DNA from: Bacillota bacterium | Lineage (GTDB): Bacteria; Bacillota; UBA4882; UBA8346 | Assembly: GCA_012735315.1 (NCBI GenBank) | Contig: JAAYHS010000021.1 | Span: forward strand, 1 to 40,697 | DNA: 40,697 bases | Direction: 5' to 3' | Part shown: positions 1 to 40,697 of the stretch, piece after piece | Position numbering within the stretch: the first letter of the stretch is position 1 | Layout: every line of letters starts with the position of its first letter | Program-made: the position numbers and the translations under genes | The notes under the pieces: generated by a model | The model's input: only the letters and a program-made list of their open reading frames with translations | What the model was told of the DNA's origin: nothing | The model's database searches: none

Positions 1-165
1 CGGGAAGCGCAGTTGCAGAAGATCCCGTATATGCTGGTGGTCGGCGAACGGGAGGCCGCCGAAGGGACGGTGGCGGTCCGGGCCAGGAAAGAAGGGGATC
101 TGGGCCCGCGGAAGTTGGAAGAGGTTGCCGAGAGAATTTTGGAGGAGATCAAGGAACGGAAATAG
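1..165 (+). CDS. thrS: Threonine-tRNA ligase, C-terminal end (partial)
   Basis: The first 54 codons of the window are open in frame 1 and end at a TAG. The peptide contains PYMLVVGERE, GTVAVRARK, GDLG and a helical end LEEVAERILEEI. This matches the anticodon-binding domain at the C terminus of class II threonyl-tRNA synthetase, which recognises the tRNA-Thr anticodon during charging. Only about the last tenth of the protein is present; the catalytic and editing domains lie left of the window. An intrinsic terminator follows 12 nt after the stop, so this is the last gene of its unit. Prolyl-tRNA synthetase has a related domain but does not match the VGERE/GTVAVR wording as well. Confidence 0.88.
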   Translation, partial: REAQLQKIPYMLVVGEREAAEGTVAVRARKEGDLGPRKLEEVAERILEEIKERK

Positions 166-177
166 GTTGTTGTTGCG

Positions 178-208
178 ATCCTCCGCTCGTGGAGCGGGGG
201 ATTTTTTG
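178..208 (+). terminator. Intrinsic terminator of thrS
   Basis: ATCCTCCGCTC (178-188) pairs with GAGCGGGGGAT (192-202) around a GTG loop with one G-U pair, and T residues follow. It resembles the terminator at 1432-1460, including the GTG loop, and in both places a copy of the same 79-nt repeat follows. Confidence 0.9.
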
Positions 209-219
209 TTGGGTCAATC

Positions 220-298
220 ATAAAACCACTGTCTGAACCAGGATTAGTCATGATTAAACGGATTTTCAGGATTTGAGGGTTGGTATCTCGGGTTAAAC
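220..298 (+). repeat. Dispersed intergenic repeat, copy 1
   Basis: This 79-nt stretch aligns without gaps to 1470-1548 with 7 mismatches (about 91% identity). It contains four NGGATT words spaced 9-10 nt apart (AGGATT, TGATT or GGATT, CGGATT, AGGATT), close to one helical turn. It has no ORF of its own. From memory, similar AGGATT-rich repeats lie scattered between genes in many bacterial genomes, but I cannot search for it here. Confidence 0.85.
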
Positions 299-332
299 CC
301 TTTATCCCTCTTTTTTTATATTTCTTAAAATT

Positions 333-371
333 CGGATTTTCAGGATTTGACGGTTGGTGCTGGAGGTTAAA
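333..371 (+). repeat. Dispersed intergenic repeat, partial copy
   Basis: A 39-nt right-hand fragment of the same repeat, running from CGGATTTTCAGGATTTGA to GGTTAAA. It differs from 1509-1547 by about two substitutions and one missing base. It lies 35 nt after copy 1 in the same orientation. Confidence 0.75.
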
Positions 372-576
372 GCTATTGGGCCATTTACTACTTTGCTTTT
401 TTTGATCAGGGTGTGTGGTCAGGACGGCTTGTTCATGTTTGTAGCATGAATGATAATGTTTACTCATAATCAATTGGCAGGGGAAAATGGGTTTTCGTGG
501 AATTTATAGCTAACGGTGTTTGACATGAAGGTTGCGAAGGAGATCCGAGAGTAGCGAGTGGATGGAAGGTGAATAT

Positions 577-1390
577 ATGAATTACCGGTCCGTTAATTTC
601 AGAAAATCGAATAATCTTTTAAAGATACTAGTGATATTTACCGTCATCATTTCCCTTTTTAACGACGACTACCGTGGCGGCCGCGTCCGATCTGGACAAA
701 TTTGAAAAAGCGGCCACAACCGAAAAAACCAAAGAACAGGCGGATAAGGCAAATGATGATGACGACGATGACGATAGTTTCTTATTTAATGTTTTTGAAG
801 CTATCTTTTGGACGATTTCAATGATATATGAAGGAAGTAGAATGAGCTTGGCCCGGATTGAAGGGGATGAGGGGACTGATGCAGAGGTTGAGATTCGCCG
901 GACCGGCGAGGCGACTTTGCCGTTTTTTCAGTATGATCATCGCTATTTAAGAGTTAATTCGGATATTGACGCCAGGGATAACGGTCTGGAGATCGGTTAC
1001 GGGCCTTATGCTTTCAGTTGACGCCATACCAAATTTAGCGAAGAGGACCCCAAAGATGAATTGACTTTGATCCAATATCATCTTTTGGCACGGATTTCAA
1101 GAACCGGTTTCGCTGAATATGGATTAGGGCTCGGGAGTTTGGTGATACGAGGGAATGATGATCATTCCGGTTTTTCGCTTACTTTTCCAGTCGAGCTCTA
1201 TCCCAAAGATTCTTTCGGGGTCCGGTTTAGGCCTACTTTTAGTTGGATTAAGGGCAACTCGATCGATGAATATGACCTGTCGCTGGTTTATACGATAAGA
1301 TATGCCTCGATCCAGTTGGGGTACAGGTTCTTAGAGGCGAACGGCGAGCAGCTTAACGGATCGTATCTTGGGTATGCGGCGCATTATTAG
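577..1390 (+). pseudogene. Secreted beta-barrel-like protein, disrupted by a frameshift and an in-frame TGA
   Basis: A start ATG at 577 follows GGAAGGTG by 5 nt and opens a signal peptide (MNYRSVNFRKSNNLLKILVI...). After the T5 run at 656-660 the reading frame is lost. Removing one T would continue the signal peptide as SLLTTTTVAAAS, a good cleavage site, straight into the downstream frame. That frame reads an Asp-rich segment (seven D in a row) and then alternating hydrophobic/polar strands. It is broken by TGA at 1019-1021, where the context AFS-stop-RHTKF would suit Trp (TGG). It reopens without a frame change to 1390 and ends in YLGYAAHY, an aromatic C terminus typical of outer-membrane barrels. 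With both lesions repaired it would be about 270 aa. The family is not recognised and the barrel fold is inference. Sequencing error or TGA readthrough are alternatives to decay. Confidence 0.7.
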
Positions 1391-1431
1391 GATGGTTTAG
1401 TTCCCGGTTGCCAGTTGATTAAATATAATGG

Positions 1432-1460
1432 TCTTCTGCTTGTGAAGCGGAGGATTTTTT
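1432..1460 (+). terminator. Intrinsic terminator after the barrel pseudogene
   Basis: TCTTCTGCTT (1432-1441) pairs with AAGCGGAGGA (1445-1454) around a GTG loop, using G-U pairs, and six T residues follow. Loop and arm sequence parallel the thrS terminator at 178-208. Confidence 0.82.
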
Positions 1461-1469
1461 AAGACAACC

Positions 1470-1548
1470 ATAAAAACACCGTCTGAACCAGGATTAGTCG
1501 GGATTAAACGGATTTTCAGGATTTGAGGGTTGGTGCCTGGGGTTAAAC
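1470..1548 (+). repeat. Dispersed intergenic repeat, copy 2
   Basis: Second full copy of the 79-nt repeat at 220-298, same orientation, 72 of 79 positions identical, no gaps. Both copies sit about 10-12 nt after similar terminators, so the duplicated module is terminator plus repeat, roughly 115-120 nt. The two modules bracket the barrel pseudogene as direct repeats. Confidence 0.85.
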
Positions 1549-1752
1549 TTGTGAGCCTGTTTTATTACACGTTACTCTTTTGGGGGCAGGCGCGGGTAGT
1601 CGGTGAGGAGTTGATCCGGCGGCAAATGACTTTTGACCACAAAATTCACTAAAATTACTTACATGTCAACATATGGTTTTACAACAGTATTAGGTTTATT
1701 TTTGAAGGAAAAACAGGGTTTATATGGAATTAAATAACTAGTTGGGCTTGCA

Positions 1753-2298
1753 ATGGGAAGGATGGTTTTGATGAATAAACTGCAAAAGCAATATTTTGAG
1801 ATCAAAACCGCGTTGGGGGCGCGTCCTACGAGGACGGAGATGTATCTGAGATTGGGGAAGAAGTTTGATAAGTATCTGCGTTGGGGATGGTTGAGTTTCC
1901 TTAGGGAGCTTGGGGAGTTGGCTCCGGAGGAAGAGCGGTTTATAGGGACTGCAGCGGAAGAGTTTTTGATCGAGCTTGAGAAGACCGTGTTTGACAAGGC
2001 TTATAAGATCCCGACGGTGCTTTCGTTTGTGACCGGTAATGGGGTGCGCGATTCGGTTCATTTGACTGATATCGGGCGGAGTATGAGCGATTTTTATCAT
2101 GAGTCCGAGGAACACCAACTGGACCTTCAGGATAAGAGTAACCGGAATTGGCGGTACTGGGATATCAATGAATTTACAGCTTTAGCCAGGAAGAATCCTG
2201 TGAAGTACCTCGCGAAGAGCCGGTTTTTTCATTATGATAAACATTGCCAGTTGTTACAGTTGGACCGGTGCTTAAACGGCTATTTGGATTTCGGATGA
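1753..2298 (+). pseudogene. Remnant of a DEAD/DEAH-box helicase (restriction-type), C-terminal region only
   Basis: The 181-codon ORF reads like the C-terminal accessory region that follows the helicase domains in a Bacillota family annotated as DEAD/DEAH helicase or type III restriction subunit R. Matching features are LGARPTRTEMY, FLRELGELAPEEERF and LARKNPVKYLAKS. No helicase motif (Walker A, DEAH, motif VI) is present, so the first several hundred residues are missing. At the right end the match stops abruptly near 2280, where aldo/keto reductase sequence takes over in another frame. The ATG at 1771 has a GGAAGG nine bases upstream; the ATG at 1753 has no good ribosome binding site. The family assignment is from memory of the motifs. 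Confidence 0.55.
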
Positions 2299-2827
2299 AC
2301 AAGACTTGGGCTTGATTGGGCTTTGCGAAGGAAAAGACGTTGGTCTGATTGCCATGAAAGCATTGGCCGGGGGGTTGATTTCCGATGCCCGGGCCGCCTT
2401 CGCCTTTCTCAGACAATATCAAAATGTGGCGCCGATTTGGGGTTTACAAGCGGAAGCGGAATTGGACGAATTTCTCGCCTATGAGCAAGCGCCGCCGGTT
2501 TTGGATGAAGCGATGTGGGAAATAATCAAACAATACCGCGCCGAATTGAGTGGTGAATTTTGTAGAGGTTGCGGTTATTGCCTTCCTTGTCCCGCGGAGA
2601 TCCCGATACCGATGGCCTCAAGAATGTCGTTTATATTGAAACGGTCGTTTTTTCAGAAATATTTAAGCGAAGATTGGCGCCGGAAGATGGAATTAATCGA
2701 AGAATGCATTAATTGCGGTCATTGCCGTGAACATTGTCCCTATGAGCTGGATCCGCCGCGGCTTTTAAAGAAAAATCTCCAAGATTATCGGGAGTTTTAC
2801 CAAAAGTATCTTAAAAATAAAGCCTGA
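2276..2827 (+). pseudogene. Remnant of a ferredoxin-type aldo/keto reductase, C-terminal part
   Basis: Frame 2 is open from 2276 (after TAA at 2273) to TGA at 2827. It reads SDEQDLGLIGLCEGK then IAMKALAGGLI, the C-terminal part of the aldo/keto reductase barrel, followed by two cysteine clusters near the end (CRGCGYCLPCP and CINCGHCREHCP). These are bacterial ferredoxin-like motifs for two [4Fe-4S] clusters, as in the iron-sulfur branch of the family. The usual protein is about 370 aa; about 180 remain, without the catalytic tyrosine/lysine part of the barrel. The left edge abuts the helicase remnant within about 10 nt, consistent with a deletion or recombination that fused two broken genes. 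A TTG at 2306 could start translation but has no convincing ribosome binding site. Confidence 0.72.
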
Positions 2828-2945
2828 TCTTCAAAAAGATGATTGGAATTCGGCTAAATTATAGCCTGAACTTTCTTTAGTAGTCGCCCAATCCGGCAAA
2901 TCGCGGCACATTAAAGGATGATACTGAGGAAAGCGAGCGATCTCC

Positions 2946-2968
2946 GCCGGGGGTTAAAAACCCCCGGC
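2946..2968. other. Perfect hairpin between convergent units
   Basis: GCCGGGGGTT (2946-2955) pairs perfectly with AACCCCCGGC (2959-2968) around an AAA loop. It lies between the rightward aldo/keto reductase remnant and the leftward degV. Neither side has a T run on its own strand, so it is not a classical intrinsic terminator. It could still pause or protect transcript ends. Confidence 0.6.
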
Positions 2969-2995
2969 TGTGTATAAATAAATCATCTCCAAAAG

Positions 2996-3847
2996 TTAGT
3001 CCCAAAAAGGTTTTTGAGCGACAAAACAAACTCCCAGAATATCCGGGCCGGTGTGAGCCCCGATTACCGGAGATAATTGGACCAAAGGAACGGGGCGTCC
3101 GGTAATTTCCTCCAACTGTTTAGCGTAGCTTTCGGCTTCCTCCTTATTATCGCCATAATGCAATCCGACTTGTTCCAGACCATAAGCGTCGATATCCTTT
3201 TTAAACAATTCCAGGACGCGGTTCTTGGCATTTTTTAAAGTCCGGACCTTTTCGAAAGTAGTCATGATGCCGCGGTTGTCAAACCAAACGATCGGTTTGA
3301 TCTGGATCATTGACCCGATCAGAGCTTGCGCGCCGTTAAGCCTGCCGCCTTCATATAAATAACGGAGCGATTCGACCACGAAATAGATCCTGGTTCGTTT
3401 ACGCATCTCTTCTAAATGGGCCGCGATTTGCTCCCGGCTTTCTCCGGCGGCAGCCAATTCAACCGCTTTTAAAGCCATGGCGCCCTGGTTAAAACCGCTT
3501 TGATAAGAATCAATAATGGATATTTTATCGGTGTTCAGCATTTCTTTTGCTAAATTGGCGGAATTAAAGGTTCCGGAGATGCCGCTGGAGATTGTTACAC
3601 AGATCACTTCATCCCCGGATTCGATCGCCGAACGAAACGTTTCTAAAAAAGAATTGGGATCCGGCTGCGAAGTGGTAAATTTGGCGCCGGCCCGTTGCCT
3701 GCTGTAGAATTCTCCGTATGAGAGTTCCAGCATTTCTTTTTTCATGTTGTCGCCTTCCCTGATATATAAAGGAACGGGACTGATACCATATTTATGATAT
3801 TCTTCAATTGTTAATGCAGAGGTGGTGTCGGTGACGACTTTTATCAT
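2996..3847 (-). CDS. DegV family fatty-acid-binding protein
   Basis: The 283-aa protein begins MIKVVTDTTSALTIEEY, with the DegV N-terminal strand and its conserved TDTTS, and has the family motifs TTSQPDP (about residue 58) and ISSGISGTFNSA (about 90). DegV/FakB proteins bind a fatty acid between two domains, and FakB-type members hand it to the kinase FakA for phosphorylation before phospholipid synthesis. No fakA is in view, so the substrate is unknown. I chose the ATG at 3847 because GGAGGT lies 7 nt upstream; an in-frame start 12 codons earlier adds residues that do not fit the family. It is transcribed alone, divergent from the J-domain gene. Confidence 0.9.
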   Translation of the reverse strand: MIKVVTDTTSALTIEEYHKYGISPVPLYIREGDNMKKEMLELSYGEFYSRQRAGAKFTTSQPDPNSFLETFRSAIESGDEVICVTISSGISGTFNSANLAKEMLNTDKISIIDSYQSGFNQGAMALKAVELAAAGESREQIAAHLEEMRKRTRIYFVVESLRYLYEGGRLNGAQALIGSMIQIKPIVWFDNRGIMTTFEKVRTLKNAKNRVLELFKKDIDAYGLEQVGLHYGDNKEEAESYAKQLEEITGRPVPLVQLSPVIGAHTGPDILGVCFVAQKPFWD

Positions 3848-4205
3848 TAAAAAGACCTCCGTTTTATTAGTCTCTATTGCCAATATTTCTTTACTATATT
3901 CCTCTTTAATTCATTTCTTCCTGTCGGCGGCGTTATTTTTTTATCGATTTCAATCATTTTTACCGGTATTGCTTTATTACGTTACAAAACTTGAAGCGCG
4001 ACAATGCGGGTTTTTAAAATAACCAAAATTTGAAAAAATTTTTTGAAAAATAATCCGGATTAATAAAAGGGTCTTTTTCGGATATGCCGAATCTTTACAT
4101 TTGAGGAAAACGCATTTTAAACGCGGGATTTTCGTAAACATTCAGCAACTATGTGAATAATAACTTTTTAAGCTTTAAGGTTGTTAATAAACAAAGGAAT
4201 TTCCA
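3848..4205. other. Divergent intergenic region, nothing certain
   Basis: These 358 nt separate degV (left) from the J-domain gene (right) and must carry both promoters. The sequence is AT-rich with several A and T tracts around 4020-4070. No -35/-10 pair stands out on either strand, and I see no structured RNA, repeat or ORF worth calling. Confidence 0.4.
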
Positions 4206-4991
4206 ATGCGGACGGATCTTGTCCGGGAAATAACCCCGGAAGAAAAGGAGTTACAAAAGAAACTGGGCGAGTTGGCGGCGTTGGAAGCGGAATTGGCGCA
4301 ACGCGAGTTGGATTTGGTTACCTTTCAAGCCGAATTAGCCGCCTTTCGAAACCGGTACCTTCAAACGCTGGGCAAGCTTTACGCGGAACTGGATGCTATT
4401 TTAGCGGAAATTGCCGCTCTTCGGGCCCGGAAAAAACCGCCCGGTCATCAAGCTTGGCAAAAAGCCGAGCAAGCATGGTCTAAAGCTCAAGAGTCAGCCA
4501 AAGCCGCAAACGAAATTAACGAAATTAAGACTAAATCAAAAAACTTTAAACCTACGTCACGCTTGAAACAAATTTATCGGGAGATCGCCAAGAACTTTCA
4601 TCCCGATCTCGCCGCTAACGATGAGGAACGGAATCATTATCAACAACTGATGGCTGAGGCCAATCAAGCTTACCGAAACGGAGACGAACAACTTTTAGAA
4701 AAAATCCTCCTCCAAGCCATACATAGTCCTCAAGCGGTTAAGGGTGTCGGAACCGGAGTTGATTTGATCAGAGTTATTCGAAAGATTGCCGCCGTTCAAG
4801 AAAGGTTGAAGCAAATTACGGCTGAAATCGCCGCCTTAAAAGGATCATCCCTTTATAAACTCAAAACTAATTATGAAACGATGAAACGGAAAGGGATCGA
4901 TCTTTTGGCGGAGATGGCCGGTTATTTAAACCGCAAAATTGCGGAAGCGCTGGTCCGGCTAAAGCGATTAAAAAGAGGTTGTCCGTTGTAA
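4206..4991 (+). CDS. Coiled-coil J-domain (DnaJ-like) protein
   Basis: The 261-aa protein has three parts. Residues 8-75 form a heptad-like coiled coil rich in Leu, Glu and Ala. Residues 115-165 resemble a J domain, with YREIAKNFHPDL carrying the HPD tripeptide at 132-134 that stimulates Hsp70/DnaK ATPase. Residues 190-255 form a second, basic helical region. It lacks the Gly/Phe region, zinc fingers and C-terminal substrate domains of DnaJ, so it is probably a specialised co-chaperone that recruits DnaK to a particular partner. No signal peptide or membrane segment is seen, so it is cytoplasmic. The ATG at 4206 follows AAAGGAA by 5 nt. The LRR gene starts 72 nt later on the same strand, suggesting co-transcription. 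Confidence 0.75.
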   Translation: MRTDLVREITPEEKELQKKLGELAALEAELAQRELDLVTFQAELAAFRNRYLQTLGKLYAELDAILAEIAALRARKKPPGHQAWQKAEQAWSKAQESAKAANEINEIKTKSKNFKPTSRLKQIYREIAKNFHPDLAANDEERNHYQQLMAEANQAYRNGDEQLLEKILLQAIHSPQAVKGVGTGVDLIRVIRKIAAVQERLKQITAEIAALKGSSLYKLKTNYETMKRKGIDLLAEMAGYLNRKIAEALVRLKRLKRGCPL

Positions 4992-5063
4992 TAGCCGGCG
5001 TTCCTTAATTTTCAGCGGGTAACGGGGACATCTTGACAAGGAGGAAAACTGGTAGCGGGGTGT

Positions 5064-6122
5064 TTGAAGACGGATCATAAAACCATAAAAAAAGCCGACT
5101 CCCTGCTGGTAATGGAGAATCGGGAGTTGACCGAATATTCATCCGAAATCTACCGCCGCGGATTAAAAGTAATTAAGGAGTTAGAAAAAGAAAGAATAAT
5201 CTCTTTTCCCGATCCCGAGTTGGACGCGGCGGTTCGAATCGCAGCCGGAAAACCTGAAGGTGATTTGACGGATAAAGATCTTAAAAAAATAAAAGTATTA
5301 AACGCGTCGCGTCGTAATATTACCAGTCTTCAGGGAATCGGGCGCTTGGTATCCTTAAGGGAAATTTACTTAATGGGCAACAAAATCACCGCGCTTGACG
5401 GATTGGAGGAATTGGAAGGTCTTCGGGTCGTCAATTTGTCGCATAATCGCATTAGCGACATTAAATGTTTGGGAAAATTTAAAAATTTACGCCGCTTATA
5501 TCTTGGCCGGAATCAAATTTCCGATCTTACGCCCTTAAGCGAATTAACCGGTTTGAAAGATCTGGTCCTTTCATATAATACAATTGAGGACATTCAGGCG
5601 CTGACCGGTCTGAGGCAATTGGAGGAGTTGCACTTGTCAGGCAACAAACTTCGGGAACTCCATGGGCTAAACCGTTTAAAGAAACTGCGGATACTCTCCC
5701 TTTCCGGGAATTTGATCCGCGAAATAAGCGGTTTAATCGGTTTGAAAGGCCTCGAAAAACTTTGGTTATCTAAAAATCAGATTTCGGACCTGACCGGTCT
5801 TGGGGAATTAAAAAAGTTGCGTTTGTTGCATTTGGCCGCCAATCAAATAAGAGAAATCGGCGAGTTGGCGGCTTTAAGCGAATTAAAGGACTTGGATCTC
5901 TCGGATAATAACATTGAAGATATTCGTCCTTTAGCCGGCAATCTTAAATTAAATGAGTTGCGTTTTTCAAAAAACCGGGTCCGCAATATAAATGTCTTAT
6001 TAAACTTAAGTAATCTGGGCATCGTTGAATTAGACCGCAACCCGGTTCATCCCAATGAAAACGCGGCTGTGGCTCATGTATTGACCCAACTGGCGCGGAA
6101 AGGTTGTTTGATAAAGTTTTAA
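5064..6122 (+). CDS. Cytoplasmic leucine-rich-repeat protein
   Basis: The 352-aa protein contains about ten 22-residue leucine-rich repeats from roughly residue 78 to 325, of the SDS22/internalin type (L..L..L.L..N.I.DI..L). They follow a cap with FPDPELDAAVRIA and the family-like LTDKDLKKIKVLNAS. There is no signal peptide, LPXTG anchor or transmembrane helix, so unlike internalins it should remain in the cytoplasm, presumably as a protein-binding scaffold. The start is uncertain. TTG at 5064 is used here, but the strong AAGGAGG at 5038-5044 sits 19 nt away. A CTG at 5049 is in frame only 4 nt after it, and an ATG at 5112 has no ribosome binding site. It follows the J-domain gene, perhaps its partner. 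Confidence 0.82.
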   Translation: MKTDHKTIKKADSLLVMENRELTEYSSEIYRRGLKVIKELEKERIISFPDPELDAAVRIAAGKPEGDLTDKDLKKIKVLNASRRNITSLQGIGRLVSLREIYLMGNKITALDGLEELEGLRVVNLSHNRISDIKCLGKFKNLRRLYLGRNQISDLTPLSELTGLKDLVLSYNTIEDIQALTGLRQLEELHLSGNKLRELHGLNRLKKLRILSLSGNLIREISGLIGLKGLEKLWLSKNQISDLTGLGELKKLRLLHLAANQIREIGELAALSELKDLDLSDNNIEDIRPLAGNLKLNELRFSKNRVRNINVLLNLSNLGIVELDRNPVHPNENAAVAHVLTQLARKGCLIKF

Positions 6123-6302
6123 CGTTTTCAGCATGGAATATTAAATCGATAATAAATCTAGGATACCGAGAGGGGATGCCGATTTCTAATCGGAGCCGAT
6201 TGAAACGAACAGCGCCAAATAAAAATTTGCAATGATTCGCAACGGTTCATTCGTTTGTTAACGCGAAGTAAAAAAAGAGTAAAAAATGTTAAATTCATCG
6301 TC

Positions 6303-6334
6303 TTGGAATTGTCCTCAATCAATTATAAAATTGA
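6303..6334 (+). promoter_or_regulatory. Promoter of the sugar ABC transporter operon, with a palindrome at -10
   Basis: TTGGAA (6303-6308) and TAAAAT (6326-6331) are 17 nt apart, about 30 nt upstream of the first permease start. The -10 lies inside the inverted repeat TCAATT-ATAA-AATTGA (6319-6334), a possible operator, though AT-rich palindromes also arise by chance. Confidence 0.5.
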
Positions 6335-6361
6335 AATACATGGTATTAAGGAGTGAAAAGA

Positions 6362-7306
6362 ATGTCGAAATCAGCAGTACAAACCAATCAGGCGCTACCA
6401 ACGCCAAGTCGTAAAACTTCTTTATTAGTCAAAATCAATCAGCAAAAATATATCTTGTTATTGCTGCTACCGGCGTTTATTTGGTATGTAATCTTTATGT
6501 ACATGCCGATGGCGTTTTCGGCCGTGGCTTTTACCGACTTCGGTTTTAGCGCTACTATCAACTTCGTAGGGTGGGATAATTTTATTCGATTATTTAACTC
6601 GCCCGGCTTTTGGAATGCATTGGAAAACACCTTGCTCATCAGCGCGTACAACTTAGTCTTCTATTTCCCGTTGCCGATCGTTTTAGCGTTGTTAATCAAT
6701 GAATTTAGAAGCGTGGCTTTTAAACGGGTGGTACAGTTCATCGTTTATATTCCTCACTTCTTTTCCTGGGCGGTCGTTGGAAGTATTTTCGTGATGCTCT
6801 TGTCGCCGCGATACGGAATCATGAATGAACTCGTCAAATTATTAGGGCACGAACCGATTTATTTCTTCGTGTCGCCGACTTGGTTCCGTTCGATTTTGGT
6901 AACGTCTCATATCTGGAGAGACGTAGGCTATGGAGCTGTCATTTATATCGCCACTTTGGTAACGATCGACCCCGAATTATACGACGCGGCTTGGGTCGAC
7001 GGGGCCGGCGCTTGGGCCAAATTGATCCACATTACGCTGCCTTGTCTATACAGCACCATCGCCACGGTTCTTTTGCTACAAGTCGCCAGTATTTTACGGC
7101 TTTTCGAACAGGTTTTGGTAATGTACAATCCGGCGGTATATGATGTGGCTGATGTTTTGAACACCTATGCTTTCGTTGAAGGTCTTCAAAACGGAGATTT
7201 CGGTTTCGCGACCGCGATCAGTTTGTTTACCTCGGTAACCAGTACTATTTTAGTCTTCGGCACCAACTGGTTAAGTAAGAAGTTCTTCCATGAAAGCGTC
7301 ATCTAA
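6362..7306 (+). CDS. ABC sugar transporter permease, LplB type
   Basis: A 314-aa inner-membrane protein with about six transmembrane helices and the permease EAA-loop motif YDAAWVDGAGAWAKLIHITLP, which couples the permease to the cytoplasmic ATPase. The family (LplB/YtcP, carbohydrate uptake CUT1) imports oligosaccharides. Together with the next permease and the binding protein it forms an importer. No ATPase gene is in the window, and CUT1 systems often borrow a shared one such as MsmX. The ATG at 6362 follows AAGGAG by 8 nt; an in-frame GTG at 6353 overlaps that ribosome binding site and is rejected. Pectin enzymes downstream point to oligogalacturonides as substrate, which is inference. 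Confidence 0.9.
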   Translation: MSKSAVQTNQALPTPSRKTSLLVKINQQKYILLLLLPAFIWYVIFMYMPMAFSAVAFTDFGFSATINFVGWDNFIRLFNSPGFWNALENTLLISAYNLVFYFPLPIVLALLINEFRSVAFKRVVQFIVYIPHFFSWAVVGSIFVMLLSPRYGIMNELVKLLGHEPIYFFVSPTWFRSILVTSHIWRDVGYGAVIYIATLVTIDPELYDAAWVDGAGAWAKLIHITLPCLYSTIATVLLLQVASILRLFEQVLVMYNPAVYDVADVLNTYAFVEGLQNGDFGFATAISLFTSVTSTILVFGTNWLSKKFFHESVI

Positions 7307-7363
7307 GGATTGATATTTTTGGGCGTTATTTCGAAAAGCCAGAAATAATTAGAGGTGAAAAAG

Positions 7364-8218
7364 ATGGTATATCAAGATAGTATAGGCCGTAAAGTGTTCA
7401 TGGTTTTAAATACTACAGCAATGGTTTTGACTTGTTTGGCGGTGCTTTTCCCGCTTTGGATGGCGGTGATGACCTCGCTGGCTCCGGACAAACAAGTTAT
7501 TTACAGGGAGTTTGTCCTGTGGCCCGAATCATTTAACTTCAAAACTTACGAACTGGTTTTTAAGAGCGGTTATATGCGGGGATTTATGAATTCGTTTACC
7601 ACTACAACCATCGGGACGATTGCGTCGATGATTTTGACGCTCTTCGCCGGTTATGCCTTGGCGCAGAAGGATTTGGTTTTCCGCAAGTTTTTTATGAGCT
7701 TTTTCTTCCTCACCATGGTTTTCGCCAACGGAATCATCCCCTTTTATATGGTCGTCAGAATGGTAGGCTTGATTAACAAAATGGCGGCGATCGTTATCCC
7801 GATCTTGATTCAAACTTATAATTTGATTTTGATGAAAAACTATATGACTTCGATCCCGGAGAGTCTAATCGAATCCGCCCGGTTGGACGGGTGTTCCGAA
7901 ATCGGAATTTTATTCCGGATCGTGATTCCGGTTTCGATTCCGATCATCGCGGCGGTCACCCTTTTCTACGCGGTTCATTACTGGAACCAATATACTAACG
8001 TAGTAATGTTCATTAATGATCAGGCCAAATATACTCTCCAAGTCTTGTTGCGTCAATTAGTTTTTGATAACGCCTCGATGCAGACCGGTCAAAACCGGGT
8101 GTATAGTAACTTTAAGATGACGGTGATGGTTGTGGCGATGTTGCCGGTTCTGATCATGTATCCGTTCATCCAACGTTACTTTATTTCCGGCATTATGCTG
8201 GGTTCAATCAAAGGGTGA
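7364..8218 (+). CDS. ABC sugar transporter permease, YtcP/ARAQ type
   Basis: The 284-aa second permease of the pair has about six membrane helices and the EAA-loop ESARLDGCSEIGILFRIVIP. It ends ...YPFIQRYFISGIMLGSIKG, the characteristic C terminus of this CUT1 family (RYFV-GIM.G..KG). It pairs with the LplB-type protein to form the transport channel. ATG at 7364 is 6 nt after AGAGGTG; an in-frame GTG at 7355 overlaps the ribosome binding site. The gene follows the first permease by 57 nt with no terminator, so the two are co-transcribed. Confidence 0.9.
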   Translation: MVYQDSIGRKVFMVLNTTAMVLTCLAVLFPLWMAVMTSLAPDKQVIYREFVLWPESFNFKTYELVFKSGYMRGFMNSFTTTTIGTIASMILTLFAGYALAQKDLVFRKFFMSFFFLTMVFANGIIPFYMVVRMVGLINKMAAIVIPILIQTYNLILMKNYMTSIPESLIESARLDGCSEIGILFRIVIPVSIPIIAAVTLFYAVHYWNQYTNVVMFINDQAKYTLQVLLRQLVFDNASMQTGQNRVYSNFKMTVMVVAMLPVLIMYPFIQRYFISGIMLGSIKG

Positions 8219-8467
8219 TCAATTTTTACCATCAAAGCAGGAACCTTGGTTTTTAAGTTGAATATTTACTATTACCGTAAAAAATTACCGATGTGGTCAT
8301 CACTCACCAGAAGATTCCGGTATTGAATAGGGTTACGGGAGATGTGTTTCAGCGTCTTCTTGGACCTCTATTCGGTTTTTCCGGATGAGCGAAAGGAGTT
8401 GATGCCTGGACAAGAAACGGAATTGGTTTAGAGCATTAGTAATAACAAAATTAAGGAGGTAAGATCT

Positions 8468-9949
8468 GTGTTTAACGCCAAAAAAACATTAGTACTTGTA
8501 CTAGTTGGTTTATTGGTATTGACTTTGGTGAGCGCCACCAGTTTTGCCGCTTGGTTTAACTGGGGCGGTTCCAAGGATGAAGTGAAACTAACCGTCTGTA
8601 TGCCCAGTTCCAGCTGGGGCGGGAGCGCTGATCCCGGTCTTTTGGAAGAAGTCAAAAAGTATATGGAGGAACAAAACAAAGTTAAAATTGAAATGATTGC
8701 TCCTCCGATGAATACTTATTCCGACAAAATCAACGTCTTACTTGCTTCCGGAGATATCCCCGATGTCTTCCGGGTAACCAAGGCGATGGTTAATATTCAC
8801 ACCTTTACTCAAAGGGGTTATACCGCTGCGCTTGATCAATATGTTAAAAAGAACAAAGCTTTCAACAAGATTGACCCGAAATATTTCAATTATATGAGAG
8901 TTAACGGTATAATTCGCGGTATTCCTCTGGCCTTAGAGTCCGAGAAATTCATTTGGCTCCGTAAGGATTTAGCTGACGGTTACGGAGTAAAATTGTCGAA
9001 CACCCCGACCACTGAAGAATTTTACAATGAAATGAAAAAGGTCAAGGATCGCATTCCGTTGACCTATCCGAAATTCCTTGATAATCTACCCTTCTTCTAT
9101 CATAGCTTCGGCGTATATGATGAATTCATCAAGGACAGCAAAGGTCAATACTACGATGTCTTTAACACCCAGGGCATGAGAGATTGTCTCACCTATCTCA
9201 ATAAGCTTTATAAAGAAGGTATTTTGGACAAGGAATTTCCGACCAATGATAACACCATCCTCCGGAACAACTTGATCTCCGGTAAAGCGGTCGCCAATAT
9301 TGACTATGATAACCGTTACTTCTACTATGTGGCCGAAATCACCCGGTTGGATCCGAACGCCAAACCGAATCTGCAACCGATCTTTATGTTGAAAGGACCG
9401 AATGGTTTAGGCGGCACTTTAAACGAAGCTTGCCAAGACGCGCTTGCTGTTTCCGCGAAATCCAAGTATCCGCAAAAAGCGGTTGATCTGATCGCTTGGG
9501 CGTATTATACGCTTGAAGGACAAAAAGTAATGCAAGTCGGTCTCCCCGGCAAACACTATGTGGTTGAAAACGGAGTCGGCAAGTTAACACCGCAAGCAGA
9601 AGCCGGCGGACAAACCTTAGAATTGACCACTTTAATGAAACGGCATGTTCCGTTGGAAGAATTGAAGAAGAGCTTCGGTTTCAAGTTCCCGAACGAGGAA
9701 AACTTGACCGCTTATTACAACTTGGTGAAAGACGTCAGCAAATATACCGGACGTAAAGAAGTCATCTCCATGGGTCAATCCGCTACTTATGACAGGGTTG
9801 GACCGGGCTTGGTCAAGAAACGCCAAGAGATCGCTTTGAAAGCCATCATCGGCACCGTTAGCATTGAAGACGCTTTCAAAGAATATGAAGCTTACTTCAA
9901 GAGCATCAACGGCGACCAAATCATCAAAGAATTAAACGCCAAGAGATAA
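8468..9949 (+). CDS. Extracellular solute-binding protein of the sugar ABC transporter (LplA type)
   Basis: The 493-aa protein has a clear signal peptide (basic start, hydrophobic LVLVLVGLLVLTLV, cleavage near SFAA at about residue 28) and a family 1 binding-protein fold of the LplA/YtcQ type. The GTG start at 8468 is 7 nt after AAGGAGGT. Typical Bacillota relatives are lipoproteins with a Cys just after the signal peptide; here there is no lipobox Cys, so the mature protein would be soluble. That suits a periplasm enclosed by an outer membrane. It lies 249 nt after the permeases and ends at a strong terminator, which closes the transporter operon. Ligand is probably an oligogalacturonide, inferred from neighbours. 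Confidence 0.88.
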   Translation: MFNAKKTLVLVLVGLLVLTLVSATSFAAWFNWGGSKDEVKLTVCMPSSSWGGSADPGLLEEVKKYMEEQNKVKIEMIAPPMNTYSDKINVLLASGDIPDVFRVTKAMVNIHTFTQRGYTAALDQYVKKNKAFNKIDPKYFNYMRVNGIIRGIPLALESEKFIWLRKDLADGYGVKLSNTPTTEEFYNEMKKVKDRIPLTYPKFLDNLPFFYHSFGVYDEFIKDSKGQYYDVFNTQGMRDCLTYLNKLYKEGILDKEFPTNDNTILRNNLISGKAVANIDYDNRYFYYVAEITRLDPNAKPNLQPIFMLKGPNGLGGTLNEACQDALAVSAKSKYPQKAVDLIAWAYYTLEGQKVMQVGLPGKHYVVENGVGKLTPQAEAGGQTLELTTLMKRHVPLEELKKSFGFKFPNEENLTAYYNLVKDVSKYTGRKEVISMGQSATYDRVGPGLVKKRQEIALKAIIGTVSIEDAFKEYEAYFKSINGDQIIKELNAKR

Positions 9950-9977
9950 TAGTCTACAGTAATTTGCTTTTTCCTGA

Positions 9978-10016
9978 TTGTCCTGTGCTAGGCTTTCTAG
10001 CACAGGGCAATTTTTT
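9978..10016 (+). terminator. Intrinsic terminator of the ABC transporter operon
   Basis: TTGTCCTGTGCTAG (9978-9991) pairs with CTAGCACAGGGCAA (9997-10010) with one G-U pair around a 5-nt loop, and six T residues follow. Confidence 0.95.
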
Positions 10017-10085
10017 AGGTTTGGATACTATTTTGATTGTTGTTACTTAATATAATCCGGTAAAACTATTTAAGAGGGGATATTA

Positions 10086-12008
10086 GTGATTCTCAATAGA
10101 AAGATGCTCTTTTTGCTACTTGGTTTTTGTATTTTATTTAATTCATTTAACGGGTTAACCATGCAAATTAAAGCTGCCGCGACTGCAAAGTTACCGCCCA
10201 ATTTTATTTTTTACGTACCCGGTCTTAAAGACCCTAAAGATGTGAAAGCGGACGTGGAAGCCAATGGTTTTATCGCTTCCGACACTTTTAATTCCCATTT
10301 TTCATTCATTAACGATAAAACAGGGAAAAAAGTTTTAAAGTTAAATACCCTGGACGGCCAGAACGATGTGTTGACGATTCCACTTGATGGAACCGAGACA
10401 AAACTCACGCTGATTTTTAAGGCTAAAGGCGCGGTTGCTCCCGAAAATAGAGCTCCTTACGGAATCTTTTGGGCCAGGTGGCAAAGGGGAGAATACCAAT
10501 CCGTGCTGCGCCATAATTCCAGTAACCAGATCAAAGGCAGTTCCGGATTGTCCCGTTTAAATCCGCAGAATATTGTTTCGGATTGGCATGATTACCGGTT
10601 GGTCTTCGATTTGGCCGCCGATGGGAAAGCGATGACCGCCACTGCTTTTATCGATGGGGAGCAAAGACATCAGACGGCTAATTTTGAAAAGAAAAACGGC
10701 TCGGGCAATTTTTTGCAGTTCGGAGAAAATGACGGCAGCACCAATGGCTTGGGACGCTATCCCTATTTGCTGCTTATTAAGGACGAGGATGTCAGCGGTA
10801 AAAGCCTCAAAGAATTAAGTCAAATCGTCGGTTTTGACCTCGAGGCTGCGCCGGAACTGATCGATGATGCCGATCCGGTAAGCAAAAAACCGGCTAAAAA
10901 GCCGGCGGGCATTAATATGACCGCTGCCGATGCCAGTAGTAAAGATCCGAACTATATTGACCCGGCCTATATTCAAGACGGCGTAATCGACCTTGTTAAA
11001 CTACCTTATAGTAAGAATGCGGCCCAAAAAGTAACCGCCAATCCTAAAGTATCATCGCGTTTGCTCAAAAAGGCGGCGGCGATAGTCGACCCCAGCGGCG
11101 CCGACGGAACTTATCGAACGATTAAAGAGGCCATCGATGCGGTTCAACCGGGCGCGTTGATCTATATCAGACCTGGAACTTATCAGGAAAAACTGAGGAT
11201 AACGAAACCAAACCTAAGTTTAATCGGAGAGAGTCCGGCCAATACCATCATCTATGGCTATGAGGCGGATTACGGCGGGATCGGCGGTAACATTCTCGTA
11301 GAAGTGGATCTCCCTCAATCCGGTTATTTCACCGCTGAAAACATTACTTTCTACAACAAAGGGGCGGAATGGAATAGAACCTGGGGCAATGTAGAGAGAA
11401 GATCGGTGGCGCTGGCAACCAAAAATGTTCACGGAGGGTATTTGAAAAACTGTATTTTCCTCGGTCAGCAAGATACCATGTATTTGAGATCGGGAAGGCA
11501 GTATTTTGAAAATTGTTATATTGAAGGAGAGGTCGACTTTATCTGTGGCGGCGCCACGGTATTATTCGATAACTGCCATATTCACTCGCTCTATTATAAA
11601 GATGGCGGATATATCACCGCTGCGGCGCCTTCGGACACTAACGGCGCCGGGTTTAACAACGGTTATGTATTTCGGAATTGTCTTTTGACGGTTGATCCCA
11701 GAATGAACGCTAAAAATATTTACCTAGGACGAGGAGCATGGAACGGCGGCAGCAACGGAGCGCCAAACCCGGCCAAAGTTGTTTTCATTAATTCTCAGCT
11801 TCACGGTCAAATTAATGCTAAGGGTTGGACCGACTGGGACAGTGTCTCCACTGCGGCGAAACAATTTTTTAGAGAGTATAAAAACACCGGAGAGGGCGCG
11901 ATCCCTTCGGAAACCGAAACCAGGCGATTTTTAACCGAAGCGGAATATAAATCGACTTACAGTTCTACCCAAAAGATTCTGGGGTTCAAACCGAAGCTGC
12001 CGTATTAA
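10086..12008 (+). CDS. Secreted pectin methylesterase with an extra N-terminal domain
   Basis: This 640-aa enzyme removes methyl esters from pectin, releasing methanol and exposing polygalacturonate to lyases. GTG at 10086 follows AGAGGGG and opens a signal peptide ending near residue 30. Residues 35-255 form a beta-rich domain of unknown family that resembles a concanavalin-like/carbohydrate-binding sandwich. A Lys/Pro linker (about 262-273) follows. The CE8 esterase beta-helix covers about 335-610. Catalytic signatures are GTYQEKL, GQQDTMYL (Asp463, general acid/base), EVDFICGGA (Asp484, nucleophile) and LGRGAW (Arg549, Trp552). The last is usually LGRPW, so it carries a small insertion. 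Terminators on both sides make it a single-gene unit inside the pectin locus. Confidence 0.9.
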   Translation: MILNRKMLFLLLGFCILFNSFNGLTMQIKAAATAKLPPNFIFYVPGLKDPKDVKADVEANGFIASDTFNSHFSFINDKTGKKVLKLNTLDGQNDVLTIPLDGTETKLTLIFKAKGAVAPENRAPYGIFWARWQRGEYQSVLRHNSSNQIKGSSGLSRLNPQNIVSDWHDYRLVFDLAADGKAMTATAFIDGEQRHQTANFEKKNGSGNFLQFGENDGSTNGLGRYPYLLLIKDEDVSGKSLKELSQIVGFDLEAAPELIDDADPVSKKPAKKPAGINMTAADASSKDPNYIDPAYIQDGVIDLVKLPYSKNAAQKVTANPKVSSRLLKKAAAIVDPSGADGTYRTIKEAIDAVQPGALIYIRPGTYQEKLRITKPNLSLIGESPANTIIYGYEADYGGIGGNILVEVDLPQSGYFTAENITFYNKGAEWNRTWGNVERRSVALATKNVHGGYLKNCIFLGQQDTMYLRSGRQYFENCYIEGEVDFICGGATVLFDNCHIHSLYYKDGGYITAAAPSDTNGAGFNNGYVFRNCLLTVDPRMNAKNIYLGRGAWNGGSNGAPNPAKVVFINSQLHGQINAKGWTDWDSVSTAAKQFFREYKNTGEGAIPSETETRRFLTEAEYKSTYSSTQKILGFKPKLPY

Positions 12009-12021
12009 TACCTAGGTAAAG

Positions 12022-12049
12022 CAGGCGCTGTTTTTAGCGCCTGTTTTAT
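12022..12049 (+). terminator. Intrinsic terminator of the pectin methylesterase gene
   Basis: CAGGCGCT (12022-12029) pairs perfectly with AGCGCCTG (12036-12043) around GTTTTT, and TTTTATT follows. Confidence 0.9.
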
Positions 12050-12086
12050 TATATAATAATAAATAAAATTGCATTAGGTGAATCGG

Positions 12087-13703
12087 ATGAAAACTGTAAA
12101 AGAATTTGCCGAGAATGTATTGAAGTACGGCAGGGATCGTTACCGACAAGATCCTTCGCCTTTATTCGCCGATGGAATCGATGTGAACACCGGGGAACAT
12201 CTAAAATGGGTCTTGCCCGGAGGAAGGGAAACGGTAATCTCCAATCTGGCTTGCCAACAGAATCTCTGCCGAACTTTAACAGCTCTGACCAATTTAACCG
12301 GTGACCCCAAGTACAAAGAGGCGGCTAAAGCCGGGATCAAGTATCATTTCGATTATTTGGCGGATGATAGCGGTTTATTGCAGTGGGGTGGGCACCGGTT
12401 TATCGACTTGATAACGTTGGAACCGACAGGCCCGGGCGGTAAGGAAATGGTCCATGAGCTTAAAAATGTTTTTCCTTACTACGATTTGATGTACGAAGTC
12501 AACCCGGGAGCCACGATTAAGTACATTAAAGCCTTTTGGAACGCTCATATTGTTGATTGGGATGAACTATACCTTAGCCGTCATGGTCAATATGGGTTAA
12601 AATTGGGCCCGGTTTGGGACCATACACCGGTAAACCGGCCGCCGTTTCGGGAATCAACCGGGCTTTCTTTTATCAATGCCGGCAGCGATTTAATTTATGC
12701 GGCCGCGTGTCTTTACCGGCTTTGCGGAGATGAAAAAGCGCTGAATTGGGCTAAACATTTGGCCTGGCAATATGTGGCGGCGCGCCATCCTCAAACCGGC
12801 CTCGGGGCTTATCAATTTACCCAACCTAAGAAGATTGCCGAGACTACTGATGATAATAATACCCATTCCAAATACGGGGATCGGGCTCAACGGCAGTTTG
12901 GGCCGGAATTGGGAGCGATCGCCCTGGAAGGCAACGCCCTCTTTTTTAGACAAGAGGAAAAAATATACGCCGAAAATGCGTTGATGCAACTGGAGTTGGC
13001 CTCGAGAATCGGGGAATCCGGCCGGGATTTAATGGAATGGACCCGCCGGGGGTTGGTCAGTTTCGCGAAGTATGCTTATGATGAAGCGACAAACGAAATA
13101 AAACCGATGTTTACCGACGGGAAGGATTTAACCGGATATGTTTTAAAAAGGAACGGGTATTTTGGGAAAAAAGGGATGGTTTTAACCAGGCGGAAAGCGG
13201 ATTGTAAATATTTGTTGGTTTATGCCAAAGGATTTCTGTACACCTATGACGAAAATCTGTGGCAAACGGCCCGGAGTATCGGTAAAGGGAATGATCTGGG
13301 AGATTTGGGTACTGAACCGGGGCAAGGGCTAAAACTGAATCTGAAGTCCGAATGTTCGGACGCCAGAGCCCTTTTTGCGCTGGTCGACCTTTTCAAGGCA
13401 TCTTCCAATGCCGAATATCTCGAACTTGGGAAAGTGATCGCCCAAAATATTAAAAAAGTCCATTTTCACAAAGGATACTTCCTTAAGGGCCCGGAGTATC
13501 TTTACGCAAAATTCGACGCTATTGAACCTTTAGCGTTGCTAACTTTAGAAGCGGCGCTGCGTGGGAAGCCGGAATTGGCGCCTCCGTATCTCAACAGCAG
13601 CGCTTATATCGGCGGTTATTATCAGGATCCGGATGGAACGGTTCGCAATGCCTATGATCGGGATTTTTATGATTTAAAAATAACAAGCCGAAAACAAGGG
13701 TAA
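12087..13703 (+). CDS. Pectate lyase-like enzyme, probably cytoplasmic (PL2-like)
   Basis: The 538-aa protein has no signal peptide and is rich in aromatic/His motifs such as LFADGIDVNTGEH, SNLACQQNL, LQWGGHRF, FPYYDLMYEVNP and ESTGLSFINAGSDLIYAAACLYRL. Layout and wording resemble pectate lyase family 2 (PelW-like exolyases, alpha/alpha barrel), which cleave short oligogalacturonides inside the cell after import. That would fit the transporter and secreted methylesterase just upstream. The family call is from memory and needs a profile search; another alpha/alpha-barrel uronate enzyme is possible. ATG at 12087 is 6 nt after TTAGGTG; an in-frame GTG at 12078 overlaps that ribosome binding site. 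The kinase gene starts 6 nt after its stop, so it forms an operon with the two-component system. Confidence 0.65.
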   Translation: MKTVKEFAENVLKYGRDRYRQDPSPLFADGIDVNTGEHLKWVLPGGRETVISNLACQQNLCRTLTALTNLTGDPKYKEAAKAGIKYHFDYLADDSGLLQWGGHRFIDLITLEPTGPGGKEMVHELKNVFPYYDLMYEVNPGATIKYIKAFWNAHIVDWDELYLSRHGQYGLKLGPVWDHTPVNRPPFRESTGLSFINAGSDLIYAAACLYRLCGDEKALNWAKHLAWQYVAARHPQTGLGAYQFTQPKKIAETTDDNNTHSKYGDRAQRQFGPELGAIALEGNALFFRQEEKIYAENALMQLELASRIGESGRDLMEWTRRGLVSFAKYAYDEATNEIKPMFTDGKDLTGYVLKRNGYFGKKGMVLTRRKADCKYLLVYAKGFLYTYDENLWQTARSIGKGNDLGDLGTEPGQGLKLNLKSECSDARALFALVDLFKASSNAEYLELGKVIAQNIKKVHFHKGYFLKGPEYLYAKFDAIEPLALLTLEAALRGKPELAPPYLNSSAYIGGYYQDPDGTVRNAYDRDFYDLKITSRKQG

Positions 13704-13709
13704 AGGGTT

Positions 13710-15518
13710 ATGTTGAAAAAATTACCGGTAAATCTGGAAACATCCAGCGATTTTATACTTACTTCAAAGTTAAAGATGGTCCTTTATATGGTTACCATCA
13801 TGTTTTTAGTCTTTATCATCATGAATGTGGTTTTTTCCAAAATGTATTCGGAGAATGTTCGCGAAGTGGTTAAGCGGGAGTTTACCAACAAAGTGGAGCA
13901 AACTTGCCGTTATCTTGATTTGGTTATCGAAAAGGTCGAAACCACCTCTGAAATCATTTTTACCAACCAATTAGTTCAAGACCAAGCCTTGGAAAGTAGA
14001 AGCGATGATCCGGCGCAAGTTTTAAAGCGGAGGGATCTACTCTCTTTCTTACAGGGAATTGCTTTTACAACTGAGGAAGTAAACTCGATCGATTTATTTT
14101 TAAATAAGTCTCAAGTTTTGCTGCCTTCGGATCAAGGCGTTTATTCGGATTTAGACGAAGCGACAACCGATTGGTACCATCAATTACAAGAAACCGATGA
14201 AATTGTTTGGACGGATGATTATGGTCCGAAATTACAATTTTTAAGGGTTAGACCTCTAAATCAAATAACTATGGTCCGGCCGCTGGTTTCGGTCGTTACC
14301 TGGGAAAAAGTAGGATTAATCGCGATTAATTTGGAAAAGAGGGTAATCCAAGATTTATTAGCCGGCGATTCCGATACCAATAATATCCTGATTAATCAAT
14401 CCGGGAAAATAATAATTGCTTCTTTGAACTCTGATTATGATTACGGGGAAATTGCCGGGAACATTATGGAGATCAGAGAAGAGCTGAAAAAGGGGAAAAG
14501 TTTCGGCCGGATAAACGGGATTAACAGCGTATTCGTCGGTTTTCGATCATCATCCACCGGCTGGGAGTTAATCTCCTTCGCTCCGGTTCGACCTTCTTTA
14601 ATGAAAATTTCGCGCTTTCGGAATTACGTAATTTTATTTTTGCTGACAAATTTTATAATTTTATCACTCTTGATCCTTTTAATCTCAAAAAGAATGTTTG
14701 ATCCGGTGAACAAATTAATCAGCTTTATGAAAAAAGTAGAACAAGGAAATTTGAATGTGGTGATTGAAGATAATCGAAAAGATGAATTTGGATACATTTA
14801 TAGCAACTTTAACCGGATGGTGGCCAATATCAGATATTTATTTCAGGAATTGTATGAAGAAAAATTGTTGAAAAAGGATGCGGAGCTGAAATTATTACAA
14901 TCGAAGATTAACCCCCATTTTATTTATAATATTTTTAACAATATGAGCTGGCTGTTGGAACTGGGCAAGTATGATGACTTAGGCGAGATGATCGACTCCG
15001 TCGCAAAATTCCATAAAACCAGTCTGAACTATGGCAGCGATTTTATTAAGATTGCCGATAATGTGGAGCAGTTGAAGAGCTATGCCAAAATTCAGATGAT
15101 TCGTTTTAAAAATAAGTTTAGCTGTGAATTTGAGATCGATCAGCAAGTCTTGGAATATAAAATCCCGGTTTTTATTTTGCAACCTTTGTTGGAAAATGCT
15201 ATTTGTCATGGGATTGAGCCTAAAGAGGATTTCGGTTTCATCAAAGTAGCCATCAAGCAAAACAAGGGCAACTTGGTTTGTACTATTAAAGATAACGGCG
15301 TGGGAATCGCCAAGGGAAAATTAAACGAGATTCGCAAAAATATCGATGAAGAACTTGATGATAATAACCGTTTTTTTGCGCTTGCCAATGTTAATAAACG
15401 AATTAAATTGCATTACGGGCCGGAATACGGATTAAAGATAATCAGCAAAAAAGGCCTCGGAACCAAGGTTACGGTGATCATGCCTCTAGAGGAATTGGAG
15501 GGAAGAGCGAGTGTTTAA
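13710..15518 (+). CDS. Sensor histidine kinase, YesM type
   Basis: The 602-aa membrane kinase has one transmembrane helix at about 22-43, a large extracellular sensor region (about 44-305), a second helix at about 308-330, and a HAMP linker (about 332-385). The His_kinase domain contains the motif INPHFIYN with phospho-acceptor His403. The ATP-binding domain has LLENAICHG (N box) and DNGVGIAKG (G1). YesM-type kinases sense extracellular sugars, often together with LplABC-type transporters, and phosphorylate a YesN/AraC-type regulator. ATG at 13710 lies 6 nt after the pectate lyase stop with AAAGGG upstream. It overlaps the regulator gene by 8 nt, so the two are translationally coupled. The ligand is presumably a pectin fragment. 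Confidence 0.93.
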   Translation: MLKKLPVNLETSSDFILTSKLKMVLYMVTIMFLVFIIMNVVFSKMYSENVREVVKREFTNKVEQTCRYLDLVIEKVETTSEIIFTNQLVQDQALESRSDDPAQVLKRRDLLSFLQGIAFTTEEVNSIDLFLNKSQVLLPSDQGVYSDLDEATTDWYHQLQETDEIVWTDDYGPKLQFLRVRPLNQITMVRPLVSVVTWEKVGLIAINLEKRVIQDLLAGDSDTNNILINQSGKIIIASLNSDYDYGEIAGNIMEIREELKKGKSFGRINGINSVFVGFRSSSTGWELISFAPVRPSLMKISRFRNYVILFLLTNFIILSLLILLISKRMFDPVNKLISFMKKVEQGNLNVVIEDNRKDEFGYIYSNFNRMVANIRYLFQELYEEKLLKKDAELKLLQSKINPHFIYNIFNNMSWLLELGKYDDLGEMIDSVAKFHKTSLNYGSDFIKIADNVEQLKSYAKIQMIRFKNKFSCEFEIDQQVLEYKIPVFILQPLLENAICHGIEPKEDFGFIKVAIKQNKGNLVCTIKDNGVGIAKGKLNEIRKNIDEELDDNNRFFALANVNKRIKLHYGPEYGLKIISKKGLGTKVTVIMPLEELEGRASV

Positions 15519-17112
15519 ATTATTGATTGCCGATGATGAAGAAATTGTAATTGAGGGGATCAAATCGAGCATCAACTGGAGTGATTATGATATCGAAGTT
15601 GTCGGGACCGCTAAAAACGGATCCGAAGCTCTCAAATTGGCTCAAGAACTGAAACCGGATATCATCATCAGCGATATTAAGATGCCCGGCATCAACGGTT
15701 TGGAGCTAGTCGAAGAATTGAAAACTTTTTTACCGGATGTAAAAGTGATTTTGATCAGCGCTTACGAAGAGTTTGACTATGCAAAACAAGCGATCAGTCT
15801 AGGGGTGAATTCATTTCTTTCGAAACCGGTAAAAAAAGCGGAAGTGATCGATGAGGTTTGTAAAATTAAGACGATTTTAGAGAATGAAATTCATGAAAGG
15901 GAAACAGCCGAGCGGCTGCAACAGCGGTTTTTAGAAAATTTGCCGATTTTAAGGGAGCATTTTTTAAACTCTTTGATCATCGGGAACGTGGTAAACGATT
16001 TGGAGACAAAGCTTCAAACATACCGGATTGACCTTTCCCCATATAACACCGGGGTGATGATTTGTAAAATCAGTCGCGTCAATGACGGGGGCGAACGTCA
16101 AGAGCAACTGCTCCGGTTGAGAATTATCGATTTATTTATGGAAGGGACTCTGCCGCTGTTTAAAAGCATTACTTTTCAAAGCTATAATCAGGAGATCGTA
16201 ACCATTTTCAATGCTCCCGCCGGCGTTGATTCTCCGATTCAAGAAATTCTGCAAACGGCTGAAAAGATTAAGAATCGGATTTTGGAGGAGACGGGCGTCG
16301 GCGTTAGTATCGGCGTCGGTAGAATCTATGCGGAGTTAAAGGATATCGGGCTGGCTTACAAGGAAGCGGTCAAGGCTTTAAATTACCGGTTGGTTTATGG
16401 GGATGACAATGTGCTTTACATTGGGAATGTTGAAGATGTTGAAACCGATACCTATAGCATGTTGATCAATATCAATGAAATGCTTGATAATCTCCAAAAT
16501 ATTCTTTATACTGGGAAAATCGAAGAAGTTTACGGAATATTCGATAGTTTAACCAAGAGGTTGCAAAAAGCGGAAAAAATTCCCTATTACTATATTCAAC
16601 AATTATATGTGCAATTGTTATCGATAATTCTCCGGACTGCCACGGAAATCGGGATTGCGCCGCACCAGATCTCCGAAAATACCGATTTTTACGGAACTTT
16701 GCTTAAAATAAACAGTTCTTTCGAACTGGATGTGTGGATTAAAGAAATTTTAAAAAACGTCTGCGAACAGATTAATTATAAAAATCAGCTAAAAACGAAG
16801 CATTCAATCCAAAAGGCGATCAATTATATTCGGGAACATTGTCAGGAAGATATCTCCTTGACTTCGGTGGCGGAATATGTCCGGTTGAACCCCACCTATT
16901 TTAGCAGGTTTTTTAAAGAAGAGACCGGTTATTCTTTCGTGGAGTATCTTAAAAAGTTACGAATCGAAAAAGCCAAGGAGTTATTAAAAACGAGTAATTT
17001 GAAGATTTATGAGATCTGTGAAGCGTTGGGATATCAAAGCGTCCAGTATTTCTCAACTCTCTTTAAAAATATGGTGGGAGTAACGCCCCAAGAGTACCGG
17101 GAGAAAAGTTGA
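15511..17112 (+). CDS. AraC-family response regulator, YesN type
   Basis: The 533-aa regulator starts at GTG 15511 inside the end of the kinase gene. The receiver domain (1-120) has the acidic pair Asp8-Asp9, phospho-acceptor Asp55 (DIIISDIKMPG) and Lys104 region LSKP. A long middle region (about 140-410) follows, with a GGDEF-like degenerate segment (GVGVSIGVG) as seen in YesN relatives. The C terminus (about 430-533) is an AraC helix-turn-helix pair: a first helix with ISLTSVAEYVRLNPTYFSRFF and a second with YEICEALGYQSVQYFSTLFK. It probably activates the transporter and pectin genes upstream when phosphorylated. The strongest terminator after it is the bidirectional one at 17545-17573. Confidence 0.93.
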   Translation: MFKLLIADDEEIVIEGIKSSINWSDYDIEVVGTAKNGSEALKLAQELKPDIIISDIKMPGINGLELVEELKTFLPDVKVILISAYEEFDYAKQAISLGVNSFLSKPVKKAEVIDEVCKIKTILENEIHERETAERLQQRFLENLPILREHFLNSLIIGNVVNDLETKLQTYRIDLSPYNTGVMICKISRVNDGGERQEQLLRLRIIDLFMEGTLPLFKSITFQSYNQEIVTIFNAPAGVDSPIQEILQTAEKIKNRILEETGVGVSIGVGRIYAELKDIGLAYKEAVKALNYRLVYGDDNVLYIGNVEDVETDTYSMLININEMLDNLQNILYTGKIEEVYGIFDSLTKRLQKAEKIPYYYIQQLYVQLLSIILRTATEIGIAPHQISENTDFYGTLLKINSSFELDVWIKEILKNVCEQINYKNQLKTKHSIQKAINYIREHCQEDISLTSVAEYVRLNPTYFSRFFKEETGYSFVEYLKKLRIEKAKELLKTSNLKIYEICEALGYQSVQYFSTLFKNMVGVTPQEYREKS

Positions 17113-17180
17113 CCGTTCCGTGATGCTTCGAAGCTAATAATGGCAATTCTTTGCTAAAAAAGCCGAGTTAAAGCGGATCA

Positions 17181-17509
17181 ATCGCCTCACCCACGGAAGT
17201 TGATCGGTTATAAATTGAACACGTGTCCCCTCTCCCCGAAAGAAAGGTTATTTCGACTGCTGTGAGAGGGGACAATGATTGCTATTGCTTTTCGATACAT
17301 TTACACCACCGCGGATACTTATGCTATGTCGGTAACGAAGAACTCACTAATATTCCCAGTATCATTGCAAAGCTAAAGGCAGTTTTATAACAATAGCTCG
17401 TATAAAACATACTTCCCCTCTCACATCCTTCAAAATGGTCATATGTTACGGGAGAGGGGAGCTGCTCTCGATTTCGAACGGCAACAAGATTTGGGAGGGG
17501 TGAGGCGGT
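17181..17509. repeat. Nested inverted-repeat (foldback) element
   Basis: The outer arms ATCGCCTCACCC (17181-17192) and GGGTGAGGCGGT (17498-17509) pair over 12 positions with one G-U. Inside are two hairpin stems built from the same word. GTCCCCTCTC (17225-17234) pairs with GAGAGGGGAC (17264-17273). TTCCCCTCTC (17413-17422) pairs with GAGAGGGGAG (17452-17461). A 329-nt stretch thus folds into a closed stem with two similar side hairpins. A T6 run follows the right outer arm. No transposase, ORF or obvious target duplication is visible. It could be a MITE-like element, a REP-type repeat cluster, or a structured RNA. Confidence 0.65.
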
Positions 17510-17544
17510 TTTTTAAGTCCCCGGAGCGATTGGACGATTAATTA

Positions 17545-17575
17545 ATAAAAAAACCGGGCTTTACGGCCCGGTTAT
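17545..17575 (-). terminator. Intrinsic terminator of carB (probably bidirectional)
   Basis: AACCGGGC (17552-17559) pairs perfectly with GCCCGGTT (17566-17573). On the minus strand a run of seven T follows, giving a strong terminator 60 nt after carB. On the plus strand a weaker T-rich tail (TTATTCTTTT) could end the yesN-type transcript. Confidence 0.88.
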
Positions 17576-17632
17576 TCTTTTACTTCTTGTACTTCTTGAC
17601 GGTGAAACGGCTCAATTCTTTTTAAACGCTTA

Positions 17633-20600
17633 TTATTTAATACCGGCGTGATATTCTTGAATTGATTTGACATGAGCGGGGTTTTCGCGGAAAGCTGCGA
17701 TTCCCTTGGCCGTAGCCAAAGCGGCGGCAAGGGTTGTAATGTAGGGAACCTTGTATTTGATGGCGGTCTTGCGAATGTAGGAATCGTCCATCTGGCTGTG
17801 TTTTCCGATGGGCGTGTTTACGATCAAATTAATTTCCCGGTTCATGATGGCGTCGACGATATTCGGTCTGCCTTCCTGCAATTTATTGATTAATTCGGCT
17901 GGGATATTCCGTTCGGTCAAAAATTGATGAGTGCCGCGAGTCGCCTTAATTTTAAAGCCTAGTCCGGCAAAGATCCTGGCGATTTCCAAAACGGAGGCGT
18001 CTTTTTCGGCGATGCTCATTAAGACCGTTCCTCCGGTGGGGAGCGGCGTTTGGGTGGCTTCTTGAGCTTTGAAAAAGGCGCTTCCGAATGATTCGGCCAT
18101 TCCTAGAACCTCACCGGTGGAACGCATTTCCGGACCCAAAAGAGGGTCTACTTCGGGAAACATGTTAAAGGGAAAGACCGCTTCCTTAACTCCAAAATGG
18201 GTAATTTCGCGATCGGTCAAGTTTAAATCGCTAATTCTCTTGCCGAGCATAACTTGAGTGGCCAGATGGGCCATGGGTATTCCGCATACCTTGGAAACCA
18301 GCGGCACCGTTCGCGAAGCCCTGGGGTTGGCTTCCAAAACATATACTCGGTCGTCGCTGATGGCGTATTGGATGTTCATTAAGCCTATCACATGCAGTTC
18401 TTTGGCAATTTTTTGGGTATAATCCCGAATCGTTTTCAAGTGCCGTTCCTGAATGCTGACCGGAGGAATCACGCAAGCGGAGTCGCCGGAATGAATCCCG
18501 GCCAGTTCGATATGTTCCATTACCGCCGGAACAAAGGCGGCGGATCCGTCGGAAATGGCGTCGGCTTCGGCCTCCAAAGCATTATTCAGAAACCGGTCGA
18601 TCAAAATCGGGCGCTCCGGATTGATATCCACGGCGGCCGCCACATATTCACGGAGCATCATTTCGTCATAGACGATTTCCATGCCCCGGCCGCCCAGTAC
18701 ATAAGAAGGCCGGACCATTAAGGGATATCCGATTCGATCCGCGATTTGGAGAGCTTCATCCAGGTTGGCGGCCATTCCCGATTCCGGCATTGGAATCCCT
18801 AATTCAGCCATTATGCGGCGGAAACGGTCGCGATCTTCGGCCAAATCGATCATGTCGGTTGAGGTTCCTAAGATTTTAACCCCTGCCTTCGCAAGTTCCC
18901 CGGCGATATTCAAGGGAGTTTGGCCGCCGAATTGGACGATCACGCCCTCGGGGCGTTCCTTTTCGTAAATACTGAGCACATCTTCAACGGTAAGCGGTTC
19001 AAAATACAATTTATCGGCGGTGTCGTAATCGGTGGAGACGGTTTCCGGATTACAATTGACCATGATGGTTTCCAAACCGAGTTCGCGCAAGGCGAAGGCG
19101 GCATGAACGCAACAGTAATCGAATTCAATTCCTTGACCGATACGGTTGGGTCCTCCGCCAAGAATCATCACCTTCCGGCGGTTGCTGGTTGAGGTTCGAT
19201 CCGGTTGGTTGTAAGTCGAATAGTAATAAGCGGCGTTTTCGACCCCGCTGACCCGGATTTCATCCCAACCTTCGGTGATTCCTAAACTTAAGCGTTGTTT
19301 TCTAACGGTTTCTTCAGGGAAATTTAAGAGACGGGCTAAATAGCGGTCGGCAAAACCGTCTTTTTTGGCGCGGGCCAACAAGTCCTGGGGCAGGCTGCGG
19401 TTTTTATATTTTAAAATCTCTTCTTCCAGTTCAACCAGTTCTTTCATTTGCTGAATAAACCAAGGCTTGATATGAGTCAGCCGGTGCAACTCATCAATAG
19501 AGGCGCCTTTGCGCAGGGCTTCATACATTATGAATTGGCGTTCGCTAGTAGGTTCGCGGAGCATTTCCATCAGTTCCGCAAGGGATCTTTCATGAAAATC
19601 CTTTGCGAAGCCCAAGCCGTATCTTCCGATTTCCAGTGAGCGAATGGCTTTTTGGAAGGCTTCTTTATAATTCTTACCGATACTCATCACTTCTCCGACC
19701 GCGCGCATTTGAGTGCCGAGTTTATCTTGGACGCCCTTGAATTTTTCAAAAGCCCAGCGGGCGAATTTGACTACCACATAATCCGCGGACGGAGTATACT
19801 TGTCCAAAGTTCCGCTTTTCCAGTACGGTAACTCATCCAAGGTCATTCCCACCGCCAACATCGAAGAAACTAAGGCAATCGGAAATCCGGTCGCTTTAGA
19901 GGCAAGGGCTGAGGAACGCGAAGTTCGAGGATTGATTTCGATGATTACCACTCGATCCGTTTTGGGATCATGGGCGAATTGGACGTTGGTTCCGCCGATT
20001 ACTCCGATGGCTTCTACGATACGATAAGCATATTCTTGTAACCGCTTTTGGAGTTCGGGACTGATGGTCAACATCGGCGCGGTACAATAGGAGTCACCGG
20101 TATGAACCCCCATGGGATCGACATTTTCAATAAAGCAGACGGTAATCATGTTGTTTTTGGCGTCACGGACCACTTCCAGTTCCAGTTCTTCCCAACCCAA
20201 TACCGATTCTTCGACCAAGATTTGCCCGACCAGGCTGGCGGCAATTCCCCGGCCGGCGACGGTTTTCAGCTCTTCGACATTATAAACCAATCCTCCGCCG
20301 GTTCCTCCCAGAGTGTAAGCGGGACGAATTACCACCGGATAACCGAGTTCGGCGGCGATCTCGGCGGCTTCTTCCACGGTATAAGCGGGACGACTCTTGG
20401 GCATTTCAATCCCTAAACGGTTCATGGTTTCTTTAAAAGCGATGCGATCTTCGCCGCGCTGAATGGCCTCGATTTGGACGCCGATAACTTCAACGCCGTA
20501 TTTTTCAAGCACTCCGGCTTGGGCCAGTTCGGCGCAGAGGTTTAATCCGGTTTGGCCTCCCAGATTCGGGAGAATGGCGTCGGGTCTTTCTTTGGCTATT

Positions 20601-20830
20601 ATTTCGGTTATGTTTTTTAGATTAAGCGGTTCAATATAGGTGACATCGGCCATGCCCGGATCGGTCATAATCGTCGCCGGGTTTGAATTCACCAGTACCA
20701 CTTGGTACCCTAATTTTCGAAGAGCTTTGCATGCTTGGGTTCCGGAATAGTCAAACTCGCAGGCTTGACCGATAATGATCGGTCCGGAACCGATAATCAG
20801 TATTTTATTAAGGTCGGTTCTTTTGGGCAT
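17633..20830 (-). CDS. carB: Carbamoyl-phosphate synthase, large subunit
   Basis: A 1065-aa full-length large subunit that makes carbamoyl phosphate from bicarbonate, ammonia (from the small subunit) and two ATP, for pyrimidines and arginine. The N-terminal half (1-400) has the first ATP-grasp unit, with KILIIGSGPIIIGQACEFDYSG and GGTGGGLVYN. The oligomerisation domain (about 400-550) follows. The second ATP-grasp half (about 555-935) repeats the theme with MILGGGPNRIGQGIEFDYCC and LGGRGMEIV. The C-terminal MGS-like allosteric domain covers about 935-1065. The ATG at 20830 has GAGGAA upstream. The small subunit carA and other pyrimidine genes are not adjacent, although pyrG is 2.8 kb away on the other strand. 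Confidence 0.97.
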   Translation of the reverse strand: MPKRTDLNKILIIGSGPIIIGQACEFDYSGTQACKALRKLGYQVVLVNSNPATIMTDPGMADVTYIEPLNLKNITEIIAKERPDAILPNLGGQTGLNLCAELAQAGVLEKYGVEVIGVQIEAIQRGEDRIAFKETMNRLGIEMPKSRPAYTVEEAAEIAAELGYPVVIRPAYTLGGTGGGLVYNVEELKTVAGRGIAASLVGQILVEESVLGWEELELEVVRDAKNNMITVCFIENVDPMGVHTGDSYCTAPMLTISPELQKRLQEYAYRIVEAIGVIGGTNVQFAHDPKTDRVVIIEINPRTSRSSALASKATGFPIALVSSMLAVGMTLDELPYWKSGTLDKYTPSADYVVVKFARWAFEKFKGVQDKLGTQMRAVGEVMSIGKNYKEAFQKAIRSLEIGRYGLGFAKDFHERSLAELMEMLREPTSERQFIMYEALRKGASIDELHRLTHIKPWFIQQMKELVELEEEILKYKNRSLPQDLLARAKKDGFADRYLARLLNFPEETVRKQRLSLGITEGWDEIRVSGVENAAYYYSTYNQPDRTSTSNRRKVMILGGGPNRIGQGIEFDYCCVHAAFALRELGLETIMVNCNPETVSTDYDTADKLYFEPLTVEDVLSIYEKERPEGVIVQFGGQTPLNIAGELAKAGVKILGTSTDMIDLAEDRDRFRRIMAELGIPMPESGMAANLDEALQIADRIGYPLMVRPSYVLGGRGMEIVYDEMMLREYVAAAVDINPERPILIDRFLNNALEAEADAISDGSAAFVPAVMEHIELAGIHSGDSACVIPPVSIQERHLKTIRDYTQKIAKELHVIGLMNIQYAISDDRVYVLEANPRASRTVPLVSKVCGIPMAHLATQVMLGKRISDLNLTDREITHFGVKEAVFPFNMFPEVDPLLGPEMRSTGEVLGMAESFGSAFFKAQEATQTPLPTGGTVLMSIAEKDASVLEIARIFAGLGFKIKATRGTHQFLTERNIPAELINKLQEGRPNIVDAIMNREINLIVNTPIGKHSQMDDSYIRKTAIKYKVPYITTLAAALATAKGIAAFRENPAHVKSIQEYHAGIK

Positions 20831-21225
20831 TTATCGTTCCTCGCTTTTCTATAAGGAGTGTAAGATCACCGAAGAATTTTCCGAAAAATTTATTTTCGCT
20901 TTTAGATAACATTTTCCTTCATTCATAAAAAATTCCGATCCGTTTATCGGGTCATTAAAATAAAACGGTTTTACTTAGGTAAAAGTGTTAACATTAATTC
21001 ATGAAGCGGATCACTTTTAGAACCGGTATTGTTATTTGTTTTAAACAATTTGCTTGTTTACCTTGACACTATTGATTAGGAATGTTTTAATTTATGAGGG
21101 AGCAATTCTGGAATCTGCTATAGTTTATCAAAATTAATCTTAAAACTCAAGGTCGTTAAGTTTTGAATACGGTTAAAGTTCGGTTTCTAAATAAAATAAA
21201 CAAATGGCAACGGAGGATTAATCAG
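20831..21225. other. Divergent intergenic region between carB and the hydratase gene
   Basis: About 395 AT-rich nt separate the two starts. The right half contains the promoter at 21063-21091. For carB, a weak pair TTCTTC / TATAGA (17 nt) may lie close to its start, but I would not rely on it. No attenuator hairpin or pyrimidine-regulator (PyrR) binding loop was recognised. Confidence 0.45.
21063..21091 (+). promoter_or_regulatory. Promoter of the aconitase-family hydratase gene
   Basis: TTGACA (21063-21068) is a perfect -35, followed after 17 nt by TTTAAT (21086-21091). The predicted start near 21098 gives a leader of about 128 nt to the chosen GTG. Confidence 0.72.
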
Positions 21226-23583
21226 GTGGTTGAATTACACGAAAAAGGGATTTATCTGGGAAAAGGAGTCATAATCCAAGAAGAAGCAGGGGAGGCCACC
21301 CTTGAGATTATCAATCGCCGCTTAAATCAATCCGGTCTTTCTCCGCTGTCTCTTAAAGAAGTTGATCAAGAGCAAGCCCGGAAAAACACAATAGCTTATC
21401 AAATTTTGAGCGCTCACAATCAAAACGATGATTGGCGGAATTTGCGAATTCGGTTTGACGCTATGGCTTCCCATGATATTACTTACGTGGGAATTATCCA
21501 AACCGCCCGCGCCAGCGGATTGACGGAGTTCCCCTTGCCCTACGTTCTCACCAACTGCCACAATAGTCTCTGCGCGGTAGGGGGCACAATCAACGAAGAC
21601 GATCATCTATTCGGTCTTTCCGCCGCCCAAAAATACGGCGGCATATTCGTACCCGCTCATCAGGCGGTAATTCACCAATATATGCGGGAAATGATGGCCG
21701 GCTGCGGTAAAATGATTTTAGGCTCCGATAGTCATACCCGTTATGGCGCTTTGGGGACGATGGGCATCGGCGAGGGCGGCCCGGAGTTGGTAAAACAACT
21801 TTTGAACCGGACCTACGATCTGCCTTATCCCGAGGTAATCGCCGTTTATCTGGAGGGGAAGCCTCGTCCCGGAGTGGGCCCTCAGGATGTGGCTTTGGCT
21901 TTAATTAAAGCGGTTTTTAAAAATGGTTTCGTTAAAAATAAGGTCTTGGAATTCGTCGGACCGGGAATCTGTAATCTATCGGCGGATTTTCGAAACGGGA
22001 TAGATGTAATGACTACCGAAACCACTTGTTTGAGTTCGATTTGGCGCACTGATGAGACGGTTCGCGAGTATTTCCGGATTCATAATCGTTTGGACGATTA
22101 TCAACGACTGGAACCGGGAGAACTGGCTTACTATGATGGGTTGATAAGAATCGATCTCGATGCCGTGGAACCGATGATCGCTTTGCCGTTCCATCCCAGT
22201 AACGCTTATACCATTGAAGAATTAAATCGTTATCCGGAAGAGATTCTGAAACAGGTCGAAGCCGATGGCCAAAAACAGTTGGAAAATCCGAAACTCCGCT
22301 TTGAACTTCGTTCCAAAATCGTAAACGGCCGGCTCCGGGTAGACCAAGGCGTGGTTGCCGGATGCGCCGGCGGCGCCTTCGAAAACATTTGCGATATGGC
22401 TGCGATCTTAGACGGCAAATCGATCGGCTCGGGGGAATTCGCGCTTAGCATTTATCCGGCCAGTCAGCCGATTAATATTCAATTGGCGAAAAACGGGATT
22501 TTAGCGAAATTGTTGGCTACCGGCGTTACAGTCAGGACCGCTTTTTGCGGGCCCTGTTTCGGCGCCGGCGACATACCGGCCAATAATACATTGAGCATCC
22601 GTCATACTACCCGTAACTTCCCGAATCGGGAGGGTTCAAAGCCGGCCAACGGACAATTGGCTTCGGTGGCGTTAATGGATGCCAGATCGATTGCGGCTAC
22701 GGCGTTAAATGGAGGTATTTTAACCGCAGCCACCGAAATCAATCCGCCGGTTTCAACCGAGAGGTATGTTTTTGACGCCACAGTGTATCAAAATCGGGTT
22801 TATCAAGGAGTCGGCAGGAGGAATCCCGACCAGGAGTTAAGGTTTGGTCCGAATATCGCCGACTGGCCCGCGATGTCTCCGTTGCCGGAACATTTATTGT
22901 TACGCGTGGCTTCGTTGATTACCGATCCGGTGACCACTACCGATGAATTGATTCCATCGGGAGAGACATCGTCATATCGTTCCAATCCTCTAAAATTGGC
23001 GGAATTTGCTTTGTCAAGGAAGGACCCGGAGTATGTGCGGCGGGCTAAAGAGATTCAAGCATTGGAAGAGGAGCGGCGGCGGTTATTGATGAACGCGGCT
23101 CCGGATTTTGCCGGGACAAAGCTTGAACCGGTTTTCATGCGGTTGATTAAATCGGGGTTGGAATCAGCCGCTAACTTAAATCAATTGGCCGAAAACACCG
23201 GGTTGGGAAGCTTGATTTTCGCCGTAAAACCGGGCGACGGTTCCGCCCGGGAACAGGCGGCTTCCTGTCAAAAGGTTCTTGGCGGATGGGCCAATATTGC
23301 CGTTGAATATGCGACAAAACGTTACCGCAGCAATTTGATAAACTGGGGAATGCTGCCCCTGGTTATTTCGGAATTGGCCGCGGTCGACTTCAAAGTGGAT
23401 GATTATATCTACTTACCGGAGATCCGGCAGGCGGTCGCTTCCGGCGCCGAAGCGATTAAAGCTTATGTGATTAACGAGAACGGCCGCAAAGAACTGGATT
23501 TAACCTTGCCCAATCTTTCCCCCACCGAACGGGAGATTATCTTGGCGGGTTGTCTGATTAATTATTATGCGAAACAAAAATGA
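21226..23583 (+). CDS. Aconitase-family hydratase (YbhJ-like)
   Basis: The 785-aa protein belongs to the aconitase superfamily. It has [43 protein letters not shown] and [11 protein letters not shown], which supply the three cysteines expected to hold a [4Fe-4S] cluster. Its order and length fit the poorly characterised hydratase branch that includes E. coli YbhJ rather than TCA-cycle AcnA or leucine-pathway LeuC, so the substrate is unknown. The GTG at 21226 is preferred: CGGAGG lies 9 nt upstream, and [11 protein letters not shown] fits the usual N terminus. A TTG at 21163 adds 21 residues without a good ribosome binding site. pyrG follows 52 nt later with no terminator between, so they may share a transcript. 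Confidence 0.82.
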
Positions 23584-23608
23584 ATATTAAAAACATAAAA
23601 CGGGGTAG

Positions 23609-25243
<1,635 letters not shown>

Positions 25244-25258
25244 TCGAGTATTTTCCCC

Positions 25259-25297
25259 CTCCAAGTTGGCAAAAATAAACTTGGAGGGATTTTTTTT
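25259..25297 (+). terminator. Intrinsic terminator of pyrG
   Basis: CCTCCAAGTT (25259-25268) pairs with AACTTGGAGG (25278-25287), extended by one more G-C pair at the base, and followed by a run of T to 25297. The GGAGGG of the 3' arm is also spaced correctly for the TTG start at 25296. Confidence 0.9.
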
Positions 25298-25883
25298 GAA
25301 AGAGTTATGCTGGTGGTTTTGGGTTTTGAGTATGCTCTTGGCGATCGGTAGTAACGGATTGGCGAGTCAAGCGGTGAAGCCGGATTTTCAAAAAAATCGC
25401 GCCGAATTTGAATTGATCCGAAAAACCAGTATTGATCCGCTGTTGTTGAAAGGGGAAATTATTGGAATCAATCAACGGGAAATCGTGCTCAATCCGTTAA
25501 TTGGGAATGAAGGAGCGTATCATCTTCAGTTAGTTCCCGACACTAAAATTTTTTGTAACGGGGTCATTTCACAATGGGAAGCTTTAAGACCCGTCGCGCC
25601 GAAGGCTTTTTTTGAGGGTGAGGCGTTGGTGAATGAACGGGGGGAAGTAATCGTGGTCAATGCCTTTTATTATGGCGAAGAATGCGTAATTGAAAAGTTT
25701 GGTTATGAGCGGGGACGGCAATATTTACACCTCTTTTCGTTAACTTCGGAGGAAAATATTAAGCTCGCGATTACCCCCGGCGCCCGATTGCCTACCGGTG
25801 AAAGTTGGAAACGGGATGGGCAGGTTGTTTTCATTCTTTATAATGATCAACAAGAGATTAGAGCGGTTTTTTTGCCGGATTGA
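25296..25883 (+). CDS. Small secreted protein of unknown function
   Basis: The 195-aa protein opens with a signal peptide (KELCWWFWVLSMLLAIGSNGLAS, cleavage near residue 24-26). The rest is a beta-strand-rich domain with no motif I recognise; it repeats the theme of strand-turn-strand (GEIIGINQREIVL, GEALVNERGEVIVV), which may be a small barrel. The start is TTG at 25296, because GGAGGG (25283-25288) lies 7 nt upstream; the only earlier in-frame start lies inside the pyrG terminator stem. The ribosome binding site is inside the 3' arm of that hairpin, so it is exposed only when the hairpin does not form. Its own promoter is not obvious, so expression may depend on pyrG readthrough. Confidence 0.7.
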   Translation: MKELCWWFWVLSMLLAIGSNGLASQAVKPDFQKNRAEFELIRKTSIDPLLLKGEIIGINQREIVLNPLIGNEGAYHLQLVPDTKIFCNGVISQWEALRPVAPKAFFEGEALVNERGEVIVVNAFYYGEECVIEKFGYERGRQYLHLFSLTSEENIKLAITPGARLPTGESWKRDGQVVFILYNDQQEIRAVFLPD

Positions 25884-26014
25884 CGAGGCGGACCATTTCG
25901 CCCATGAGTAAGATTTAGTGATCTTCGTTCGGCTTTTAGCAGGAGTTGGTTGGGATCCCGTCGAAAAATTCAATTAGTAAGGGATTGGAATATCTTTGCC
26001 AAGGAAGGGTATAA

Positions 26015-27055
26015 ATGCCGGTAAGAGTCTTAGTTGTAGACGATTCTAATTTTGCGCAACAAGTTTTAGCGGATTTGCTAAGTGAAGATCCTGATCTGGA
26101 AGTTATCGGCATCGCCGCGGATGGGAATGACGCTTTGCAGAAAATCCCCGTTCTTCAGCCGGATGTTGTTACCTTGGATATTGAGATGCCCGGAATGAAC
26201 GGTATTGAGTGTTTGACTAAAATAATGGAGACTAATCCCTTGCCGGTGGTGATGGTCAGCCATCTGACCGTTGCCGGGGCCAAACAAACCATCAAGGCTT
26301 TGGAACTCGGAGCGGTCGATTTTGTGACCAAGCCGTCCAAAGATGATCACACTTTATTCGATATTAAAAAGGAATTAAATCGAAAGGTAAAATTAGCGGC
26401 TTCGATTAAGGTCGGCAAACTAAAGAAAGTCCTCGCCAAAAAACAAAAAATAGCGGCTCCGGTAAAACCTCCCCAAAATATCGAATTGTTAACCATCGGT
26501 TCTTCCACAGGAGGCCCGAGGGCGTTGCGTTATTTGCTCGGTTTGTTTCCAAAGGACTTTCCCGTGGGAACGGTAGTCACTCAACATATGCCGGAAGGTT
26601 TCACTAAAGTTTTCGCCGGTCATTTAAATGAGTTGTCCGAAATCCAAATTCAAGAGGCCAAAAACGGAGAACTGATTACGCCCGGAAAGATTTTGATCGC
26701 TCCTTCCGGAAAACAGATCACGCTTCAGCGGACTCCGAGCGGAGCTTTGGCGGTGGAAGTATCAACCCAACCGGAGCTTATCTATAAACCTTCAATTAAT
26801 CATTTTTTAAAATCGGTGGCCGCGGTTTGCGGAGAAAAAGTCTTGAGTGTAATTCTTACCGGAATGGGTTCCGACGGCGCTATCAGTTTGCAAAAACTAC
26901 GGGAAATGGGCGCCCGAACCATTGCCGAAGCGGAAGAAAGTTGCGTGGTTTTTGGGATGCCGCGAGCCGCTATTGAATTAGGCGGAGCGGAGTATGTTGA
27001 AAGTTTAACCAATATTTACGGGCGGATCGTTAAAATCATTAATGGCGAAAAATAA
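26015..27055 (+). CDS. cheB: Chemotaxis response regulator / protein-glutamate methylesterase, solitary CheB
   Basis: The 346-aa protein has a receiver domain (1-120; Asp9, Asp10, phospho-acceptor Asp55 in VVTLDIEMPG). A basic linker (about 125-153) follows, then the methylesterase domain with catalytic Ser164 (GSSTGGPRAL), His191 (TQHMPEGF) and Asp287 (TGMGSDGA). CheB removes methyl groups from, and deamidates, chemoreceptors to reset sensitivity. All catalytic residues are present. No cheR, cheA, cheW or receptor lies nearby, so it is either detached from the main chemotaxis cluster or serves another methylated partner. ATG at 26015 follows AAGGAAGGG. It is flanked by short gaps without clear terminators. 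Confidence 0.94.
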   Translation: MPVRVLVVDDSNFAQQVLADLLSEDPDLEVIGIAADGNDALQKIPVLQPDVVTLDIEMPGMNGIECLTKIMETNPLPVVMVSHLTVAGAKQTIKALELGAVDFVTKPSKDDHTLFDIKKELNRKVKLAASIKVGKLKKVLAKKQKIAAPVKPPQNIELLTIGSSTGGPRALRYLLGLFPKDFPVGTVVTQHMPEGFTKVFAGHLNELSEIQIQEAKNGELITPGKILIAPSGKQITLQRTPSGALAVEVSTQPELIYKPSINHFLKSVAAVCGEKVLSVILTGMGSDGAISLQKLREMGARTIAEAEESCVVFGMPRAAIELGGAEYVESLTNIYGRIVKIINGEK

Positions 27056-27244
27056 AGCCGGTTTCACTTTAGCGGCTGGGAATCGGGATTGGATTAAACG
27101 TTTTTTTAGCTTTTAGAAGGAACGGACGCCTAATTATCGGTTTTTTTAATAAGATTAGTTAAAAAGTTCACCGAGAAGCTCAAGTTTTAAAAAAGGAGTT
27201 TGCTTATTAATGCCGAATTTTTACAATCAGAGGAGGTGGTTTCG

Positions 27245-27898
27245 ATGTTGATCTCCACTCAACGGACCCTCGCGCTTCGATGCCCTTTGTGCGGCAGATT
27301 AGAATTCAATCCAATCTCCTGGTTTGATTTTTCCGGAAAAGACCCGGTTCGCATTAAATGTAAATGCGGTTTTAATAAAGTTGTTATTAACCCTAAGAAT
27401 AATTACCGTGATTATTATTTTCAGCTTCCTTGTTTAATTTGCGACGAGGTACATATCATTAAGTTTTCAAAGAACGAATTATGGGGTAATACTAATTTAG
27501 TGCTCCGGTGCGTTGCCAACGGCCAAGAACTCGGATATGTGGGGACCGAGGCGGCGATCGACAAATTATTCAGTCAGAAACGGGACGACCTGGAGAGTGT
27601 AATTAACAATCTTGGATTTGATGATTATTTCACCAATCCCCGAGTTATGTACGAGATCCTGAACCATCTCCATCAACTCGCCGAACTAAATCAGTTATTT
27701 TGTCATTGTGGCAACAACCAAATCGAAATCGATGTTTTCCCGGAGAAACTCGAGTTGCATTGCGCCTTTTGCCACAGCTTGCATATAATTTATGCCGAGA
27801 CGGTGGAGGATCTTCAGCTTGTCAAGAAAGCCAACGAGATAGCCTTAACTGAAAAAGGGTTTTCCAGTTTCGATTCCAGCAAAGTCCATCCGGTTTGA
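27245..27898 (+). CDS. Zinc-ribbon protein with multiple CxxC pairs (CpXC-like)
   Basis: The 217-aa soluble protein has paired cysteines at its N terminus (CPLC, CKC), in the middle (CLIC) and near the end (CHC, CAFC). This is consistent with two or three zinc ribbons of the CpXC/rubredoxin-like kind, separated by a helical stretch (about 95-155). It has no signal peptide. Function is unknown; such domains occur in protein or nucleic-acid binding proteins. ATG at 27245 has GGAGGTG upstream; an in-frame start 15 codons earlier overlaps that site. It lies upstream of rho and its leader ORF on the same strand, with 269 nt between. Confidence 0.7.
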   Translation: MLISTQRTLALRCPLCGRLEFNPISWFDFSGKDPVRIKCKCGFNKVVINPKNNYRDYYFQLPCLICDEVHIIKFSKNELWGNTNLVLRCVANGQELGYVGTEAAIDKLFSQKRDDLESVINNLGFDDYFTNPRVMYEILNHLHQLAELNQLFCHCGNNQIEIDVFPEKLELHCAFCHSLHIIYAETVEDLQLVKKANEIALTEKGFSSFDSSKVHPV

Positions 27899-28099
27899 AA
27901 TTAATCTTGGAGGTTCTACCGCTAATTCATCTTCAACCAACCTTTTTCCCAACAAATTTTAGAATATCCGACGTCAAAAAAATTAGCGTCAATATGTCGC
28001 CGTGATTTCCCGGATATGATGGGGGCGATATATTTCCCCTTTCTTTTTGGCGTTTTCAGGAGCTTAATTCCGGTTATATTAAAATTTAAGAGGAGAAAA

Positions 28100-28156
28100 A
28101 TGTTATCGTTATTAAATAGTGTTTTTGATTTTTTAATATCGATTCGTTCATATTAA
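28100..28156 (+). CDS. 18-codon leader ORF upstream of rho
   Basis: An ATG at 28100 follows AGAGGAG by 4 nt and encodes MLSLLNSVFDFLISIRSY. Its TAA (28154-28156) overlaps the first bases of the AAGGAGG that serves rho, so the two would be translationally coupled. E. coli rho also has a leader peptide (RhoL) and is autoregulated by transcription termination in its leader, but the peptides are unrelated. The stretch is AT-rich and could be open by chance; codon-level evidence is too short to judge. A weak promoter (TTTTCA at 28053, TATATT at 28075, 16-nt spacer) lies just upstream. Confidence 0.45.
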   Translation: MLSLLNSVFDFLISIRSY

Positions 28157-28167
28157 GGAGGATTTAA

Positions 28168-29454
28168 ATGCAACTGGCTGAATTGGAAGGAAAAACATTA
28201 CAGGAGCTTCAAGGGATTGCCAAAGAATTGGAGATTGAAAATTATTCAAGCTTTCGCAAGCGGGAATTGATCTTCGAATTGTTAAAAGTGTTGGCGGTCA
28301 AGGAAGGGCTAATTTTTTCCCAGGGCATTTTGGAAATTTTGCCGGAAGGTTTCGGTTTTTTAAGAGTGGAGGGTTTTACTCCGGGACCGGAGGATATTTA
28401 TGTTTCAGCGTCGCAAATCAGGCGTTTTAATTTAAAGACCGGAGATCTGGTTTCGGGACAAGTCCGTCCTCCCAAGGATAACGAGAGATATTTCGCCCTG
28501 CTGAAGGTGCAGGCGGTTAATATGATTGATCCGGACAGTTTAAAGGAACGCGCTCATTTTGAGGAATTGACCCCCATTTATCCGAATGAAAGGGTGCATT
28601 TGGAAACAACCCCGAAAGAGCTGGCGATGAGGCTGGTGGATATTATGGCTCCCGTGGGAAAAGGGCAAAGGGGAATGATCGTCGCTCCTCCAAAAGCGGG
28701 TAAGACCACCATTTTAAAGAAATTAGCCAATAGTATCACCGCCAATCATCCGGAGATTGAACTGATCGTATTGTTAATCGATGAACGCCCGGAAGAAGTT
28801 ACCGATATGTCCCGTTCCGTAAAAGGTTTGGTGGTAAGTTCCACTTTTGACCTGCCGTCCGAAAACCATGTCCGAGTGGCCGAACTGGTTTTGGAAAGGG
28901 CCAAGCGATTGGTGGAGACGGGAAAGGACGTGGTGATCCTGCTTGATTCGATCACCCGGTTGGCTAGGGCCTATAATCTGGTCGAACCCCCAAGCGGACG
29001 CACTCTTTCCGGCGGAGTCGACCCCAGCGCTTTGCATAAACCGAAAAGATTTTTCGGAGCGGCCCGGAATATCGAAGAAGGCGGCAGTTTGACTATTATG
29101 GCGACCGCTTTGGTGGAAACCGGTTCGCGGATGGATGATGTCATTTTTGAAGAATTCAAGGGAACGGGTAATATGGAATTGCACCTCGATCGGAAGTTGG
29201 CTGACCGGAGAATTTTTCCGGCGATCGATATCAATCGTTCCGGAACCCGCAAGGAAGAGTTGTTACTCAAGCCGGAAGAGCTGGAATGCACTTGGGTTTT
29301 ACGCAAGGTGCTCAGTTCATTGGGGCCGGCGGAAACTACCGAACTGTTATTGGAACGCTTAAGCCATACCAAATCCAATGAGGAACTCCGGGGATTGATT
29401 TTAAACTCTACCTTCGCGGAAAATGTATTAAAAAAGAGGAATCAAGAGGAATAA
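28168..29454 (+). CDS. rho: Transcription termination factor Rho
   Basis: A 428-aa full-length Rho, the hexameric RNA helicase that ends transcription of untranslated RNA. The N-terminal helix bundle ([19 protein letters not shown]) and the cold-shock-like RNA-binding fold ([14 protein letters not shown], about 50-120) are followed by the RecA-like ATPase domain. This has Walker [10 protein letters not shown] (about 176), Walker [17 protein letters not shown], and the Q/R-loop residues in [24 protein letters not shown] at 28168 follows AAGGAGG by 6 nt. It is preceded by a short leader ORF whose stop overlaps this ribosome binding site, and an intrinsic terminator closes the unit. Confidence 0.97.
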
Positions 29455-29540
29455 TCGGCATAATTGGCGCGGTTTGCGTCTCGTAACCGACGGCGCTTGA
29501 AGAAATGTTAAAATGACAACCCGGCATATTTCTGGAATTA

Positions 29541-29580
29541 AATCCCGCTGATAGTGGAATACTATTGGTGGGATTTTTTT
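29541..29580 (+). terminator. Intrinsic terminator of rho
   Basis: AATCCCGCTGATAGT (29541-29555) pairs with ACTATTGGTGGGATT (29561-29575) over 15 positions with three G-U pairs, loop GGAAT, followed by T residues. The M23 peptidase gene starts 16 nt after it. Confidence 0.85.
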
Positions 29581-29596
29581 ACGGGAGGCAGTAGAT

Positions 29597-30511
29597 TTGG
29601 AAACAAGTGTAATTTCGGAGATAATTCGGGTTACGCGGCTAAAAAATCAAATTATGCTGATCATTCCTTTAGTTATTGCGCTGTTATTTACGGGAAATTT
29701 AACGGGAGCCGCCTTGCCGGCTAAAAAGTCGACTGTTGCAGTGGAAGAGATTTTCAAGTTTAAGACGGAATTAGCAAGGGAAGCGTTGTTCAAAACCGTT
29801 TTTAGCGTTCATTATCTAAAAAAGGGCGAAACGATCTATCGATTGAGTCGTAACTATTATGTAACCGAAACGGCAATAATGAGTCTGAACCGGATTAGCG
29901 ATCCCCGCTCGATTCCGGCGGGCCGGATGTTATTTATTCCGCCGGTAGATTACCGGTCCGGCCGGTTAAAAAAGTATTCGGTCAAACCCGGAGACACGAT
30001 TGAAGATCTTTTATCCCGCTCCGGTTTGGAGTTATGGCAATTTAATAGGATTAATCAGGGATTGACCGCCGCCCCTTTAAAAACGGGAAGCGTCATTTAT
30101 CTGCCGCCGTTAAATGAAAAAATGCGGATAACAACCTCGGCGCCTTTGATCAGTATAATTAAGCCGGTATCGGGCAGGATCACTTCGCGTTTTGGAATGA
30201 GATGGGGCCGGATGCATAACGGAATAGATTTGGCGGCGCCGCTGGGCGCTCCGGTCCGGGCCGCCGCATCGGGCCGGGTGGTATTTGCGGGATGGAACGG
30301 CGGCTATGGGAAATTTGTCAGGTTGATGCATGGGAAGTATGCGACAAATTACGGACATCTCTCTCAAATCATCGTGAAGCAGGGGAGTTATGTCCAAAAA
30401 GGAGACTTAATCGGATTAGTCGGGGCTACCGGATACGCTTTCGGCAGTCATCTTCATTTTGAATTGGAGCTCGACGGGAAAAAGGTGGATCCGCTTACTT
30501 ATTTAAGATAG
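29597..30511 (+). CDS. LysM-containing M23 family peptidoglycan endopeptidase
   Basis: The 304-aa protein has an N-terminal membrane segment or signal (LIIPLVIALLFTGNLTGAAL, about residues 22-42) and two LysM modules (HYLKKGETIYRLSRNYYV...LFIPP and KYSVKPGDTIEDLL...IYLPP) that bind glycan strands. The C-terminal M23 zinc peptidase domain (about 195-304) has HNGIDLAAP and HLHFELE, which carry the metal ligands. It should cut peptide cross-links in the cell wall. TTG at 29597 is 8 nt after GGGAGG. It is separated from rho by a terminator and from ctsR by another, so it forms its own unit or is read weakly from rho. Confidence 0.88.
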   Translation: METSVISEIIRVTRLKNQIMLIIPLVIALLFTGNLTGAALPAKKSTVAVEEIFKFKTELAREALFKTVFSVHYLKKGETIYRLSRNYYVTETAIMSLNRISDPRSIPAGRMLFIPPVDYRSGRLKKYSVKPGDTIEDLLSRSGLELWQFNRINQGLTAAPLKTGSVIYLPPLNEKMRITTSAPLISIIKPVSGRITSRFGMRWGRMHNGIDLAAPLGAPVRAAASGRVVFAGWNGGYGKFVRLMHGKYATNYGHLSQIIVKQGSYVQKGDLIGLVGATGYAFGSHLHFELELDGKKVDPLTYLR

Positions 30512-30622
30512 CTCGGTTAAGCGTTTATTAAATAAATGTAAAATCACTAGAAAAGACGGTGTTTATTTGAAACGGTTTTACGGCGCTATCGGTTGTTATC
30601 GTAGGTTTAGTAATTATTATGG

Positions 30623-30654
30623 GGAAGGTAAAAATCGACCTTCCTTTGTTTTTT
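30623..30654 (+). terminator. Terminator of the M23 peptidase gene
   Basis: GGAAGGT (30623-30629) pairs with ACCTTCC (30638-30644), followed by TTTGTTTTTT. It separates the peptidase gene from the CtsR-controlled operon. Confidence 0.75.
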
Positions 30655-30660
30655 ATCCTC

Positions 30661-30708
30661 TTGAATTTTTTGGAGAAAAGGAGTACAATAAGGTCAGGAA
30701 AGGTCAGA
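30661..30708 (+). promoter_or_regulatory. ctsR operon promoter with CtsR operator
   Basis: TTGAAT (30661-30666) and TACAAT (30684-30689) are 17 nt apart. Immediately downstream lie two direct heptads, GGTCAGG (30692-30698) and GGTCAGA (30702-30708), spaced by AAA, matching the CtsR layout (GGTCAAA-N3-GGTCAAA). The operator covers the predicted start site and runs into the ctsR ribosome binding site (AGAGGTG), so bound CtsR would block the whole operon. Confidence 0.85.
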
Positions 30709-30717
30709 GGTGTGAAA

Positions 30718-31179
30718 ATGGGTAATCTGGCGGATTTAATTGAACAATACTTGAGGACGATGTTAGCCCAGCAACAAATGGTGGAATTGCAAAGAAGAGA
30801 GTTGGCCAAGATGTTTCGCTGCGCGCCCTCTCAAATTAACTATGTTCTGGAAACCAGGTTTACCTTAGACCAAGGGTATCTCATTGAAAGTAAACGAGGA
30901 GGCGGGGGCTATATCCGGATAACACAACTCAAACGGCAAACTCCCGAGAATTTACCGGAATTATTGGATCAATTAATCTCGGAAAAGGTCGATCGAGATG
31001 ATGTCGATAAGATATTGGACAGGTTGGTCGCGAAAGGGGTGCTCGGATCGGGAAAAGCGCAATTGATTCAATTCTTGATCAAAAAGGAACTTTCCGATTT
31101 GCCCGATGATTACAGCAACTATATTCGCGCCAAATTTATTAAAACTCTTTTACTGATTATGGGAACGCAGGTTGATTAA
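30718..31179 (+). CDS. ctsR: Heat-shock repressor CtsR
   Basis: The 153-aa repressor starts at ATG 30718 and begins MGNLADLIEQYLRTML. It has the winged helix-turn-helix (LAKMFRCAPSQINYVLETRF) and the Gly-rich wing SKRGGGGYIRI, which acts as the thermosensor in this family, and a C-terminal helical domain that McsB can target. It represses clp genes until stress. It is the first gene of the ctsR-mcsA-mcsB-clpC operon, preceded by its own operator. An earlier in-frame start would add about 33 hydrophobic/basic residues from the promoter region and is rejected. Confidence 0.96.
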   Translation: MGNLADLIEQYLRTMLAQQQMVELQRRELAKMFRCAPSQINYVLETRFTLDQGYLIESKRGGGGYIRITQLKRQTPENLPELLDQLISEKVDRDDVDKILDRLVAKGVLGSGKAQLIQFLIKKELSDLPDDYSNYIRAKFIKTLLLIMGTQVD

Positions 31180-31326
31180 ATCCGGAATTTAAAGGAATAA
31201 TGACCGAAAGGGGAGGCGTTTGAATTTTTCAGCGTCGTAAAATTGCGGCGCGAGATATATATAAATAAGTAATATGAAGAAACTGACCTGAGTTGGAATT
31301 GAATCCAAAGAATGGGAGTGAGGAAG

Positions 31327-31839
31327 GTGCTGTGTCAAAATTGTCAACAACGCCCGGCTACCGTGCATTTGACTAAGATTATCAATTTTGAAAAAACCGA
31401 ATTGCATCTTTGCGAAATTTGCGCAAAAGCAGCCGGGAATGAGTTGGGGATCATGTTTGGAACTAATTTTTCCTTTCAAAATTTTATTGCCGGCCTATTA
31501 GGGGACGGCGAACCAAGTATTGCTCAAAAAACCAGCCTCGGTGGCGAGCCGCGTTGCCCAAATTGTGGTCTGACTTATTCTGATTTTAGAAACGCCGGTT
31601 TGCTCGGCTGTGGCGAATGTTATTATCATTTTCGAAGCGGATTGGAACCTTTATTCAAAAAGATCCATGGCAGCGCTACCCATACCGGGAAGGTGCCGCG
31701 CCGGACCGGAGGCAAGGTAAGGATCAGAAAAGAGATTCAAGACTTACGCCGTCAGTTGCAACTGGCGATTCAAAAAGAAGATTATGAGCAGGCGGCGAGT
31801 CTCAGAGATCAGATTCGCCAATTGGAAAAGGAATTGTAA
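31327..31839 (+). CDS. mcsA: Zinc-binding activator McsA
   Basis: The 170-aa protein has four CxxC pairs (CQNC, CEIC, CPNC, CGEC) that bind zinc. A UVR-like motif at the C terminus (EDYEQAASLRDQIRQLEKEL) mediates interaction with ClpC/McsB. McsA activates the arginine kinase McsB. GTG at 31327 gives the usual N terminus (VLCQNCQQRPATVHLTK, compare MICQEC in B. subtilis); an ATG at 31312 in the same frame has no ribosome binding site. It lies 147 nt after ctsR and 13 nt before mcsB. Confidence 0.94.
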   Translation: MLCQNCQQRPATVHLTKIINFEKTELHLCEICAKAAGNELGIMFGTNFSFQNFIAGLLGDGEPSIAQKTSLGGEPRCPNCGLTYSDFRNAGLLGCGECYYHFRSGLEPLFKKIHGSATHTGKVPRRTGGKVRIRKEIQDLRRQLQLAIQKEDYEQAASLRDQIRQLEKEL

Positions 31840-31852
31840 GGGAGGGTCGAAG

Positions 31853-32908
31853 GTGAAGCAGGAATTGTTGCCGGTTTGGGTCGGACAAACAAACGGCTCC
31901 AAGGATGTGGTAATCAGTAGCAGAATAAGGTTGGCGCGCAACCTGAAAGGAATATCCTTTCCCAGCTTTGCGGATGAAAAACAATTGGCTAAGGTAAATC
32001 AGGAAGTACGGCGGGCGGTGCAAGCCAAAAGCGACCTCGGCCTTTCGGAACCCTTGCAAATGGAGGAATTATCACCGGCCGAACGAATGGTGTTGGTGGA
32101 AAAACATCTGTGCAGCCCGCAATTTATCGAACAGCCTCATTTAAGGATGTTGGTCTTCAATCGGGAACAGACCGTCAGTATTATGGTAAACGAAGAAGAT
32201 CATTTGCGCATCCAAACCATCACCCCCGGCTTCTCGCTGGAGGAAGCGTTGGCTTTGGCCAACCGAGTGGACGATTTTTTGGAAGAAACTCTGGATTATT
32301 GTTATGATGAGAATTACGGTTATTTGACCGCTTGCCCCACTAATGTGGGCACCGGAATAAGGGCTTCGGTAATGCTGCATTTACCCGGATTGGCGATGGT
32401 GGATCAGTTAAAGAAAATTTTGCCGGCTTTGACGCATATCGGAATTAATATTCGCGGGTTTTACGGTGAAGGTACGGAGTCGATAGGCGGAATCTATCAA
32501 ATATCAAACCAGGTAACTTTAGGGCAGTCGGAGGAGGACTTGACTAATAATTTAAAGAGCATCTGCCGTCAGGTGATTGAACAGGAACGCTCGGTCCGGG
32601 AAGCGCTCTATAAAGAGTCGCGATTGAAATTGGAGGATCGATTATGCCGTTCCTACGGCGTTTTAGCTAATGCCAGAATTATAAGCTCGCAGGAAGCTTT
32701 GAAATTGTTGTCCGATGTTAAATTGGGTTCGGAGTTGGGCATACTTCCGGGTGTGGATAATAGGACGATTATGGAACTGGTATTTTTGACCAGACCGTCG
32801 TTGCTTCAAAAATTAATCGGTAAAGAGCTTTCTCCCGAGGAACGGGACATCTATCGCGCTCAAATAATTCGGGAGAGATTGCAAAGAAAAAACGGAGGTG
32901 AGTTTTAA
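31853..32908 (+). CDS. mcsB: Protein arginine kinase McsB
   Basis: The 351-aa enzyme is related to guanido phosphotransferases (arginine/creatine kinases). It phosphorylates arginine in misfolded proteins and CtsR, marking them for ClpCP. Recognisable elements are [13 protein letters not shown] at the N terminus, [17 protein letters not shown] with the family CPTN motif, and the C-terminal RLSPEERD-like tail. GTG at 31853 is preceded by GGAGGG and gives the normal start KQELLPVWV; a longer in-frame reading overlaps mcsA and is rejected. Its TAA shares an A with the clpC ATG, so translation is coupled. Confidence 0.95.
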
Positions 32909-35367
32909 TGTTTGAAAGATTTACCGAACGGGCTCGCAAAGTGGTTTACTTGGCGCAACAAGAGGCCGCCAGGTTGGGTCATAATGTGGTTGGAACCGAA
33001 CATTTACTTTTGGGATTGGTCGTCGAGGGCGAAGGTGTGGCGGCCAAGGCTTTGGAAGTACTCAATATCAGTCTCGACCGGATTAGGCAAGAGGTTGAAA
33101 AGATCATCGGCAGCGGTGAAGCCAATCCTTTCGGAGAGATCCCGTTCACTCCCAGGGCCAAACGGGTTTTGGAATTAGCGGTGGATGAGGGACGGCAGAT
33201 GGGCCATAATTATGTTGGGACCGAGCATATCTTATTGGGGCTAATTCGTGAAGGAGAAGGCGTCGCCGCTCAGGTATTGAAAAACCTGGGCGCCGATCTG
33301 GAAAAAGTCCGTAAACAAGTGATTTCTCTCTTAGGCGGGGGAAGCGCGGTTTTCATGGGACAAACACATGGCGGCAAAGGCGCTCACCGTACTCAAACCC
33401 TGAATCAATTCGGACGGGACCTTACCGAGTTGGCTAAAATCGGAAAACTCGATCCGGTGATCGGCCGCGAAAATGAAATTGAAAGGGTAATTCAAGTATT
33501 GTCGCGCCGGACTAAAAACAACCCGGTCTTAATAGGAGAGCCCGGGGTTGGCAAAACCGCTATCGCCGAAGGTTTGGCGCAAATGATCGTCAAGGGAGAC
33601 GTACCGGAAATCTTAAAGCAAAAACGGGTAGTTACGCTGGATCTGGGGGCAATGGTCGCCGGTTCCAAGTATCGCGGCGAATTCGAAGAAAGACTGAAAA
33701 AAGTGATGGAAGAGATTCGCAATTCCGGAGATGTTATTTTGTTCATCGATGAATTGCATACTCTAATCGGCGCCGGCGCCGCCGAGGGCGCCATTGATGC
33801 CGCGAATATTTTGAAACCCGCTTTAGCCCGCGGCGAATTGCAATGCATCGGCGCCACCACCCTGGATGAGTACCGGAAGCATGTGGAGAAGGACGCCGCC
33901 TTGGAACGGCGGTTCCAGCCGATAACAGTAGGAGAACCTACGGTGGATGAGACCAGGTTAATCTTAAAAGGTTTGAGGGATCGTTACGAAGCTCATCACC
34001 GGGTGAAGATCAGCGACGAAGCCATTGAGGCCGCGGTTCAACTTTCCAATCGCTATATTACCGACCGGTTTTTGCCCGATAAAGCCATCGACTTAATTGA
34101 TGAGGCCGCTTCGCGGGTAAGGCTCCGGAATACTATTACTCCTCCCGATTTGAAAGAATTGGAAAATCGAATGAATCAATTGCAACAAGAGAAAGAAGCG
34201 GCGATCAAAAACGAAGAATTTGAAAAAGCCGCCGGATTAAGGGATGAAGAACAGAAGATCCGGCAGCAACTCGACGACTTGGCCAATGATTGGAAAAACA
34301 AACGGAGCAAGCTGGAACCGACGGTTGGAGAAGAGGAAATTGCCCAGGTGGTTTCCAGCTGGACCGGGATTCCCGTTACTAAATTGCAGCAAGAAGAGGC
34401 GGAGAAACTGTTAAAGTTGGAGGAAGTGCTCCACCAGCGAGTGATTGGGCAGAATGAAGCGGTGGAATCCGTGGCGCGGGCGGTTCGGAGAGCCAGAGCG
34501 GGATTAAAGGACCCGAAACGTCCGATTGGTTCCTTTATCTTTCTAGGACCGACCGGAGTTGGGAAAACCGAGTTGGCCAAGACGTTGGCTGAAGCGCTTT
34601 TCGGCGACGAGAACGCCATGGTCCGGATCGATATGTCCGAATATATGGAGCGGCACACGGTTTCACGATTGGTGGGGGCTCCTCCGGGTTATGTCGGCTA
34701 TGACGAAGGCGGACAATTAACCGAGCAAGTGCGGCGCAAGCCCTACGCGGTCATTCTGTTGGATGAAATTGAAAAGGCGCATCCGGAAGTCTTTAATATC
34801 TTATTGCAAGTGCTTGAGGATGGAAGATTGACCGACGCTCAGGGACGAAGGGTTGATTTTAAGAATACGGTGGTGATTATGACTTCCAATGTGGGCGCCA
34901 ATTTAATCGAGCGTTCAACCGGCATCGGTTTTCAAGCCGCTTCCGATACCGGGCTCGTTGACAATTATGAAAAGATGAAAGAAAAAGTGCTCGATGAATT
35001 GAAACGGACTTTCCGGCCGGAGTTTCTCAACCGGATCGATGAGATAATCGTTTTCCACGCCTTGAACCGTGAGGAGATTAAAGCCATCGTGGATCTGATG
35101 GTTCAACCGGTTACCCGGCAATTGATGGAGAAGGGAATTACGTTGGAATTGTCGGAAGAGGCCAGAGAACTGCTGGCGAAGGATGGGTTTGATCCGAATT
35201 TCGGAGCCCGGCCGTTGCGCCGCGCGGTCCAACGGTTGATTGAGAATCCTCTTTCCGAAGAATTATTAAAAGAAACGTTTAAGCCCGGAACTAAGTTGAA
35301 GGCCTCGGTTAAAGACGATCGGATCATCTTTGAACCGGTTGGTAAGAAGGAAAAATCAAAAGCATAA
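32908..35367 (+). CDS. clpC: ATP-dependent unfoldase ClpC
   Basis: An 819-aa Hsp100/AAA+ unfoldase that feeds phospho-arginine-marked and other substrates to ClpP. It has two Clp N-domain repeats (about 1-145), AAA1 with GEPGVGKTA and [11 protein letters not shown] (about 205-400), and a UVR-containing middle domain ([17 protein letters not shown], about 430) that binds McsA/MecA-type adaptors. AAA2 has [12 protein letters not shown] and [12 protein letters not shown] (about 545-720), and a C-terminal D2-small domain follows. The ATG overlaps the mcsB stop by 1 nt. The ClpP-binding loop (VGF-like, here within IGFQAASD) is present. It is the last operon gene, closed by a strong bidirectional terminator. 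Confidence 0.97.
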
Positions 35368-35432
35368 TTATTCCGTGCTCCGGGTTCGAAGTTGATGCCG
35401 CATTGGGAAGGCAAGTCCGTTCAAATTATTTG

Positions 35433-35467
35433 AAAAAAGTTGGCCGTATTTTCTGGCCAACTTTTTT
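35433..35467. terminator. Bidirectional intrinsic terminator between clpC and the membrane protein gene
   Basis: AAAAAAGTTGGCC (35433-35445) pairs perfectly with GGCCAACTTTTTT (35455-35467). It has T runs on both strands and lies between two convergent genes. Confidence 0.92.
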
Positions 35468-35480
35468 CCTTAAAAATTTT

Positions 35481-36086
35481 TTATGTTTGCGGATGGCCGT
35501 CTCCGGACTTGATTATTTCAAAATAGCCTTGCTCGGAATATTCTTGATAAGCCACAGTCAGGCAAATGACTGAAAAAGGAATGGTCAGGAAGACTCCAAC
35601 ACCGAAAGCCACCGCGCCGACGCTTGATAAGATTAGGGCTATTAAACCGTAGATCCAGATGATTAATGGCTCGGTTTTGAAAAAAAGGATTCCTTCTTTG
35701 ACGGCCGGGAGCGGCGCCGAGTCCTTTTCAATAATTAGAATAAGCGCTATCGTTACCACGACAAGTATTAAGGGACTAAGAGCAACCGTCAGAGCGACGC
35801 CTACAACCGGTATGTTCCGGGCGATTAAAAAGACGATCTCCGCCGCTAAACAGATAATTAGCGTCGGTAAAGTTTTTTCGAAATGAGCAAAGATTTCCTT
35901 GAACTCAGCCTGTTGATCGCGAAGCAGCTTCAAGATTAAGATCATTAACCCGCCGAAAAGCGGTCCGGCTAGAAGCCCCAAACTAAGAACGGTAAGAATT
36001 GAGGCTGCCAGGCCGGGCAGAAAGATGATTCCAAAGTTGTTCAAATATAAATCAATACTCTTTTGAAGGTTTTTTTCAATGTTCAT
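35481..36086 (-). CDS. Multi-pass membrane protein of unknown function
   Basis: The 201-aa protein has four to six hydrophobic segments, including GIIFLPGLAASILTVLSLGL (about 19-38), a mid block around IVFLIARNIP...LILVVVTIALILII, and a C-terminal block LIALILSSVGAVAFGVGVFL. The last segment ends in a polar tail (EQGYFEIIKSGDGHPQT). The layout resembles DUF975-like or other small uncharacterised integral membrane families, but I cannot name it. ATG at 36086 has GGGGGAA upstream. It follows the Crp-family gene on the same strand 181 nt downstream of it, so the two may be co-transcribed. Confidence 0.65.
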   Translation of the reverse strand: MNIEKNLQKSIDLYLNNFGIIFLPGLAASILTVLSLGLLAGPLFGGLMILILKLLRDQQAEFKEIFAHFEKTLPTLIICLAAEIVFLIARNIPVVGVALTVALSPLILVVVTIALILIIEKDSAPLPAVKEGILFFKTEPLIIWIYGLIALILSSVGAVAFGVGVFLTIPFSVICLTVAYQEYSEQGYFEIIKSGDGHPQT

Positions 36087-36267
36087 GGGGTTCCCCCTTT
36101 GGGTTTAAATAGGAATAGAATTCCCTAGTAAGATCTATTAAGATTAAAGGGGTATTATGCCCGGTTTCTTTGAGGGAAGATGTATTGCAATGAGGAAGAA
36201 GCGTTGATGGGTAGAGTGGTTGACGGCTCCGGTGAGAAACATCTTTCCGTTATGGGGAAGCCCGGTT

Positions 36268-36924
36268 TTAGCTCTGAAGTCGGCTATTGGAATTTCCCTT
36301 CCTTCCCTTGTTTAAAATTATCCACCCTTCGGTTCTTAGTTCTTTAATAACTCGGGTAATGGTTTCCCGGGTGGTCCCTAAATCGGCGGCCAACTGTTGG
36401 TGGGTTTTGGTAATCTTAATAGTACGGTCGCCATTCCGGGGGTCGGCGAACATGTTTAAAAAGCGTTCTCTGACCCGCCCATAGGCCATATCTTCAAGGC
36501 GATTGTCGGTCAGACGCAATCTGCGGCAAAGAATGGCGATAATCTTTAAGGCGATCTCCGGTTTTTGTAAAAGTAAAGCGCGAAAGTCTTCTCTTGTAAT
36601 AGCGGCCAACTGAAGGTCGGTGGCGGCCACTGCCCGGCAGGATCTCCCCGCATTATCCATTACCGCCATTTCGCCGAAAAATTCATTTTTCCCCAAAACG
36701 GCAAGAGTCAATATTTTACCCTCTCGAGTAATTAATTCCAAACTTACCTGGCCCGATTCAATCAAGTACATGGTGTCCCCGGGCTCGTCTTGCTCGAAGA
36801 CGACGGTGTTTTTAGCAAGTTTGATCCGGGCGCTTTTGAATAAAAGGGCGTCGATATCGGAGGGAGTGAGTTCATGAAAGAAGGAACCGTTAAAAGGCCC
36901 CGCCTTTTGCTGTAGATTTTTCAT
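36268..36924 (-). CDS. Crp-family transcription regulator
   Basis: The 218-aa protein has a cyclic-nucleotide-binding-type beta-roll (about 20-125; FEQDEPGDTMYLIESGQVSL and FFGEMAVMDNAGRS, the latter resembling the phosphate-binding cassette of cAMP-binding Crp). The dimer helix (about 125-150) and a winged helix-turn-helix (about 165-215) follow. Its recognition helix TTRETITRVIKEL has Arg-Glu...Arg in the positions used by E. coli Crp (RETVGR) to read TGTGA; FNR-type proteins differ here. There is no N-terminal Cys cluster, so it is not an oxygen-sensing FNR. ATG at 36924 follows CGGAG by 9 nt. A TGTGA-N6-TCACC box lies 218 nt upstream. Effector (cAMP or other) unknown. Confidence 0.9.
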   Translation of the reverse strand: MKNLQQKAGPFNGSFFHELTPSDIDALLFKSARIKLAKNTVVFEQDEPGDTMYLIESGQVSLELITREGKILTLAVLGKNEFFGEMAVMDNAGRSCRAVAATDLQLAAITREDFRALLLQKPEIALKIIAILCRRLRLTDNRLEDMAYGRVRERFLNMFADPRNGDRTIKITKTHQQLAADLGTTRETITRVIKELRTEGWIILNKGRKGNSNSRLQS

Positions 36925-36997
36925 TGGGCGTTTCTCCGTGGTTAGGATTAAAAATTTATCAGTATTAATTTCGGCGGTTTTTGGCAAGAAGTTAAAC

Positions 36998-37028
36998 AAA
37001 AAACAGGGGGGTGAGCGCCCTGTTTTTT
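36998..37028. terminator. Bidirectional terminator in the Crp-family leader region
   Basis: AAAAAACAGGG (36998-37008) pairs with CCCTGTTTTTT (37018-37028), with T runs on both strands. On the minus strand it lies about 80 nt downstream of the predicted start at 37108 and about 75 nt upstream of the Crp-family ATG. Confidence 0.85.
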
Positions 37029-37108
37029 GGGTTATATATCCGCTGCCTTTGCTTTACCGCTGTTCATGACTTAAGGGGATTCTTAAAAAATAAAGGAGGT
37101 AATCGTTT
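36998..37108 (-). ncRNA. Candidate Crp-controlled small RNA (or attenuated leader)
   Basis: On the minus strand the predicted start near 37108 and the terminator at 36998-37028 bound a transcript of about 110 nt. Near its 5' end it carries UUACCUCCUUUA, complementary to a Shine-Dalgarno site. A small hairpin (UUAAG...CUUAA) with an AAUCCC loop follows, then a duplicated CAGCGG word, then the terminator. C-rich loops and anti-ribosome-binding-site stretches are typical of base-pairing sRNAs in Gram-positive bacteria (for example RoxS/RsaE, which this does not match in sequence). It has no ORF with a ribosome binding site. Alternatively it is the leader of the Crp-family gene and the hairpin is an attenuator. 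Both readings are inference. Confidence 0.4.
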
Positions 37109-37114
37109 AAGATC

Positions 37115-37157
37115 ATTATATATTTGATTTCGATTATTGTCGGTGATCTTTATCACA
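37115..37157 (-). promoter_or_regulatory. Crp-type box and promoter reading toward the Crp-family gene
   Basis: On the minus strand, TGTGATAAAGATCACC (37157 to 37142) is a TGTGA-N6-TCACC palindrome. It is followed by a poor -35 (CCGACA, 37143-37138), a 17-nt spacer and a perfect -10 TATAAT (37120-37115). With a start at 37108 the box centre is at -41.5, the classical position for class II activation by Crp. Confidence 0.6.
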
Positions 37158-37189
37158 AATTTTGACTTCCGGTGTAAAATAAGATCAAT

Positions 37190-37226
37190 AATAAAGAAAG
37201 AAACCGGAAGGGATCGACCTTCCGGT
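37190..37226 (-). terminator. Terminator of the SLH gene
   Basis: AACCGGAAGG (37201-37210) pairs perfectly with CCTTCCGGTT (37217-37226) around GATCGA. On the minus strand it is followed by CTTTCTTTATTATT, a T-rich but interrupted tail, about 50 nt after the SLH stop. Confidence 0.75.
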
Positions 37227-37277
37227 TGAGGAATAAGGATGATTAATTGAGGAGATGGCAACTTTTTCATCGGGACA

Positions 37278-38516
37278 TTAGTATGAAGCTGTTCCATTAT
37301 CAGGGCTTCCCATACCGAGCAATCTGCTCAAGGCCGCGGTCGCCAGCTCGATCTTGCCGTATTCCTTGATTTTTTCAAGATCCCTGGCTAAGAGCGCCTG
37401 GCTGAAGTCGATGGTTATGCCAAGGTGATCGGAAAGCGCTTGCGCTAGACGGTCCCGGCTCAAAGTATCGAGATAGTTCCAATCTTGCACCATGATGCTT
37501 TCCGCTTCGGCGGGGGTCAATCCGATGTCAATTAAACGATTGTAGATTCCGCCTTTCATGCCGTCTTTAACCGAATCCCAATCGCCGGCCATGATGGCGG
37601 CGATCTGGTCCCGGTCAAGCTTGCCTTTCATCATGGAGCTAATCCGGGAAAGCAGGTCATTCTTAGTAACCCGGCCGAAGGCTTTTAGAAACTTTACATC
37701 TCCAGAACTCTGGGAGATGACGGTGACCTCATCTCCGTTTAAGAGGTCGTCAACCGGCGCGGCGGCGTTATTCCGGATTAACACGGTTTCCGGGGTCACT
37801 AGGACCATCAAGGGGTCATTTCCCGGTTCTTTTTGGATATTTAATAGACCGCTTCCGGAATCAACGTGGCTGATTTTGCCTTTGGAAACTTCCAACCCGG
37901 CCAAGGCATGAATCATCCAGGCCGCTTCAGCCCTGGTGACCGCTTGATCGGGGTGAAATTGCGTTAGGTTTTGATATTTATCCGGCAATAATCCGAGTTT
38001 GTTACAGAGCTCGATATAACGGAAAGCCCAATGATCGTTGGGAACATCCGCGAAACCGGCGGACCAATCCTCTCCGAATTTTTCTTCCGGCTTGGCGACG
38101 TTAAGGATCCGGCAAATAAAGGTCGCCAGTTGAGCCCGGCTGACCGTTCTTTCCGGTTGAAATTTGCCGTCGGCGAAACTGTTCATCACTTTATGTTCGG
38201 CTACGGCATTCATGTGGGAAGCGGCCCAGTGCCCGCCGATGTCCGGATATTTGCTGCCGCTTACCGGTTGATAGTTCAGCGTTTTGCTGATTATTTTAGC
38301 CAGTTCGGCCCGAGTAATAGCCTGATCGGGCTTGAAGGTCCCGTCGGGATAACCATTGATTATCCCATTGGTCTCAAGATTTTGGATCGGTTGGGCCGCC
38401 CAATGCTCCTGAATATCGGAGAAGGAAGTCGCGGCATACACTTTGGCGCAAAATAGTAAGGAAAGGGTCAAGGATACCGCCAACATTGAATGAAGTCTTT
38501 GTTTGGCAATTAACAT
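37278..38516 (-). CDS. Secreted S-layer-homology (SLH) domain protein
   Basis: The 412-aa protein has a signal peptide (MLIAKQRLHSMLAVSLTLSL..., cleavage near AKVYA-A at about residue 28). Three SLH modules follow (about 30-85, 88-145 and 155-220), each with the F.D...HWA...I..L...G...G.PDGTF.P...ITRAE.A signature. SLH modules bind pyruvylated wall polymers. Residues 225-290 form a beta-rich domain, and 300-412 a helical domain with repeated ...GDWDSVKD / ...QDWNYLDT motifs of unknown type. There is no outer-membrane barrel, so it is not OmpM-like. ATG at 38516 follows AAGGAG by 8 nt; a start 32 codons earlier is rejected because it leads into that ribosome binding site and precedes the signal peptide. 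Confidence 0.88.
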   Translation of the reverse strand: MLIAKQRLHSMLAVSLTLSLLFCAKVYAATSFSDIQEHWAAQPIQNLETNGIINGYPDGTFKPDQAITRAELAKIISKTLNYQPVSGSKYPDIGGHWAASHMNAVAEHKVMNSFADGKFQPERTVSRAQLATFICRILNVAKPEEKFGEDWSAGFADVPNDHWAFRYIELCNKLGLLPDKYQNLTQFHPDQAVTRAEAAWMIHALAGLEVSKGKISHVDSGSGLLNIQKEPGNDPLMVLVTPETVLIRNNAAAPVDDLLNGDEVTVISQSSGDVKFLKAFGRVTKNDLLSRISSMMKGKLDRDQIAAIMAGDWDSVKDGMKGGIYNRLIDIGLTPAEAESIMVQDWNYLDTLSRDRLAQALSDHLGITIDFSQALLARDLEKIKEYGKIELATAALSRLLGMGSPDNGTASY

Positions 38517-38957
38517 CGATAATTCTCCTTTCGTCCGGGGACGTAATCTTTGATGACGGCGGTAAACTAAAAGGATATTAGTTAAACGCCGCTTATTGGT
38601 AACGTGAAGCAAATTAAAAATAGAAACTTTACATAATATAATATTATATCAGGTAATTCTCATTATAACAGGGAGTTCCTTTAAGTAATTGTTGGCAGGA
38701 TTGGTTGCTCGGTTTGTTTCCGGAATTAACCGGATCGGTTGGGAGCGAACGGTTATTGCGGCTTCGTTTTTTAAACTTTATAACATCAAAACGCCGGTTC
38801 GGCTCGAAAATTGCAGGTTAGTATTTGGCGTTATTGTGGATGATTGGCAAGAATGGCAAGCAGGATGAATCCGGACTGATACGGTTCGGTGATTATTTGA
38901 TCTAAATCAGTGTTAATTAAAGCATAATTAGTTTATTTGCGGCGGAGGAAGACTGTC
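38517..38957. other. Divergent intergenic region with AT palindrome and an Fnr-like box
   Basis: This 441-nt region must hold promoters for the SLH gene (left) and the anti-sigma-like gene (right). It contains a perfect 14-nt palindrome ATATAATATTATAT (38636-38649) with -10-like TATAAT sequences. TTGAT-CTAA-ATCAG (38897-38910), near the right gene, is one base from an Fnr consensus. No ORF or RNA gene is supported. Confidence 0.45.
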
Positions 38958-39569
38958 ATGAACTGTTATAACGCGCGGAAATATCTTGAGGAACTGGCGG
39001 CGGGGGAAATCAGCAGTCCTTTGGCCCGCCGGCTTCAGGAACATCTACGCTCCTGCCCGGGCTGCCGGGAAGAATACCAAATGATGAAACAGGCGTTGGA
39101 GCTGATGCGGTCAGGTCAAGGGATTGAGTCGCGGCAGCGGTTTAACTCCGTTTGGCGGCAGCGCGTCCGCCAAGAAGCCATTATTAAAGAGGCCGGCCGA
39201 CGGGGCTTTTTTGCGGTTTTCAAGACCAACACCTTAATTCCGGCCTTGGGTGTGCTGGCGGTGGCGCTGGTATTTGTGGTATTTAGTATTTTTAACCGTT
39301 TCGTTGCGGGAAATCAAGTGAAGGAAACCGCTCTCTATCAGTTGCGGATTATGGATTTCGGCCCTGATGAAGAGCGGGTTCGGGAGGTAATCGCCATTTT
39401 CGACCAATATCGGGAAGAATACCGGGACGGCGGCGTCCCACCCGGCGACTCTAACCGAGAGGGAGCTTTATTAATTTATCAGGGTTTAACCGAAGAGGAT
39501 CTGGAGAGTTTCAAGCTGGAGTTGGAAAAGGCCGGGGCCAAGGTGGAGTTTGGGAAGGAAGGAAAGTAA
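38958..39569 (+). CDS. Anti-sigma factor-like membrane protein with zinc-finger (zf-HC2)
   Basis: The 203-aa protein starts NCYNARKYLEELAAGEIS. It has the cytoplasmic zf-HC2 motif HLRSCPGC (about residues 29-36), then a single transmembrane helix (about 90-110, LIPALGVLAVALVFVVFSIF), then an extracytoplasmic domain (about 111-203) with GPDEERVREVIAIF and a C-terminal mixed alpha/beta part. This matches ECF anti-sigma factors (His-Cys-Cys zinc site) that hold a sigma factor at the membrane. No sigma factor gene is adjacent, so its partner is elsewhere or it is an orphan. ATG at 38958 is 9 nt after GCGGAGG; a TTG seven codons earlier overlaps that site. Confidence 0.75.
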   Translation: MNCYNARKYLEELAAGEISSPLARRLQEHLRSCPGCREEYQMMKQALELMRSGQGIESRQRFNSVWRQRVRQEAIIKEAGRRGFFAVFKTNTLIPALGVLAVALVFVVFSIFNRFVAGNQVKETALYQLRIMDFGPDEERVREVIAIFDQYREEYRDGGVPPGDSNREGALLIYQGLTEEDLESFKLELEKAGAKVEFGKEGK

Positions 39570-39583
39570 CTTGGGGTTCGGCA

Positions 39584-39612
39584 TTGGCGATTAATCATAA
39601 GTGATGTATAAT
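39584..39612 (+). promoter_or_regulatory. Promoter of hisF
   Basis: TTGGCG (39584-39589) and TATAAT (39607-39612) are 17 nt apart, just downstream of the anti-sigma-like gene's stop. This gives hisF its own promoter. Confidence 0.75.
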
Positions 39613-39644
39613 ATTGACTTGTTAGAAACATTGGGAGGCAAACC

Positions 39645-40412
39645 ATGGTTCAACCGATTCGGATTATGCCATGCCTTGATGTGCAAAACGGGCGGGTCGT
39701 CAAAGGCGTCCACTTTGTGGATATCCGGGATGCGGGCGATCCGGTCCAATGCGCATTGGCGTATTGCGACAAAGGCGCGGACGAGCTGGCGATGCTCGAC
39801 ATTACGGCTACGGTGGAAGGCAGGGCTACCATGCTTGATGTGGTAAAGCGGGTCGCGGAGGTAACCACCGTTCCCCTTACGGTCGGCGGCGGAATCTCCG
39901 ATTTAAAATCAGCCGCGGCCGTGCTGAACGTGGGAGCGAATAAAATATCCGTCAGCAGCGCCGCCTTTCGGAGACAGGAATTAATCCCGGAACTCGTCAA
40001 AGAATTCGGCGCCGATAAAGTGACGGTGGCCATCGATGTGGACCGGAACGCATCCCTGCCTTCGGGTTATGAGGTTTATATCGACGGCGGGCGTACCGCC
40101 ACCGGAGTAGACGCGGTGGAGTGGGCCAAGCGGATTGACGGTTACGGCGTCCCGGTTATTCTTCCTACCAGCAAAGCCGGTGACGGTTCGCGGAGCGGTT
40201 ATGATTTACCGGTGATTAAAGCCATTAAGGAAGCGGTTTCAGCGGAAGTGGTGGCTTCCGGCGGAGCGGGAAAGTTGGAGCATTTTTATGAGGCGGTCCA
40301 GGCGGGCGCCACGATTTTATTGGCCGCATCCATCTTTCATTTCGGTATTATTGAGATTAAGGCTTTAAAAGAATATCTACGCAGCCGGGGGATTGAGGTC
40401 GCGGCTCAATAA
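39645..40412 (+). CDS. hisF: Imidazole glycerol phosphate synthase cyclase subunit HisF, variant loop
   Basis: The 255-aa beta/alpha barrel closes the imidazole ring in histidine synthesis, using ammonia from HisH. It keeps the N-terminal CLDVQNGRVVKG with Asp12 (general acid/base) and Lys20, the phosphate-binding LTVGGGI, Asp131 in VAIDVDR, and the C-terminal ASGGAGK and LAASIFH. The loop usually written LLTSMDRDGTKxGYD is here LPTSKAGDGSRSGYD: the final Asp180 is kept, but the preceding residues differ. ATG at 39645 follows GGGAGG by 8 nt. No hisH, hisA or other his gene lies next to it, so it may be a displaced his gene or a HisF-like protein. Confidence 0.85.
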   Translation: MVQPIRIMPCLDVQNGRVVKGVHFVDIRDAGDPVQCALAYCDKGADELAMLDITATVEGRATMLDVVKRVAEVTTVPLTVGGGISDLKSAAAVLNVGANKISVSSAAFRRQELIPELVKEFGADKVTVAIDVDRNASLPSGYEVYIDGGRTATGVDAVEWAKRIDGYGVPVILPTSKAGDGSRSGYDLPVIKAIKEAVSAEVVASGGAGKLEHFYEAVQAGATILLAASIFHFGIIEIKALKEYLRSRGIEVAAQ

Positions 40413-40574
40413 TCCGCATCCGCGTCTTTTGTCCGGCGACCGAGTTGAGCTCCCTGGAGTCCGAAACTAATTATGTATGGTGATTCCGCAAAGGCATTAA
40501 TTCCGTTTATTCTACCGACTATTTTCAAGCATTTTCAAAAAAGCGGAGGGTTTTAAAGACCTTCCGCTTTGGTT
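40413..40574 (+). other. Spacer between hisF and the group II intron
   Basis: The 162-nt gap ends in a terminator hairpin. The rest shows no ORF, promoter or repeat. Confidence 0.5.
40540..40574 (+). terminator. Terminator hairpin, insertion target of the intron
   Basis: AAAGCGGAGGG (40540-40550) pairs with CCTTCCGCTTT (40560-40570) with one G-U, loop TTTTAAAGA. Instead of a long T run, GGTT and then the intron start follow, so the intron appears to have entered right behind the hairpin. Confidence 0.82.
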
Positions 40575-40697
40575 GTACGCCCGGCATGGGCGTTGTCTAT
40601 AGGGTGGAAGTCCCGAACGGGGGCTGGCGAGCGCCTACCGTTAGCGGAAGGCAAGGGTGTTAACCGCGAGGTTAAATCTGAAGGAAGCCGGATGCAA
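40575..40697 (+). mobile_element. 5' end of a group IIC self-splicing intron (partial)
   Basis: From 40575 the sequence reads GTACGCCCGGCATGGGCG, then CTATAGGGTGGAAGTCCCGA, then GGCAAGGGTGTTAACCGCGA, then ATCTGAAGGAAGCCGG. This is the domain I opening of class IIC introns, matching the well-known Oceanobacillus iheyensis intron in order and wording. The 5' terminus is GTACG rather than the usual GTGYG. The reverse transcriptase ORF (domain IV) and the 3' end lie outside the window. IIC introns are known to insert next to terminator hairpins, and one is present at 40540-40570. Confidence 0.88.

What the first reader, a model, noticed from the sequence alone, without database searches (positions are those of the whole stretch)
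17181..17509. 329-nt nested inverted-repeat element between convergent genes
A 12-position outer inverted repeat encloses two hairpins built from the same TCCCCTCTC/GAGAGGGGA word, with no ORF, in a gap that needs no promoter. The arrangement is too regular to be chance. Words like this recall palindromic intergenic repeats seen in other genomes, but the nested design is unusual. It could be a non-autonomous mobile element, a protein-binding repeat cluster, or a structured RNA.
Basis: partly seen in the sequence, partly recalled or inferred. Interest (0 to 1): 0.55.

Follow-up and report, generated by a model that had tools for sequence, protein, structure and literature searches.

The report
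Gene-less copy of nuclease-linked palindromic repeat
The stretch is a dispersed, gene-less palindromic repeat, and repeats built on the same plan turn out to border a family of small DNA-cutting enzyme genes (DUF559) in several bacterial phyla, which suggests that those enzymes may spread such repeats.

Summary
In detail: a 13-nt outer inverted repeat (12 of 13 paired) encloses two perfect hairpins made from one TCCCCTCTC word, without a gene. It is one copy of a dispersed family: 12 matches in its own genome including self, 6 in a same-genus genome, 1 in another family. The two hairpins are inverted relatives, loops included, and half-units occur alone, so the family resembles REP singlets and REPIN doublets; no RAYT transposase was found beside it.

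Palindromes on the same plan, each with its own word, border stand-alone DUF559 nuclease genes. Stems of at least 9 bp lie within 200 nt in 20 of 20 loci of a Pseudomonadota draw and 18 of 29 of a Bacteroidota draw, against 5 of 30 HNH control loci. In 10 Bacteroidota loci DUF559 sits in frame inside long genes such as LeuRS, MetH or RecG. The plan there is arm-hairpin-DUF559-hairpin-arm; the window has a gene-less 139-nt spacer instead.

Best reading: an orphan, non-autonomous repeat of a DUF559-linked class. That DUF559 moves it is inferred. No DUF559 was found near this exact subfamily, and no target duplication.

The parts
17180..17192 (+). left outer arm ('tag') AATCGCCTCACCC
   Evidence: inverted repeat I2; conserved as CGCCTCACCC in other full-length copies
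17224..17274 (+). hairpin 1: 11-bp stem TGTCCCCTCTC/GAGAGGGGACA, 29-nt loop
   Evidence: I3; recurs in copies
17178..17296 (+). left half-unit (tag + spacer + hairpin 1 + about 22 nt); this unit occurs alone elsewhere
   Evidence: half copies matching about query 22-153 of 17150-17540: L019, L021, L022, L006; further L013, L014, L020, L024
17275..17413 (.). 139-nt gene-less spacer between the hairpins (the place where the DUF559 gene lies in DUF559-bearing relatives of the same plan)
   Evidence: a DUF559 remnant was tested for and not found
17414..17460 (+). hairpin 2: 9-bp stem TCCCCTCTC/GAGAGGGGA, 29-nt loop; inverted relative of hairpin 1
   Evidence: I4; loops alone, inverted: 8 of 1000 shuffles as good in the window copy, 0, 0 and 2 of 1000 in three other copies
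17498..17510 (+). right outer arm GGGTGAGGCGGTT
   Evidence: I2; recurs as GGGTGAGGCG in L010, L012, L015
15511..17112 (+). flanking response-regulator-like gene (context, not part)
   Evidence: ORF list; name by reading
17633..20830 (-). flanking carB-like gene (context, not part); the same-genus relative has no such element behind its carB
   Evidence: G001 C94

Best explanation
The element is an orphan, non-autonomous doublet of a palindromic repeat family. One unit is a CTCACCC tag plus a pyrimidine/purine-word hairpin; two units in inverted orientation make the nested figure. The class to which this architecture belongs is physically linked to DUF559, a small Vsr-like nuclease: in DUF559-bearing copies the nuclease gene lies between hairpins (arm-hairpin-DUF559-hairpin-arm), and such units sit between genes or in frame inside genes. 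I infer that the hairpins fold in single-stranded DNA, that a cognate DUF559 enzyme cuts at or beside them, and that repair or copying inserts the unit elsewhere; gene-less doublets and single half-units are carried along in trans. Shown: dispersal, inverted-unit anatomy, DUF559-palindrome linkage in at least three phyla, DUF559 units in frame inside other genes. Inferred: that DUF559 is the mobilising enzyme, the cutting step, and that the window's own subfamily once had such a partner.
For: Dispersed copies: 12 matches in the own genome, 6 in G001 and 1 in G017. Hairpin pattern CCCTCTC-N18..46-GAGAGGG: 25 in G000, 16 in G001, 15 in G007, reversed-pattern control 0, 0 and 1. Hairpin 1 resembles the reverse complement of hairpin 2 also in the loops (whole halves). 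The own genome's only DUF559 match (C24, Pfam E 1e-33) is bordered by a nested unit with CAACCCTC...GAGGGTTG arms whose second hairpin recurs in G000, G001 and G008. Palindromes at DUF559: 34 of 40 flanks within 200 nt versus 18 of 160 at 600-1400 nt in a Pseudomonadota draw; 23 of 55 versus 23 of 213 in a Bacteroidota draw; HNH control 5 of 30 loci. Upstream and downstream flanks of one DUF559 gene share an inverted word of 12 nt or more in 5/26, 12/20 and 18/26 loci, against 0/78, 9/60 and 6/78 with flanks of other loci. DUF559-side repeats also occur away from the gene: the L154 unit has 12 matches in G003, 7 of them on other contigs; the L125 stretch recurs in 8 of 15 G007 loci compared, at 78-83% over their main stretches, and those loci show no DUF559. 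DUF559 in frame inside LeuRS, MetH, RecG, HsdR, HsdM and others. The profile of DUF559 proteins matches a solved 'Mobile intron protein' (3r3p, E 1.3e-6) and an 'Endonuclease-Like Protein' (3hrl, 3e-33).
Against: No DUF559 gene was found in the fetched stretches (about 2 to 10 kb each) around copies of the window's own CGCCTCACCC subfamily: a 60-protein profile gave nothing above 7.5 bits in their six frames. A DUF559 remnant in the window spacer was proposed and not supported. No consistent target duplication in 7 copies. Weak DUF559-like proteins also have stems within 200 nt in 10 of 18 loci, and Y1_Tnp genes in 5 of 12, so part of the stem signal may be ordinary terminators or other hairpins; the tag words separate them (0 of 18, 0 of 12), but the tag is also missing from most Bacteroidota loci (present in 5 of 29). 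The stem-word contrast with HNH is modest (13 of 29 against 5 of 30, p 0.025). Of ten further DUF559 loci printed, six (L155, L156, L157, L160, L161, L168; mostly partial or weak matches) showed no obvious palindromes by eye. No enzymatic or mobility experiment exists here.
Confidence: 0.5

Rival explanations
1. The palindromes are an independent repeat family (spread by an unknown enzyme or by replication errors) and serve as landing or cutting sites for DUF559 elements, which behave like homing endonucleases; the window copy is simply an unoccupied site.
For: Explains the adjacency and why subfamilies without a DUF559 exist. DUF559 is related in sequence to a mobile-intron protein. Nested units without a gene lie in tandem beside the gene (L154, L159).
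Against: DUF559 loci carry their own word on both sides: flank-to-flank inverted identity is well above pairing with other loci, as expected of element ends. DUF559 insertions within LeuRS or MetH carry palindromes with them.
Confidence: 0.22
2. A classical MITE: terminal inverted repeats recognised by an unidentified transposase encoded elsewhere.
For: 13-nt terminal inverted repeat, no gene, 270-330 nt, dispersed.
Against: No consistent target duplication in 7 copies. Two inverted hairpin units and solo half-units are not MITE-like. 12 Y1_Tnp loci of relatives lack the tag and stem words within 200 nt (0 of 12). No parent transposon was noticed, although DDE transposases were not searched systematically.
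Confidence: 0.13
3. A structural or regulatory DNA element: an intrastrand-triplex (PIT/TM-like) motif, transcription terminator or protein-binding repeat kept for its effect on neighbouring genes.
For: Same stem and tag words as the GC-rich triplex motif (PMC4666352); position between convergent genes.
Against: 31 and 37 nt separate the stems from the tags and the loops are 29 nt, so the described triplex cannot form directly. The carB side has its own terminator-like inverted repeat, and no T-run follows hairpin 2. The same-genus relative has no element behind carB.
Confidence: 0.08
4. A structured non-coding RNA.
For: Stable fold, z -3.18 with DNA parameters; paired changes in inner stem positions between subfamilies.
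Against: No Rfam match; DNA-level constraints give the same pattern; loops and spacers are poorly conserved between subfamilies.
Confidence: 0.03

Closest known systems
REP/REPIN elements with RAYT (TnpA-REP) transposases
   Same: Dispersed palindromic singlets and inverted doublets; non-autonomous; in the class, an enzyme gene is flanked by the same palindromes.
   Different: No RAYT was found beside copies (the own genome's one Y1_Tnp has no such hairpin or tag in its locus). No GTAG/CTAC within 6 nt of the hairpins of six copies. Loops are 29 nt and the doublet 270-330 nt. The linked enzyme is DUF559, a PD-(D/E)XK/Vsr-like nuclease, not a Y1 transposase.
GC-rich intrastrand triplex motif TM / PIT elements (Holder et al. 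2015, PMC4666352; Hoyne et al. as cited there)
   Same: Stem word CCCTCTCCC/GGGAGAGGG, tag GGTGAGGG, and inverted pairs (5 in E. coli K-12).
   Different: There the tag lies about 3 nt from the stem and loops are about 3-5 nt, 34-37 nt in all (table seen). The authors report no association of the E. coli motif with mobile elements (section 18), and their text does not contain 'DUF559' or 'endonuclease'.
TIRYT elements (Di Nocera group 2013, PMC3733652)
   Same: Ends with a GGGGWSAS motif (GGGGTGAG fits it).
   Different: Those ends flank tyrosine transposases; 0 of 12 Y1_Tnp loci here have the tag within 200 nt. Passages read only.
DUF559 / VsrA-type nucleases (Caulobacter, PMC12907096; PDB 3hrl)
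   Same: The enzyme family that borders repeats of this plan.
   Different: The paper's passages describe a Vsr-like endonuclease; 'palindrom' does not occur in its main text.
Rickettsia palindromic elements (RPE)
   Same: Palindromic units inserted in frame in protein genes (recalled; named in passages of PMC3733652).
   Different: No nuclease partner is mentioned in the passages read.

Membership tests
REP/REPIN-RAYT | RAYT (Y1_Tnp) gene flanked by the repeat | tested here: not met
   own genome has one Y1_Tnp (C17); no such hairpin or tag in its locus; 0 of 12 Y1 loci of relatives with tag or stem words within 200 nt (2 further matches at contig edges left out)
REP/REPIN-RAYT | inverted doublets of a palindromic unit, plus singlets | tested here: met
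REP/REPIN-RAYT | GTAG-type terminal tag | tested here: not met
   no GTAG/CTAC within 6 nt of the hairpins found in six full-length copies
PIT/TM intrastrand triplex motif | CCCTCTCCC/GGGAGAGGG stem followed within a few nt by a GGGTGAGGG third strand | tested here: not met
   37-nt gap from hairpin 2 to the right arm and 29-nt loop in the window against the motifs listed in PMC4666352
MITE of a DDE transposon | terminal inverted repeats | tested here: met
   13 nt, 12 paired
MITE of a DDE transposon | target-site duplication | tested here: not met
   no consistent duplication in 7 copies; ageing of copies could hide it
MITE of a DDE transposon | autonomous parent with the same ends | tested here: inconclusive
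   none noticed in the loci; no systematic transposase search
DUF559-linked nested palindromes (class proposed here) | arm-hairpin ... hairpin-arm architecture with a shared word | tested here: met
   same plan at DUF559 loci L154 and L159, and at L127 with one imperfect hairpin
DUF559-linked nested palindromes (class proposed here) | a DUF559 gene in or beside a copy of the same subfamily | tested here: not met
   none in the fetched loci of the window subfamily; met for other subfamilies in the same genome and in relatives
structured RNA family | match to a covariance model | tested here: not met
   no Rfam match at gathering score in the element

The most novel reading that the evidence does not exclude
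DUF559 nucleases are the enzymes of a minimal mobile element found in several bacterial phyla: tag-hairpin-nuclease-hairpin-tag, able to insert in frame even into LeuRS, MetH or RecG. Gene-less doublets such as the window element, and the 'orphan' PIT/TM palindromes of E. coli and other bacteria, are its non-autonomous offspring, each family recognised through its own hairpin word.
Probability: 0.4. Interest if true: 0.85.

Novelty: new variant of a known kind. Interest (0 to 1): 0.6.

Why it matters
Many bacteria carry palindromic intergenic repeats for which no mobilising enzyme is known; PMC3733652 says so for its CGTC repeats, and PMC4666352 found no mobile partner for the E. coli triplex motif. 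A statistical and structural link to DUF559, a small nuclease still filed in Pfam as a protein of unknown function, gives such orphan repeats a candidate enzyme, gives DUF559 a candidate job, and makes both testable in culturable hosts. If right, palindromes bearing CCCTCTCC/GGAGAGGG words in genome annotations could be read as footprints of one element class.

Tried and rejected
Rejected: (1) the window spacer as a decayed DUF559 C-terminus; a 60-protein profile gave no match there, and the best scores elsewhere in the 18604 six-frame peptides were 7.5 bits. (2) RAYT as partner. (3) Left-half copies as ends of a larger autonomous element: by my reading their neighbours are Rhs-like, IS and unrelated ORFs. 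(4) Plasmid and viral-contig carriage: no match in plasmids by blastn, 0 loci of the tag-hairpin pattern in viral contigs; the phage collection was not searched. (5) A clean empty site at carB of G001: the element is absent, but the neighbour differs, so no exact empty site. (6) Literature: searches listed no paper that by title or abstract links DUF559 with palindromic repeats (open-licence PMC papers only). Of the 14 papers holding 'DUF559' I opened one (passages); the other 13 were seen only in the listing. One search was the RAYT/REPIN search. One paper search was left unused.

Weak points of the statistics. The 16 genomes were chosen because they carry the pattern, so that set is biased. 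The Bacteroidota and Pseudomonadota draws were not chosen for it; their anchor genomes G064 and G066 were, and their loci were left out of those two sets. Only loci for which the tool returned DNA (one per genome, strongest match) were used: 29 of the 87 matches of 78 bits or more (3 of the 87 in G064), and 20 of the 54 matches of 84 bits or more (6 of the 54 in G066); nine weak loci were not counted. From, 24 loci were used and six weak ones (L183, L191, L192, L197-L199) left out. From, six strong loci plus L154 and L159 were used, 18 weak ones counted apart; other partial or weak matches were not. Of the ten loci printed, only L154 and L159 entered the counts; L158 and L169 also showed palindromes by eye, six did not. 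could use 26 of 29, 20 of 20 and 26 of 32 loci (flanks of 250 nt needed). Its HNH set gave 0 of 29 for own flanks, 18 of 87 for flanks of other loci (probably because these genes are orthologous and strands were not aligned) and 1 of 29 far away, so the HNH set is not an ideal match. Gene edges are those of the Pfam domain. Stems with loops under 3 nt are not counted, which misses the 2-nt-loop hairpins of L127. L126 (internal stop) was left out of the profile (60 of 61 domains). In one search the shuffles destroy the stem word, which inflates the contrast; one search repeats the test on the loops alone (four of six copies testable).

Full report
WHAT IS THERE. Between two convergent genes (response-regulator-like, 15511-17112 +; carB-like, 17633-20830 -) lies a 331-nt element at 17180-17510. 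Its outer arms (AATCGCCTCACCC / GGGTGAGGCGGTT, 12 of 13 paired) enclose hairpin 1 (17224-17274, 11-bp perfect stem) and hairpin 2 (17414-17460, 9-bp perfect stem), both with 29-nt loops and the same TCCCCTCTC/GAGAGGGGA word. The longest stop-to-stop frame inside is 61 aa. As single-stranded DNA it folds at -46.9 kcal/mol, z -3.18, with 0 of 100 shuffles as stable. No Rfam family matches it; the window's only Rfam hit is a group II intron fragment at its far end.

IT IS A DISPERSED REPEAT. In the own genome (2.95 Mb, 216 contigs) 12 matches including self were found, at 11 places. Among 61 genomes searched, 3 have matches: the own genome, the one same-genus genome (6 matches) and one genome of another family of the class (1 match). 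The same-genus genome is the MAG 'Bacillota bacterium AS06rmzACSIP_96', as record names and contig lengths show. The bare hairpin pattern occurs 25 times in the own genome, 16 in the same-genus genome and 15 in a third genome of the family, with 0, 0 and 1 for the reversed pattern; 13 of 31 genomes have it at all, several with one or two unrelated-looking hits. Full-length copies are 273-286 nt in five other places. Several copies are half-units only: tag, hairpin 1 and about 22 nt.

ANATOMY: TWO INVERTED UNITS. Aligning the left half of a copy with the reverse complement of its right half gives scores that 0 or 1 of 500 shuffles reach in each of six copies; in five of them the match runs through a hairpin, in the L051 copy it is the outer arm. 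Those shuffles break the stem word, so I repeated the test on loops alone: in the four copies testable by that script, 8, 0, 0 and 2 of 1000 shuffles match the inverted partner as well (window, L016, L023, L025), while the direct orientation scores like shuffles. The nested figure is therefore a doublet of one tag+hairpin unit, as a REPIN is a doublet of REPs. The first stem position beyond the searched word pairs in 14 of 20 hairpin clusters (shuffled mean 9.0; 15 of 2000 shuffles reach 14), with C-G and T-A there and four pair types at the next position: modest evidence that the stem is kept as a stem.

SAME PLAN, OTHER WORDS, AND A NUCLEASE. A pattern scan of named genomes gave 24 loci. Seven are in the same-genus MAG. 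Of the other 17, three in Chloroflexota (L100, L101, L122) show the identical nested plan; some of the rest look like looser, GC-rich matches. Two loci (L104 Mucilaginibacter, L107 Sphingosinicella) abut an ORF that I read as DUF559, which led to a test of Pfam PF04480; both genomes have it. In relatives, stand-alone DUF559 genes with strong matches often sit among palindromes: 6 of 8 by stem count. The own genome's one match (C24, 119 aa, Pfam E 1e-33) lies beside a nested unit with CAACCCTC...GAGGGTTG arms, its second hairpin perfect and its first imperfect. That second hairpin recurs: 4 matches in G000 (2 at the gene itself, 2 on another contig), 9 in G001, 5 in G008, 1 in G003. In G003 a DUF559 gene lies among copies of a 129-nt nested unit that has 12 matches in that genome, 5 at the gene and 7 elsewhere, plus 2 in G006 and 1 in G000. 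The palindromic stretch beside the G006 gene recurs in 8 of 15 G007 loci compared, at 78-83% over their main stretches; those loci show no DUF559. In G007 itself a DUF559 fragment at a contig edge follows three tandem nested units.

NUMBERS. Perfect stems of at least 9 bp with loops of 3-60 nt were counted by distance from the DUF559 domain. Pseudomonadota draw (100 genomes; 20 loci): 34 of 40 flanks within 200 nt, 18 of 160 at 600-1400 nt, Fisher p 2.8e-19; 20 of 20 loci on at least one side, 14 on both. Bacteroidota draw (99 genomes; 29 loci): 23 of 55 against 23 of 213, p 6.0e-7; 18 of 29 loci. HNH loci of the same draw: 5 of 30, p 4.8e-4 against DUF559. Stem words within 200 nt: 13 of 29 against 5 of 30 (p 0.025); tags 5 of 29 against 0 of 30. 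Y1_Tnp of relatives: 5 of 12 with stems, but 0 of 12 with the tag or the stem words. Weak DUF559-like proteins: 10 of 18 with stems, 2 of 18 with the stem words, 0 of 18 with the tag. Bacillota family and class loci: 6 of 8. Genomes chosen for the pattern: 19 of 24, a biased set (all). Upstream and downstream flanks share an inverted word of 12 nt or more in 5 of 26, 12 of 20 and 18 of 26 loci (Bacteroidota; Pseudomonadota), against 0 of 78, 9 of 60 and 6 of 78 when flanks of different loci are paired, and 0 of 24, 0 of 20 and 0 of 21 for stretches 750-1000 nt away.

DUF559 IN FRAME INSIDE GENES. Ten loci of the Bacteroidota set carry DUF559 inside frames of more than 400 aa. Pfam places it inside LeuRS (three loci), MetH (two, both between the two B12-binding domains), RecG, HsdR, HsdM, an MmeI-like methylase (weak match) and an M23 peptidase. 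By eye, palindromic words border it on both sides in nine of the ten (in L200 the left side is weak), with outer inverted repeats visible in, for example, L202, L207, L218 and L220. This is arm-hairpin-DUF559-hairpin-arm: the window architecture with a gene in place of the 139-nt spacer. Such cases speak for insertion of DUF559 units into genes; they do not by themselves show which enzyme does it.

MECHANISM. A profile of eight DUF559 proteins matches the solved 'Endonuclease-Like Protein' 3hrl (3e-33), the 'Mobile intron protein' 3r3p (1.3e-6; a homing endonuclease, recalled) and, more weakly, PvuRts1 I (3e-5). PMC12907096 (passages) describes a Caulobacter DUF559 protein as PD-(D/E)XK, Vsr-like. 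I infer a nuclease that recognises its own hairpin in single-stranded or cruciform DNA, with repair-driven copying; gene-less doublets follow in trans. Cutting, trans-mobilisation and the direction of copying are not shown.

AGAINST. No DUF559 was found in the fetched stretches around the window's CGCCTCACCC subfamily, nor a trace of one in its spacer. Flanks of seven copies show no consistent duplication. The window copy is best called an orphan, its partner lost or never adjacent. A landing-site model (rival 1) is close behind.

KNOWN RELATIVES. The stem and tag words equal those of the GC-rich intrastrand triplex motif found in more than 260 genomes (PMC4666352: abstract, section 18 and passages read), five pairs of which lie inverted in E. 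coli K-12. Its authors found no association of the E. coli motif with mobile elements, and the words 'DUF559' and 'endonuclease' do not occur in it. The window element fails the strict definition, since stem and tag are 31-37 nt apart. PMC3733652 (passages) describes REP and TIRYT families and says its CGTC repeats lack a dedicated transposase. Paper searches linking DUF559 or Vsr-like enzymes with palindromes listed nothing relevant by title or abstract; only open-licence PMC papers were searched.

VERDICT. The finding itself is an ordinary member of a dispersed palindromic family. The link of this kind of repeat to DUF559, not found in the papers searched, is the reason for the score.

Noticed in passing
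window 40660-40697: Start of a group II intron (Rfam group-II-D1D4-3, 33.2 bits, cut by the window end).
   Followed up: no
L063 3070-3187 (G000 C212) and L024 1501-1658 (G001 C95): Group II intron domains (RF00029) directly adjoin hairpins of this repeat class, as if the palindromes were intron target sites.
   Followed up: partly
L200, L218, L221 (LeuRS), L210, L215 (MetH), L224 (RecG), L202, L207, L201, L220: DUF559 domains in frame inside long conserved genes in the Bacteroidota draw; two separate genomes have it between the two B12-binding domains of MetH.
   Followed up: partly
L129 (G001 C69, 1-1000): DUF559 gene beside four or five tandem palindromic units, next to what looks like a CRISPR array (repeat GTTTCAATCCACGCTCCTACACGAGGAGCGAC, read by eye).
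   Followed up: no
L020 (G017 C53) and L024 (G001 C95): Half-unit copies in genomes of two families share the same downstream ORF (METPVLKDK...), suggesting horizontal transfer of the stretch.
   Followed up: no
loops of the hairpins, e.g. window 17235-17263 and 17423-17451: Loops of different subfamilies often carry a TCRRAA-like word (TTCAAAA, GTCGAAA, CTCAGAA; read by eye), which could be a recognition word.
   Followed up: no
L011 about 2250-2345, L017 about 1830-1920, L018 about 1030-1160: A second dispersed repeat (CGAAGCATCACGGAGC...AACCCGCGGC type, by eye) lies beside several copies.
   Followed up: no

Follow-up and report, generated by a model that had tools for sequence, protein, structure and literature searches.

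The region upstream of a Crp-superfamily regulator gene, here called crp, in a stretch of 40,697 nucleotides from the genome of an uncultured Bacillota bacterium (the window) raises the question of what is transcribed from it and which protein controls that transcription. An earlier note had seen in its minus strand either a Crp-dependent regulatory RNA or an autoregulatory loop with an attenuator. Read on that strand, the region from promoter to terminator is TTTGTGATAAAGATCACCGACA...AAATATATAATGATCTTAAACG. The TGTGA-N6-TCACC box and the perfect TATAAT that the note had described are indeed there. The box, TGTGATAAAGATCACC, is of the Crp/FNR type, occupies 37157-37142 (-) and is centred at -41.5 relative to an implied +1 at about 37108 (an A), which is placed from the TATAAT at 37120-37115 (-); this -10 hexamer is evident in the sequence, in the promoter scan and in the layout search. 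The -35-like hexamer CCGACA (37138..37143, minus strand) overlaps the box and is separated from TATAAT by a 17-nt spacer. It had been called poor, and it is below consensus, but 4/6 matches, and 10/12 for the promoter overall in the promoter scan, rank it as mediocre and not very poor. A palindromic box at -41.5 together with a recognisable -10 element, the arrangement of a class II promoter, is thus present both in the sequence and in the layout search, and the combination of box and TATAAT upstream of crp makes a convincing case for a predicted Crp/FNR-activated promoter.

How often this arrangement occurs was determined in this genome (2.95 Mb) and in a sample of 29 genomes of the class, with the reversed pattern as the control. 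The bare box, TGTGA-N6-TCAC, is found at five distinct places in this genome. Box, 21 nt and TATAAT with no more than two mismatches gave 5 matches in this genome versus 0 for the control, and 41 versus 16 across the 29 class genomes, the latter being sums that we added up from the per-genome layout counts. The class II layout at the window site exceeds chance, and the prediction of a Crp-class promoter there is well supported by its sequence together with the genome-wide statistics. Two box matches were set aside: one on contig C65, whose spacing to its own TATAAT is wrong, and one on contig C189, which sits inside a CRISPR array (L081:1351-1837, repeat GTTTCAATCCCTCATAGGTAATCTAAAAAC).

Three of the five layout matches in this genome, namely C72:6476, C75:562 and the window site, combine a complete TATAAT with no more than one mismatch. 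The first two each directly precede a gene. At C72 this is a gene for a RIC/hemerythrin-like protein, followed by one for a flavodiiron NO reductase-like protein (both family matches are below curated cut-offs); at C75 it is a gene for a RIC-like protein of 108 aa, again with a family match below the curated cut-off. With iron-sulfur-repair/hemerythrin-like genes immediately following these two sites, and with a gene for an FNR-like regulator next to one of them, this genome likely has a real class II Crp/FNR regulon of the redox/NO type, into which the window site fits. Of the three sites, the window site alone has a terminator ahead of any credible gene.

The neighbourhoods of the sister sites have features of their own. 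At L063:702-3043 (contig C72), the FNR-like regulator gene, a perfect class II site and the RIC/hemerythrin-like and flavodiiron NO reductase-like genes follow in that order, and a compact NO-stress locus is predicted. The C75 locus (L066:562-929) consists of a small RIC/hemerythrin-like gene with a class II box. Small genes like this one, with homology judged by eye, have the class II layout and TTTGATC-type boxes in five further class genomes; like small RIC/hemerythrin genes with box, 21 nt and TATAAT are seen at L087, L088, L091, L101 and L102. As read from these sequences, this small family has a recurrent predicted FNR-type promoter across several class genomes. Elsewhere in this genome (L068, C192:23961), a palindromic TGTGAAATAAATCACA lies directly 5' of a NuoE/HydC-like hydrogenase-subunit gene.

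Which protein acts on the box is a separate matter. The crp gene (36268..36924, minus strand) encodes 218 aa from the ATG at 36924, and its product has Pfam cNMP-binding and Crp HTH domains and relatives in the PDB that include E. coli CAP. The Crp-type recognition helix with RETITR that had been noticed in this neighbour is there, as is GE...RS in the nucleotide pocket. The equivalence of its residues to those of E. coli CRP, which served as the yardstick, is to be taken as a lead only; the family assignment is supported by Pfam and the PDB relatives, independently of that yardstick. Against the CRP equivalog, the protein scores 88.1 bits, below the curated NCBIfam cut-off of 266, and no close homologue of it was found among the sampled class genomes. 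A second candidate is encoded just upstream of the C72 site, where the FNR-like protein has an N-terminal cysteine cluster and RETVSR. Its homologue in genome G006 is 48% identical and TGTGATTTGAATCACA lies upstream of the gene; in G006, where the box thus adjoins the FNR-like gene, no close homologue of the window Crp was found. Furthermore, at least one class II match is present in 11 of the 13 genomes with a strong FNR-like homologue (E <= 1e-39) versus 6 of the 16 without one (one-sided Fisher p = 0.013, for a grouping that is post hoc and ignores shared ancestry). Given the C72 and G006 box sites, this association and the lack of a close window-Crp homologue in the class sample, the FNR-like protein appears at least as likely as the window Crp to act on the box. 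Of the proposed Crp control, then, the Crp/FNR-class promoter stands, but the role of the window's own Crp as activator does not follow, given the like box beside the FNR-like gene in C72 and G006; the activator may instead be the C72 FNR-like protein.

Transcription from the box promoter is expected to be short. The strong terminator that had been reported about 110 nt on was confirmed at about 37029-36997 (-), some 70 nt ahead of crp: its hairpin, AAAAAACAGGG...CCCTGTTTTTTG, has a predicted stability of -15.4 kcal/mol (z -4.5; 0/200 shuffles were as stable) and is followed by T6GT3. The upstream neighbour, a gene for an SLH-domain protein (37278..38612, minus strand; three Pfam SLH matches), has a terminator of its own at 37227-37202 (-), which isolates it from the box promoter, and for this reason the hairpin at 37029-36997 is best taken as the end of the box promoter's transcript. 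A short terminated RNA from this promoter is likely, as judged from the sequence. These features also bear on the possibility that there is no regulated RNA here, and that a weak or chance promoter lies before a terminator that serves the SLH transcript as a back-up. The hairpin region is A/T-symmetric and terminator-like on the plus strand as well, and the RNA lacks conservation, both of which would suit that account; however, the promoter layout is above control and a good SLH terminator already lies ahead of the box, and we regard the account as improbable.

The predicted RNA, implied by the -10 element and the terminator, extends from the +1 at 37108 to 36996 on the minus strand (about 112 nt). 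Its own promoter and its intrinsic terminator have no coding gene between them, and an 11-codon ORF inside it lacks a ribosome site. Two other reading frames were rejected: a minus-strand ORF at 37064-37297, which spans a terminator and has no Pfam family, and a plus-strand gene behind an opposite-strand AAAGGAGG, which has no start codon at a usable distance. In the predicted fold, a stem-loop (UUUUAAG-AAUCCC-CUUAAG, 37070..37087) with an open AAUCCC loop and a weak long-range stem accompany the terminator hairpin. Near the 5' end lies the anti-Shine-Dalgarno stretch ATTACCTCCTTTA (37091..37103, with ACCTCC at 37100-37095), which we take to resemble the 3' end of 16S RNA; when the 5' 78 nt of the RNA are shuffled, ACCTCC is expected to turn up about 1% of the time. 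Both the anti-Shine-Dalgarno ACCUCC and the C-rich loops of the earlier description are present, and the UCCC loop is open by fold and accessibility, but in the predicted fold part of the ACCUCC core is paired and hidden by the long-range stem, with an opening cost of about 3.7-4.5 kcal/mol. The suggestion that targets might be predicted from this segment was not borne out: in the genome its extended complement occurs 29 times versus 25 for the control, which is no enrichment, and no target is singled out. Since any anti-Shine-Dalgarno sequence pairs with many ribosome sites, the match by itself names no targets.

The account that best explains these observations, which we hold tentatively and at a little under an even chance, is that a class II Crp/FNR promoter yields a transcript of about 112 nt, most likely a small RNA that represses by pairing with Shine-Dalgarno sequences. 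In response to a signal of the redox/NO type, or else to a cyclic nucleotide, a Crp/FNR protein would recruit RNA polymerase to the promoter, with the box over the -35 region and TATAAT downstream, and transcription would end at the intrinsic terminator. The released RNA would then pair with ribosome-binding sites through UUACCUCCUUU and the C-rich loop and repress translation, while leak-through past the terminator may also supply crp. The exact -41.5 layout, the counts above control, the strong terminator and the separate SLH terminator favour this account, as do the sister sites before Fe-S-repair/hemerythrin-like genes, the rarity of the anti-Shine-Dalgarno sequence among shuffles and the open UCCC loop. 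Against it stand the absence of an RNA relative in the 29 genomes, the partial pairing of the anti-Shine-Dalgarno core and the unenriched extended complement; the lack of any further promoter in the scan ahead of crp also speaks for a leader.

Alternatively, the RNA could be a prematurely terminated 5' leader of crp, with the promoter being crp's own, under the control either of Crp itself or of the FNR-like protein; the terminator would then set or conditionally control crp output and the short RNA would be a by-product. This is a substantial possibility, though we think it somewhat less probable. The box promoter is directed at crp. Between it and the ATG at 36924 the scan accepted no further promoter on the minus strand, so that some leak-through may supply crp. 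However, an antiterminator, a leader peptide with a ribosome site and a known riboswitch were looked for and none was found, and a full TGTGA box lies upstream of only one of 14 Crp/Fnr homologue genes of other genomes (the FNR-like gene of G006); these 14 are the ones among the 43 scanned for which a reading frame was recovered. A free small RNA is slightly favoured over a truncated crp leader, and both may hold together. As for the original pair of proposals, sequence and statistics give good support to a Crp-class promoter and a short terminated transcript, and the sequence is compatible with a regulatory RNA as well as with an attenuator.

Homologues of the RNA were sought by BLAST and with a single-sequence covariance model in the 29 class genomes, in which no close window-Crp homologue was found either, and none turned up beyond this genome; a hit in G034 was rejected, being short, AT-rich and placed at a ribosome-binding site. 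Absence of the RNA elsewhere neither supports nor refutes a function. In G001, which is of the same genus, the flanking genes for a 201-aa protein, the SLH protein and a zinc-finger protein are kept, and the place of crp and its upstream unit is taken by a GGDEF-like gene on the opposite strand (window 36087-37277 versus L150:3951-5556). Because the flanks are kept and a different gene lies in its place, crp with its box/terminator unit was either gained here or lost in G001. That crp, box and terminator may have come or gone together would suit a crp leader. G001 also showed no FNR-like gene and no class II match.

The seed of the enterobacterial small RNA CyaR contains ACCUCC. CyaR is CRP-dependent and binds the Shine-Dalgarno region of a target mRNA (PMC11795201), and the RNA predicted here likewise would lie under a Crp/FNR-type box and contain ACCUCC; it differs in coming from a distant lineage and in having no Rfam match. 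RoxS/RsaE of Bacillus and Staphylococcus is a small RNA under an NO/redox regulator whose C-rich regions contact ribosome-binding sites (PMC4409812), but the activator of RoxS is ResD, a two-component regulator, rather than a Crp/FNR protein. An Rfam cmscan of 33000-40697 (E<=1) matched the predicted RNA to no known family, with neither CyaR nor RoxS/RsaE listed, and by analogy the RNA may work like these Shine-Dalgarno-pairing small RNAs while being a member of neither family. The HcpR/Crp2 regulons of anaerobes, in the part of the study that describes them, have wTGTGAnnnnnnTCACAw boxes and include redox, ferredoxin and hemerythrin-like genes (PMC1274295). Similar boxes and hemerythrin-like genes at the sites in this genome fit an NO/redox signal, a comparison that covers box and regulon content; the regulons as described in that part list protein genes, not small RNAs (PMC1274295).

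Should the small RNA account be correct, a Crp/FNR-activated short RNA would be added to a poorly studied lineage, CyaR-like wiring would be found in a distant group, and the predicted NO/redox regulon would be widened from protein genes to an RNA. If the RNA is only a crp leader, the locus would be a regulator gene of ordinary design, under its own control or that of FNR, with a terminator in its leader. A fuller proposal, which we consider unlikely when taken as a whole, is that an FNR/Crp-type redox regulator of this Bacillota-like class directly controls a lineage-specific small RNA, which would act as a Shine-Dalgarno-pairing repressor when cells meet nitrosative or oxygen stress and would be coupled by leak-through of the terminator to a second Crp-family gene. 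Elsewhere in the window, a ctsR-mcsA-mcsB-clpC gene order was recognised by eye and read as Bacillota-like, and positions 40660-40697 (+) match a group II intron (Rfam RF02001, 33.2 bits), of which the contig end leaves only the first part.
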